64,000 bases of DNA. It comes from Chlorella sorokiniana. Its lineage: Eukaryota; Chlorophyta; Trebouxiophyceae; Chlorellales; Chlorellaceae. The stretch spans positions 62,001 through 126,000 of the forward strand of contig CP084614.1 in assembly GCA_025917655.1 (NCBI GenBank), written 5' to 3'. Each line of letters opens with the position of its first letter. Positions within the stretch are counted from its first letter, which is position 1. Below are positions 1 to 64,000 of the stretch, one piece after another. The notes beneath the pieces are model-generated. The model saw only the letters and a list, made by a program, of their open reading frames with translations, was not told the origin of the DNA and did no database searches. Position numbers and translations under genes: made by a program.

Positions 1-1
1 T

Positions 2-169
2 GGGCGGGAGCAGGTGGGCAAGGCGTTCTCGCGGTACTACCACCCCTACTCGGGCTTTGTGGCGGTGACGGCCGGCCCTGACCGGCTGGCGGTGGAGTTT
101 TACACGCTGGAGGGAGGGGAGGAGGTGGCCCACGCCATTGCCATCGACCCCAGCGGCGCCCTGCTCTAG
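2..169 (+). CDS. 3' terminal exon of an unrecognised protein
   Basis: An open frame runs from the left edge of the window for 55 codons to a TAG. It has the codon bias of the real genes here, with a compact C-terminus that includes FSRYYHPYSGF and ends IAIDPSGALL. No start lies inside the window, so this is the tail of a gene to the left. A beta-rich tail with VAVTAGPDRLAVEFY would suit the end of an extracellular phosphatase or lectin-like domain, but no family signature is visible and I do not name it. Confidence 0.6.
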   Translation, partial: GREQVGKAFSRYYHPYSGFVAVTAGPDRLAVEFYTLEGGEEVAHAIAIDPSGALL

Positions 170-572
170 CCTGGCTCCCTTAGCGCATGCCACAACCCTG
201 CAGCTCATGTATCTCACGGTCTACTGTTGTATTTTATATTGGCAGAATCTTCTTACCACACAAGTTGACATTTGTTGAAGCAATATGTCCGCTCGCTCAC
301 ATGCCACTCCGCGCCTGCTGAGCGCCAGCGCGAGGGGACGTAGGGCTGGAACCCAGCGGCGCATCTCGCTGTTCTCGTTAATCGCGCGCGACAGAGTGAA
401 TGTAGGTTCTTTTTCGCGCAGGTTTGTTTTTAAGCCAACAGGTTCCGTCCTGGAGGGCACCTTGCCTACTCGACGCTCTTTGGGGTAGTCCACCACCTTC
501 GAGCGATTTTAATGCGCTCCGATCACTTTCAAGCCCTAGAGCGCTCCACTTTACCCTCATGGGGAGCTGTCC
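170..572. other. Intergenic gap, tandem (+/+)
   Basis: About 400 bases between the stop of the left-edge gene and the next start. Frames are short and closed on both strands. It should hold the 3' UTR of the first gene and the promoter and 5' UTR of the SGNH gene. No repeat or RNA gene was recognised, and no clear TGTAA poly(A) signal was seen just after the stop. Confidence 0.4.
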
Positions 573-3500
573 ATGCTGCCAAACCCTGCCCACAACCCCG
601 TTCGGCAGTCTCGATGGCTGCTGGTGCTAGCAGTCAGTCTCGCAATAATCCTAGGTGAGCGCCGCAGCGAGCGAGCCTGGCTGGGTGCTTCATGTCGAGC
701 GTCGGATGTCCCGGCGCGGATGTTACCCTCCCAGCGCCACGGCTGACCGCCTGGCCGCACACTTTGTTCTGTGCTGCCTGTTGTCATCCCCGCAATCCTG
801 GTTTTATTGTGTGCAGGGGAAGCTATCCGGCAGCAGGGGCTGGGCGGCGGGTGTGGCGCGCTCCCCGCCCGCCGCTGCGACGCTCCACACGCCGACCCGC
901 TGGCCAGCCTGCGGCGGCGCATGGAAATGCCCTGGCAGGCGGTGCTGACTGAAGAGGAGCGCGCCCGCGGCATCTCCTTTACGGCAGCGGCGGCCGCCTG
1001 CGGCGGTGGGGCGGCGCCTGCTGGAGGGCCAGCCCATCCACGTGCACCTGCTGGGGGTTCCATCACCGCCCAGGGCCGCTACGCCGAGCTGCTCGCGGCG
1101 TGGCTCAACGCCAGCTTCCCCACTCGTGAGCGCCCGCCAGCGCATTGCGCCTCTTGAGGGACTGGAAGCCTGGCGTCGCACGGTGCCTGGGTGGCAGGCA
1201 CGCACCCAGGGCGCCTCCCATCCTACCCCTGTGCTTGACCTGCAGCATGGTTCGCGCCCTGACCAATCATACATGCCCACCCTCTCCAAACCCTGCATCT
1301 GCATGCCGCCTTGCGCCATCAACCTGCATCAATCGCAGCCTCCTTGCTGTCGCAGGGGCCACACGGTGACCAACCACGCCTACCCCGCCTCCACCAGCAG
1401 CTACCTCGCGCCCTGCTTCGAGTGCCTGGTGAAGGGGCCTGCGGACCTGGGTGGGTGGAGCAACATGCCACGCTTTTTCAGAGCTTGATATGTCATGTTC
1501 CATCGCCCTGCTGCTCGTTGGGGAAGGGCCTGCGGAGCATGGTGGCTTGGTTGTTTGGCTGGCTGGTCGCCAGGCAGCAGGGATCTTAGGAGGCAAAGGG
1601 GCAGCTTGACGGCGGTGCTCCTGTCCATCAGGGGAAGGGGAAGTGAGGTAGCTCTCGTGAGCAGCGTGACAGGGAGGGTGCTGGCAGCGCGACGCTTCAT
1701 GCAATCCCACCTGCCTGCAGCCCAGCCAAGCTCAATTTTGCATGGCACGCTTCCCATTTCTTTGCTTTCTTTTGGCTTTTTATGAATGCATCAGTGGTTG
1801 TGGAGCTGACCCTCAACGACCGCGTGGCGCACACCTTTGACGCCCCCGAGCGCCGCGCCTACGAGCAGCTGCTGCGCAGGCGCTGCGCGTGCCAGGTGCT
1901 GCTGCTGAAGCCGCTGCTGCTGCACTGTGTACAGCTGCTGCTGCTGAGATGCATGGCTAGTTTGGCAGAGCTGCGGCCTGCCAGCATGCGGACGCCGTTC
2001 CCTCATCAACCCATCAGCCACCCCCCTGCTGCTGCTCCTTCCGCCCGGCTGCGCTGTCGCGGGTTTGCGTCTTTGCGTCGCGCTTGCGTTCCTCGGCAGC
2101 AGGGTTTGCGGCAGGGCGGGCAGTTGTTGGCGGGGCAGGCGCTGCGCTTCCGGCCAGGCTGTTTTGGTGCCTTCTGGCGTTGAGCGCGCGACGCTTGACC
2201 TTGGCGTGACCGACCCCTGCCCACCCTGCTCCTGCCAGGCCCCCCGCGCTGCTGCTGCTGCACTCTTATGCGTGGTGGATTGCGTTTGGCGACGGCCAGG
2301 CCGACGGTCTGTTCTACCCCATCACCGAGGGCCAGCTCACCTTCTTCTCTCAGGTGCTGGCTGGCTGCCGGGTTCGCTGTGGGGCGGGGCATGTGTGTGT
2401 GTGTGTGTGTGTTTGGGGGGGATAGGGTGGGGGCGCTTTCGAGGCTGTTGCTGCCACAGCCCGTCCTTGCAAGTGCTGAAGGTAGCAGCTGTCGTCCCAT
2501 GTTTCACCGTCCCGCCTTTCTTCCCAACGCCGCCCGCCGCAGTATTACGACGTGCCGGCGTTGTCGGTGCGCACGGCAGCGTGGCGCCTCATGAGGGCCG
2601 GGCTGAAGGGCTTCAACGTGAGCTCAGCGCCCTGCCGTGGCTCCGCCTCTGCCCTCGCCGAGGACGCTGCCGCCTGCTCCTGCGCAGCTGTCGACTGGTT
2701 GTTGTTTGATTGACCGTCACGACGTTGCCCTCCTCCCCTGCCCCGCCTGTTTGTCTCCCAGAAAAGTCATTCATCTTGCATCAACAAAAAGGCCGGTTTG
2801 TCTCCCTCCAAGCCCTCTCACCTTCCAAAGCAACGCCGCTCGCAGGTATCCAAGGTGCTGGTCTCAGACGCCACCGGCCCCGTCTCCGGCCAACCACTGC
2901 CCGTGGCTCCCCCAACCACCGCAACTTCTATTATTATGCCGACATGTGAGCTTGGCGGCGATTCAGGGGCAAAGGGGCTGGGGCGTGCTGCGAGTCTTGG
3001 GCGCACGCTTGATGCTGCCGCGCTGTTGGCCGCCCTCTGGCCGCCTGCTGCTGCCCAGCAGATTTGTAACTGCATGCGCCTGCTTCATCTCAACACGCCG
3101 GGCACCTAGCATCGAACGAGGCTCTTCAGCCACCAGCTCTGCTCCCTGCAACAAACATGCTGCGTCGAGTGGCCATTCCGCTGCTCCCAGCATCCTGCAT
3201 CGCGCCCGCTCCTCCCTGCAGAATCCACCCCGCCAGCAAAGGCTACACCCTGCTTGCCGAGCTGCTGGTGGCGGCGGTCAGCCAAGGCGTGGAGGACGCA
3301 GCTTTTGGGCGCCAGCTGGCGCCGCGGGACGATGCGCGGCTGGCGGCACCGCTGCCCCCATGATCCCTTCCAGCGCCGACGAGCGCACCACCTTCTGTGC
3401 CATGCAGGCGAGTCATGCGTATCGTGCATAGCGCAGTGCGCATGGACACACCATGCGCAGCCTGGTGGCTGGGCTGACAGGGATGGGAGGGCAGCAGGGC

Positions 3501-4609
3501 TGGCATGGCCACTGGCTGCATCTGCGCCTCCGGCCTCATGCTTCCTTTGACACCACCCAACGAAGGCCTCACAATGGCCTCACTCGCTCCGGCTCCCTCC
3601 AACACGGCGCCTGGCCCTTTCCCTCGTGCCGCCCTGGCCCCCTGCAGGAGCGCTTCAAACCTGCTGTGGTGGCCAGGCGCGGGTTTGAGTACCGCGCAGA
3701 GCGGCCGGAGGGCCGCAGCTTTGTCGATCAGAAGTGGGCGTGGTCCGGGCGCGCGCCAGGTGGGTACCTCCTGCCCATGGTCACGTTTCTCAGTACTTTT
3801 CTTATTCCGAGGGTATCCAACTGGGCCCTTTTTCAATTGTTGGACTTCCGTATTGCATTTCACCGGGCTGTCAGTGGCAGGCGGATGGCAGCTCTGCCCT
3901 GCATGCAAACGCTTGGGGCTGGAGCCCCACGGGCTGCCTCTTGAAGCGCTACGAGGCGGCCGCGCATTAGCCAGTAATCTCACTGCTCTTGAACCTGGTC
4001 CTGTTCTGCCCTTGGCAGGGGACTGGGCTGAGTTGGAGATTGACACGCGGAACAGCCAGCCCCGCCCGGCTCCAACCTCACGGCAGCAGTAGCTACAGCA
4101 GCAGCAGCAAACGCCGCCGCGGGAAACCATGCCGCAACCGCCGCTGCGGCGCGAGAGGAGGGGGGCTGCTGGCGCCGATGCGCAGGCCCAGGTGTACTTG
4201 GTCCGCCTGCGCAGCTATGAGCACATGGGCCGGGCGGCGGTGGAGTGCGTGGGCGGCTGCACGTGCGAGGGGTCGGTGATGGAGAATGGATGGGACCATC
4301 CGACCTCCATTTTCGAGGCCTATGCCTTCAAGGTGAGCTACAAGAGCGTGTCCGGGATCAGTTAGAAGCATCAGAGGTGCATGATTGCGGTGTGTTCGGT
4401 TTCTCTCCAAACTTCGGGCTAGTCGGGTTTGGGTTGGCTGCTTCCTCAACTCAGGGTGGCCATGACCCCTGCAGGCCTCGCAGCACGCACGCTGCAGGAT
4501 CCGTGTCTCCATTGAGAAGAGCGAGGGTGTTGAGCCGGGTGCTCTGCAGAAGGTGGTGCTCGCAGCAGCGCTGGTGGGGCACCCGCTGGCGGCTGAGGCG
4601 GTTGCATGA
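573..4609 (+). CDS. SGNH/GDSL-fold membrane-anchored hydrolase-like protein (copy 1)
   Basis: Probable exons: 573-654, 817-1125, 1356-1450, 1795-1888, 2239-2353, 2543-2617, 2845-2945, 3222-3407, 3648-3759, 4019-4332, 4474-4609. The ATG is the first after an in-frame TAG and opens a short basic tail plus a hydrophobic stretch (WLLVLAVSLAIIL), so a type II membrane or secretory protein is expected. The block-I serine motif reads GGSITAQGRY and the catalytic-type Asp/His block reads YADIIHP, as in SGNH esterases. A C-terminal region with FVDQKWAW and CEGSVMENGW follows. The same order of motifs recurs in the minus-strand gene at 42114-45789, which supports the model. The intron after position 3407 has a GC donor. 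Frame changes occur at short G/C runs near 1008, 1053, 2909 and 3355, each one base short, so either the assembly is wrong or the copy is decaying; uniform exon conservation favours the former. The substrate is unknown; a surface glycan esterase or acyltransferase role is only inference. Confidence 0.75.
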
Positions 4610-4973
4610 GCAGGTGGACTGTGGCAGTGTGCCTAGGCGCTGTGGTGAACAGATCCCCTTATTTAATTTGTTGAATTGATGATATCTTGTGGTGACAAGC
4701 AATGCCGGCAATCTTGTGGAAATTTGCTTCCTGGCCATAGGAAGACAGACAGCCGCCGCCTACCTGCAGCGGGAGCTGTTGCTGCTGCCGCTGCGGCAGG
4801 TGTTGCATGCCACCGGCATGCCAGCCGCAGCAGGGGCTCCATGCTGTCGCCATGATGCCGCGATGCCTCCAGTGGCCTTAGATCAGAAGTCTGGCAGCAT
4901 TAACACAGTATTTGGAACTCGTTCTGCACGATCGTGAACCGCAAACACAAGTGGGCGAGAGCTGTGCAGGAAA

Positions 4974-6688
4974 ATGAGCGGCGAGGAGCTTGTTTTCGCC
5001 GATCTGAAGGGTCAGACCCTTGTGAAGGCGCCCGGTAGCATCAACGGGTGAGCACCGATCGCACGCGCCGCGGCAACTGAACCCAGTTCCGGCACGGCGG
5101 TGCAGCGTTGCTTTGAGGTCCCTGTCGGCGATTTGTTCGATCGGAAGCGCCCGCCGAGGCGATGAGCAGTCGTCGTTTCACGCCCGCGCGTCGCGGCGGC
5201 AGCACGTGCGCTCCTTTGCCCTGCCGTCTTAATGGCGCACGACCCTTCTTCGCCGCAGGGAGAGCTTCGCGATCAAGAACCTGGAGGAGTGCAGGTATGA
5301 CTGGCGTCACTCTTGCGAGAGGCCCCGTACGGCTGCTTTTCCGTTGTCCCTGCAGCACCCACCTCCCCAAAAGCGCTTGAGTCACTGAGTCGACCCCTTC
5401 TCCTTGCCACCCGCTCCTTTCCACCTGCCCTTCAGCGTGTTCATCCTGGACTATTCCAGCGAGGTGGAGGTGTCCAACTGCACCAACTGCCAGATTTTCG
5501 TGGGTGAGCAGCGGCGGCACGAGGGCTGCTCTCGTGCTGGCAACATCAGCTTGGCGTTTGTGGGGCTCAGCCATAAGAGCTTGTTTGAACCCAGTTGCAT
5601 TGCCAGATCCGCAGCTGCTGAGGCCACATATATTCTTCCTCCCTTTGTTCGTCGCCCTTCAGGCCCCGTGGACGGCCTCGCCAGCTTCACCGGCTGCACC
5701 AACTGCCAGGTGGCGGTTGCCAGCAATGGCTTCCGTGCCGACGGCTGCACAAACTGCGAGTTTGGTGAGTGTTACGGAGATTTCAGGCGCCGCAGACAGA
5801 GCAGTAAATATAGATGCTGTGGTTGCAGCTGGGGGCCCACCGCAGGACATTAACCCCGACAGCTGTAGCACCGCTTTACTTGCCTGCCCACTCCCCGCTC
5901 TCGTGCGCCACAGGCCTCTTTTCCGCCACCCAGCCCGCCATCTCCGGCTGCTCCGGCATCCGCATTGGCTGCTGGACAGGCGCTACGCGCAGCTGTCCCG
6001 CCACTTTGTCGCCGCCAACCTGGACCCAGGAGCCAACCAGTGGAACAAGGCGGGTGCTGCGGTGCTTGATTTGTTGAGAAGGAGATGCATGCATCCTTCG
6101 TGGGTCGTGTCTTGAATTAGACACGGCCGTGGAGGGGCAGCAATCACGTTGTGCTGCGCCTGGGGCGCTTTTGGCAGCGGCACCATTCTTTTCATGGAGG
6201 CAGCAAGGCGAGAACCATGGCGGTATTGCCTGCGACGCTGAAACCATCAACTCTCCTGCCGCCGCTGGCGCGTTTGGCTGCAGGTGTACGATGCGAGTGC
6301 CGACGAGGGGGCCGCCCCCAACTTTGAGCTGGTGACTGAGCTGGGTGAGCTGGCTGCTGCGGGCGAGACGAGCATCTCTCCTGCAGCACATGGGCAAGAA
6401 GGGCTGCAAGATTTCAATCCAGCTGCCCGCAGCGACACTTGCTTGGATCTGCAGAAGCCTGCTCCTGACAGGGCGCCAGAAGTCTCTCAGAGGGTCTCTC
6501 TTCACGCCACGACCGTTGTTTTTTGTTTTCTCTAGTAAACTGTGGCTTCCTGCGCAGGCGATTACTGGGAGGTGCCCCTGGAGAGCTTTGGCCCGCCTGA
6601 GAACCCGGTGCCGGGCCCTGAAGGCCAGCTGTACCAGGTGCCTGGGAGGGCATGCGGCTGCCTGAGCCTGAGCTTCCTTGTCCTGTGA
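4974..6688 (+). CDS. RP2: RP2-like protein with C-CAP/TBCC domain
   Basis: Exons 4974-5047, 5259-5294, 5436-5503, 5663-5764, 5914-6049, 6284-6344, 6559-6637. If the last exon is read through, a TGA lies at 6686-6688; if it splices at 6637, the frame joins the clathrin light-chain exons downstream. The protein opens MSGEELVFADLKGQTLVKAPG and carries the cysteine-rich beta-helix of tubulin cofactor C-like domains (NCTNCQIFVG, GCTNCQ, GCTNCEFG, ATQPAISGCSGI). The block ending NQWNKVYDAS matches the end of the RP2 core. RP2 proteins are GTPase-activating proteins for Arl3 in ciliary and Golgi trafficking. Two features differ from human RP2: the N-terminus lacks the MGC acylation signal, and the position of the arginine finger (FFR before the Cys) reads SFT. 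The intron after 6049 has a GC donor (AAG/GCGGGT). One base is missing near 5976, where ACAGGC should probably read ACAGGGC. Confidence 0.85.
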
Positions 6689-6792
6689 TCAACAGCAGTT
6701 GTGCTGTGGAGTGGGCTGCGCGGAGCTCCACCTGGGTATCCCAACACCTGGAGCGGCCGGGCAGGATGCCAAGCGTCACGCTCTCTTCCCTC

Positions 6793-8671
6793 ATGCCCCG
6801 CCCTTCTACCTCATGCCCTGTGCCCTCCTTCCTGCTGCAGCCTCCAACGACGGCGCCTCCTGCGCCGGAGCCAGCCTTTGGCGCTGGCGAGGGCGCTGTG
6901 CTGGAAAACGGCACGGGCGAGGTGCCTGTGGCGGCGCCGCCCCGGCCGGGAGGCGCCATCCCAGACGACTTCCTGGCCGCTGGCGGGGAGGTGCGCGCTG
7001 CTTTCTTCCTGATTCATTCAATTCACGAGCACTGTGTCAGCCAGCCTGCCAGTCACATCAACCGAGTACGAGTGCAGCATGCCCGTGCACACGTCTGCTT
7101 CCTGCTTCTCACTGCCACGGCAGCCCCTGAGCCTTGCCCACCCATGCGCCTTCCACGACTTTTGCACTCCTCACACCCCATTCACCTTAACCCACACCGC
7201 TGCCCCCGCACCCCCTTCCCCCACTGATACAACCTGTTGAGAGGACAGCCCTAAGCACTCTTCCCGTTCACGGCCGCAGTGTCTCTCTTTTACATACGCC
7301 CACACTCTCGCGCTCCCGCAGCCGCTCACATGGTGCCTCCTGATCTTCTCCACGCGCAGCACGTGCCCAGCGACCAGGCGGAGACCGTGTCCAGCGGGCT
7401 GCTGGAGCCGGCGGCGGCGGGGGCGACCACCCGGCGGTGGCGGCCGCCAAGGCCCGCCTGCAGCAGCGCATGAAGGATCAGGCGGCGTAAGTGCTTGCGT
7501 GTGTGTGGAGGGGGTGGGATGGGGCAAGCCGGGAGGGGTTAGGTGTGGCAGAGAATAGCGGCCGCAAGTGTTCTTCCACTGCCTTTCTGCGCCCGCTTCC
7601 GGTTGCGCACAGCGTCGATCGCCTGGCTGGCTGCTCCGCTGGTCTTTTGCAGCAAGGAGGCCGAAGAGAAGCGGGCGCTGCAGGCGACAGCCACCAAGTA
7701 CCTGGAGCAGTTTTACGAGGTGCGTTGGTACCGCCTGTGCCCACATGTGCCCTTCCTGACGCATGCAGCAGACTCTCCCTGGCCTGCCAGCCTCAGTCAA
7801 GCAGAGGGTGCTGGCGTCTTTGTCCGCGCTTCTCCTGCTCAAGTCTCATGTCTTACACCCATCCTTCATCTCAAGCAATTCCTTGCGTCGTCGCTGCTGC
7901 AGCGGCGCAACAGGAGCAAGGAGGAGCGCATCAAGCTGGTCCGCGAGGCGGCGGAGGGCAGGGGTGCGCCGCTGTGATTCACGACATGCGCTTGCCGTGG
8001 CATGCTTGACGACCGCACGTTTGACCTGCAGGGCATGCGCCAGCAGCCACGAGCTGTCAGCTCGCTGCAGCACGGGCGCATGGCACGGTGCTGCTTGACT
8101 CCCAAGCTGCCTGCCCTGTCCAGTCGCCCTGGAGTCGACAGCTGTCCTTGCTCAAGCACTCCCCACAGCAAAGCATGCACCGCACCCTTCCCGGCCCGCA
8201 GGCAGCGGCGAGCTGGGCCCCAGCGGTGACAGCGAGCCCGATCGCGTCATCTCCATGATCGACTTCAACCTGGCCAGGCCCAACGGCACCGGTGAGCACT
8301 TGGCTCCAGTGGGCCCTGCAGTTGGCATGTCCTGGGATGAAGAGCTGCGCTGGCCCGGCAGCACGGCAGAAGTGTGCCTGCCGGCCTGCCAGAGGGGAGC
8401 TGGGTCGGGAGCCGAGGGCCGGCGGGCGCAGGTCTGCCTGCGCAGACAAGACAAGCTGCAGCACAAGGGAGGCCCTGCTGCGCATTGGACCAGGCGTTGA
8501 TGCCATCGCCACTGGCAAGCGCCACTTGCAAGCAGAGTGGTGGCTGTGGTGGACTGATTGCGGCCCTGCTCCCCTCTCTGTACCGCAGACCTGTCCCGCT
8601 TCAAGTCGGTGCTTTTCACCTGCAAGGCCAAGGGGAGCATGCCCTCGGCGGTGCCTGTGCCAGCCACTTGA
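6793..8671 (+). CDS. CLC: Clathrin light chain
   Basis: Exons (6793 or 6841)-6990, 7360-7486, 7653-7719, 7903-7963, 8202-8291, 8589-8671. The middle is a charged coiled coil (KARLQQRMKDQAAKEAEEKR, then YLEQFYE and RRNRSKEERIK). The end, RVISMIDFN followed by DLSRFKSVLF, is the conserved tail of clathrin light chains, which bind the heavy-chain hub and regulate coat assembly on endocytic and Golgi vesicles. An ATG at 6793 is in frame, but a good 3' splice site (CTGCTGCAG) at 6840 also allows direct joining to the RP2 exons in phase 0, making one fusion protein. A G5 run at 7419-7423 is one base short for the frame. There is no space for a normal promoter upstream, so either a fusion or a dicistronic mRNA is likely. 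Confidence 0.8.
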
Positions 8672-9357
8672 GGTCAGGGCTGGAGCGCCGTCGTCGCAAG
8701 CGCCCCCAACTTGGCACCTCGAGTGGGCGATGCAGCCTCCAAACGGTGGCCATTGGACCGAACTGGTCCCACGTTGCTTCTCCTTCAGAATTTTGGCGAA
8801 TGTCCTTCGTTCCCCTCTTTTCGCAGCCTCCTTTGCCTAGCCCATGAACGAATGGCCTGTGTGCTGCATGCGATGCAACCAACGACGCACAAGTCGAGCT
8901 GCATACCCCTGTGTGTACCTGGCATGCACAAGCAAACGCAACCTGCGATTCTGGGAGCTCTGTCAGCTCAATCCACCTGCAGCGGTATCACTGCTGAACG
9001 GCTGGCACCAGCCTTGATTTGTCGCAGCGCCAGCAGCAAGCAAGCAAGCTGCGCTCTGGCTACGCCAGCTCATCACTAGGTTGCAGCAGATTGCATACGA
9101 AGCTGGCAGGCACTCGACCCCCAAGCCAGCCGCCTGTGAGCGCCAACCAACTCTTTTCGCAACACTTTGCTTCTCTATGGACTGCATCATTCACAAAATG
9201 ATGAACCAGGAGCTCAAAGCACCATTCCCATGCCTGACGCTCAGCCGGCTTGGCCGGCCCTGCTTCAGCATGCTGGCTGCGCAGCCAGCGGGTGCTGGCC
9301 CGAGCGCCATCGAGATCGCTGAACAGGCTCGGCTCCAGGCGCTCGATTGACGCACGG
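8672..9357. other. Convergent intergenic region
   Basis: Some 690 bases between the clathrin light-chain stop and the malate dehydrogenase stop, less GC-rich than the genes. It should hold the two 3' UTRs, facing each other. No frame with gene-like composition and no repeat was seen. Confidence 0.4.
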
Positions 9358-12300
9358 CTACTGCGCCTCCGCCAGGCACTCGAACGCCAGCGCCTTCTCC
9401 TCCACCAGCTCGTCGCCGGTGGCCTTCATCTTGGCGGCGGAGGCCTCGTCGATGGGCAGGCCCTGCGAAACGAAAAGGAGACATCCGGAGGATAGAAGGA
9501 TGGGGAGCGTTGAAGCGATAAGTGGAGGCGGAGGGAGCCCCCAACACATGCAGGGAAGCGCGATTTTGATGACTGAAGTTTTTGGGGACTCAGGCGAGTT
9601 GGCGGACTGCAAGCTGGCACAAAACGGGGATGCACTCGACGCACAAGGCGGCAAGGCAGCAGCGAGGGCTGGGCGGGCCTACACCAGGGAGCCTTTTAGG
9701 GGGGGAGAGGGGGGGGGGATGCGCCAGCAGCAGAGGGGCGGCAAAGCCGCACCTGCACGATCGACCACTTGCCGTGCTTGCAGGTGACAGGGAAGGAGTA
9801 GACGACGCCCTTGGGAGCGTCGTAGCTGCCGTCGCTGTACACGCCCATGGACACGTAGGTCCCCTCTGCGGCGGCAGTAGCAGGGGCAGGCGCATATGGA
9901 ACGTCAGCAGGGAGCAGAGGGGAGGGCTGTGCCGCTGTCACCGGGGAGGAGGGAAGGGAGGGAAGTGTTGCTTGTCGAGCGGATTGGAGCGGAGCCTTGC
10001 CGACTCAACAGGAGGCACGGCAGGAACGAGCAACGCAGGGACAGCAGGTTGCAAGAGGCAAGGGGCAGACCAAACGCAGCCACAGCCATGCGGGGCGGGG
10101 CACCCACCCGGCGTGCCCAGCACCCAGTCCCGGATGTGGTCGCAGGCGGAGGAGGCCGCGGAGAGGGCGGACGACAGGCCGCGGGCCTGCGGGACGCCAC
10201 ACAAACACAGCGTCGGTCGGAAGTTGATTGCAGCAATGTGGCAAACAGCAAAACAGCCTGCATCCGCTGGTTGGCTAGCGCTCAACAAGAGCAGGCAGAA
10301 ACGCTTGCCTTGATGATGGCGGCACCGCGCTGCTGCACGGTGGCAATGAAGTCGCCGTCCAGGTAGGCGTCGTCGCCGATGACCTGGCAGGAGGGAGGGG
10401 GGTAATTATCGAAGAAGAAGGGGGTCAAAACATGAACGAGATGGAGGCAATACAGCACAGAATGACAGGACAGTATAATTCAGGAAGGGAAGGCCCGGGC
10501 GAGAACCAATTGACGAGCAACCAACCGAGGAGCAGCACGGCGGACAGTCGGCCAGCGGCACAGGGCAGCCGCGGCGCTTACAGAAAACCAGGGCCTGAAC
10601 ACTGTGCAAAAAAAACTCCCTCTTCTTCCCACGGGCCACGCGGCGAAGCACCTGGCGCGCGGGCTTGCCGTCGATGGTGGCGTGGTTGACGTCGGGGTAC
10701 TGGGTGGAGGAGTGGTTGCCCCAGATGATCACGTTCTTGACCTTGGACACGTGCACCCCGCTGCGCTCAGACAGCTGCACACGGGGGAGGCGTGTGTGGG
10801 TGTGTGGGGAAGTAAGGGAGAGCTTGTGGTGGTGTGGCAGAGAAAGTCTGCGTGTTATTGTATGCACAAAGACAAATTGGTGCAGAGCTGATTGCGACAG
10901 CCGACTTGCAGCAGGTGCGCCAGCCAGCCAGCCAGCCAACCGTTGGCCGCCATGCAGGGCTGACAACCTGCAGCAAGTATCAGGTCCACACCCGAGCGGC
11001 ACCCCGCCCCAGCCCCTAGCGGTGCCCTGTGCCATGCTGCCTGTGCTTGCCTGGCCCAGCGCGCGGTTGTGGTCCAGGCGGGTCAGACAGGTGATGTTCT
11101 CTGCGGGAGGAAGCAAAGGGAGGGAGGACATGGCAAACGCAGGTCGGAAGGCCAGCAGCACTAGCCAGCCCCATCGCCTGACGTGTACGCAAGCATTTCA
11201 TGCCAGGAGGCTGCGAGACGCACATCGAAGCCAGCGGACAAGCAGGGAGCAGGGGCAGCCCCAGCAGCACATGTCGATGGGCAGCCGGCAGCGGCGCGTG
11301 CACCCCTGGAAAGCGCCGACAGCGGCGGCGGCGGGCAGCGCACCGGGGGGATGGAGGGGGCATGCTCCTTCAGGATGAGGGAGTTGGTGTTGGCGGGGTT
11401 GGCAACAACCAGCACCTGCTTGGGGTGGTAGCGAGTGGGTGGGTGGGTGGGGGAATTGGGTTGGGGCTGGTGTGTGTCTGTGTCAGTGGGTGGGGGAGTT
11501 GGGTTGGGGCTGGTGTATGTCTATGTCACGAGGCCGGCGAGAGGCGAGGAGGGTGGGCAGAATAAAAGCATGGTGGATCGCAGGGCGTGTTGAGTGAGAG
11601 GAAGGTGCGTGGGTGGAAAGCTTTCAAAGGCCTGCAGCGACCAGAACGCCGCAGCCACTGCCATGGTCCTTTGGGGCACAGCGGATGGAGCAGGAGCAGC
11701 AGCGGCAGTTTGTTGCGCGGCGCCCGCACCTTGCAGCCGGGCGCGGCGTGCTTCTCAAGCGCCGAAGCCTGAGCCTTGTAGATCGCCACGTTCTTGCTCA
11801 TAACGTCCTTGCGCTCCATGCCCGCCTGCCCCGGGGGGGACAGAGCACAAAGAATTGAGCATTTTGATATGGTGCGGGACGATGATGGTTTGCGGTGCGT
11901 AGGGGAATGTTTGCATAGGGAAAGAAAGCAGCATGTGGGAGCGGCGGAAGCGATTCGCGGCATGCAACCCCGCTGCCAGCTACCCCCTGCCTCTGCAGCC
12001 GCTGTGCTCAGCGACGGCGCCGCAGCAGACGAGGGGGTGCGCAGCGCAAGCAGGCGGCGCTGCCCTTGTCTGTAGGGCAGCGGGTGCAAGCGCTGCTGCT
12101 GGCCCGGCCGCCCCAGGGAGCAGCGCGGTGCGCACCTTGCGAGGGAAGCCGCCGACCATGACGGCGACGTCCACCCCCTGCACGCCTCCTCCACATCGGT
12201 GGTGGCCAGCACGCCTGAGGTGATGGAACAGCAGCAGCAAGGATGAGGGGGAGGATGGCGAGAGGAGCGGTGTGCAGGCATAAGACATGATGCTCAAGCA

Positions 12301-13143
12301 GCCAGCTGCCTCCCTGGCAGGTTGCGTATGGCTGGCATAGGGTCTAGAGGCCAGGCGGCCTCAGGCAGGCCTCATGCGGGAGGCAGGAAGCAGTCACGCC
12401 GACATGCAGCCCACCCCCGTGGTGCCGCACCTGCCAGCAGCGGGTAGGCAGCATCGATCAGCTCCATGCGCACGCCCTCCAGCGCCTGGGCAGAGATGGT
12501 GGAGGAGAGGAGTTTCAGCACGGCAGGGCTGGGGCGGCCAAGCCGGGAAGCAGCGGCGCAGCATGGGCTGGGCGGCGCAGCGGGGCAGGCTTTAGCTCGG
12601 GCGGAGGTACAGTCGCCAGCCTCTTGACACTCCCAAGCAAGACGTCAGCGGGAGAGAGGGTTTCTGGCCCCCTGGAAGGAAGCAGGCCGTCGCCGTAGCC
12701 ACGGGCAGCGAAGCATGGGAGCAGGCGGGGCGGTGGCGGCGCGCAATCATGCGGCAGTGTGCGTGCCTGCTTGGCGGGCTCAATGTCCAGCATGTGCAGG
12801 ATGACCGGCTGGTCAGGCCCCAGCATGGCGCCACGGGCAATCATGGGGCAAATGGCATAACCGATCTGGCCTGCAAGTAGCGGAGGGAGAGCGCGGGTGA
12901 TTGGGCGGCAGGGACACGCCGCTGGGGAGCGGGCCGTCTGCCATATCGTGCGTCAGGGCCGGAAGGACGCGAATCAGTGAGCAATTGCGGAAGGGACGCA
13001 TGAAAAGGGGCGCATGGAGGGCACGCTCGTGGTGATCACGGGGCGGCATGGGGTCCAACCGCTGACCCTAACCCAATCGGGCTGCAAGTCCCACAGTACG
13101 CACCTGCAGCGCCGGTCACAAGAATGCGCTTGGGCTCCGCCAT
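9358..13143 (-). CDS. MDH: Cytosolic-type NAD-dependent malate dehydrogenase
   Basis: Twelve exons from the plus-coordinate high end: 13143-13104, 12870-12767, 12485-12431, 12214-12136, 11825-11730, 11415-11344, 11100-11051, 10774-10652, 10383-10309, 10196-10108, 9865-9753, 9462-9358. The enzyme interconverts malate and oxaloacetate with NAD(H). The start [18 protein letters not shown] puts the NAD-binding glycine loop at residue 10, leaving no room for a transit peptide, hence cytosolic. Further motifs are GGFPRK with substrate arginine, [22 protein letters not shown] and the catalytic-histidine block [17 protein letters not shown]. The length (about 330 residues) is normal. Three introns use GC donors (after 12767, 11051 and 10309), two of them the near-perfect AG/GCAAG. 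The G run opposite 12174-12178 is one base short, which breaks [11 protein letters not shown]. It is convergent with the clathrin gene and divergent from MOT1. Confidence 0.93.
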
Positions 13144-13584
13144 CTCTGCGGTGTAGTGACTGGCTGGGTTGGGGGTTTGAGCAAACGGCGGTGGGCAAAG
13201 CTCGGAGAACCTGGAAATAAGCGATCACGTCTGATCGACAGCTGCAGATGCCGCCATCGCGGGGTTGCCACGGTGCGCAGGGGTGCCATGTCAATCGGGC
13301 TGGCCTCATTCGACTGGACAGTCGGGCCCCGACTCATCTCCCCCGACTCGATGATTTGAGCTCAAGCGCTCAATTTGAGCGCCTTGTTCAGATATCGATA
13401 GTCTCAGCAGGGCTATACAAATGGCTGGGATGCAGCCTTTTGATCCAGTCCTCCCGTGCAACGCTGGTGAGCGCCCCGAGAGCCCTTGGCCCACCACGCT
13501 CCCCAGTCCTTGAACGACGGAAAGAACTTGCCAAAATCATTGCAGTGTCCCTCGAGCTGCATCCGTGAAGCCCCTACGTCAGGC
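13144..13584. promoter_or_regulatory. Shared upstream region of MDH (-) and MOT1 (+)
   Basis: A 441-base gap between two divergent start codons that must contain both promoters and 5' UTRs. It is lower in GC around 13350-13420 (TTTGAGCTCAAGCGCTCAATTTGAGC). I could not identify a TATA box or a specific element with confidence. Confidence 0.4.
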
Positions 13585-16500
13585 ATGAGCAGCAGTGCCA
13601 GCGGCGGCGCCAGCGGCCCTGCGCCGGCGCTCCCCGTGCCGTGGTGGCGCCGGCTGTGGGCAGACTTGACTCTCCAGGAGATGAGCGGCGCGTTCGGCGA
13701 CCTTGGCACCCTGCTGCCCCTGCTGGTGAGCGCTGACTCTGCGCCGCCTCGCAGTGGCCGCCACCCGTCGGCTGCCCTGTGGTGCCAGCAGCCGGCATCA
13801 GCTGGCGCCCACCCCTATCAGCCATGGATGCGTATTGCTGCATTTTTGTCTACACTCCGTTGTGTTCTGTCTCAATCCAATGCAGGTGGGCCTCACCAAG
13901 GATGCCAGGCTCAACCTGGGGACCACCCTGCTCTTCACAGGTGGCCGGCAACAAGCCGCAACCGCCGCTCACCTGCCCAGCGCTGCCAACAAACCCCAGC
14001 CTCTGTTGGAGCCCGCTGGCTCGCTCGGGGCAAGGATCCTGCAACTTGCTCATGCTGCACCTTCCACAACACATAAGCATCCTAGGGGCAGCGGCTGCGC
14101 GCGCGCCGACCCCCCCCCCTCCCCCTCCTTCACACGCTCCCCACCACACATTCACGATAGCGCGCTGCCCGGCACAGGCACACGCGGGCTGCAGCATCCC
14201 GCCTGCTGCGGGCCCAGCTCAAATCCATGCTGATGCTGCCCCCGCACGCCTCCTCCTCCCCGGCTGCAGGCGCCTACAACGTGGCCACCGGCCTGGCCTT
14301 TGGCATCCCCATGCCTGTCCAGCCCATGAAGACGATTGCGGCGGTGGCGCTGAGCCAGGCGCCGCTGACGGTACCGCAGGTGCGACGGGCGGGCGACAAA
14401 GTTGAGGATAATTATTGTAATTTAGCGGTGTGGGGTGGTGGAAAGGGTGGAGGGTGGAGGTAGGAATAGAGCCATGGAAATGTGAAGGAGAACATCATCC
14501 ACAGAGCAGTTGCCTGCACCCAGCGTCGTTCGTTCACTCAGTCAATTGCCCCTCCTCCCCCTCCCCCTTCCACACACACAGATCATGGCGGCGGGGCTGT
14601 TCGTGAGCGGCTGCGTGGTGCTGCTGGGCCTGACCCGCCTGTTTGGCCTGGTCAACTCGCTGGTCCCCGGCGCCGTCATCCGCGGCATGCAGCTGGGGCT
14701 GGGGCTGCAGCTGGCGCTCAAGGCAAGAGAGCTGTACTCTCAAGGGGCTTGGCTGGATCACCCTTCACCTGCGATCAGCATGGGTGGTGCGTGTGGAAGA
14801 CTGCGGCTGGTCGGCGGCAGGCTCGGGCGGGCTGACCGGGGGCCTCTCAAGCACACAGTCCGCTGCGACAGGCCGCCGCTCAGCTGCAGATCGCGCGAAG
14901 CAGCGCCCGCCCCACTCTCGCAGCCTGCATTTACAAGCAGAGCTGCGCCTGGCTGCACCCCCTATCCGCCCTCCTCCCCCTCCCTGCGACCAAACACCAG
15001 CACCACACTCTGCCCCTCCGCCCCCAATACCCCCCCCAAAAAGCAGGGCTGGCGGCAGGCGTGGTACGCAGACGGCCACGCGCCGCCCGCCCGCGGCTGG
15101 TGGGGCCCCGAGGGCCTGCTGCTGGGCCTGCTGGCGCTGGCCTTCACCCTGATCTCCATCTACCCTCCTGAGGCGGCGCCCGGCTCGCTTCCCGCCCAGC
15201 AGCCGCCGCCGCCGCAGCAGCTACGCGCGGATGTCGAGCAGGCAGAGCCGGCGAGTTCGGCGGGGCGGCACCACGGGGTGACCAGGCGTGCTGCGCTGGG
15301 TGTGAATGGGCAGGCAGTGGGGGCAGCAGGGGGGGCTCGCCGAGGGGTCGGACTGCCTGGGCGGTGCCAGCTCAGCAGCCGAGCTGGAGGATGGGGGAGG
15401 AGGCAGGCAGCGACGACAAGCTGGCGCTCCTGCCCCGCAGCAGCAGTGGCGGCAACGGAGCAGCGCTGTCAAACAGCGGCGGCAGCGGCGGAGCACATGT
15501 GCATGTGGCCGCACTGCGCCATGCCCTTCTTGCCTGCCGCAACGCATTGGAGCGGCTGGGCAGACGGGCAGAACGCGGCCTGGACGGCCCCTCCTGCAGT
15601 CCAACCGTCGGCGAGCAAGCCATCCCCGAACAGCCTGCGGCGGCAGCGGCAACGACGTGTCCAGATCAGCCTGCGGCGGCGGCGGCGGCGCGGGCGGGGC
15701 TTGCGTGCCCGCAGCTGCGCTGCTTGTGGGCATCGGCATCCTGCTGACCCTCTGCTACCGGCCAGAGTGAGCGGGCGGCTGGCGCAGCCGTCCCTTGCTG
15801 CTGCCTGCTGCCACCCTGCAGCCAGCGCTAGGGGCTGTTGGGAGCCTCCCAGCCGCCTCCAGGCACACCCTCTGCGCGTCAGCAGCGCACCTCTCCCGTC
15901 TACTGCCCCTCAATACCCACTCACACACACGCCCATTCACACACATGCCCCCACTGACACACACAACACAGTGTGTACCCACCAACCGTACCCTTCCCCC
16001 CGCCTTGGCCCCCGCAGGGTGGTTCGCACGCTGCGCCTGGGACCCAGCCCGCTCCAGCTGGTCCTGCCCTCCGCGGCTGACTGGCGCGTCGGCGTGCTGC
16101 AGGCAGGCCGAGCTGCCGCCGCCACAGTGCTTCAGCATCATGTTTAATTGGGTATAAACGGGGCACGGTTTGGGGGTGAGGACAACGTTTGTGCTGCTCA
16201 CAGCTGCCCCCTGGTGATGGTCTGCTCGACGCCCGCCTCGCGCCCCCGGGCTGCAGGCGGGGCTGCCCCAGCTGGCGCTGACGGGGCTGAACAGCGTGCT
16301 GGGCGTGTGCCAGCTGGCGGCGCGCCTCTTCCCGATCGCCCCGCCTCGCCCGATCGCGGTGAGGCGGGGCAGACTTCTTGGGGACCGTGCCGCTTGTGCT
16401 GCTGCTGCAAGAGCTTGCGCCTCGGCTGCGCCTCTGCATAGTCCAGCCACGGTACAGCAACATGTTCAGCAACGCCACGCCCCCCGTTTGCCCCTGCCGC

Positions 16501-17585
16501 CACGCAGTTGCGCTGAGCGTGGGAGCCATGAACCTGGTGGGGTGCTGGTTCGGGGCCATGCCCTGCTGCCACGGCGCGGGCGGCCTGGCGGCCCAGGTGC
16601 GTTTGTGCGTGCTTCGGCTGGGCCAGGGCGCTGCCCTGGTGCTGCGCTTGTCTTCATGATCTTCTGAGGGGAGCTCTGTTGGGTGGCAGGGTGGGTGGAA
16701 AGCCTGCCTGCAACCCCTTCCCACCACCCTGCCTGCATCAGAACAGGCGGGAGAAGGGTCTGGACTGCCGCTGCCCGCCCAGTGGGGCCATGCTGCTGCA
16801 AGGCATGCACATAAGCTTACAGACACACCGCACAGGCCAACCAGGGTGCCCCCCGCTGCAGGCGCGGTTTGGCGCACGCAGCGGCGCCGCCCCGCGTTCC
16901 TGGGCCTCTGCAAGATGGTGCTGGGCCTGGCGTTTGGCAGCTCACTGCTGGCCCTTCTGCAGGCCTTCCCACGCCCCCTGCTGGGTGCGCTGGGCGGCCC
17001 CGCTGTGCATGCTGTGCCCTGCTGAGCCTGCTTCAAGCACAGCATGCCTGCCAACCTTGCCGCCGCTGCTGCTGCGACGGCAGGGCAGCGAGCGGCATAG
17101 GCGCCCTGCCATTTTGAGCAGCTGCATGCTGCCTCCGCCCCTTGCCTCTCAACAATGCAAGCGAGTGGCATCCCTGCACCCTCGCGCCTGCTGGGCACAT
17201 CAGCCAAGTCCCACTGCCACCCCCTCGGGCAGGCGCCATGCTCGTGTTTGCCGGGCTGGAGCTGGCTGCCTGCTCGCGAGGGCAGCGCGGGCAGCGCGGC
17301 CGCGCCGTGCTGCTGCTCACCGCCGCCGTGACGCTGGCGACGAGCAACACGGGGTCGGGGTGCTGGCGGGTGCGCTGGCCGCTCCTGCTTCCCTCCAACC
17401 GGCAGGCGATCTGCTGCTTGGCTGCTGGGCGCTTGGATCGGGCGGGCCTGCAGCCTGCTTGTACTAGCCTTAACCTCTTCCTGTTCAAGTTTGCCGCCAC
17501 TGTAGGGCTGGCCGCTGCCTATCTCCTGCTTGCGGCAGACACGGTCCGGAACTTGGCTGCGCTGCGCGGGCTGCGACGGCGATGA
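13585..17585 (+). CDS. MOT1: MOT1-family molybdate transporter
   Basis: Probable exons 13585-13725, 13885-13940, 14270-14379, 14582-14722, 15047-15766, 16018-16102, 16257-16358, 16508-16596, 16862-16984, 17233-17355, 17490-17585. The family imports molybdate with high affinity for molybdenum-cofactor synthesis. The sequence shows the early motif GAFGDLGTLLPLL, then PMPVQPMKTIAAVA, and later the family hallmark MPCCHGAGGLAAQ followed by RFGAR, among about ten hydrophobic helices. Exon 5 ends in a helix (ALLVGIGILLTLCYRPE), but between residues FTLISIYPPE and that helix lies a long low-complexity Gln/Ala/Gly segment whose frame is uncertain. Introns after 14722 and 16102 have GC donors. Runs near 16890 and 17354 are each one base short. 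A TGTAA at 17797 may be its poly(A) signal. Confidence 0.9.
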
Positions 17586-17796
17586 CGCGTGTGCCAAGGA
17601 TGCCATGTGCCGCCTCCTTGCACGCTTAATTTCAGCAGAGAAAACACGCGGGACGGAAGTCTCTTGCTTTCACTTGCAGCAGTCAGTAACGGCCACATGC
17701 CACGCCGCAATGAAAGTCAATAACGCAGCTGATGCATCGTGTGAAGCAGCTTGTGTGCTGATGTGTTCTGCCACTTTGCAAACAGCAGGTCGTCTT

Positions 17797-17801
17797 TGTA
17801 A
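17797..17801 (+). terminator. Candidate TGTAA polyadenylation signal of MOT1
   Basis: TGTAA is the usual chlorophyte poly(A) signal. This copy lies about 210 bases after the MOT1 stop, in the short gap before the convergent ankyrin gene. Chance occurrence cannot be excluded. Confidence 0.35.
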
Positions 17802-17875
17802 AGTAATGGTTTGATTAGCTGCGCCCAAAAGGGATACAGCAAAGGGCGCATTGCCTATGAATTTGCTTCTACTCA

Positions 17876-20395
17876 TCACAGCCATGCCGACATGGGCCAC
17901 GCCGCCGCCGAGAAGATGTGCGGCAGCAGCTCGCGCGGCAGCGTCGCCAGGCTGGCGCCAGCTGGCACGACGTCGCCGCCCGCCGCCGCGCTGCGCGCTG
18001 CGCCCTGCTGGCGGGCCTCCCGCCGCCGAGGGGCGCGCCGCGCTTGTGGTTGGCCAAGAGCAGGGTGCGCACGGCGGCCTTGAAGGCTTCGGGCCAGATG
18101 CGGTGGACTTCGGTGGTCCAGCTGCCGCCCTGCGCCGCCAGCCGCAGCCTGCAGGGGGTGCGGCGGGCGCAGCAAGGCAGCTCATAGGCGGGTGGCGGGG
18201 ACCGGGCCGGACAAACTTTCCAGATGCTGGCAGGGTGTGGGAGCAGGACTGGAAACCAACGCCTCTGGCGGCATTGCCACATTCAAACATGGGATCGGTC
18301 TGCCCACCTGCGATCAGGATAGCATGCCACGTTCCAGAGATAGAAAGGACCCTTGCCAGCCTGCAGCACAGGCTCACGCCGCAGGAGGGCACAAGCTGGC
18401 CTGAGCGTTCCGTGGCATTGGCGGGGCATGGGACACCATAGGCGCTGGCTGGAGGAAAGCAGGGCAGCGATGAAGGCCCCTAGCGCAGCCTGCTGCACGG
18501 CCGGACCGCACCTGGCCTGGCATGACGGCGTGAGGCAGGTTGCGCCACACCGTGGGCCGGTACCCGGCTGCCAGCAGCGCTTCCAGCGTCGCCATGGCGG
18601 CACGCTCGCTGGGCTGTCGCCCGGTCTGCAGCAAAACGCGGCAGAGGATAGCGTGGGTGCCTGGTCGTAACAACCACGGAATGGGAGATGGGCTTTCAAG
18701 GGAAAGGCAAAGGAGAGCGCCTGTAAAGAAAGCAAACTGGTTCGACATTGCAAACGAGGAAGGCTGAAATACTGAGAGTGGATTGAACCGCTCGGTGCCG
18801 GCTGCCCCGCACCCCTCACCTCCCACATGCGCAGCAGCCGATGGATGGGGCAGGCCCAGCAGCGCACCCCCCGCCTGCAACCACACAGCCTGCTGGCTCA
18901 CTGCGGGCGCTGCAGCGCCAGCAGCGCCGACAGGCGCTCTGGGGGCACGCGCCGCTCCAGAAGGAAGAGCAGGCGGGCCAGGGGAGGCGGGCGCCGGCGG
19001 CATGCAGCACGGCGAAGGGGGGTCGGAGTCGGCATGTACTGCACAGAGCGCCAGCAGGCCGTGGCCCTGGGCGTCGGCGCCGGCCAGTGAGAAAGGCAGA
19101 GGGGAGGCCAGGATGCAGCGCAGGATGGCCGGGCAGCCGCCCAGCGCCGCGCTGCGCAGCGTCTCGAACAGCTGCACTGTGGTGGGTTGCCACGCTGGGG
19201 CACGCGGCGGCGGCGGCGGCTGCGCGGCAGCTTCTGTCAGAAGGCCGGCCAGCACGCCCGGAGCGGAGGCAGTGCAGCTGGCTTGGGCCGCACTGCTCCT
19301 TCCTCCGCCGCCCTCGTCGTCATTACTGCTGTCAGTACTGCTGCTGCTGTCGTCGCTGCTGCTGCAGCGACGAGCGGCACGCCGCTCCTCTGCCGCCGCC
19401 CTCGCCGCAGCGGCAGCCGCGCTTGCTGGCGCAGGCGCAACCCACACGCCGCCACGACGTATTCGTGCGCCACCACAAAGAGGCGGCGGCAGCGCCGCCG
19501 CGCAGCAGCCACCATCAGGTCTGCCGCTGCATCCCGCTGGGCAGGGCCAGGTGCCCCGCCACCCTGCGCTGCTCCAAGTGCGCCAGCATGACCTCCAGCG
19601 CACCGTTGCCCAGCTGCGCGGAGCCGCAGGCGCAGCGAAGAGCGCTGCACTGATGGCGCACGGTGGTTGCCAGCGGGTCTGCGCCCGCCGCCAGCAGCGC
19701 GGCCACCACGCGCCGCGTGGCTGCCGCCGCCACGCCCTCCACCTCCCCGCGACCAGCGCGGCGCAGCCCAGTGGCGTGCAGGGCTTGCGCCGCTGCGGCA
19801 GCACGGGACCTACGAAGTTTGGATCGGCTCCCAGCTGCAGCAGAGCTTCCACCGAGGGCGCGTGAGCCACCCTGAGGGGGGGCCAGCAAGGGAAGCTTGT
19901 TTGAGGCCGGCCGTCGTCCCAAGCGGTACATTGCAATTCATGAAAGATCTGCAGCCGCTCGGAATGCCTGTCCATCGCAAAAGACAGGGACTAAGCTTGG
20001 GAACACAGGCATAGCAGCACCAGAGGCCCCCAAGTGTGCAGCACCCAGCTAACGGCTCGCCTGCAGGCCACCGCCAGCGCAGTGACGCCAGGGGCCGCGA
20101 GCGCTTGGCGCTGCTGCCAGCTCAGCGCAGCTAGCCAGGGCATATCGTCGACGAGAGAGTCGAGGGAGACTGGCAAGAATGCGTTCACGGCCGCGCCATT
20201 CGCCACCAGCAGCGCCAGCGCAGGGGTGCAGCCCACAGCGGCGGCCAGGTGCAGGCAGGGCAGGCACCCCAGGCGGTGCACGCCGCCCCAGCCGCGGGCA
20301 TCCTCGATCGCCTTCTCCAGATTCACCGCCCGGTGGTGCAGTATTTCCCGAAACAGGGCTTCCTGTGCCGCCTGCTGCTTACGAGTGAACACCAT
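17876..20395 (-). CDS. Ankyrin-repeat protein with C-terminal box motif
   Basis: The first exon, 20395-20061, starts MVFTRKQQAAQEALFREIL and continues with an ankyrin-type repeat (LPCLHLAAAVGCTPALALL, VANGAAVNAF). It joins through a GC donor (TGCAG/GCGAGC) to an exon starting at 19871 with SVEALLQLGADPN. Further repeats read RVVAALLAAGADPLA, LFETLRSAALGGCPAILRC and, in an exon near 18600, ATLEALLAAGYRPT. The last exon has PEAFKAAVRTLLLAN and ends LPRELLPHIFSAAAWPMSAW, a box reminiscent of the SOCS/F-box-like C-terminus on many trebouxiophyte ankyrin proteins, which suggests an E3 ubiquitin ligase adaptor. That role is inference. The middle (19900-18800) contains Ala-rich linkers where the frame is hard to follow, with at least one G run a base short (near 19750). 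Exon borders there are not settled. Confidence 0.7.
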
Positions 20396-20777
20396 CGGCC
20401 CCCGGCTGGAAGCAAGTGCGCTCTGAAACCTAAACCACTAAGGTTTATGTCGAAGGGCATCCGCAAAGACGCGAAGCGCGGATGAGGTAAAGTTCACATG
20501 GGGCTGCTGAGCGCGCTGCGCAGGCGGGGCACTCCACGGCACCGGCAGGTTGTGTGCCCTCTGCAGCGCTTCTAGAGATTTATAAACGATTGAGACGTCC
20601 TAGATAATCATTTTCAAATTTTGCATGTCGAGCTGCATGGCATCATCCGAAAAGGGACACATTGAGGCACGGCGTGTACCCGGCCAGCAGGCTAACCCGC
20701 GATGGATGGCTGCTGTTTCGGGCAGCCCTTGTGTGCACGCTTTAGGATTCATCTAATAGTTGTGAAGCCACCAGGAG
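20396..20777. promoter_or_regulatory. Shared upstream region of ankyrin gene (-) and DUF2279 gene (+)
   Basis: A divergent gap of about 380 bases, AT-richer than its surroundings, with a TATAAA-like stretch around 20580 (GATTTATAAACG). It should contain both promoters; nothing else was recognised. Confidence 0.35.
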
Positions 20778-21431
20778 ATGCAGGGTTTCCTCCCAGTCAT
20801 CAGCGAACACCACATCTTGATGTGGCGCCAGACGAGTAAGCGGTGGCGCAGAGCAGTGAATCTCGGCGGGGGCCCTGCTCGAGGATCAGATCCCAACGCA
20901 TTCATGCCCGCCGTGGCTTATTCCGAGACTAATTCCGAACCCTTTCCCGACACCTGGCTTGCAAGCGACAAGCTCCAGCACTTTGCATTCTGCTTTTCGG
21001 TCACAGCAGCAGCATTCCTTTTCTCAAGATCCAGGGAAGGTCTGAGGCGCCATCGACTGCTGATTGGCTGCGCCGCTGGGGTCGCGGCTGGAGTCTTCAA
21101 AGAGCTGGGAGACTGGCTGCAGGTGGGTTGTGCGTAGTATGGTGGGGCTTGCTACTGTTGATCGAATCCACCGACTGCAAGGCTGTTAGCACCAGCTGGG
21201 TTGCGGCGGCGTCGCTGCCGCCTGTCGCGTTCATCACCCCTCCTGTTCGGCAAGTATTTCTGCGATTCCGCTCCGCTGCAGTGGTGGCCAGGAGTCTGGT
21301 CTGAGCGCGACCTCGTTGCCGACTTCGTGGGTGTCTCTTTCGCGCTGGCGGCGCTGGTAGCGGCAGAGGCCGCGCGGTGGCCGCCGCTGCTTGCGCCGCA
21401 GGCGGCCGCCAAGCGGGAGAGCATGGTGTGA
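20778..21431 (+). CDS. DUF2279/YfiM-like membrane protein
   Basis: Two exons, 20778-21122 and 21282-21431, give about 165 residues. Conserved features are DKLQHFAFCFSVTAAAFL, a second hydrophobic stretch (LLIGCAAGVAAGVFKELGDW) and SERDLVADFVGVSFALA. These match the DUF2279/YfiM pattern known from bacteria and plants (D-K-x-x-H-F, K-E-x-x-D, W-x-D-x-x-A-D-x-x-G). The family has no established function and probably lies in a membrane with buried charged residues. The reading frame is clean. The stop is only 36 bases upstream of the next start on the same strand, so the two may be expressed from one transcript. Confidence 0.75.
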
Positions 21432-21467
21432 GCCTAAGGGGAGCCTGGCCTTCCCGCTCGGGTTTCC

Positions 21468-23199
21468 ATGGCGGACAGAACATTGCGTGGCAAGGGGAAG
21501 CGTCTGCTCCAGTGAATCGGGACACGCTGGAGTGCCGCCGCTTCGAGGTGGCGGGCCTGGCGGTTGAGCTGCGGCAGGACGTCCGTGGCAGCGGCGCGCT
21601 GCGCCCGCTGAGCAGCCGACGCGGGCCCCCGGGCGACGATGACGACTGCGGCGCCGTTCCAGAAGCTGCCCAGCTGCCGGGTGGGGAAGCTGGTGCGCCC
21701 ACTTCTGCTTGGCATGTCGTATGGCCATTGCCTCTTGGTGCCTGACAACGTGCACCAAGAGGGAGCCCTCCTGTCGTGCCACAGGGCCTCCCGCCGACCC
21801 CCATGCTCCGCTGTTGGCCACTGGTTGCAGCAAAGGATCTGTCTCGGGTCGGCCTGGCCGCTTGGCAGGCCGGCTTTGCGCTCGCCGACTACTTGCTGCG
21901 GCGGCCACCCTTTGGCAGCTGGCACGGCCTCTCTGTGCTAGACCTGGGCAGCGGCACCGGTGAGACCACAATGCTTTGGGCGCCTTCTTCTTGTTCTTGC
22001 GTCTGCGCGCAGCAGCCCAGGGAAGCCACCAGAGGGTGCCTTCGCGGCAGCGCCTCCCAATCCTGCCTCCTTGCGCCCCTGCTCCCTACTCGCTGCTCAA
22101 GCGGGTGCTCAAACACGTGTCGGTAGTTTTGGTCATGGATGGTCACTGCTGCGCCGCCCCTTGGCGCAGGCTTGGTGGGAATCCTGCTGGCGCTGGCGGG
22201 AGCCGAGGTGACGCTGTCCGACCAGCCGCATGTCACCCCGTTGGCGGAGGAAAATGCGCGGGTGGGGCATGGGAGCGGGGGGCTTAGTAGCGAGGTTGCC
22301 TGTGCGTGTGTGTGTTGAGGGGCGTGGGGGTGGGGCTTGTGTGTGGACAGGTGTGTGTATGACTAAGATGCCTGTGTGTGTGTGGTGGCGGACTACTCAC
22401 CAGCATTGCCTGCCGTGGGCCAGCAAGGGTTGGAGCATCCTGCTGCACCCTGCTGCAGGCAGTGGCTGTGGCATCACCTGGCAGGATTTCTGTCTTGCCT
22501 CCTTACTGCCCTGTGCAGGCCAACTTGACGCCCGGCCTGCACCGCTTCCGCGCCGTGGACTACGTGTGGGGGCAGGGCGACGCGGCAGCGGCCCTGCTCC
22601 CGCCGCCGGCACGAGCTGCGCAGCCCTCTCGGTCGCCACCCAGCACTCCTGTTCATATTTCTGGAACGGCTGCAGCGGAGGCGTCCCTCCGCTCCGCTCA
22701 CGCGTTAGAGGGCGGCGAAGGCGTCTCTGCACCTGTTCTGTCTGCTGGGCCCGCCCCTTCCTTTGACTGCATCACGGCTGCCGACTGCGTGTACGAGCCA
22801 GAGTGCTACGCTGACTTGGCGACCACGCTGCGTGCGCTGTCCGCGCCCCACACCCTGCTCTTCCTCGCCTTCAAGCGCAGGGGTGCGCCGCGGTCTGCCG
22901 CTGCCGCCTGCACTTCGAACCGCCATGCGCAAGCTTTGTGCCCCCCTTGCCGGTTCCCAGCTGCCTCTCAGGCTGCCATTGCCCATCATGTTTCTGCCTT
23001 GCGAGGGAGCTCAGGCTGATATCCACTCCTGTGCGGCCGCTGCATGGCGCCGCTGCCTGCCGCAGGCCTGCAAGAGGAGTCTTTTCTGGAGATGCTGGAG
23101 GCGGCAGGGTTTGCGGTGCAGGACGTGCCTGCTGCCAGCCTGGCACCAGAGTATTCCTGCGGGACGTACCGCGTGCTGCGCGTGTGCCGCATCGACTAG
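21468..23199 (+). CDS. METTL21/FAM86-type protein-lysine methyltransferase-like protein
   Basis: Probable exons 21468-21680, 21831-21959, 22170-22261, 22519-22882, 23065-23199. The SAM-binding core is clear: GLSVLDLGSGTGLVGILLA, then AEVTLSDQ (acidic post-I residue), then CITAADCVYEPECYADL, a motif-IV region of the lysine methyltransferases that modify translation factors and chaperones. The end reads YSCGTYRVLRVCRID. The start chosen gives MADRTLRGKGKRLL and needs one missing base near 21515 to join VNRDTLECRRFEV; otherwise the open frame reaches back into the upstream gene. The insert between ALLPPPARAA and PSFDCIT is long and Ala/Ser-rich. The actual substrate is unknown. Confidence 0.75.
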
Positions 23200-23612
23200 G
23201 GACCCCTGCCCGAGCGCCAGGGGAGATGCGCCTCCGCCTCTGACACGTGCCGCCCGGCCTGCCTGCCCTCCTTCCTCGCTCATCTTCACTTGGCCTGGTC
23301 CCCTCATCAGGGTTTCCCGTTGCTCCCCACTCAGGAGCAGCGACTTTTCCCAGCAGGCCGCCCACACACACACTCAACCTTCTCTGCCCGCGCGTATCTA
23401 GCCCCTCAGCCTCAGTTGACGGGCAGTGCTGACACAGAACAAAATTGTGGAGCAAGACAAGCGTGAAGCATGGAAGCTGCAGAAGCAAAGCAAGGAAGCA
23501 GACAATGTGGCGCAAAGCGCAGAGTACATGAAAGATAATGGGGCAGAACAGGTTATAAAAACAAACAAATCCATGGCTCAGCTGCGGCTCGAGCAGTGCT
23601 GCCGCCCCTGCG
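23200..23612. other. Convergent intergenic region
   Basis: About 410 bases between two facing stops, with an A-rich part at 23430-23570. Expected to hold both 3' UTRs; no gene-like frame. Confidence 0.4.
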
Positions 23613-24701
23613 TCAGCGTTGCAGGCTGGCAGCAGGGCTCCCACCGCCGCTGTTACCCGCTGCCGTGCTGCCTGTGGCGGCGCCGTCACCGCTGCCTGCT
23701 GCCGCCGCATTGCGCCGTGCAGCCACTGGATCCACTGTGAAGGATTCGCCACAGCCGCAGGTGCCGCTGGCGTTGGGGTTCACAAACACGAACTCCGACC
23801 TGGACAGACGGGGGGCCATTGGAATGAGGGCAGGGTTCCCAGGCAAGCTGCAGCGTGGACCCTGCTGTTGCAGTGTCTGCAGGAGGTGCCACGCCCAGCC
23901 ACGCAGCAGCAGCCTCTTCCCATGTGGTGTTGCGCTGGCTTCCCCCTCCCTGACACGCTTCCCAGCATGTGCCCGCAGCCCTGGACTTGGGCCCCCCCCG
24001 TTTGCCGCCATGACGCCGTGGCTTACGGCACCACTCTCGCACCCGCCAGCCCGACGTTCCCGCCCCCCACCCAGCGTGCGCTCACTTGAGGCGGTCCTCC
24101 ACGAAGTCCATGCGTGTGCCCAGTACGTGCATGAGGGCCCCCGGATCAATCAGAACCTTCACCCCATGCTGCTCCACCAGCTCGTCAAAGCGGCCCTGCA
24201 AGCGGTGGGAGCGAATGGTGCGGAAGAGGGTGAGGGGGACAAGGGGGACAAGGGGTGGGTTTGCAATGCCGACGGCGGCTCACACGCTGGAGAGCTGAGC
24301 GGTCGGCTGGAGGGCCTGCCTCCTCCAGCCAGGCAGGCACTGCGGCGGTGCGCGCCTCACGCGGGGCGGCACCCACCTTGCTGTCGGCGTAGTTGAGGGT
24401 GTAGGCCATGCCGTTGCAGCCTCGCGTCTTCACCCCAAGCTTCAAGTACTCCTGCCAGCGAGGGTGGCCAGAACAGGGTGAGCCAGAGCTAGCGACAGAA
24501 AGCACCACACCCCTTGCACTTGCATCGCGCAGACAGTCCGTAATGCAGACTTTTCACTGTTCTCAGTACCTTGTTGCGCTTCATCAGAAGCTCCTTGACG
24601 CGCGTCACGGCTGCGTCAGTCAGCTCCAGGGCGGCTTTGCGCGGGCGTGGTGCTGCTCGCCGCACCGCTTGCGCCAGGGCCGCCAGGCTGCCCTGAACCA
24701 T
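23613..24701 (-). CDS. ISCA1: ISCA1-type iron-sulfur cluster assembly protein
   Basis: Four exons: 24701-24570, 24451-24377, 24195-24086, 23799-23613. The protein matures mitochondrial [4Fe-4S] proteins. It starts [22 protein letters not shown], an Arg/Ala-rich mitochondrial-type presequence. The conserved core follows, with all three cluster-binding cysteines ([10 protein letters not shown] and the GTCGCGESF pair) and [12 protein letters not shown] just before them. After CGCGESF the family normally ends within a few residues; here about 35 extra Gly/Ser/Ala-rich residues follow before the stop. The frame is clean throughout and all introns are GT-AG. Confidence 0.93.
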
Positions 24702-25767
24702 GCCGCCCCACCGCGCTGCGCCGCCTTTTAGCGCTGCTTCTTAAAGCCTACCAGCCGAGGCTCGGAGGCGCAGAAGGCTCTGGAGGGCACCGACAGCAGA
24801 GATGCCGTCACCCGAAGGGAACCCGCACTTGGCAAGCTTTGCGCCGCTGCTCAGCCTGGCACGATGCGGTGCAGTTGTGGGTAGGGGGCGTGAGACCGTT
24901 GCTGGGACAGGACAAGCCAGAGCGAGCCTACAACGCCAAGTTAGCAGGAGGAATAGCTGAAGCTGTAGAATGATCGAGAACGAGGTGATAAGCGAATTGC
25001 TTAAGACGGGGGACCATGCGGCAGTCAACTGCTGCGCGGCGCCACCTCAGCACCCATCGCAGCGGCAGCGCACCTTGGCTCTTTCTGCAACTGCAAACCG
25101 GCCAAGTTTACAGGGGCCGGGTCTAATGTATAGCAGGAAATTCTTCCATGTGCCTTCCAGTCATGCGAGCAGGTATGGTGCCTACAAACTCATGAAGCTT
25201 GACGTCAAACAGCGGTCGTTTGCACTGCCTCCTCGCAATTGTGTCCAGCATAATTTTCCTCTTTGTGACTGCACCCAAGCATAGTGAACTCCTTTTGACA
25301 GCCGCTAAGCATGGTAGGGCCTGCGTTTCACCGATCACCTTTCTCCTCACTGTATTTCCCGCACTGCCCGCGCCCCCCCCCCCGCACCCACCCACCCAAC
25401 TGAAGGTGACTTGCCCCGTTCCCCTGTCTTCCTTTCCCAACAATCCCAGATGCGCGGCCAAGACAACAGTGCTACTTCTGGCGACTTCATTGTTACAACT
25501 GGCGCCACACCCTGCACTAGCCTGGCAGCACTGGCAAAGCCGCAGTGGCCTGCCGTCAAACGTCCGCCGCCAGCTCATCCGATGCTTGTATGTGGGCCGG
25601 CGGCTGAGGACACCGACCTATTGAACGACACCGCCGCATCGTTCGATCTGCGTTTTACGATTGCAACCGCACTTGCTGCCCCAGTTTCAGCATCCCACAC
25701 CACCATCGGTGGCACCGCTGCGGAAAGCGCGTAGAGAGCTGGCCAAACTGGCTTTGCGGGCAGCAAG
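24702..25767. promoter_or_regulatory. Divergent upstream region of ISCA1 (-) and METTL5 (+)
   Basis: About 1.07 kb without a convincing gene. Two moderate plus-strand frames (25199-25624 and 25411-25734) overlap each other, have no recognisable domain and do not connect to METTL5, so I treat them as chance. The stretch is AT-richer than the genes and has a C-rich tract at 25370-25400. Confidence 0.4.
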
Positions 25768-27822
25768 ATGCGGTTAAAAGAGCTGGAATCGCTAATGCAG
25801 GTGCCGCGCTGCTGCTCCCGCCGCCTGCCGCCGCCGCCTCCGCCTGCGTTGCAGCTGCTCCAGAGTAGGTGCCTGGCCCTCTGGCACGTGCAGGATATAG
25901 CGCCATTTGAAGATCCCAAAATAGAGTTGGAGCAGTACCCTACAGGGCCGCACCTGGCATCCCGCCTGCTCTACACGGCACGTACTGCGCCTGCCACTGC
26001 GACTCGTCCTCCTCCCTGCCGCAACGTTGCCTACTGCTGCCGTTGCATCTTGCGCCTGATCTCTGCTGCCAGATATTAGTCTAGTCACCATCTCACAATC
26101 CTGTCGATTCTTTTAACGAATCCACATAGAGTGTGACTTGCAGGTGGCCAATAGCTACGACGAGTTTGAGGGCCAGACCGTGATCGATCTAGGCTGCGGC
26201 ACGGTGGGTGTCCGCCCCTGCTGCGCAGCATACTGTGTCAGCATGCCTTGCAGCAGCTTTAGGCAGCTGACCAACTTTTGCTGATATTGCTGCCGTCTGA
26301 GGGAATGGGTGCTGCGGATTCTTTGCCTCCTGCTGCATGCGTGAACCCCCCAACCCGGTGGCTCGCTTGCATTTTAACTGTCGCAACCTCCTTGCCCTTC
26401 CCCGCACACCCACCCCTTGTCCGCCCTCCCAGGCCATGCTGAGCATCGGCGCCGCCATGCTTGGCGCGCAGCACGTGGTGGGGGTGGACGTGGACGGCGA
26501 CGCGCTGCGGGTGGCCCAGCAGAATGTGGGCGAGTACGAGGAGCAGCTGCCGGTGGGTGCCGGCTGCCTGCTGATGCGGTGTGATGGCGGTGTACATATG
26601 TTGGCTGGGGGTGGGGGAGGGTTTTCCCTGCGTGTGTGTGCATGGTTGATTGGCACAGAGCTCAGAGCAGCGAGTATGGGGAGCACCCCTCGCACACCGC
26701 ACACATACGCGCGCGCGCCCCCCCCCCACCCCCCACCCCCCACACACACACCCACCCACCCACCCACCCACCCACCCGCACACACACACTTTCCCCCACC
26801 TCTATCCCTCCATCGCGCTGTTGAGCAGATCGACTTTCTTTTGTGCGACGTGCGGCAGGTGGCATCGCAGCCGCTGCTCAAGGCTGACACAGTCGTGATG
26901 AACCCGCCGTTTGGCACACGGCGCAAAGGCAGGCAGGGGTGTGGGGGCCCGACGGGAGCCTTGCCGGTTGGTGCAGCCAGCTGCTCGGCTGCTGCTGTGG
27001 CAGGGCCGTACATAGGCCTGGCGGGGCAGCGGCCCTGAAGCTCCCACCCCTCTCATCTGTTGGCAGAGCCAAGCGCGCCCAGCCGCCTTCCCACTTGCCC
27101 CCTGCTGCCCTGAACCCTTCAGGGCTCTCTGTCTCTGCGCTGTGTTGCATGCCGCCCCTTAGTGGCTGCCAATCTGTTCTGTTCCTCCCCCTCCCCCCCC
27201 GCCCCATCCCCTTGATCAGGGGCCGACATGGACTTCCTGCGCGCCGCATTTTGCCTCTCCCGCCGCTCCATCTACTCCCTGCACAAGAGCTCCACCCGCG
27301 ACTACATCCAGCGCCTTGCTGAGCGGGAGCTGCGGGCGCAGTCTGGTGAGGCGGAGCCTTGAGCTGCAGCTGGTGCGTGAGGAGCCCGCGGCTGCGGGCG
27401 CTGGCACAGCGACAGCCGCTGCCTGCGTGCCGCTCGCGCACTGCCGTTTGGCGCAGCATGAGAGGCCGCCTTGGGCACGGCGCTGCATCCTGCGAGGGCC
27501 GCTACTGTGCATCTGCTGGCGGCCTGCCATGCTATCACGTACTCTTCCCTGCCATGTACCGCAGCCGAGGTGTTGGCGCAGCTGCGGCACGACCTTCCCG
27601 CCTCCTACAAGTTTCACAAGTGAGGGTGGAAGGGCGACGCCTTGGGGGTCACCCCTCATGCAGTGCTTGGCGTCCCGCCCTTTTCTTTTGCCCTGCACAC
27701 GGCAGCAGCAAACTTCGGCTGACCCAGCTTCTGGGGTCGCCCTGCTGTGCAGGCAGAAAAGCAAAGACATTGAGGTGGACCTGTGGAGGTTCGAGGTGCC
27801 GCCCCAAACAGACGGCGAGTAA
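25768..27822 (+). CDS. METTL5: METTL5-type rRNA N6-adenosine methyltransferase
   Basis: Eight exons: 25768-25800, 25894-25977, 26144-26203, 26433-26552, 26829-26928, 27220-27345, 27565-27619, 27753-27822. METTL5 methylates one adenosine of 18S rRNA. The protein follows the family along its whole length: MRLKELESLMQ, LEQYPTGPHLASRLLYT, TVIDLGCGT (SAM loop), AMLGAQHVVGVDVD, the catalytic NPPFGT, YSLHKSSTRD, LRHDLPASYKFHK and KDIEVDLWRFE. No indel is needed. Two introns use GC donors (ACG/GCACGT after 25977; AAAG/GCAGGC after 26928). Intron 4 contains a dense CCCA/CA tract. No Trm112-like partner is encoded nearby. Confidence 0.95.
26707..26788 (+). repeat. Compound microsatellite (CG)n-C-run-(CA)n-(CCCA)n
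   Basis: Simple-sequence tract in intron 4 of METTL5, ending about 40 bases before the 3' splice site. Prone to length error and polymorphism. Confidence 0.85.
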
Positions 27823-28086
27823 GTCGTACCGCAGCTCAAACCTTGCCAGCACACTTGCAATTGCCGACGCCTGAGGCGCTCGGTGGCTGTGGCTGCCTGT
27901 ACCAATGCAAACCCTGCCCAGTTTTTCTTCCCAGCACTTCTCAACATTGACTTTTATGCATCTACACCTTGCAATACAACAAAAACAAACGCAACATAAA
28001 GAAAAAAATCGCATTCTTCCTGGTGCTGCTGCAACAGTCAAAGGCAGCTACACGGAAGTCGGGGGCTTTTGCCAGGTTTTGATGCT

Positions 28087-28724
28087 TCAGCCGCTGCCGC
28101 CGCCTCCAGCTGCCTGTCCGCCGCCGGGCCGCGGCTGCTCGTGCTTCTTTTCCTCGGTGGCTATGGCCCATCCCAGCAGGCCAAACAGCACCGCACCAAC
28201 ATAGCCGTAGCGGTAGTATGGGTGCTTTAATGCGGCCTGCACGATGTGGTTGCATCACACAGCAACGTCTCACACTCCAGCCTAGGGGCTGCGGCAGCAG
28301 CTGCGGCTTGCACATCGGGCGGCAGCCCTTTCCCACATCAGGCGAGCACGGGCGGCAAACAGCTTGTCACCCAGGTAGCACCAGCCCTGTAGCAGTGCTT
28401 GCGTTCAGACAAGTGGCTTACGTAGCGGAACTGCTCTCCGAGCGTGGGTGCCTTCCAGCCGGGTGGCACCGTGTATGGCTTGGGCACGCCAGGCGCCTCT
28501 GCAGGCGGCGGCTGCCCCCTCCAGCCCCCCGCGCCAGAGATCCCAGCTCCTCCGTTGCTCCGTCCCCCACCAACGAGCGCGCTATCTTGGCAGCGGTGGT
28601 GCGGCTGGCCTGGCGTGCAGCAGCGTCGGGGCGGGGCGGAGCGCTGGGCGCCGGCGCCACCGGGAGCGCCTTCACCGCTGCTGCTGCCTCCGCCCGCTGC
28701 TTGTGCTGCCGCACTGGTTCGCAT
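28087..28724 (-). CDS. Small single-span membrane protein, unknown
   Basis: Three exons: about 28724-28381, 28386 region to 28314 after the intron beginning at the GTAAGC near 28420, and 28236-28087. The best-supported parts are PPGWKAPTLGEQFRY, then GWCYLGDKLFAARARLMWE, then HPYYRYGYVGAVLFGLLGWA (one membrane helix) and a hydrophilic Gly-rich tail starting ATEEKKHEQPRP. The first exon before PKPYTVPP is low-complexity and its frame is doubtful; a G6 run near 28535 may be one base short. The middle-to-last exon phase also does not fit as written. I do not recognise the family; size and topology suggest a small organellar membrane protein. Exon 1 start is uncertain. Confidence 0.5.
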
Positions 28725-28741
28725 GCTGCCACCAACTGCAC

Positions 28742-29287
28742 TGCCCTACCTCCTGTCTTCCATTCGGGAAGCTACAGCAGCTTGTTGGCGACGGAGGGCG
28801 CTGTCAGCCTTCTGGGGCTGCTGTGGAGCTGTCGGGCGACCGCACTGCTCGCGTGTCTCGATCCTTTTTAGTGTTTAACACGGTTGAACCACCGGTTTGC
28901 GGGGCAGAAGCGAGGTTCAAGAAGAACGGTGTTTGGTTTGGGCGCTGTGGCCTTGTTGGCGGCGTCTCGTTATCGTTAGGATCGTGCGATCGCCGTGAAG
29001 ACTTTCAAGGGAGGGGAAGGCTGCAGGCGGGTAGCGGGCCCAGACTGGCACCTCAGCACGGCCCAGCTGGACTTTTTGTCATGTCATCATGACGCCCCCT
29101 TACGGCCTATAGGGCAGGCCTTCGTGGTTGGGATGCGCGGCGATTGCAATTACCATACAACTATTCATATAACTGGTCCTTGTGCCGGCGGGAGTTCTGG
29201 CGGCTCGCCCGCAGGTCCAGCTTCCCCACACCAGCGTGCTGCATTCAACAGCAAGCTAGCCTTCGACTAGCCAGCCGGGCTGCCCGA
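28742..29287. promoter_or_regulatory. Divergent upstream region before the ABC transporter
   Basis: About 550 bases between the small membrane protein gene (-) and the ABCC gene (+). No gene-like frame; AT-richer near 28870-28950 and 29145-29175. It should hold both promoters. Confidence 0.35.
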
Positions 29288-32200
29288 ATGGGCGAGCAGC
29301 ACGGGGATGCAGCGGAGGCCCCACCGCCGCCCAAAGGCTCGAGCGACGCGGGCAGCAGCGAGGAGGGGCAGGGCTGTCCGCTGAGCCAGCCCCGCTTCGG
29401 CACCACAGGCTTCCAGCATGCGGGGCCCATTGCTAAGACCACCTACTCTTTCGTGGACTCCCTCATCAAGCTGGGCGTGCGGGGCAAGGTGCGCACCAAT
29501 CATGTTGCGCCCACCTACCCGGGTTGCGCGAGCGGCTGCCATCGGCTGTGCATGGCTGCCTGCTCCCGCATTCGCAGCCCCTACGCTCACAAGATTTCTG
29601 GCTCTTTCGCTGCCATTGGCACCTCATGGCCGGCCCTCACAGCCGGTTGAGGGCCCGGGCCCGCCGCCGCCTCCACTGTCCTCCTAACTGGCCGGCGCCA
29701 CCTCCTTGCTTGCTGCAGATTCGTGAGGACACCGCTGCGGGGTACCTGCCCCAGGCAGACACTGCCGAGGAGCTTGCAGCGCGGTTTGACGCCACGTACA
29801 GCGACATCAAGGTGCGCAGGGCGGCGTGAACGGAACAGCCGCGCGGTTGCTGCCTTGGTGCACGTGAAGCCGCTTGCAGTGCCCTGGGGAGCGTCTGCGG
29901 CGCTGCAGTGCTCCAAGGGGCATGGGAATCCTGTAACAGCCAGCCGCTTCTCAGACCAGCCTCTTCTCGTGCAGCCCGCCAGGCAGCCAGAGCTGATGCC
30001 TGCTGCCCGGCATCCCTGCGCAGGCTCAGCGCGCACAGCGCGGACTGCCCACCACCCCCAGCGGCCTCATGTGGCGCACATACTGGCAGCTGTACCGCTG
30101 GAGAGTGCTGGGCCACTTGGCCTGGACCGGCCTGGAGATTGCCGACAGGTTTGATATGATTGAAGGGGGCCTGCTTGAGAGGGCGAATGCCAGAAGGAGC
30201 AGCTAAGGATGGCAGCGGCTGCGGGTTTGAACTGTTTGACAGCACACGGCTGCCGCCTGGCCATTCAGCAGGCAAAGCTTGCCGTCAGGCCCGCTGCCGT
30301 GCCATGCTGCCCCCCGCTCAGGGTGGGCGCGCCGCTCGTCCTGCGCCAGCTCATCTCCTGGCTCTCGGGCTGGGAGGCCAGCGACGGCGACCCGCAGGTG
30401 CATTCCTCCGCTTGTCCACCTGGCTTGCTTGAACAGGGAGGCGCAAGCAGGCCATTCATTTGAACAGCCAGATGCGGCAGCTTGCTTGGGATGTCTGGCG
30501 TGAGCGCTGGGGTGCCATTTTCTTCCTTAGCTTGATGCCCGCGCCTTGCACCTCACCAGCTCAACACCCCATTCCCATCCCCCTTGCCGACAACCTTGCA
30601 GCTCTATCCCGTGTGGAGGGGGTGGATGTGGGCGGCCGTGCTCGGCCTCTTTGGCTACTGCTACTGCATCATACACCACCAGCTGTTCTGGTGAGCGGCG
30701 GTGGATGGGTTTGCGTGTGTGTGTGTTTTGGGGGGGGGGGGGGGGGCATGGCGGGCAGCAGATGGTACGGGGGCAGCAGATGTGATGCCAAGAAAGAGTG
30801 GCACATGCCGTTGTCTGTTGTAACGACATGCGCGGTTTTCGCGACAGACCTGGCCCTGGCGCTGTCTTGGACGATGCAGCCTCACAGATTTGCTGCCCTG
30901 CGTCTGTCTCTCTACATCCTGCTTTTGTCTCTCGCCTCCCCACCACCACCATCACCACCACACACACACATACACATCCCCCTGCCCCCTCTCGCCCACC
31001 TTGCGCCTCCCCAGGTACGGCATGCGCATGGGCTTCGACATGCGGCAGCAGGCGGTGGCAGCGGTGCAGGCCAAGGTGCTGCGCCTCAACTCCGTGGCGG
31101 TGGCAGACCAGACGGCGGGCAAGGTGCTTCCTGACTGTTGCAGCTGTCGCTGTTGTTCTTCTGAAGCGCTGAGGCTACGCGAAATGCTGCAGATCAAACT
31201 GCCGCGCTGGTCGCCTGCAGGTGCCCACCGCGGAGCCGTTGCCTTCCTTTGTGCCTGTGGCATGTTCCGCCCCACACCGCCACATGAGTTGCACCGTCCC
31301 CCCCCCCGCAGATTGTCAACCTTGTGTCCAACGATGTGCGGCGATTCGACGACGCCCTGCCCTTCTACAACTTCATCATCATGGCACCGGGTGGGTTGGG
31401 TTTGGGGAGGCGCAAGGGCGGGACCGCGGCAGCTGGGAAGGGAAGACGGGGTCCACGGCGGTATGCGTGCCTCGGCTGCCGCACCCGCTTTCCGTCCCTG
31501 CCCTGCCTCCACCCATTTCCCCGCTCACCCTCGCGCGGTTCTGCCTGCAGTGGAGCTGATGATCGTGTTTGTGCTGGTGGGGCTGAAGCTCGGCTTCCTG
31601 GCATCGCTGGCGGGCGTCTCCACACTGCTGGCGCTCATTCCGGTGCAGGTGGGCTTCGACACGCCCTCCCGGCCGCTGCACCCTTATGATCCCATCCCTT
31701 GCCAGCTCAAACAACATCTTAGTGTTGCTGCCCTCCAAGCACATCCCCCCACCCACCTACCCACCCACACCACACACCACCCTTCCTCCAAATCCTCTGA
31801 CAGGGCCTGCTGGTGCGGCGCATCGGCCGCCTGCGGGCGGGCACTGCGGCCCAGACCGACGAGCGCGTGCGGCTGACGGGGGAGATCATTGGAGGGGTGC
31901 TGGCCACAAAGATGCTGGGTGGGTGCTCTGGGTGGGTGGGGCGTGGCGGGCGGCTGTTGCGTGTGGGTGATGGGAGGAGGGAGGTAGGCGGTCGACGAGC
32001 ATTTGCACGCATATTGTTGGGCGGCGGCAGCGTCGCATCATGCTTTCGTTGGGAAGCACCTGGGCTGGGCGGATCTGAACCTCCCGCTGCCTCCTGCGGA
32101 CGCCCCACCCACCTCCCACACCCGCCCGCCTGTCCTCCCGCAGCCTGGGAGGAGCCCTTCCGGCAGCAGATCTCGGGCATCCGCGCGGAGGCCGCCTTCA

Positions 32201-33028
32201 TCCGCCGCACCGCCGCCATCAAGGCCTTCAACATGGGCCTGTCTGCCGCCATCATTCCGCTGGTGAACGACTGCGCGGTACTGTGCGGGACGTATTGCAC
32301 TGTGCAGCACGAGCGGCAGAACATGCAAGCAGGCAGCACATACGGCGGGCCACGGGGCGGGCCCGGCTGGGAAGGGTGGGTTGACGGCAGGGCAAGCTGG
32401 CGGGCGCCCAGGTACTTGCAGTTCCAGTGTTGGCTAGCAGCCCATAGCAGCCCAGAGCTGGACCACCCACCACCCCCACCCAACCCACCCCCCATTTGCC
32501 CCCGGCAGTCTGCGCTTGCGGCTTTTGGCGTGGCGCGCGCCACCAACACCGACCAGCTGACGGTGCCCAACCTGTTCTATTCGCTGGCGCTGCTGGCGCT
32601 GCCCAAGCTGTACGTTTGCGACTTCTTGGTCACGGCGGTGAGGAGCTCAGCCTGCAAGGATCCTGCTTTGTTTGTTGCTTTGCTCAGTTATTTGCTCAAT
32701 GCTGCGTGTTTCTGCTGCTGCTTTGCGGCAGCAGCGGCAGTGCTGCCAGAGTGCGACGACTGTGGTCTCTGGTTTGTGTGTTGTGTTTGTGTGGCTTGGG
32801 CCCGTTGTGGGTTTTGACCCACCTCACGAGCTCGCATCCGCGTTGTCATTGCAGGTGGGCGCTGTTTCTGAGCTGCGCATTTCGGTGCGCCGCCTGGGCG
32901 CCTTCTTGGCCCTGCTTGAGCCCCCAGAGCCCTGGCACACCAAGGCTTCCCCAGAGCTGCACCCAGCGGTGACAGCAGCCATCAAGCAGCAGCTGCGGGC
33001 GGTGAGGGCTCCCATGTGTGGCCGGCGG

Positions 33029-33061
<33 letters not shown>

Positions 33062-36000
33062 CGGCAGCGGTGGAGGTATCCGGCGCTGACTTCGACTGGG
33101 CAGATCGCTCCTGGGCCGAGGCGGCAGGCGCTGATCGCCCCGCCGCTGCAGCCACCACAAGCAGCAGCGCCAGAGGAAGCAAAACGGTGGCGGCGGCGGC
33201 ACCCCCGCCCAGGCAGCATCAGCAGCGCCGCCCCCAGCGCCTTCCAGCTGCGCCGCCTGTCGCTGGCAGTGCCGCGCGGCAAGCTGGTGGCGATTGTGGG
33301 CGCCGTGGGCTCAGGTGCGCTGCCTGCCGCTGCCGGGGAACTGAGCCAGAGGCTCCAAAGCCTGCCGCCGCTCAAACGCTTTCTGTCCACCGACCACCCA
33401 GCCAAATTTCGGAGTCAACGACAACAACGGAAACAACAACTACCCCCGTGTCTGGCCGCCCCGCTGTGCTGACCGCCCACCTACCCCCTGCCCCTGCTTT
33501 CTTCCCGGCCCTGTGCAGGCAAGTCGAGCGTGCTGGCGGCGCTGCTGGGGAGCTCCAGCCCACGCGCAGCGTGCACAGCACGCCTGGCGGCGGCGGCGCC
33601 GCGCCCGTGGCCGTGCGGGGCGCCGTGGCCTACTGCAGCCAGGTGCCCTGGATAGTGGGGGCAGCCTGAAGGAGAACGTGCTGTTTGGGCGGCGGTACGA
33701 ACCGCAGCGGTACGCTGCGGTGCTCAAGGCCTGCGCGCTGGAAGGTGGGCGGCAGCTGACGGCTGCCTCTTGCTGGAGGTTGCGGTCTGGGGGACCTGCG
33801 CACGCCGCATGCCTGGCTGGGGATTTTCTCCCCCTGCCTCAGCATGCAGAGTGCACCGCCGGCCCTCAGCAAGTATGCACCTACAGACTGTTGTTCGCAA
33901 TTGCTAAGGGTGTTCATGCCGGGGCCACTACAAAAACCACCCTGCTGCCACCCCTAAACGCCCCTCCCCGCCTCCCTCTCTCCCATCAGATGACATTGCG
34001 CTGCTGCCCGCGGGCGATGAGACGGAGCTCGGTGAGCGAGGCATCAACCTGTCAGGCAAGTTCAAACTTCTGGCTTCTCAGCTGTCGTTACACCGACAAC
34101 AGATAAGGGCAGGTCGAGGCTCCTTGAGGGGGCACCAAGTGCGGCTGGCCAGCCGCAACTGCGGCGGCCGCCATCCTGCGCGGCTGGTGTCGAGCTCTGC
34201 GCGGAGGCCTGCTCGTGCTCAAGCACCCTGCCCCGCCGCTGCTGCGCCCCCAGGTGGCCAGAAGGCGCGGCTGGCGCTGGCGCGCGCTGCCTACTCGCAG
34301 GCAGAGATCCAGGTGTGTGTTACCGTGTTGTTGGCGTGTCTGTGGTGGGTCGGGCGGGCGGGCGAGAGTGAGGAGATGACGCGGGGGTGGGGTCGGGCGG
34401 GGCGCGCGCGGCGCGCGCTTCTGGCACTGGCAGCTGCTTGCGTTGGAACTGGGCTGCATGGCGCGCGTCAGGAGGCAAGGCAGTCTGCGCGGCCATCGCA
34501 TTGCGTGTGCCACGGCTGCCAGCGCTTTCAGCTGTGCTGTGCGATCCTGTACCGCACCGTATCGAGTTTGTCCTGCACCGTACCGCCCCGCAGCTCCTGG
34601 ACGACCCGCTGTCGGCTGTGGACCCGCGCGTCGGCCGCACCCTCTTCGACCAGTGCATCGGAAACGCAGGGCTCATGGCGGGTGAGAGCAGCTCCTTTGA
34701 CCGGAAGGAAGGGGGCCTGCTGTTCAAGCATGCTCCGCCCGCCTATGAGCGCCACCACGCGCACGCCCCCTCTCCCTCCCCCTCTCACACACTCCCTACA
34801 CACACACACACACAATTGGCATGTTTTGATGTCTGCAGGCACCACCCGCCTGCTGGTCACCCATCAGCGCCAGTTCCTGCCCGGTTGCGATGCGGTGGTG
34901 GTGCTGAGGGGCGGAGAGGTGGCCGCCGCCGGCTCGTACGCAGAGCTGGCGGCGGCGGGCGTGCCGGAAGTGAAGGCAGTGGAAGGTGGGCGGGCAGCGG
35001 TTTGTTTGTGCGTGGGTGTGTTGCGAACGTGCGTGTGTGTTTGTGTGTGGTATGTGGAGTGTTGGGTGGAGCCATGGCAAGGGTGCTAGGGGAGCCTGAT
35101 TTGCTTTCTGCACAACCCCGGCGAAGGCCTTGCTGTCTAGCGACTGACAGTTGGTAGACTTGCAACCCGAGTTTACTGTTGATGCCTTTATGTGCAGAGT
35201 CATCTCTGGACGATTCCACTTACGATGCTCACACAGTAGCTGAAGAGGCGAGCGATGCGGCCGCTGCCGCCCCCAGCAGCACCGCGCCCAGCTCGGCGGG
35301 CAGCGAGGCGGCGGCGGCGGCGCGGCAGGACAGCGCTGCAGAGCGGCACGCTGCCACCGTGGCGGCGGAGGAACAGCTGACTGGGCGGGATCCTGAGCCG
35401 CCTGCGGAGCACAGGAAGAGGACAGAGTTTGACCGAGCTGTCAGCTTGGTTTTCGCACAGGGCGCAGCGGATTCCACGCCCAGCTCCAACCTGGCAGCCG
35501 GCAGCGGGGGGCCGGGGTCGCGGTGGAAGCAGAAGCTGAGCGGAAGCTACGTGCGCCGCGCGGTGTCTGCGCGGTTCGGCCGCCGCGGGGGCGAGTCGCG
35601 AGCGGCCGCGGCGGCGGCGCGGCCGAGGAAGGCAGCGAGGAGGAGGAGGCAGAGGGGGCCGGGAAGAGCTCCCTGAAGCGCGGAAAGTCTGGTGAGCTGC
35701 AGCTCCGCAGCCCAGCGCCCTCACAGGACTGCATTGCCCAACTTTCTGCCATGCTCTGTCATCCGAGCATCCCGCTCCTCCTTGTGCTTGTCTAGTTGTT
35801 CTTTGGCCGCAGCTGCTTGTTGTGCCGCTTCTCCTGCCCTGCACACAACCCGCACTGCTTTCCCGTACCTGTACGCCCGCCTCCTTATACCGCCTCCCGC
35901 CAATTCAGGGAAGCTGATCGTGGTGGAGGACCAGGCGGTGGGATCGGTACCGTGGTCGGTGTACGGGCGGTACGGCACCCGCATGGGACTGCCCGTGGTG

Positions 36001-39000
36001 GCCCTCATCGCAGGCAAGCCTTGGTTGTGTTTCTCAAGGAGCAGCACATGACAGGGGGTCTGTGTCGCGCCGTGCTCTCAAAGGCTGCTCTGCTGCTCCT
36101 GTTTGCTCGACACCGCGCCCCCGGCCCCACCAGCCGGCAGAGCAATCCCGGAACCCCGCAAGCGGCCTGCCGCTGCCCTAACCCAAACCCTACCTCCCCT
36201 TTTTCAATCCCTCTTGACACCCCCCGCCCGCCCACCCTCTCGCCCGCCCACCCCGCCCACCCTCTCGCCCTCGTCTCGCGCCGCAGCTGGGCTACTTGTT
36301 GGACAGGGCCTCTACCTCTTTGGCGACTACTGGCTGTCTCTGTGGGCCAGCAAGGGGCCCGAGGAGCAGCGGGAGGGGCGCTGGATCTGGGTGTACGCCA
36401 TCATAGTGGGCGTGGTGCTGACCATCTCCTTTGCGCGCAGGTGCGGTACATGAGCGGTACAATTGTCAGCAGCACACGCGCCGCCGTTCCTGCCCCCTTG
36501 ACCTGTGGCAGCAGACTGCGGTTTACCTTTGGGCATGCGGCGGGTGCTGGAGGGCGGAGGTTCCTCCCGCCGCGGCCTGCTGTAGTGTCGCCTCCCCTGT
36601 TGCCGCTCGCGTGATGCGCTTAGCTGCTTGCACACAATCTCCCCTTCCGCCGCAGCCTTCTCTTCTTCATGGCGGCGTTGAAGGCCAGCACCCAGGTGCA
36701 TGAGGAGATGGTGGCACGGGTGAGCCGCTGCCCCATCTCTTGCTGTGACGGTACCCAGCCCATCGCCCGGCGTGCCCGGCGACCTCCCCCCGTCCCGCTC
36801 CCCCTAGCCGTTGCTGCATGAGCACTGCTGCGCATGCGGCTGCCCAGCCCCGCACAGCCAGCACCCCCGCCCGGCTGCTTCCCAGCCTCGCTGCAAGCCG
36901 CTGTCGACCGTTTGCTGCTTCCCACCGCTCGCACCCGCAGGTGCTTCGCGCGCCGCTGTCGTTCTTCCACACCTCCCCCACCGGCCGCATCCTCAACCGC
37001 TTCTCGAAGGACCAGGGCTCGGTGGACGAGCAGCTGCCGCAGGTGGGCTTGCTGAGCTGGCGCTGCGCTGAGCTGGCAGCGCGCCGGAAGGAGCCAGCCC
37101 ATTCGGCAGCATCAAACACGGCTGCGGCATGCTGCCCGAGTTAGCGTGGTTGTTTGGTGTACGTACGATTGTGTTGTACTGCCTTGTACTGCAGGTGTTC
37201 TTTGACTGCGTCCTCGCTCTGATGATGGTGCTGGGCGCGCTCATCCTGGTGAGCTTGCTTTGATGGCAGCGCCCGCCACGCGTGCGACCCGCTGACTGCG
37301 CGCCAGCTGCGCCCCGGCCAGCGCCGTTGTTGGGAACACCCGCATTGAGCGCTGCCGCCTTCCCGTGCTGCGCTTGGCATGCCGGCCGCCACTACCAATT
37401 CAACATGTGGGCCTCATGCCCCTGCCTTGCATTATCACAACACCCTCATCCGCACTTCAATGCGCCCTCCACTCCCTTCCAGCTCTGCATCGTGGTGCCT
37501 TTCATCATCCCCGTCTTCCTGCCCCTCGGCGTCGGCTTCTTCTGGGTTCGGGCGCGCTACCTGGCCACCAGCCGCGAGGTGAAGCGCTGGGAGGCCACCA
37601 GCCGCAGCCCCGTCTTCGCCTCCTTCTCCGCCATCCTCAAGGTGGGTGGGTGGGTGGGTGGGGGCGAGGCGGTTGACGTGGTGTGCTGCCCATCCAGAGC
37701 TTGCGTTGGCAGTGCACTCCCCTCCCTCTGGTTCACGTGCCGTGAGCGCTATTGGTTCGGGAGTGAGCCTGCCTCTCGGCCTGGGTCCGCTGCTGGCAGC
37801 TGACCTGCCCTACTCAAGGCAGTGCTGCTGCACCTCTCGCCCGCTCGCCCAACCGCTGCCTCTGCCGCCCGCTCGCCCCGTGCTCAGGGCCTGCCCACGA
37901 TCCGGGCGTACGGCGCGGGGCCCCGCTTCCGCACAGCCTTCTTGCAGCAGCTGTCGGACAACGGGGCCTGGTGGTTCTGCTTCCTCACAACGGGTGGGTT
38001 GCGCTGCGGGAGTGTATTCTCTTTTGTGTGTGTGCCTGTGTGTTCTAGTCATCGCAATGACGCCATATGCGCCCCCTGCTCTCCTCCCTTCAATTCCCTT
38101 TCCGCCCAACTCTGGCATGCTCGCCCCGCTCACCCCCTCCCCTGCCCCCTCGCCCCCTGCCTTCCCCTCCCCGTGTGTCCCCGCCGCAGCCCGCTGGATC
38201 GGTTTCAGGCTGGACCTTCTGGTGGCGCTGCTGATGACTGTGGCCCCGCTTCTCATGATGGCGGTGCACGGCCAGGTGGGGCTGCCTGGCAGCACGCCCC
38301 GCAAGGCACCTGCTCTTGCGGGGTGCCAGTGTTTTGCAGGCGTTCAGCTCTGCTTGCGAGGGAAGGGGACGTGCAGGCCAGGCATCAGCCAGTCCATGCT
38401 CTCAGGGCATGACTGCAGCGCCACAGTGCCTGCTGCACCAGCATGTACTGCCCTTGCTTGCCAAGAAGATGAATGGCCACCCGCATCGCCCCACCTGTGC
38501 GTGTCGTCGCCCCCTTTCGCAGATCTCGGCGCGGCTGGCCGGGCTGGCGCTGACGCAGTCGCTGCAGCTGGCGGGCATGCTGCAGTGGATGGTGCGGCAG
38601 TCGGCGGAGGTTGAGAACAACATGACCTCAGGTGGGTGGGTGTTGGTGTGTGTGTTGGGGATGGGGGATCTTGCTTCTTCTTCACGCCACGCATAGTGGG
38701 GCCGCGTGGGTGTTGATCTGGCTGTGGGTGGGACGGAATGGACGGTGGCTGGTTGCAGGCGGCAAGGTACTATCTGCTTGCAATCCCACCAGTGCCTTAC
38801 ACCCCGTCCCCGTGCTGCCCCGCCGGTCCCCCTCTCGCCACCGCAGTCGAGCGCATGCTTGCGTACACGGAACTGGAGCAGGAAGCGCCCACGGCGGCGC
38901 TGGGGGGCCCCCGCCCCCGCCAGGTGCGCCACCCCCGCCCTCTTCAAATGCTCCATTCATGCCGGTCTTTGCCCAACATTGCTGTCACCTGCATGTGGAT

Positions 39001-41532
39001 TTGCTGCTTCTGGTTTGCACCGCCCCCTGCCCGAGACTCACCCAGGCTAACGCCGCGCTGGCAGACAAACACACACACACACACGCACACACACGCGCCC
39101 GGCACGCACCATGCAGGCTGGCCCGGAGCGGGACGCATCGATTACCGCTCAGTCAGCGCCATCTACCGCCCGGGGCTGCCGCCGGTGCTGCGGGACCTCA
39201 CCTTCACGCTGGAGGTCCGTTGTTTGTCGTTTGTGCTTGTTTTGTGTTTGTTGGGAGGGGTTGACTGGGTGTTTTTGGTGTGTGTGTGTGTGTTTGTGTG
39301 CGTGGACGGTTCGCGCATCAGCGCGTTCTGTGCTCTGCCCCGCCCGCCCCCTAGGCGGTGGCAGCAGTGCAACCAGCTATCTGCCCCGCCTGCGTTCCTC
39401 CCTCCTCCCAGGGCGGCGTCAGCTGCGGCGTGGTGGGCCGCACCGGTTCCGGCAAGAGCTCCCTCATGCTAACGCTCTTCCGCCTCATCCCCCTCACAAG
39501 CGGCACCATACTGCTGGGTGAGGCTGGGGGGGGGGAGGGTGCCGGCCTGCGTGCGGCAGTCATGAGTGGGAAAGGTTTTGACAGCCTCCAGCTCATTCCT
39601 GGCCCCAGGCCTCGCTCGCGAACACTGCGCTGCAGCCAGCCCCGCACATGCTTGCCCTTGCGGCGCGGCCTTGCACAACCTACCGCAGCCGCCGCTGCTG
39701 TCCCCAGACTGACCGCCCTCCATGGGTCCGGGCTGCTTTCTTCCCCGCAGACGGCGTGGACACTGCGGGGTGGCGCTGGATGCGCTGCGCCGGCAGGTGG
39801 CCATCATCCCGCAAGACCCCGTGCTCTTCTCAGGTGGGGCTGGGGCCGCACACATGGTGCAACTGCAGACAGGACGCGGGGGGGTAGTTTGTTTTTCTTT
39901 TATTTTTGGGGGAGGGGGAAAGCTTTTGCTGCCAATCAGGAGCAGTGCGGTGGGCCTGGCGCCGGTGCCTGCGCTGCCCCTCCTTGGCCGTCTTCCCTGC
40001 CACTGCCGACAGCAGGCACGGCCCCTACCCAACCCAACCCCCGCACCAAACAAACCAACCTGAGACAGCCACCGCCCGACCCCCGGGCACCACCTGGCTG
40101 ATATACCCACACCCGCACACCCGCACCCGCTCACCTGCGCAGGCACGCTGCGGTCCAACCTGGACCCTTGGGGCGCCTTTGACGACGCCCGGCTGTGGGA
40201 GGCGCTGCGGGCGGCGCAGCTGGGCCGGGTGGTGGCGGCGCTGGGGGCCTGGACGCCCGCATGCAGGTGGGTGGGCGGATAGGCTTTCGCAGTGGCTTGT
40301 CTGTGTGTTTGTGGGAGGGCTGCGGGGACAAAGAGGTGGAGGCGGATGCAAGCGGGAAACAAACACAGACGAAACCCTCCTACAACGGTGTATTCCTCCT
40401 TTCTTTCTTGCTGCAGGAGGCGGGCGACAACCTGTCTGTGGGCCAGCGCCAGCTCTTCTGCCTCGCCAGAGCCCTGCTGCAGGTGGTCCCGGTGCATCGG
40501 CCGCCGCTGCTGGACGCCGCTGCCAGCCGCCGCCGCATGAGTCCCCACCTTGCTTCAGCATGCTGCGCGCTTGCCACCCCAACCGTCGCCCGCCCTCCAT
40601 CGCCCGCTCGGCCGCTGTCGGGTCCCTGCCTTGCTGCGTCGCCGACGCCGTCACACTGCCGTTCCGCCGTCGAAAAAGTACTGATATGTACCGATCTGTA
40701 CCGCAGGACGCCGCCGTGCTGGCGCTGGACGAGGCCACCGCCAACGTGGACAAGGACACTGACGCCCTGATCCAGCAGGTGCGCTCTCTTTATTTGTTAT
40801 CCTCACGGCGCGTCCTCTCCTTCTCCTGTTGCTTCCATTTCCTTCTGGACAAGGCCGTACTTCCGTTGTTTCGTTGTCATGCACGGCGGTGTTTTTAGTG
40901 TGTTGCTGCATGTGTGCATGCTGCCCAGTGCCAGCTGTGGTTGGAAGCGCAGCGGGGCCCGGCTAGCTTGAACCGCCGCTGGCAGCGCCCTGCCCTGCTG
41001 CTCCCATGCTCGGCTGGTGCCGATGATCTGCCGGCGCTGCGCCCGCCCTTGCCCTCGCCGTGCAGGCCGTGCGGCAGTGCACCCGCTTTGGCGACCGCCG
41101 CCGCACGCTGCTGGTCATTGCTCACCGCATAGGTAGGGCAGAAACGCTGTTGGGCTTGGTTTTTGTTTGCTTTTTCCGGGTGTTTTGTGTATGTGCGTGT
41201 TGGTGGGGGTGTGGGCTGTGGGGTTTCGATTGAGCTGCACGGCAAAACAAGCTGCTGCGGGATTGCAGCCGTCGCACAGCAAGTCCCAGCGCAGGGGCAG
41301 CTTACCCGCCTCTTGTGGACCCTGTTCAGTGTGGCCGCCCGCTGAGGCCCCCTCTTCTCCTCGCCTCTGGCTTTCCACAGACACCATCATGGACTGCGAT
41401 CGCCTGCTGGTGCTCTCTGCTGGGCGGCTGGTGGAGCAGGGCTCGCCTTCACAGCTCGCCAAGTCAGGCGGCGTGTTTGCGCGGCTGGTGACCGCCGCAC
41501 GGCGCAGCGGCGTCCAGGCTGCCAACAGCTGA
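29288..41532 (+). CDS. ABC transporter, subfamily C (MRP type), full-length
   Basis: About 37 exons and about 1,510 residues: TMD1-NBD1-TMD2-NBD2 without the extra N-terminal TMD0. MRPs export glutathione-conjugated or other organic anions at the vacuolar or plasma membrane. Visible motifs: TMD1 with [20 protein letters not shown] and WEEPF; NBD1 Walker A GAVGSGKSS (split by an intron), [14 protein letters not shown] and Walker [11 protein letters not shown], where Asp replaces the catalytic Glu as usual in this subfamily; TMD2 with [21 protein letters not shown]2 Walker [18 protein letters not shown] and [11 protein letters not shown]. The NBD1-TMD2 linker (exon 35198-35691) is long, acidic and Ala-rich. 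Introns after 34055 and 36013 have GC donors. G/C runs near 30055, 33543, 33657, 39767 and 40243 are one base short each. The intron 33002-33060 ends in (CAG)10. Confidence 0.92.
30730..30746 (+). repeat. Poly-G run (17 G)
   Basis: An uninterrupted G17 after a (GT)n tract, in an ABC-transporter intron directly downstream of its donor. On the transcribed RNA it could form a quadruplex; its length is unreliable in most sequencing. Confidence 0.9.
33031..33060 (+). repeat. (CAG)10 forming a 3' splice site
   Basis: Ten CAG triplets end the 59-base intron that starts GTGAGG at 33002. Each triplet ends in AG, and the exon continues in frame as [13 protein letters not shown] after the last one. Any of the ten may therefore be used, adding a variable number of glutamines. 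Confidence 0.75.
39067..39094 (+). repeat. (AC)n microsatellite
   Basis: CA-dinucleotide tract just upstream of the exon at 39117 in the ABC transporter. Similar (CA)n/(GT)n tracts lie at 30955-30976, 34798-34814 and 39278-39299 in other introns of the same gene. Confidence 0.85.
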
Positions 41533-42061
41533 CGTGCAACATGGCTGCGCCTGGCAGCTGCGAGCTACGAGAGCTCGCCAGCACCCCAACACAGAAACAC
41601 AACCTCATGCGATTTCGCGTTCCTTCTCACAGGAACACATCCCTTCACAGAAACACAACCTTATGGATTTTACATCCCTTCGTTTGTTACTGCCTTCAGA
41701 TGCTGCATCCCCTTTGCCGCCTTCTTTCCTTTCATACGAGAGCAATTGATTGCATCACAGCTTTCATAGGCAGATAGCGGATCGGCATGGGCAGCGCATG
41801 CAAGTGGGCAGTGCAGCAAAACTGGTGCGGTGGGCAACGGGGTGTGCAGGAAAGCGCACTGGCAGGTGGGTCAGCATCAGGATTGAAGTAGGATAGGAAG
41901 AAAGAGTGCGGCAGGGCAAGCCTTGTGTCAAACAGTGCAAAGGGCGTGTCTCTGATAAGGCACACAAGCGAGGGCTCGAATACACGTGGGAAGAAGAGGG
42001 GTAGGAGGGGGCGGCGCTGTCAGCACCTGCCATTGTGCAGGGCTCCAATCATTGGTGACGG
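41533..42061. other. Convergent intergenic region with a short direct repeat
   Basis: Gap between the ABC transporter stop and the 3' end of the second SGNH gene. A 20-base sequence (CACAGAAACACAACCTCATG) at 41590-41609 recurs at 41646-41665 with one difference, within AT-rich DNA. Otherwise no gene-like frame or known element. Confidence 0.5.
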
Positions 42062-42103
42062 GCGGTACCATGGCACCGGTTCATGCAGCGCCCATGGTAC
42101 CGC
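42062..42103 (-). terminator. Perfect 12-bp inverted repeat in the 3' UTR of the second SGNH gene
   Basis: Arms GCGGTACCATGG (42062-42073) and CCATGGTACCGC (42092-42103) are exact reverse complements around an 18-base loop. On the gene's strand it begins about 10 bases after the stop codon. It could be a 3'-end processing or stability hairpin; that function is inference. Confidence 0.6.
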
Positions 42104-42113
42104 ATCATCACCA

Positions 42114-45100
42114 TCATCTCGCCCCCATGTCCATGAGGTCGCCCGCCTGCCCGGGGTAGGCCCACAGCGCGGGCTGGGAGCCAGCCACCATCACGCCGCT
42201 CAGCTGCACCTTGTGCCCCACACCCCAGCCAGGCCCCTTCTCCGCCACGGCGGCGGCGCCCTCGTCGCCCTCGCCGCGCTCGACCAGCCTGACCCGCAGG
42301 CGGCAGGCGGGGTGCTGGCTGGCCTGGAACTTGTGCATGGTGCGCAGGGTGGCGCGCGAGGTCCAGAAGCCGTCGATGAAGGAGGGGCGGCAGGTGCAGC
42401 CGGACACACACTTTATCTGGGCCAGGGCCATGCCGCGGTTGCTGTGTGGGTGCGTGGGTGGAGAATGGGGGGGATAGAAAGTGCAAGGTACGGTGAGACT
42501 GGGCGTGGCTAAGCAGATGAGGGGCAAGCTCGTGCACTGCAGCCTCAACGGCGGTGGATGGTGGGTGGCGGGGGCGCGTGCATGGCGGCGCGGCCAAGCC
42601 AACCTGCGCAGGTAGCCCAGCAGCACCATCACCATCCCCTCCTGCCCATCCGTTTGTGAGCTGAACTGCAGCAGCAGGGGGAGGGGAGCGGGCACACGGG
42701 GCGGTGGAGGCGGCGTGGGCGGCAGACAGATGCTGCGTGCCGCCAGGCAGCAGGCACCCATCTTTTTAAACCCACCTCGAGCTCCAGCCAGGCGCCGGGC
42801 CGCACCGAGCGCCAGCCCCACTTCTGCTCCACAAACGTGGGCTTGCCCGGCTTGTCGGCGGCCCACTCGAAGCCGCTGGCGCTCTTGACCACGTGCTGGA
42901 AGTCCTCCTGCTAGTGGGGAACGACAAGAAGAAGAAGCAGAAGTCTGTGGCACCTAACATCATTATTGGGGTGGGTTGCGCGCGTGTTTGTGTGAGTTTG
43001 CGGAATTGGGCGGTGGCTGCACGATGTGAAGGAGCGGCTGCGGCAGGCAGCCCCAGCAGAGGGGGCGAGCCAGCTCCGCAGCAAGCAAGCTCAGCGCACT
43101 GCCAGGTCAGCCACTCTGCCCACCTGCATAATACACAGCGAGGTGGCAGCGTCCGCATTCCCGGGATCATGGGCTGCTGCAGCGCGCCGCGCCACGCCGC
43201 AAGCGCGTCCGGCTCGGAGCCGCCGTCGCCGCTCGCCGCCAGCACCGCAGCGGGGCCGCCCGGCGGCGGCGACGTTTCGCGCCGCGACGCGCACCACGTG
43301 AGCCAGCAGCTCGGCGAGCGCAGCGTGGCCGTGGTCTGCGGCCAGGGGGAGCAAGGGGCGCACGGAGGGAGGGGATCAGGCACAGGCGACGCGGCTGGCG
43401 GCACTGCAGCCCCGCTCCCAGCCCTGCAGCCCCGAACCGCAGTGGTCACAGAGAGGCGGCCCACCCAGCCTCAACAACTCTGCCCGCAGCAAGCCCTGGA
43501 GGCTTCCCGCAGCCGGAGAACGGTTCCCCAGGCACCGATGCTACCAAGGCTGCCGGACATGGCGGGTGACACAAGCTGAAAGGCCACGTCGCCGAGCGAG
43601 GCAGGCCATGCAGGTGGATGCAGGGCCAGCAGCGGGACCAGCAGCGGGACCGGCTGCTGCAGCGGGGCCCACCTGCCGGGTGCACCACATCGGTGTAGAA
43701 GTAGCTGCCCCGCTCGCCCTCCGCCGCCTGCGGGATCTCCTCATCCGTGGTGGGCTGCCTCCACCCCTTGGAGTGCACCTTGCTGCGCTGCAGGCCGGGC
43801 AGTGAGGAGGGGACCAGACTGGTGTGCCACAAGGGCCAGGGTGCTGTGGCAAGAGTGCGGTGACAACGAGGCTATGGGTCAAAGGAGTCCGCGCATGCAA
43901 GGGAGCTTGCCCTAGTGGAACGCATTCCCGTCCCCCACCACCAGCTATCTGCTGTGAAGCACGATCTGGGGAATGGAGGTCTGCACCTTGAAGGGCGCCT
44001 GGTCGGCCAGCATCTCTGGGTAGACAGCGTCCCGCAGGGAAGGCGAGGTATGTCGTAGTACTGCAATGGTACCGCAGGAGCAGCACAGGTACTGCCTCAG
44101 CAGATGGGCTGGACAGGGTATGGTGTCAGGTCGAGGAGGGAGCAGCCATGTGCGGTGGGGACGGCGGCTCCACAAGACCTGGCCAGCGGGCCAGCCGCTG
44201 CTGCAACAGTTGTGCGGCGGCTGCAACGTGAGTGGCACCCAAAGAGCAGCAGCAGCCACCTGTGCCAGCGTGGCCAGCTGGATCTCTGCCTCCCGGTAAA
44301 ACAGGCCCTCGGGGGCGCCATCGCCCGCGCTGCAGAGAGAGGAGGAGGCACATGCGGGGGGTGGAGAGGGCGAGTTGCGGAGCTGGGCAGCACATGAATG
44401 CAAGCCAGCCAGGCCGTTAGCAGCAACCCCCAACCAGCCCTTTGATCCACACTGTCTTGCTTCTGCACCCAGCAGACCCACCGGCACCCCCTCCAACAGC
44501 ATGCGCGCAGACCCACCCACCCCCTTGCACCCGCGGCTGGCGGTACCGCCTCGCCTGTGGTACCAGCTGAAGTGGTGCAGCAGCAGCACGGCGGGGGAGC
44601 CGGGCAGGCGCAGCAGCTTGCGCAGCAGCGCCTCGAAGCCCATGCGGTCGGGAGGCGTAGGGCAGCGAGGGGTGCTCGTTGTAGGTCAGCTCAATAGTGA
44701 CTAAGTCGGCATCCTGCAGTAGTAGAAAAGACAGCAAGAGTTCGATGGAAGGAAATCAAAAAAAAAAAACAGCTAAAGAACATGGGGGTGGGGCAGGCTG
44801 GTTGAGGGCAGGCGGGTGGGCCAGGCTCCGAGCGGCGTGATGGCCAGCGCCCTGCCTGTGCAAGAGCCTGTTGCCGGCCCCCTGCACCCACACACACACC
44901 ACCACCACCACCACTGAACCACAGTGCCACCCACCACCCACCTGTGGCACCAGCCGCTCCAGGCAGGTGCCAAAGGTGCCGGCGTTGGTTCCGCCGATGG
45001 CCTTGTTCACCATCACGTGCTCCCTGATCAAGAGGGTGGTGGCACACCATGCAGCTGGCTGTCAGTGGCGGCAGGAGGGCAGCGCAGCGCACCTCCCCCG

Positions 45101-45789
45101 CCATCCCCTCCCATCCACCATCGCATTGCCAAGGCAAAGCAATGCACAACGCATTGCAAGGTACATCTACCCGCCGAGCAGATACCTGTGGGGGAAGCTG
45201 GCGTTGAGGAAGCGGAAGAAGCGCGGCACGTAGGCGGTCTGGTTCATGGCCGATGCGCCAGCCCCCACCGAGACGCTGCCGCCCAGCGCCACCGCCGTGA
45301 TGCGCTGCCCCGCCGCCAGCCGCGCCACCAGCCGCTCCAGGCGGGTGCCCGACCCATAGTAGGCCAGCCCCCGCCGCAGCTGGGCCTCGCTGAGCACAGG
45401 GGGCCTCCAGGGCACAGGCAGCAGGCCTGAGGACGGCGGCGTCGCCGTGCGAAGCGGCAGCCGGCTCAGCTGCGCCCAATCCCAGCACTCTGCTTGCGCA
45501 AGGGCGTGGACACGTGATCGTTTGACCGTGAGCACATGATCGAGTTCAAACCCATGCAATCCCTGTTGATTGGACAGCGTGTGCAGGGTGCGGCAGTGCA
45601 GGGATGTTGAGCATCGCAGCGCCGCCAGTCTAGTCACAACTTCGTGCGGCGCGCACCATGGCCTGCACCGCTGCACTCCCTCTTGGAGACGTATAAAATC
45701 AGAGTGACAAGCAGGGCGCCCGCCAAGAAGCCCGTCAGCAGTTGCCCAGCAGAGCTGTCTTTTCTGCTGAGGGCGGCGAGCGGGCCCAT
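42114..45789 (-). CDS. SGNH/GDSL-fold membrane-anchored hydrolase-like protein (copy 2)
   Basis: Probable exons: 45789-45669, 45489-45186, 45023-44942, 44713-44555, 44329-44260, 44060-43987, 43787-43673, 43335-43124, 42907-42776, 42665-42604, 42441-42114. It begins MGPLAALSRKDSSAGQLLTG and runs into a membrane anchor (FLAGALLVTLILYV), so type II topology is expected. The nucleophile block is VALGGSVSVGAGA, followed by FRFLNASFPHR, DADLVTIELTYNEHP, LLLHHFSWYH and the Asp-His block YFYTDVVHP. The C-terminal part has FVEQKWGW and SGCTCRPSFIDGFW, mirroring copy 1 at 573-4609. Exon 44713-44555 ends at a GC donor. Several positions need extra G/C bases to keep frame (for example near 44652 and 43150). 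It is divergent from the alpha/beta-hydrolase gene. Substrate unknown. Confidence 0.75.
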
Positions 45790-46368
45790 AAGGCGGTTTT
45801 AGCTGCGGATGGGCATAGATAAATGGTCGATACTGGTCTCCGCACCCATCCACGGCACCCTCTCAAGTTTCAAGACTGTCCTGCAGAAGCTGCCGACAGG
45901 TACGGAGCTGCGTCCCTCTTGCCCCACTCAAAGAAGGTGTCCAGATGGGCTAATCCTCAAATCTTAGATTTGAAAAGAACGCAGCAGTCAGCAAAATAAT
46001 TGAAGGGGGCCATGAGCCTTGCCCAGCGGCCTCGTGCCGCCGTCACGACGGCGCTGACACGCTTACCGCTGGCGGCCACCCCCAGGCAGGATGTGCCAGC
46101 AAGCATGAAGGCTGAAACCCCGCCCGCAAATCCAAATCACCGGCTTTGTAGGTCACTCTATTGCCGTGCAACGCTACCCCTAGTTTTGCGGATTCTCTCA
46201 TCTGCCGACGTTGGTAACTCGACTGCCGTCGCGCGCCACCGGGCTCGCTACAGTCAATTGAGCTCGATTGCGGATGCGAATGCCGACCGCCCCACCCAGC
46301 TAGGGCATTCAGCCGCGCCCGCTCCAGATGCGCAGCCTTTCCGTCACAGCGATGCCCTACGGGCATGC
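45790..46368. promoter_or_regulatory. Divergent upstream region of SGNH copy 2 (-) and alpha/beta-hydrolase (+)
   Basis: About 580 bases between the two starts. The hydrolase frame stays open upstream to 46000, but the sequence there lacks protein-like features and I place the start later. A moderately AT-rich segment lies at 45955-46010. Confidence 0.35.
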
Positions 46369-48584
46369 ATGAAGCGCCCCAAGCCCGCCAGAAACAGCAG
46401 CATAACGCTTGCGGGGAGTAAGACTGGCCGGTGGCGGTGGGCGATGGGCACGGCGCTGGCGCTGGCTGCGGCGGCCCTCCTCTTGTGGGGTGCAGGCCCC
46501 CTAGCGCTTGCGAGCCCAGGGCTTACATCTGGCCAGGCAGCGCGCGGGCTGCTGCAGGCAGCCTGGACAGACGCAGCCTCCTCCTCGGGCAGACGCCTGA
46601 ACGCGGCGGGCAAGCCGCCGCTCACTCCCAGCAAAACCAGGATCGCCGACCATGAGGTCTATTTCGAGTCCCCCCAACCCCCGCGGCCTGCTGTTCATCC
46701 TGCACAAGTGCGGGCGCTCCGCCAGCGACCACTGGCCGCGCTCCGCCGCCTGCCCCGACTGCCTCGGTGGGTGCTGACCGGGGGCGGCGGCAAGGGACTC
46801 TGCCTGCCTGTCTGCGGGCGTATTGCCCTGCAGGGCAGCCCACTCGCATGTTGCAAAGCCACCGTATGTGGTGTGTGGGGGGTGAAGGCTGTGCACACGT
46901 GCATTTTGACGCAGCACCCTTTGGCCTTACTGCCGCCGCAGGCCTGCCGCAAAGCGTGGCCAAGACCAAGCAGGCGCTGACGCGGGGCTACGCGGTGGCT
47001 GCCATGAGCAGCCTGGACAGGAGCACGGGGGCGGCGGCCGCTGCTTCGCCTGGGCCGACGACGCGGCGGCGGCGGCCGACGCGCTGCGCAGCCTGCGGTC
47101 GCGGCTGCGCCTGCCGCCTGGCGCGCGCATCTTTGTGAACGGCGCCTCGTCCGGCGGGTCTCTGGGCCTCCGCCTGCCCAGCATCGTCGCATTCAACGGC
47201 GCTGTGGGCGGTGAGGCAGCTCCCTGCTCTGTCTTCGTTTTTATCGATCAGCCTGGAGCGCCCTGCGTGCTGGGGCTCTGCAGCCCGCTGCCGCCCGCGG
47301 TTGGGTGCTGCTGCTGCTGCTTGCAGCTACAGTTGCTTAATTTTCTGGTGCTGCATGTCTGGCGCTCAGACTATGCTCGCCCTCCCCCTGCGGGGCGTGT
47401 TCGCTCCCGCAGAGGTGATTGCGCCGCCGGGGATGCGGGAGATGCTGGACAGGATGGAAGCCGCCGGGAAGCTGCGCATGCCCCCGCGTTGTACGTCCAC
47501 ATGCCGCTCGACGCCAGCATGGCCGCCAAGGTGGCGGACAACCTGGCGGCGCTGCGCGACCAAAGGGTTTCGGCAGCGGAAGTCAAGGTAGGTCGGCGGT
47601 GCAGGAGCCAGGGCGGCGCGAGGGCGGCAGCCCGGCAGCGGCGGCCCAGCCTCGTTCTGACGCTGCGCTGCGCATGCGCCTGGCCGCCCCTCTAGCCTGC
47701 ATGCTTTTATACAGCACAGCCTGCTGGCCGGTGTGTGCTCAAATCCCCCCTCCCCGCTTAAAAGCCCTCTGCTGGCGCTCCGCTGCAGGTGCCCCCCCGC
47801 CCCCTCACCCGCACTTTCTTCTCCGACATGTCGCCCATCATCTCTCCCCGCCTCTCCGCCTCGCTGTTCAGCCGCATCCGCGACCTGGGGCTGCTGGACG
47901 GCAAGGGCCTCGTCAAAGGCAAGGCCCGCGCAGCGGAATAGGCTGCTGATGCCTGCATGGGGTCCTGCTTGCGCATCTCCGGGAAAGCTCGACGGGCGAG
48001 GACAGCCTGCTGAGCGCGGCAGCTGGGAAGCAGGTTGCAGTGCTGCTGCTGGGCTGCCCTCAGGTGCAGCCGTCGTGACGCCGCTGCGACCTACTCCTCT
48101 ACCCAAACGCACATGCACTTGAGCTTAGTTGCCGTGGTTGCCTGCTGCTTCTGCACGCTCTGCAGTGGACCCAGGAAACGTGGTGTGGAACGCGTTTCGC
48201 AGCCTGGTCAGCAGCCCCAGCAGCCTGAGCAAGCTGCTGGCGCGGCTCAAGGTGCGACGCCAGGCCCGCTGCTTTGTGGCCCCACCAGATGAAGCTCGGC
48301 GGCCGGCACGTGCGAAGCACCTGGCTCGGCACATGCGCTGGTGGTGGCACATTGTTGGCTGCAGCGGCTGCTTCTATTCTTTTTCCCTTGCAGAGCGAGG
48401 GGCAGAGAGAGCAGGATGCCCGGCTGGTGGCCATGCACATTTGGGAGTGCATCAACATCGCTTGGGCGAAGCACGAGACGATCGGGAGTACATGACGGCG
48501 GCCTTGATCTGGCTGGAGAGCGGCGGCACGGCCAGCATGGCCCGCCTGGCGCAGCAGCACCGCGTGCCCGGCTGGCGGCGCTAG
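46369..48584 (+). CDS. Membrane-anchored alpha/beta-hydrolase
   Basis: Six exons: 46369-46766, 46942-47210, 47413-47587, 47789-47918, 48166-48251, 48394-48584. The chosen ATG gives a basic tail (MKRPKPARNSS) before one hydrophobic anchor (ALALAAAALLLWGAGPLAL), fitting a type II secretory-pathway protein. Alpha/beta-hydrolase features are GLLFILHKCGRSASDHWP (oxyanion-side loop) and the nucleophile elbow FVNGASSGGSLG (G-x-S-x-G). Later exons have LYVHMPLDASMAAKV and IWLESGG, then end VPGWRR. The fourth exon ends at a GC donor (AAAG/GCAAGG). Runs near 46673, 47027, 47481 and 48491 are each one base short. The fold is well supported; the substrate is not. Confidence 0.7.
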
Positions 48585-49064
48585 CGGTGAACACCAGCGG
48601 CGCCGCATGGCAGCCTGCGCGGCGGCCGCCGCCCCGCGGCCCAAGCGGTGAAATGCACCGCAGCTTGCAGCAGCGAGCAGAAATGGGTGCAACGCAAGGC
48701 CATTGCTTTGGCTGCAACTCTCTCTCGCCATAACACCGACCCGTAGCGACCTTGTCCAGCATTGTTCTTCGATTCTTCCGGGATGCCATTTGCAACCGCT
48801 CCAGTCCTCGTGATGATGCCGTAGCTCACGGCCAACTGCTGCCTCGACAGCTGGACAGCTGGCGGCGGCGGCGTCACGCGCCCATGCTTTTGCAGCAAGC
48901 AGGCTTCGCGTCGGTGTGGTCAGCCGAGTGTAAATTTGACCTCAGAATTACCTCTGCTAAGTGTGGCAGGAGCCGTAGCAGCGGGGGAGACGGGCAAACA
49001 CTCGGTACTCAGCCACACCGCCCAGCTGCACTTGCAAACCCTTGCATTCTTTGTGCGCTTGGCA
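48585..49064. other. Convergent intergenic region
   Basis: About 480 bases between the stops of the hydrolase and dolichol kinase genes, presumably both 3' UTRs. No gene-like frame or repeat seen. Confidence 0.4.
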
Positions 49065-51709
49065 TCACAGCAGGCACAGCAGCGCAAAGTAGTGCAGCGG
49101 CACAAACACGTTGTCCAGCTGCGTGGTCACCGCTTCCAGCAAGCACGACAGCAGCGTGGCGGCCGCCAATCGCGCCCAGCCGGCGGCGCCCAGCGGCGGC
49201 GCCAGCGCGGCCCACCCCGCCAGCGTGGCGCACACCGCCGCCGCCGTCCCCTCCACCGTCTTGCTGCACCCGCGGCAGATGGGCAGGCAGCCCAGCTGGG
49301 AGCCGACCACGGAGGCCGCCGTGTCTCCCAGCCCTGCGGGGATCAGGGCGCCGCGAGCACAGACACGTGGCCGGTCTCTGTGAGAGTGTCAGGGCTACTG
49401 GCACCAGAGGCCCAGACCCCGCGTTTGGCGCCGCCAGCAGCGGCACAGAGAGGCTGCCTGGCCCTGCCAGCCCCCTGCCGTCATTCCGCAGCGCGGAGCC
49501 CTCACCGATGATGAGTATGCCCGCACTGGCCAGCACCCACGGCGGCTGGGCCCCCGCCGAGGCTGGGGCGGGGCCAGCGGCGGCGGCATCCATCACGCCA
49601 GACAGCCACACCGGCGCCGCCATGCCCAGCAGCAGAGTGAAGTGGGTGACGAGCAGCAGGCCTGCGATTATGGGGTGGGGTGGGAGGCAAGAGGGAAGCT
49701 GGATACGCACGCTCCGCAGCGGCGGCTCTGCCGGCGGCGGCCAAGCAAGCCGTCAGCTGCCGCTCATGTGCCGCCCGCCCTGCGGCCGCAGCATGCCGGC
49801 ATGCCTCGCATGCTGCTGCCCCACGCGACCAAGGCACCAACCAGCTGCCGCCACGCACCCGAGTCACGCCCGTCGGTGAAGCTCGTCATGAAGGCGTGCA
49901 TGCGCGGGCCTGCGGGCGGCACACACACAGGCTGTCGCTCAGCCAGGCAGGGTTTCTGCCGCACCGTGGCAACGACACCTGCTGCGCAGCCCACAGTACC
50001 TGCTGAACTGCAGCAGGATCGGCACGTTCAGCGCACTCATCAGCAACACACCACCCCCACACAAGCAGCACCCACCCAAGCCCCCACTCACTCACCTATG
50101 CCGGGCAGGCCGCTGATGCGCAGCGCCTCCGCCGCGAGCAGCGCGCAGAAGGCGGCGGCCAAGGCCACCCCCAGCAGCGCCGGCTCCAGCAGCAGGGCGG
50201 GCTGGAAGAGGGCCAGCGCCAGCAGATGGTAGCCCTTGCGCACTGCACGGGGCGGCACGCTGGAAGTCGGCAGGAAGCCAGGAAGGAAGACGCGTTTGTT
50301 TTGTCGCGGCACGCCCCACGGCGGGCCCTAGAGAGCAGGCTGGCAGGCGCCGGCGCACGATGCCGCTTGCAAACAGCAGGAGAGCCTGCAATCTGGCTCG
50401 GTGCAAGCCGCGCAGCAGCCTTGAAAAGGCGCAACAGGCGGTCTGCGTGCGGCAGCGCGAGCAACGGCGGCGCAGCCCCCGCCAAGCAGCCAGCAGGCCT
50501 CACCGATGATGGGTGGCAGCAGGCGGCGGGAGTTGACCCAGTGCTGAGCTGGCAGCGCCGTCGCCAGGCACCCGCCCCACCACGCGCACAGCAGCCGACG
50601 GCGGCGGGTGGACAGCGCAAGGCGGGCGGCCCAGGCAGCCGCAGGGCACAGCGCTGCGCCCGCCGCGGCAGCCACAAGGGCGGCGGCCACCACCCACATC
50701 CTCCGGCTGTTGCCGCCGCCGCCGCCGCTGCCGCTGCTGCGCGTCGCCGGCCGCTGAGCCCTGGCCTGGCAGCGCAGCAGCAGCGGAATCAGCGCGGCAG
50801 CTGCCAGCAGGCTGCCTGCGCTCAGCAGCACCACGAAGCGGGTGTGTGGCGACGGCGGCGTCGCAAAGGGCTCTGCCCACGGGCCGAGCAGCTGACGCAG
50901 CGCTGCACTGCCCAGCAGCGCCGCCGCCTGCGCCGCAACCATGGCTTCGCCAACAGTGAGGGTGCGCGGCAGCAGCGCCAGCAGGAGGGGCGTGCCGGTG
51001 GCTGCAGTCGCAGCGACAGCCAGCAGCGCCATTGCGGCCGGCACGGGGCTTCCCGCCGCCTTCATGACCCCCTTGACAGCGTACACCAAGACGTTGGCCG
51101 GGAGGCTGCACTGGCCGACCAAAGCCATGTTGGCAAAGCGCGGGGCTGCCGGGAGCCGCTGCCAGGCTGCTGCTGGCGCCGCAACGAGTGCTCTTGCCAG
51201 GCGTGCATCGCTGCCAGCACGAGCAGGGACAGCGCTGCGGCTGCAGTGGCCGACAGCGCCGTACGAACTGTTTCCGCGAGCTCCCCTTCATCCAAGAACT
51301 GCCCCCGCCGCTGCTGGCGGGCTCGCCGAACGACGAGCCCGGCAAAGAGAGACGGCAGCAGGAGGGCCCGGCCATAATGCCGCCGAGCCGGCGCGGCGCT
51401 CGCGGAACAGCCGGCCCCACGTGGCATATCCATTGCTCCCCAATTCCACCACGTGTGCTGACAGCGTGAGGCCAAGCATCGAGACGCACAGCCAACCTTG
51501 TGGGACTGCACGCGCCAGGCGGGCAGGGCGGCACGGGCTTGCATTTGGTGAGGCGCTGGGCGACAAACCCTCCGTCTGATGACTGGTTGAATTCCCTCAC
51601 CTTGTCCTTCTCCTCCCGGCGGGCTGTCGAGCACCAAAGCTGCCATCAGCGTGGCGCTGGTGATCGCGGCCACCGCCGCCTCTGTAGTTTCCCTCGACAG
51701 TGGCAACAT
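49065..51709 (-). CDS. DOLK: Dolichol kinase
   Basis: Six exons: 51709-51601, 51505-50504, 50259-50096, 49909-49859, 49661-49506, 49333-49065. The enzyme uses CTP to phosphorylate dolichol in the ER membrane, for N-glycosylation and GPI synthesis. The C-terminal half carries the family pattern: RKGYHLLALALFQPALLL, FMTSFTDGRDSG, GLGDTAASVVGSQLG and KTVEGT, then QLDNVFVPLHYFALL. The long second exon encodes many hydrophobic helices (for example LPANVLVYAVKGVMKAAG). The frame in exon 2 needs correction near 51380 and 51130. An ATG at 51709 opens MLPLSRETTEAAVAAITSAT; a further upstream in-frame start is possible. It is divergent from the phosphatase gene by 239 bases. Confidence 0.85.
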
Positions 51710-51948
51710 TGCTATGTCATTGATGGTACATACGGGGATTGTGCAATGATTCGAGCAGAGAGCCGCATTTTGGCGCCTTGTCAACCCGTCGCATGCACAG
51801 CAGCAGAAAGGAAAGAGGGCTCTGCGTGCCTGGTTTCGCGTCAAGCCGCTGTTCGAAAGCGCAGGGAAGGGTGTCAGCAGGGCCTGTCCTCCATGGAATA
51901 AACTTACCGAAACACCGGTGCTCTTGGTTATTTGCAACCCACCTTGCA
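51710..51948. promoter_or_regulatory. Short bidirectional promoter region, DOLK (-) and phosphatase (+)
   Basis: Only 239 bases separate the two divergent start codons, so the two genes very likely share regulatory DNA. No specific element identified. Confidence 0.45.
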
Positions 51949-54813
51949 ATGACAGAAGAAGATGCGACACCGTTGTTGGAATGTGGCCAGCAACCGCAAC
52001 TGCCGGTCAGCACGCCGCTCCTAGCAGACGAGGCCCTGCCGCAGCAGCCCCGGACAAGCCTGCGAGCGGAAGCGCCCAGCTTCTTGCAAGGTGGGGCTAG
52101 CGTCGCCCAGCCGCCCACAGCTGGGGCAGTAGCTGCCGTCCGCCGGCGCTTGGAGCGGCGCCAGAGCGTGCGCCTCAACCCGCTTGCGCCTTGACCCGCT
52201 TGCGCCTCTGCTGCAGGCTCCGCCTTCAAGGCAGCGCTGCTGGTTCTGGCGGTGCTGGCAGCTGCTGCGCTGGGAACAGGCTCGGTGGCGCGGCACTGCG
52301 GCAGCAGCGGCATTGCTCCTGGCAGTCGCTACCCTCAATTTCTGGTGGTGAGCAGCACGCGCAGCACGGAGCAGCGGTCCCCTTGCACCGCTGTCTGTGC
52401 CCGCGGCCCACGGCTTGCTCCAGCAATTGCAACGCGGCTCCAGTTGACTACTGCTCCTCGTCTCAGGTTGGCGACTGGGGCCGTGGCGGCGAATTCAACC
52501 AGAGCGCTGTGGCGGCGGCCATGGCGCGCACGGCCGCCGACATGCGGGCTGACTTTGTCATCAGCACAGGTGAACTGGAGGGAACTAAGGTCTCGCTGAG
52601 TCAGTGAACTGGAGACGGCGGCTGCTACCCCGTTGCTTGTTGGGCGGCTGCAAGCCCGTCGTTTGTCGGAAGGCGAATAGGAGCGTGGCAGCAGTGGGCG
52701 TCCAACCGCCATCGCCTCGCCGCCGCCGGGGTCGCTCGACCCGTGCATTGCGTCCCGCCCACGCCGCAGGCGACAACTTCTACCCCTCTGGCCTGCTGTC
52801 GCCGGCAGACCCAGCCTTTGAGGAGTCGTTCACAAAGATATACCACCAAGAGAGCCTGCAGGTGCGAGGGCGGGCTCCGCCGGAGGCCTCTGGATGGGCC
52901 CCCTAGACCCCTCCTCCAGCACCCAACTGCGTGGTGCAGCTGCGACTGGTGTGCCTCGTCGCCTCCCCCTGCGCGCGTGCAACCTTGCTGTGCCCAACCC
53001 CGCCGGCCCGTTCTCACTAGCCCTGCTGCGCCGCGCTCGCGTCGCAGGTGCCTTGGCATGCGGTGCTGGGCAACCATGATGCAGGGGAGGCAGAGGAGCC
53101 TCTGCGACCGCCTTGCGGCGCCTGGGACCCCGCCTGCTTCTACAGCCCGTTGCACCAGGTGCGGCTGGGCCCAGCGCTGGGAGGCTGGCGTGCCAGCGAA
53201 ATCTCATCAACTTGTTGCTGGGGGCAGCCGGGGTGGCGTCAGGCCGGTGCAGGCTGGGGTTTGAGGGCCGCAGCGTGGCGTCATCCCGGGTATGCCGGCC
53301 CAGCTGGCGTGGTATGGGGTTTTACCAGGCCCAAGCCCGCCAACTTGTGTTTCACCCTGCACGGCTACCCCCGCTGTTGGCTGCAGCTGGATGCTGCCCT
53401 GGCGCGGCGGGACCCGCGCTGGCACTGCGAGCGCTCGTACAGCCTCAGCCTGGCGGGCGGCGACGTCGAAATCTTCTTCCTGGACACCTCGCCGCTGATC
53501 GGGAGTACGCGGCGGCGCCGTGGCGCTCCAACCGCGGCGGCCTGTCTGAGCAGAGCCCCGAGGGGCAGCTTCGGGAGCTGGAGGCGCGGCTGGCGCGGTC
53601 GGCAGCCACCTGGAAGCTGGTGGTGGGCCACCACCCCATCAGGCGAGGCTGGGGGCGGGCTGGGGGCGTTGTTGCAGCAGCAGGCAGGCCCCTGGGGGCG
53701 GGACGGGAGGAGAAGGGCATGCAGTCATGGAGGGGAGCATCCCCTTGTTGGCAGAGCTCTGCTGTGTTGACCCTGCACCTGCTTGCACAGCAACATCCAT
53801 ACTCAGAAGAGATAAAGTGGGGCAGCTGATGCGGTCCTCGACCTGCTCTTCTCCTCTGCCGCAGGACCAACCACCGCGCCTGGCACGTGTACGAGGAGAT
53901 GGCGGTGGCGGTGGAGCCGCTGCTGACGCGGTACGGCGTGCAGGCGTACTTCTGCGGGCACGACCACAACCTGCAGGTGCGCGCTTCTCGTGTGCAGGTC
54001 CCTTTGTCCTGGCTCCTTCTCACGTGTGTGCAATCCACAGCGCCGCTGGCGCCGCGCCGGGCGCGCTTCCCCTCCTTCCGTGGTGCATGCGGCAACCTCA
54101 ACCACATGCCCACCTTCAGGGCCCCCCCCGCCCCTGCTGCACGCACGATTACAAACACTCACTCTCACCACCCCGCTCTGCGCAGCTGCTGCACAAGCCG
54201 GGCACCGGCTACCACCACGTCACCTCGGGGCGGGCTCGCTGGTACGCCCGGAGTTCTTCGGCCGCAAGCACTCGCTGTTCCAGCATGGCGGCAATGGTGA
54301 GCTGCAGCAGCTGTGGGGGACCGGGCGGGGGTGGCCATGGTAAAAGGCTGCCCTAAGAAGCAGCAGTAAAATGCAGTGCATCCTGCGCTGGGGGCAGCCA
54401 GATGGTGCGCCGCCAAGCAGAAGCGATTCACTTGTGGTGCATCCAGCCCCTCCACTTCTTGACACAACCCTGGCCTTGCGCTTGGCCGCAGGCTTTGTGG
54501 CTGTGCGCATGTCGCCCCAGGAAACGGTGCTCGAGTTCATGGGGTTGACTCTGAGCAGCGCTGGCGCGCTTCGCTCTGGCGGCATCGCCCAGGAGCGGCA
54601 GCGGCGGCATCAGTCACACGGCCCCCCAGGTCTGAACCCTGCTTGGCTGGTGGCGACGAACCCGAACGTTCGTCGCTGCCACCCCCTGCTCTGCCCATTG
54701 CCCCTGAAATCTGCTGCTCAATCTGCATCGTGCTATTGTGCCATTTCGCTGTGCCCATCGCGTACGCCGTTTGCTTCCACAATCAATCCCTTTGTAGGCA
54801 TGCACATTTTTGA
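51949..54813 (+). CDS. TRAP-like purple acid phosphatase, membrane-anchored
   Basis: Probable exons 51949-52347 (interrupted, see below), 52467-52569, 52770-52861, 53047-53158, 53387-53642, 53864-53976, 54186-54296, 54489-about 54813. The five metal-ligand blocks of the tartrate-resistant phosphatases are present in order: GDWGRGG, GDNFYPSG, GNHD, VGHHPIR and CGHDHNLQ. The N-terminus is hydrophilic (MTEEDATPLLECGQ) with a later hydrophobic helix (ALLVLAVLAAAALGTG), so type II anchoring is likely. An in-frame TGA at 52192 sits inside a 16-base tandem duplication; a small intron or a sequence error may remove it. The exon ending at 53642 has a GC donor. G runs near 53511 and 54227 are one base short. 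The 3' end is uncertain: as written the frame stays open to 55168, but with one more C near 54625 it ends at 54813 after a hydrophobic stretch. Confidence 0.8.
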
Positions 54814-55194
54814 AATTAGCTTCACTGTTCTCTGCCATTTTGCAGTCCCATTTTGTTTGTGGCTCACATGCTGCCCCCTATCGTCCCTCTGTACTGGCCT
54901 GCCTTTGTACTCCCGCTCTGTTCAGCACATGTTCTCTGATTGCGCTAGCGCAACCGTAAGGTTACACACAGCAGGAGCATGCATGGCACAGCTGCGATTC
55001 CCAAGTGTGTTCTGTGGTGCTGGTCTGCAGCAAGGGGCAGCGTGGCACCATAGGGAGCGCGCTCGAGCGTGGCGCCAGCCAGGCGCTGATGGGACGGGAC
55101 CCAACCCTCGCGAGCGCTCGTTGGGCAGGATTGGCGGATCGAGCTGTCCGTGTCAGGCGCTTCACTAATACACTTGTTCTACTCAGCACGGCAC
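54814..55194. other. Intergenic gap, tandem (+/+)
   Basis: About 380 bases, AT-richer, between the phosphatase end and the next start. If the phosphatase frame really continues to 55168, the gap would be much shorter. No other feature seen. Confidence 0.35.
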
Positions 55195-58091
55195 ATGGCA
55201 GCGGCCCTCAGAGTGGCAATATACCCGCGCCTCGCCTCTCGCCTGGCCGCCTCTGCCAGCAGACTTTCTGGACCACGGGAGTTGGCCCAGCATATCAACG
55301 ATCGCCGCAGGATGACGGCTGCCGCCGGCCCAGCAGCCCCCAGCCTGCTGCCGCCGCCGCTTTGGCCACCGCCAGCAGCGGGCAGCAGGCTGTGCAGGCC
55401 AGCCCAGATCTACAGCACAGCGAGGTGCTGCTAGCCACAAGTGAGGCCATATGCTTTTTCCTTAGTCTAATTCTTCATCAGTGGGTAGTGCACTGCGGTT
55501 TCCCAGCCTGGTGCTGTGCCCGTGCTGCGCCCAGCCGCTGCATGCTCTGCCCCCGCAGACTTTGGGAGCAAGGACAGCTGGGCCAGCTACCTGCGGCAGG
55601 CAGGGCTGCGGGTGCTGGTGCACCCAGAAGACACTGAGGGCGGCGACGCCGACCTGTCGCGCGTGGAATTCGCCATCTGCTGGGCGCCGCCGTCCGGCCT
55701 GCTGCAACGGGTGCGACGCAGCGCTGGCTCGCCACAGCTGTCCCGCAGTCCAGGCAGCGCGCTGCAATGCCCCACAATTTTCACCTGGATTCAACCGTGC
55801 TGCTGGGATTTGGATGCTTGGGCAGCCACAAAGCGTGGCTCCGATGCACACAGCACACGCACTCTGTCGCCGGGGCTGCCCACCCCTCCCACCCACCTCA
55901 CAGCTCTGCACATCTATCACCCAGGGTACAGTTACCCCCCAACTCCCACCCCCACCCCGCAGTGCCCCAACCTGAAGGCCATTCAGTCGATGGGTGCAGG
56001 GGTGGACTCCCTGATCGGCGACGCCACGCTGCCGCGCACCGTGCCGCTGCTGCGCGTGATTGACCCCCTCATGAGCGAGCGCATGGCCACCTGGGTGCTG
56101 TGGGGAGTGATCAACTGCCAGGTGGGCCACAGCAGGCACCCGCTTGGGCTGCTGAGGGGGTGTGCGCCAGCCGCTGCAGCTGGTGCCGCCGCGGCAAGGG
56201 GGCCGACGTTATGCGCTGTCGCCGGCTGCTGGCGCGCTGGGACAACAGAGCGGCTGCAGGCTCGCTCATTCTGTGCAGCCGCCATCCTGCGCGCTGCCTA
56301 CACACATTTCTGAAATGTTCAAGTGCGCACCTCTCCACCCACCCCGCAGCGCAAGTGTGACGATTACCTGGTGGCGCAGCGTGAGCGGCGGTGGGCCAAG
56401 GATGTGGAGAATTTCAGGTCAATAGACAACAGCGAGCTGCGAGTGGGGGTTATGGGCCTGGGTGAGGCTGTTCGCTTACCGCGTTTCCTTTCTTGCTTTG
56501 CATTCACTTGTAGTTCACGTCTGTTGCTGCAAGCTTGGTGTTCTGCTATTGTGGGGCCCTTGCCGCCAGCAAGGGTGCATTTTTCCCGCTGAGCTCAGCC
56601 CGCAGCACACCCCGACTTCTGAAGCTGCTGTCCCGGGCGTCGGCCGGCCTCTCCCTCCTTTGGCCGCTGCGATTGCCGCTGACCCCGCCCTCGGCATGCG
56701 CCCCTCTTTTCACTCTCTTTGCTGCGCCCCCAGCCTCTCTGCTCACACCCACCCTCTATCACTTGCCGCCGCCCCCGCGCGCGCCCCCGCCCCCGCCCCC
56801 TGCTGTAGGCGTGATGGGCGGCGCCGTAGCCGACGCGCTGCTGCGTCTGGGCTACCCCGTGTCAGCCTGGACGCGGCGGCCGCGCAGCGGCGGCGACGGC
56901 GCGTCTGGAGTCACTTACTTCTCGGGGGCAGACCAGCTGCGGGCGTTTGCCGAGGGCACGGATGTGCTGGTGTGCCTGCTGCCGCTTACGGACGAGACCA
57001 GGTGGGCTGCTTGCATGTGTGTATGCGTGTGTGTGTCTCTGCTCCTGTCTGAGTGCAATGGTGTGTTAAAAAACTTCTTGCGTGGAGCAAGCTGTTGTTT
57101 GCAGCACAGCAGCAGGCCATGCAGCGCAGCCGCCGCAGCCCGGCCGCCTGCCCGCCGCCGTCTCCGCTGCGCTATGGCGGATGGCGCACGCCAGCCTGCC
57201 CTTGCTGACACACCTCACGCTTCCCGCTCACACCGCTCTTATAACAACTTGACCATCCTTGCCAAGCTGTGCGCCCCCTCTCCCCACGCCCTGCCCATGC
57301 ATGCAGGGGCATCGTGGATGCTCGGCTGCTGGGCTGGCTGCCGCGGGGGCCAGCGTGATCAACGCAGCCCGCGGGGGCCACCTTGTGGAGGATGACTTGC
57401 TGGCGGCGCTGGACTCGGGGCATGTGAGTGGCAATGACTTCTGCTGCTGTCTGTTTCTGTGTTTGAAGGGGGGCCTGTTGGCCTTCAGCGGTGCCGGCGT
57501 GGTGAGCACCTTCACAATAGCATGGCATGCCAGGCCGCCTTCCCTGCCCACACGCGTACGCACACTCCACCGCCCCACCCACCTTTCCACAATGACTCCA
57601 CGCCTCTGCCGCGCGCAGCTGTCCGGGGCCGTCCTGGACGTGTTTGACCCCGAGCCGCTCCCCGCCGCCTCCCGCCTGTGGGCCCACCCCGCGTGCGCCT
57701 CTTCCCCCACGTCTCCTCCATGACCAACATCGAGACGGCGGTGGACCAGATGCTGCGCAACAGGCGCGTGTGTGTGTTGATGTGTGTTGGTGTGTGGGGG
57801 GTGGTGTGTGTGTGTGTGTGTGTGTGTGGAGGGAGGGGGGGTAGGTGTGCAAGCTGGTTGAATGTGGATGGGGCCTGGGGGGCCTGGGGGTGGGGAAAGG
57901 AGGGAAGGAGTGCGTGTGGCATGGGCACATGCAGCGGGGCAACGCTCAGGCGGCCAGGGCAGCGCAGCGGCAGGCAGGCACCCCGAACGCGAGCTCATGC
58001 TGCGCACCGCTGCTGCGCCCGCAGGGAGTGCGTGCTGAGGGGGCAGCCGCCGCCGCCCGAGCTGGTGGTGGACTGGCAGGCTGGCTACTGA
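55195..58091 (+). CDS. D-2-hydroxyacid dehydrogenase (glyoxylate/hydroxypyruvate reductase type)
   Basis: Eight exons: 55195-55440, 55559-55710, 55963-56121, 56350-56461, 56809-57001, 57307-57423, 57619-57763, 58025-58091. The N-terminus (MAAALRVAIYPRLASRLAAS) looks like an organelle transit peptide. The NAD(P)-binding loop is VMGLGVMGGAVADALLRLG. The catalytic set is visible as Arg in NAARGGHLVEDD, Glu in DVFDPEPLP and His in FPHVSS. The spacing and the SMGAGVDSLI motif resemble the GhrA group, which reduces glyoxylate or hydroxypyruvate, so a photorespiratory bypass role is plausible. The last intron has a GC donor (AACAG/GCGCGT) followed by a long (GT)n tract. Runs at 55337, 57345 and 57687 are each one base short. 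Confidence 0.88.
57808..57828 (+). repeat. (GT)n microsatellite
   Basis: GT-dinucleotide tract in the last intron of the D-2-hydroxyacid dehydrogenase gene, part of a GT-rich segment from 57765 to 57830 that begins at the donor. Confidence 0.85.
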
Positions 58092-58588
58092 GGCGCCAGC
58101 AGCCTGCCTGGCCAGCCTGCCAGCCCAGCCAGCACATGCGCACCGTGTGTGCAACCTTTCCAGCCTTGCTGAGCGTGGCTCCCAGAGGCGGTGGCCGCCT
58201 CCCGCCGCAGCTGCTCTACAGCCGCCAACTGGCAGGTGACTTTCACGTGCGCGCCGTGTGTGCGGACTTTCCAATCTTGCTGAGCTGAAGCCGCCCCTGC
58301 AGCTGGCCGGTTGACTTTCATCGCTTTTTGCACTGTTGAATCTACGCTCAAACAATAATTGCACGCGAACGCTGGCTGTTCTTGGAATCCATCTGGCGGC
58401 TTGGGTCTGTGCAGGAACATCAGTCATGAATGGCGTGTGGGGAGCTAGGGGTGTGCAGTACGGACAGCAGGCGAATCGGGGTGCTGGGCGGATGTGGGAG
58501 GCATAGGGGCCAAAACAGCGCTGCGCCTGCTGCACACGGGGTGAGCGTGAGCACTCTACTGCGCCCGTCAAGCAGCCAGCGCCGTCGC
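58092..58588. other. Convergent intergenic region
   Basis: About 500 bases between two facing stops. A segment near 58135-58170 (CGCACCGTGTGTGCAACCTTTCCAGCCTTGCTGAGC) recurs in similar form at 58250-58286, so the 3' UTR has an internal duplication of about 35 bases. No gene-like frame. Confidence 0.45.
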
Positions 58589-60466
58589 TCAGCCGCTGTT
58601 GGCGGCGGCATTGGCGGTGGCGGTGGAGGTGCCGCCACCCTGGGCGTTGGCGTTGGCGGCGGCGTTGGCGTTGGCGGAGCTGGGGTTGGCGCCGCCGGTG
58701 GCGGTGGCAAAGGCCTGGGCGTTGGCCTGGGCGATGCTGAGGGGCACGCACTGGGGGTTGAGGGTGCCGGCGCTGGAGGAGGCAATCGCGCTGGCCAGGG
58801 CCTGTGCAGCAGCGCCCGCCCCGCCGGCCTGAGCAGAGGCGGCTGCAGGGGGTAGGGGTGTGGGGGCGAGGGAGGGCGGTGGTGCCAGGAGCTTTCTTAC
58901 CCGTCAAGACCCTCTGTGCATCGAGCGACGGTGCAGGGCAGGCGGGCTGCACAAGAGCCGGATGCCCCCTCTTACGAACCCCCCCCGCCCCCGGCCCCCG
59001 TCTGATCTCACTTGCGAGCGCCGCCGCAGTCTGGCCGGGCACTGGCCGCAGGCGCCGGTGACGCCCTGGGCGATTGCGGAGGCAAAGGCGTTTGCGCTGG
59101 CGGCGCCGCCGTTGCCGGAGGCCTGGGCCTGGGCAGGGGAGGAGGGAGGGGAAGCCGGGCGGGGGCGAGTGAGCGCGCTGATAGCAGGCTCAGCAAGATG
59201 CACGCAGTGTAGCTGTGGGGGGCCGGGGGAGCTGGAGGGGCACCATGTGGGCGCAGCTGCCGCCAGGTTTTTCTGCCCCTCACCAGAGCCGTGGCGAGAG
59301 CCTGGGCGCCGCTGATGGGGTTCTGGCAGATGGCCTGGGTCAGGCCCTGCAACAATCAACTTGAGAGGGAGGAGCTCGGCGGCGGCATGCGCGGCAAAGG
59401 CGGTTGGTGGGTGCTACGCAGCACCCAGGCTGGCGATCGGGCTGCTGCCGCGCAGCACACACCTGAGCAAAAGCGGTGGCGGAGGCCTGGGCCGCAGCGC
59501 CGCCCTGCAACGCAGGAGGGAGGTGCAGGATGCACAGAGTGCATGGATGGCGGTGTGGCTGGGCTGCCTTGCACAGCGGGACAGCTGGACAGCCAGCAGC
59601 CCTGCCCAGAGGGCCCACCCACCTGAGCGGACGCCTGTGCGGCAGCGTTTGCCACAGTTGAGCCTTGTCCCTGCACATCGGAGGGAGTGTGTGAATCAGC
59701 GCTGCAGTCTGTCAAGGTTTGCAGAGCCGCCGCTCTGGAGCAGATCTGGGCAGCAGGCTGGTACTGCAGGGCTGGCCCAAGCTGCCGCTGCGACCTTGTG
59801 CGCACCGTGCCCCGACACCGTGCACCCACCTGAGTGATGGCCTGAGCGGTGGCCTCCGCGAATGCGTTGCCCTGGCCTGCGAGGAGGAGGGGCATGAAGG
59901 ACAAGGTTCACGCGAGCGCTCCAGGCGGGCAGCTCTCAGCATGCCACTCCGCCGCCCACGCACCCGACGTCTGCGCGTTCGCGGCAGCATTAGCGAAAGC
60001 CGTGCCGCTGCCGGAGGTGACGGCCTCGGCAAAGGCGTTGGCGCTGGCACCCTGCAGGAGCTTGCGGTGCTCTGCAGGGGGTCAAGGGGGCAGCACAGCT
60101 GTCACACTGCACAGCGGGCGCCCAGCAGGCGGCGCCAGCAGCTGTGCTCCTGGGAAGAATCAACGATGCGCGTTCTCTGCATAAGCTCTGTAGCACCCTA
60201 ATAGCCCTCGTGCAAGGCGGTTGAGCAGGCGATCGCGGCAAGGAGCGAGCCATCAACCCGCCCGTCTTGATCTTGGACCAACCCACCACGCGCTCAACCG
60301 CGTACATGACTAGTTTCCGCACAATCAGAACACAGTGTATGCGTAGATGTGGGCAGCAGCTCGACAAGATTGCCCGGCGGGGCTGCCGATCCCCCTGCCC
60401 TCTCACCGGCGGCGGCGCCGTTCAGGCAGGCTGCCAGGAGCAGCAGGGAGACCAGGCAGAGCTTCA
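58589..60466 (-). CDS. Secreted Ala-rich protein of exon-encoded repeats
   Basis: Eight exons: 60466-60407, 60071-59964, 59876-59830, 59670-59623, 59504-59463, 59346-59284, 59128-59012, 58842-58589; about 245 residues. It starts with a classical signal peptide (MKLCLVSLLLLAACLNGAAA). The mature part is almost only Ala, Gln, Asn, Gly, Ser, Thr and Phe in A-x-A periodicity. Successive exons each encode one unit: SANAFAEAVTSGSGTAFANA, GQGNAFAEATAQAITQ, GQGSTVANAAAQASAQ, GGAAAQASATAFAQ, then SANAFASAIAQ. Internal exons are 42-63 bases and mostly phase 0, so units can be added or skipped without frame loss. Four cysteines occur (AICQNP, GACGQC, PQCVP). Periodicity suggests a beta-sheet or silk-like wall or matrix protein. 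No family was recognised. The frame is clean. Confidence 0.75.
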
Positions 60467-60876
60467 TTGCGGCAGTGAAGGATTGGATGACGATAAAATA
60501 GGAATATATGCTGGCCCGCGTGGGATGCGGCCCTGTTATCCGACTCCTTGGACTTTCCAGCCGTGTCAGGTGCATGAAGCTGCGCCAGTTGTCTGCCCAC
60601 AAGGGCACACAGGCCTCGTGGGCTATGCAAGGCATGCACTCGCCTTACAACCACCCTGTGCGTCTCGTAGCCCACGGGGCGTTAGGCCTGAACAGCAACG
60701 GTTTGCCCAGTGTGCCAACCCCCGCCGCTCCCGGGCGCTTGAGCTCGCAGCTGGGATGCTCAACTCACACCCTTGCTCAGTCTTCCAGCTTGAACTCAAG
60801 CTTTTACAGTGTTTAATGCAATTACAACAGTTAATGCTTGACCTTCTGCAAGCCTCAGCCTTCACTAATGGCCCCC
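60467..60876. other. Intergenic gap, tandem (-/-)
   Basis: About 410 bases: the promoter of the Ala-rich gene, with a TATATA-like stretch about 40 bases before its start near 60507, and the 3' UTR of the next secreted protein. No gene-like frame. Confidence 0.35.
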
Positions 60877-61937
60877 TCACAGCGAGGCCACACATACCGC
60901 TCCTCGCCCTGCCCCGCCCTCCACGCCGCACTCGCCGCCTTCGCCTCCGAGCGTCGTGTCGTTGTCACTGCTGGCGGCGGCGGCGGCGCTGGCTGGCTGA
61001 GCTGGGGGATCTGCAGCGGCGGGTGCCGGCGGCGGCGGCGCCGCGGTTACGGTGAAGGAGCGGGAGCGGTCGTCCCCGGTTTCAGGCGGATTGGCCTGCA
61101 CCACCATGTAGTACCTGCATGAGGCAGTACACGTACGGTATTTAAGTATGCAGGTACTTAATCAGCACGCGTGTTGGGTCAGCACGGGTTCAAGCCCCAC
61201 AGGAGCAGAGTGCCAGCTGACCAGCACCGCCGCTGCCGATCACAATGCCGCATAGCCATGTGGCTCCCTGCCTCCTTCACTGTGCCCCATCCACCCCCTC
61301 CCTTTCCACTCACCAGTGTCCCGCCACGGTGTCGACATCCACGCCGAAGCCGTGGGCGCCTGTGGCGCAGGGGCGGTAGCCCTGGGGCAGCGAGCACCAG
61401 CAGCGCTCGGCAGCCGCGTCGGCGCCGTCGCGCGTCTCCAGCGGCCGCGGGCAGCCCACAAGCCAGAAGTTGTGCAGGAAATGGCCAGAGTTGCAGATGG
61501 AGAACGTCAGGGGGCCGCTGTTCATGCCTGCCCAGTACGCCAGCACCAGCTTCCGCTGCCCGGCAAAGGTGGCGGGGGAGTAGCCGCAGACGCCCGCCGC
61601 CGCGTCGGCCAGCAGCAGGTGCCCGGCCGCTAGGCTCAGCGGGCGCGTGGTGGTGCCGTTGTGCACCATGATAGCGCTGGTGAAGTCGCCTGCGTGCAAG
61701 AGGGCGGCATGAAGGAGTGAGTCAGCCGAGGATCCCGCAACAGCGGCGCCGTCCAGCGCCTGCTGCCCTCCCATGCTGGGCTGCATCCCCTAAGCGGCGG
61801 CTTGCAGAAGCCAGCGTGTACTGCGCTGCACTTCTGCTGTGAATTCATACACGCCTCGCCCGCGCACCTGCAGGAAAAGCATGGCCGCGTGCAACGGCGA
61901 GCGCCAGCAGCAGCGACAGAGCGAACCGGGGACGCAT
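60877..61937 (-). CDS. Secreted cysteine-containing protein, unknown family
   Basis: Three exons: 61937-61868, 61689-61314, 61114-60877; about 228 residues. The start MRPRFALSLLLALAVARGHA is a signal peptide with cleavage expected near AFPAG. The main exon encodes a compact domain with FTSAIMVHNGTTTRPLSL, ADAAAGVCGYSPATFAG, YWAGMNSGPLTFSICNSGHF, LHNFWLVGCPRP and ERCWCSLPQGYRPC. This gives about seven cysteines, consistent with disulfides, and N-glycosylation sites. After YYMVVQANPPETGDD a Pro/Ala/Gly-rich tail follows to the stop. I do not recognise the domain. It lies head-to-tail with the Ala-rich secreted gene; a shared extracellular role is a guess. A hairpin spans the 3' splice site of its second intron. 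Confidence 0.7.
61110..61158 (-). promoter_or_regulatory. Hairpin enclosing the 3' splice site of the secreted protein's intron 2
   Basis: Arms AGTACCTGCAT (61110-61120) and ATGCAGGTACT (61148-61158) are exact reverse complements with a 27-base loop. On the gene's strand, the acceptor CAG/GTACT lies inside the 3' arm, so folding of the pre-mRNA would bury the splice site. The regulatory role is inference. Confidence 0.55.
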
Positions 61938-62115
61938 GCTGGTGCGATGACGAAAAGAGAGTCGAGCGCGGCTTGAGGTCACCGATCAAGACCCGCCGCA
62001 CCATCAATCCGCCCTGGGGCTCACACCCCGCCGCCGCCGCTTCCTGGTGCAGAATTTCCGTGCTCCTCTCAACACTGGCACCTAAAAGTTTGCCTCTTCT
62101 CAATTATGATCGAAT
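61938..62115. promoter_or_regulatory. Short divergent promoter region
   Basis: About 180 bases between the secreted-protein start (-) and the aldo/keto reductase gene model start (+). AT-rich near 62095-62120. Shared regulation is likely if the plus start is right. Confidence 0.3.
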
Positions 62116-64000
62116 ATGATGCGAAAGTTTGGGCCAGGAGGCGGCCATGGACACAGCAGCCGTGAGCATCAAGGAAAGGAGTTCTCTTCTAAGCCTGTCT
62201 ACGGGAGACGACCGCTCACCTTTCTCTGCTGTTTTTCCATTACCCGCTGCCTGCTTGAATCATCAGGCGCTAAACGACAACCCGTTCAATGAACTGAATC
62301 ACAAGCTGGGCCCCTGCATCTGCCTGGCACAGCCAGGAGCTGGATTGCTAAACCACTCGGAGCCGGCCTCCAGCTGGCGACTCCTGGCGGCCCGCTGGCA
62401 ATGTGTCCACATGGGTGGACGGCATTATGCGGTAAATGCATATTCATTGTCCGCACACCTCGCATCATCTTCTGCGGGTCCACAGGACACGAACAAGGCC
62501 GATGGCAAGCGACGGTGCGGCGCATTCCCACACCTGCCCCTCCTCAACCACACAGATTACATCCAAGCAGCGATCCACATATTGTATTGACCGCTGCACC
62601 GTGCAGGTTGTCAGCCAGTGGAGTGGGCGGGGCCCGGCAAGAGCGGCTTCTCCTACCTGCTGCACAAGCCCGCTGCAAAGAGCGAGAGCTACGCCGATGC
62701 ACGTGAGCACAATGCGCCGGCTGGCCGAGAGGAGTTCCCCTTGGCAGCTGTGGCGCCGCTGCTACCTGCCAGCTGCCGTTCCACCGCGAGCGTCTGTCTC
62801 TCCCGTTGCAGGGCACGCGCGCAATGAGCAGCAGGAGCAGCCGCATGCCAGCAGCAGCGACAGAGACCGTACGGGGACCTGGAACGGGCCCGCGCCGCGC
62901 GGCTACGTGTCTGAGCCGATGCACGTGGGTGCCTTGTTGGCGTGCCTGAACACCTCTGGCCTGCCGCCGCTCCGCTGCCCGCTGCTTCATGACGAGACAG
63001 CCCCAGCCAGCAAAGACAAGGATTCCAATCTATCAAAGAACTCTGTGCACAAGAGCTCGGCTGGTTCCCTTGTGTGCCGCAGGCTCAAGACGAGTCGGCC
63101 GCGGCCGCCAGCAAGCCTGTGAACGACCCGCCGCACGTGCTGCTGCCCGGCGCCACGCGCATGCCGCTCATCGGGCTGGGCACCTACAAGCTGGAGAGCC
63201 CGGAGGCGGTGCGGAAGGCGCTGGAGGGTGAGCTGGGGGTTGGGGGGCTGGGGGTGGGTAACGCCCTGACCTGTGTGTTGTTGTTTCTTGTGTTTTGGGT
63301 TGTTGAGAAACACTACAGCGCAGCCCGTACGGCTCGGCACTCCGGCCTTCTGCCATTGGTATTTTCAGCCAATTTTTTCCACATTGGCGGGCTCTCACAC
63401 GCTGCTATCCCCGGCCCAGCCCCTCTGCCCAACATCCACGCTGCATGCGTTGTGCCTGAGCCCGCCCGTGTCCAACCCCCAGAGCTGAACCGCAGCTTTG
63501 CTTCTGCCTCCATCCTGTGTGCAGTGGGGTACCGCCACATTGACTGCGCCTCGGTGTACGGAAATGAGGAGGTGGTGGGGCAGGGGCTGGCCGACTTCAT
63601 TGGCCAGGTGCGCTCCTACCCTCCATCCTGTGGGGAACCAGTCAGTGGGCCGGGCAGGGCCTCAGGGCTTGTACAAGGGCCCCACTCGGCTGGGGGGTAC
63701 CCTGCTGGCGGTGCACACTGGGCCGCAGTCCCTGCTGGTGGGGTGACGTGGCTTGGGCCACCGCTGGTGGGCTGTTTGTTGGAGGGCTCCATCAAGCCGC
63801 CCGGGGAGCACAGGGGAGCAGAGGGGCTGTGACAGCCTCGCCGCCTCGCCCCTGCAGCCCACCCTCTCGTTCATCCATCTTGCACCATTCATGCTCTGCT
63901 TTGCGCTTGTTCCTTGTGCTGCAGGGTCGCCGCGACGAGCTGTTCATCACCTCAAAGGTCTGGAACGACGCTCACCGCCCAGCAGACGTCAGGTGCGGCG
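62116..64000 (+). CDS. Aldo/keto reductase with N-terminal extension, cut by window end
   Basis: Supported exons: 62607-62700, 62813-about 62923, 63083-63227, 63525-63607, 63925-63992; the last donor GTGCGG is at 63993 and the gene runs on to the right. The reductase part reads ATRMPLIGLGTYKLESPEAV, GYRHIDCASVYGNEEVVG (catalytic Asp and Tyr) and LFITSKVWNDAHRPADVR (catalytic Lys), so this is the first third of an NADPH-dependent TIM barrel. Upstream exons join in phase and add WAGPGKSGFSYLLHKPAA and an acidic, Ser-rich stretch. A possible first exon, 62116-62161, gives MMRKFGPGGGHGHSS. This N-terminal part is not known from aldo/keto reductases. Alternatively it is a separate short gene and the enzyme starts at the Met in VSEPMH. 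Reductase identity is firm, the 5' end is not. Confidence 0.75.

Follow-up and report, generated by a model that had tools for sequence, protein, structure and literature searches.

The genome of the green alga Chlorella sorokiniana holds a genuine set of proteins, secreted by prediction, whose alternate positions are taken by alanine or glycine over long stretches; the set is under selection where this is testable and is probably structural. What is new here is that one genome has several such similarly designed loci and that purifying selection acts on three of them. The member that we describe in most detail lies in a window of 64 kb, the whole stretch of DNA that was analysed (C6:62001-126000), while its relatives were sought in 38.8 Mb of genome sequence distributed over 15 contigs. 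Chances are about even that its product is secreted, associates with itself and has a structural role, as part of a small, similarly built set in this genome. That these are beta-sheet-forming proteins of the wall, the matrix or a glue is plausible, the beta structure being a prediction from the pattern of their residues.

Gene Model in the Window

The gene runs on the minus strand from an ATG at 60467 to a stop codon ending at 58589 (window positions), and its spliced frame comprises eight exons and 241 residues, with GT-AG borders at 7/7 introns. Its product begins with a leader, followed by the basic-Leu motif EHRKLLQ and then by repeats rich in Ala. Exon 1 (60407..60467) contains the ATG and the leader MKLCLVSLLLLAACLNGAAA, which by eye has the look of a signal peptide, as the initial annotation had claimed; it passes from phase 0 to phase 1 at the donor GTGAGAGG, and the acceptor of exon 2, TTGACCCCCTGCAG, is in frame with it. 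Upstream of the ATG, a TATA-like stretch on the same strand (60503..60509) was recognized by eye as a candidate. Exon 2 (59964..60071, phase 1 to 1) carries the EHRKLLQ motif and the first alternating stretches. Single units are encoded by exon 3 (59830..59876; GQGNAFAEATAQAITQ, its first residue split with exon 2), exon 4 (59623..59670; GQGSTVANAAAQASAQ) and exon 5 (59463..59504; GGAAAQASATAFAQ). Exon 6 (59284..59346) reads GLTQAICQNPISGAQALATAL, and its Cys-Gln-Asn element is also found in two of the relatives presented below, C6:140k and C1:2266k. Exon 7 (59012..59128) reads AQASGNGGAASANAFASAIAQGVTGACGQCPARLRRRSQ, with the donor CAA|GTGAGATC and an uncertain 3' end; its last part, GVTGACGQCPARLRRRSQ, departs from the alternating pattern. 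Exon 8 (58589..58828) is an open frame of 79 residues plus the stop codon, entered through the acceptor TCTGCTCAG at a frame-compatible site. The junction between exons 7 and 8 is the least certain and weakest point of this model.

The initial annotation had described consecutive exons that each encode one unit of 14-21 residues. This is accurate for four of the eight exons, 3 to 6, which encode 15 residues plus the split one, 16, 14 and 21 residues, but not for exons 2, 7 and 8, which are longer (35, 39 and 79 residues). Likewise, the exons were thought to be mainly of phase 0, which applies to five of the seven introns but not to the first two, of phase 1 (1,1,0,0,0,0,0). Of the repeat then proposed, the A-F-A part stands, since all six Phe of the translation lie in A-F-A (6/6).

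Two features of the neighborhood deserve mention. The next gene, also on the minus strand (window 60900-61940), looks secreted (MRPRFALSLLLALAVARG...) and has several Cys and a C-terminal stretch rich in Pro, Ala and Gly; a Pfam search with its exon model, at a threshold of E 0.01, found nothing. On the plus strand, an exon at about 57316-57422 matches PF02826, the NAD-binding domain of D-isomer 2-hydroxyacid dehydrogenases, at E 3.8e-5, just under the curated cut-off.

Relatives in the Same Genome

Protein searches of the alga's own genome retrieved no fewer than seven other gene-like loci with this design, as well as two decayed copies. The gene-like loci are C8:1331659-1330477, C9:507536-508673 (C9:507k), C9 about 1041.8-1042.85 kb (C9:1042k), C6:139748-142687 (C6:140k), C4 about 840.1-842.6 kb, C1:2266577-2267500 (C1:2266k) and C1 near 2215.4 kb (C1:2215k). 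The decayed sequences are partial copies of the C6:140k relative, situated at C6:156.7-158.2 kb and 159.8-160.7 kb, and a stretch resembling a retroelement gag, recognized by eye, lies between them (C6:156.7-160.7 kb). The C8 and C9:507k relatives adjoin matching neighbor reading frames (1327-1335 kb and 504-512 kb, respectively) and thus appear to lie within a segmental duplication.

A hydrophobic leader is seen by eye in seven of the eight gene-like loci, the start of the eighth not having been located, and these proteins are predicted to be secreted. Directly after the leader, all eight have R-x-L-x-[Q/A], in the form of RKLLQ in the window gene, RKLLA in the C8 and both C9 loci, RHLLQ in C6:140k, RRLQQ in C4, and RRLHQ and RQLQQ in the C1 loci. 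Such a constant basic motif, together with the RRR in exon 7, could indicate a secreted precursor that is cut at either place to release small Ala-rich peptides for defense or signaling. We consider this improbable, as RRR was not seen in the repeat regions of the relatives that were read and an alignment of four members has no single conserved peptide that stands out.

Across the set, the proteins are Gln/Asn-rich and range from about 195 to over 400 residues. The C6:140k locus has a Gly/Gln-rich linker ahead of a Cys-rich tail. A Cys-rich C-terminal module, SCFGFxRxxCC...CVCAG, is common to C6:142231-142687 and C4:842227-842625, and this tail of C6:140k and C4 is without Pfam match.

How closely are these loci related? 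With the window gene as query, significant matches were limited to C8 and C9:507k (E 1.3e-6), C6:140k appearing at E 1.83 only. With C6:140k as query, C4 was found at E 3.3e-20 and C1:2266k at E 0.27; C1:2266k in turn retrieved C1:2215k at E 1.3e-4, and the C8 copy retrieved C9:1042k at E 4.4e-39. The close group, the C6/C4 group and the C1 pair are thus well supported, and their joining with the window gene rests partly on common architecture in Ala-rich sequence, in which the E-values that link loci are hard to judge. One common ancestry is not proven, because the direct link has E 1.83 and the stepwise link E 0.27, and Ala-rich composition can mimic kinship.

Other matches were set aside. 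Two additional DNA-level matches in the same genome were simple repeats; the weak protein matches to the window gene at C9:1400k and C1:4153k had scattered single motifs only; the match at C8:9061 gave an empty alternation scan; and matches on C12 and C13 were judged by eye to be non-members. A further weak protein match in the genome, C9:1960k, stands outside the eight gene-like loci.

Alternation of Small Residues

The mature part of the window protein (221 residues) has 33.5% Ala, 12.2% Gly, 10% Gln, 9.5% Ser, 7.7% Asn and 2.3% Pro, with four Cys, none of which is at its C-terminus. Ala follows Ala at distance 2 2.04 times as often as expected and at distance 1 0.53 times, the former value being reached in 0/2000 shuffles; this excess bears out the earlier description of a repetitive, silk-like sequence in which small residues alternate. 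Alternation of A/G extends over 13 positions at most, which 5 of 2000 shuffles reach, and a cruder alternation score over 21 residues is weaker (reached in 28/1000 shuffles). When scanned for alternation, the 64 kb window gave a signal only at this locus. It covers exons 2, 7 and 8 and appears on either strand, since the reverse reading of GCN codons encodes alternating Ala as well. The repeat being readable in both directions, it is the leader, together with splice sites and relatives, that settles the strand.

Ala or Gly at alternate positions, up to 24 in succession, is the signature of the whole set. Six stretches were shuffled (the window gene, two parts of the C8 copy, C6:140k, C4 and C1:2266k), and in all six the distance-2 excess of Ala was reached in none of 2000 shuffles. 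The longest A/G alternations in the two C8 parts (21 and 24) and in C6:140k (20) were equally beyond the shuffles (0/2000 each). C4 and C1:2266k alternate more loosely, their longest runs being reached in 134/2000 and 31/2000 shuffles, and the depletion of Ala at distance 1 is absent from C4 (821/2000).

An alignment of nine stretches has A or G in every second column and GxG about every 16. The unit of the best-ordered members has 16 residues, G-x-G-x-A-Z-A-x-A-x-A-x-A-Z-A-x, where Z stands for bulky residues, often eight apart. A pattern search for this unit in six members gave 16 units: two in the window gene, six in the C8 parts, six in C9:1042k, two in C6:140k and zero in C4 and C1:2266k. 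The pattern fixed G1, A5, A7, A11 and A13, so that only the remaining positions are informative; position 6 is occupied by L, F or I in 10 of the 16 units, near-identical copies being counted twice. Bulky residues are eight apart in 3/6 and 5/13 spacings of the two C8 parts and in 0/10 of the window gene, which is among the less regular members.

From alternation over long stretches, a requirement of silk-type sheets, we infer a silk-like folding. In extended strands, one face would be flat, with Ala and Gly, and the other would expose Gln, Asn, Thr and Ser with spaced Phe, Ile, Leu and Val. The small-residue faces would pack sheet to sheet, as in silk, while the polar face would form hydrogen bonds or bind wall polysaccharides. 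The GxG recurring at 16-residue spacing may be the turn of a hairpin or coil made of two 8-residue strands, and the few Cys may tie molecules to each other. Such chains would make up a fiber, a sheet or a glue, rich in beta sheet, within the cell wall or the extracellular matrix. An ice-binding protein could also have small residues in regular arrays of this kind, if they lie on a beta face as presumed. Known ice-binding solenoids present a uniform Thr array, whereas the residues found here between two Ala are mixed (n=282, near-identical copies included: T 47, Q 41, A 31, S 29, L 24, N 21), which makes ice binding barely credible.

Selection, Frame and Units

The three close copies C8, C9:507k and C9:1042k are under purifying selection. 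Over 561 bases, their three pairs have dN/dS values of 0.165, 0.180 and 0.105, and third codon positions account for 24/32, 28/39 and 24/31 of the differences. This count omits the third exon from its start to a frame break (gap included) and keeps the 66 bases after it; within the omitted part, third positions are favored too, with 7/10 between C8 and C9:507k. The result covers the C8/C9 copies, the window gene being without a close copy for such a test. The break itself is of one base, in a G run after AQAIAR, and is common to C8 (between 1331012 and 1331008) and C9:507k (between 508152 and 508156), while the frame of C9:1042k is open at this site; it is either a true common lesion or a common sequencing error.

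These data bear on the explanation that the window gene is no functional gene but GC-rich low-complexity DNA resembling coding sequence by chance. Such repeats do yield alternating Ala on the opposite strand too, two copies are frame-broken, two C6 copies are decayed, and the window gene itself falls outside the selection test. This explanation nevertheless seems very improbable, given that exons of the window gene have 73.0% GC against 66.5% in its introns (GC3 0.847), that seven GT-AG introns are present, that the differences between the close copies fall mostly in third positions, and that one of these copies, C9:1042k, has an intact frame.

C9:1042k also lacks 54 bases, or 18 residues, inside one exon and in frame. 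As 18 is an even number, alternation is preserved; as the loss lies within an exon, units can change without introns. The relatives hold up to 95 repeat residues per exon, so that the architecture of one-unit exons, central to the initial annotation, does not extend to them. An origin of the repeats by shuffling of one-unit exons was rejected in view of these multi-unit exons, the loss of units within an exon, and the dissimilarity of the introns, since comparison of the window gene introns among themselves gave no convincing similarity (best pair E = 0.002). How, then, did introns come to lie at unit borders? Three of the seven in the window gene are exactly at the Gln-Gly codon pair CAG|G, which we take to be a proto-splice site and which occurs 16 times in its coding sequence, always in phase 0. 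Because the introns are unlike each other, they may perhaps have arisen from this site and not by exon duplication.

Searches for Homology and Structure

The initial annotation knew of no described algal family with this design, and none was found in the open-licence literature. A match to a known family was likewise absent from the searches conducted here: Pfam gave zero families for the window protein at E up to 10, curlin profile included, and single-sequence searches of PDB returned zero chains for the window protein and for the C9:1042k relative. The scanned pieces of the relatives gave only a chance-level Pfam match to TFIIA (E 9.4). When PDB was searched with a profile of the units, the best match was the Ala-rich tail of ribosomal protein eL29 (E 0.00041), from which it follows that the profile can match by composition alone; the 10 chains retrieved (eL29 forms, engineered hemoglobins and a nanocage) were read as composition or chance. 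With the C9:1042k protein as query, prokaryote genomes and viral contigs gave 595 and 113 pattern matches, 0 of which were confirmed, and phage records gave zero matches.

Structure prediction, which the initial annotation had recommended as a check, pointed weakly away from stacked beta sheets: AlphaFold2, applied to exon 8 alone as a single sequence, returned helices at low confidence (mean pLDDT 54). Ala, Gln and Glu, moreover, favor helix, which counts against the beta reading. The proteins could then be secreted Ala-rich backbones, unfolded or helical, that act as spacers or carriers of sugar chains and form no beta sheet. Their composition rich in Ala, Ser and Thr would agree with this role, and so would the linker and Cys-rich tail of C6:140k, next to which the Ala region might be a mere stalk. 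We regard this possibility as somewhat doubtful, since the strict two-residue periodicity of all six stretches has no obvious use in helix or coil, and proline, at about 2% only, is far from the level of known algal wall glycoproteins, which are proline-rich.

Comparison with Known Structural Proteins

Silk-like secreted structural proteins are a functional kind and not one homologous family. Of their features, the algal set has the leader (7/8 by eye) and the alternating repeats, weaker in C4 and C1:2266k. Close likenesses include insect silks, chiefly the cross-beta silk of lacewing egg stalks, which is secreted, rich in Ala, Gly and Ser, and repetitive, with sixteen-residue hairpin repeats. 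The egg-stalk silks of lacewings have a Cys-containing motif in common at their C-terminus (PMC5485732); five of the eight algal loci end in AACF, AACK or ANCT, the window gene not among them. The likeness is one of description, across phyla, and homology is not claimed; beta structure is only predicted on the algal side, and the algal proteins differ in being short and Gln/Asn-rich.

Curlin, a beta-solenoid of the curli type, is also built of short repeats in which small residues alternate, with Gln/Asn and turns at Gly, but its unit has about 22 residues as against 16 here, and the window protein does not match its Pfam profile. The hydroxyproline-rich wall glycoproteins of green algae are likewise secreted, low-complexity, modular matrix proteins; their repeats are proline-rich, unlike the window protein with its 2.3% Pro. 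In a review on the green-algal matrix, a search for the terms amyloid and alanine gave no occurrence (PMC10762512). Low-complexity proteins of Gly, Ala, Ser and Thr with silk-like repeats can be adhesives, as a paper on barnacle cement shows (PMC5099703).

In its strongest form, the structural reading would make this set an undescribed green-algal silk, that is, a multigene family whose alternating Ala/Gly units build a cross-beta wall fiber or an amyloid glue, and would make its products candidate proteins of the amyloid adhesives reported in green algae; we consider this form unlikely. Amyloid adhesives do occur in green algae, and we know of no protein identified in them. One review describes pleated beta-sheet, amyloid-like complexes that serve as glue in Prasiola linearis (PMC6628237, citing Mostaert 2006, 2009), and extracellular, proteinaceous, beta-sheet-rich adhesives also in unicellular subaerial green algae (PMC6628237). 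The present set differs in being known from its genes alone, so that adhesive behavior would be a prediction, and the likeness is drawn from descriptions of the adhesives and not from their sequences.

If the proteins form beta-sheet fibers, single-celled algae would have a silk-like material system whose genetic definition is compact, and the unit of the best-ordered members, short and regular as it is, would be simple to express and study. The loci would then provide a list of genes to be compared with the amyloid-like adhesives of green algae. They would also add a protein to the picture of tough algal walls, which are mostly discussed as polysaccharides.
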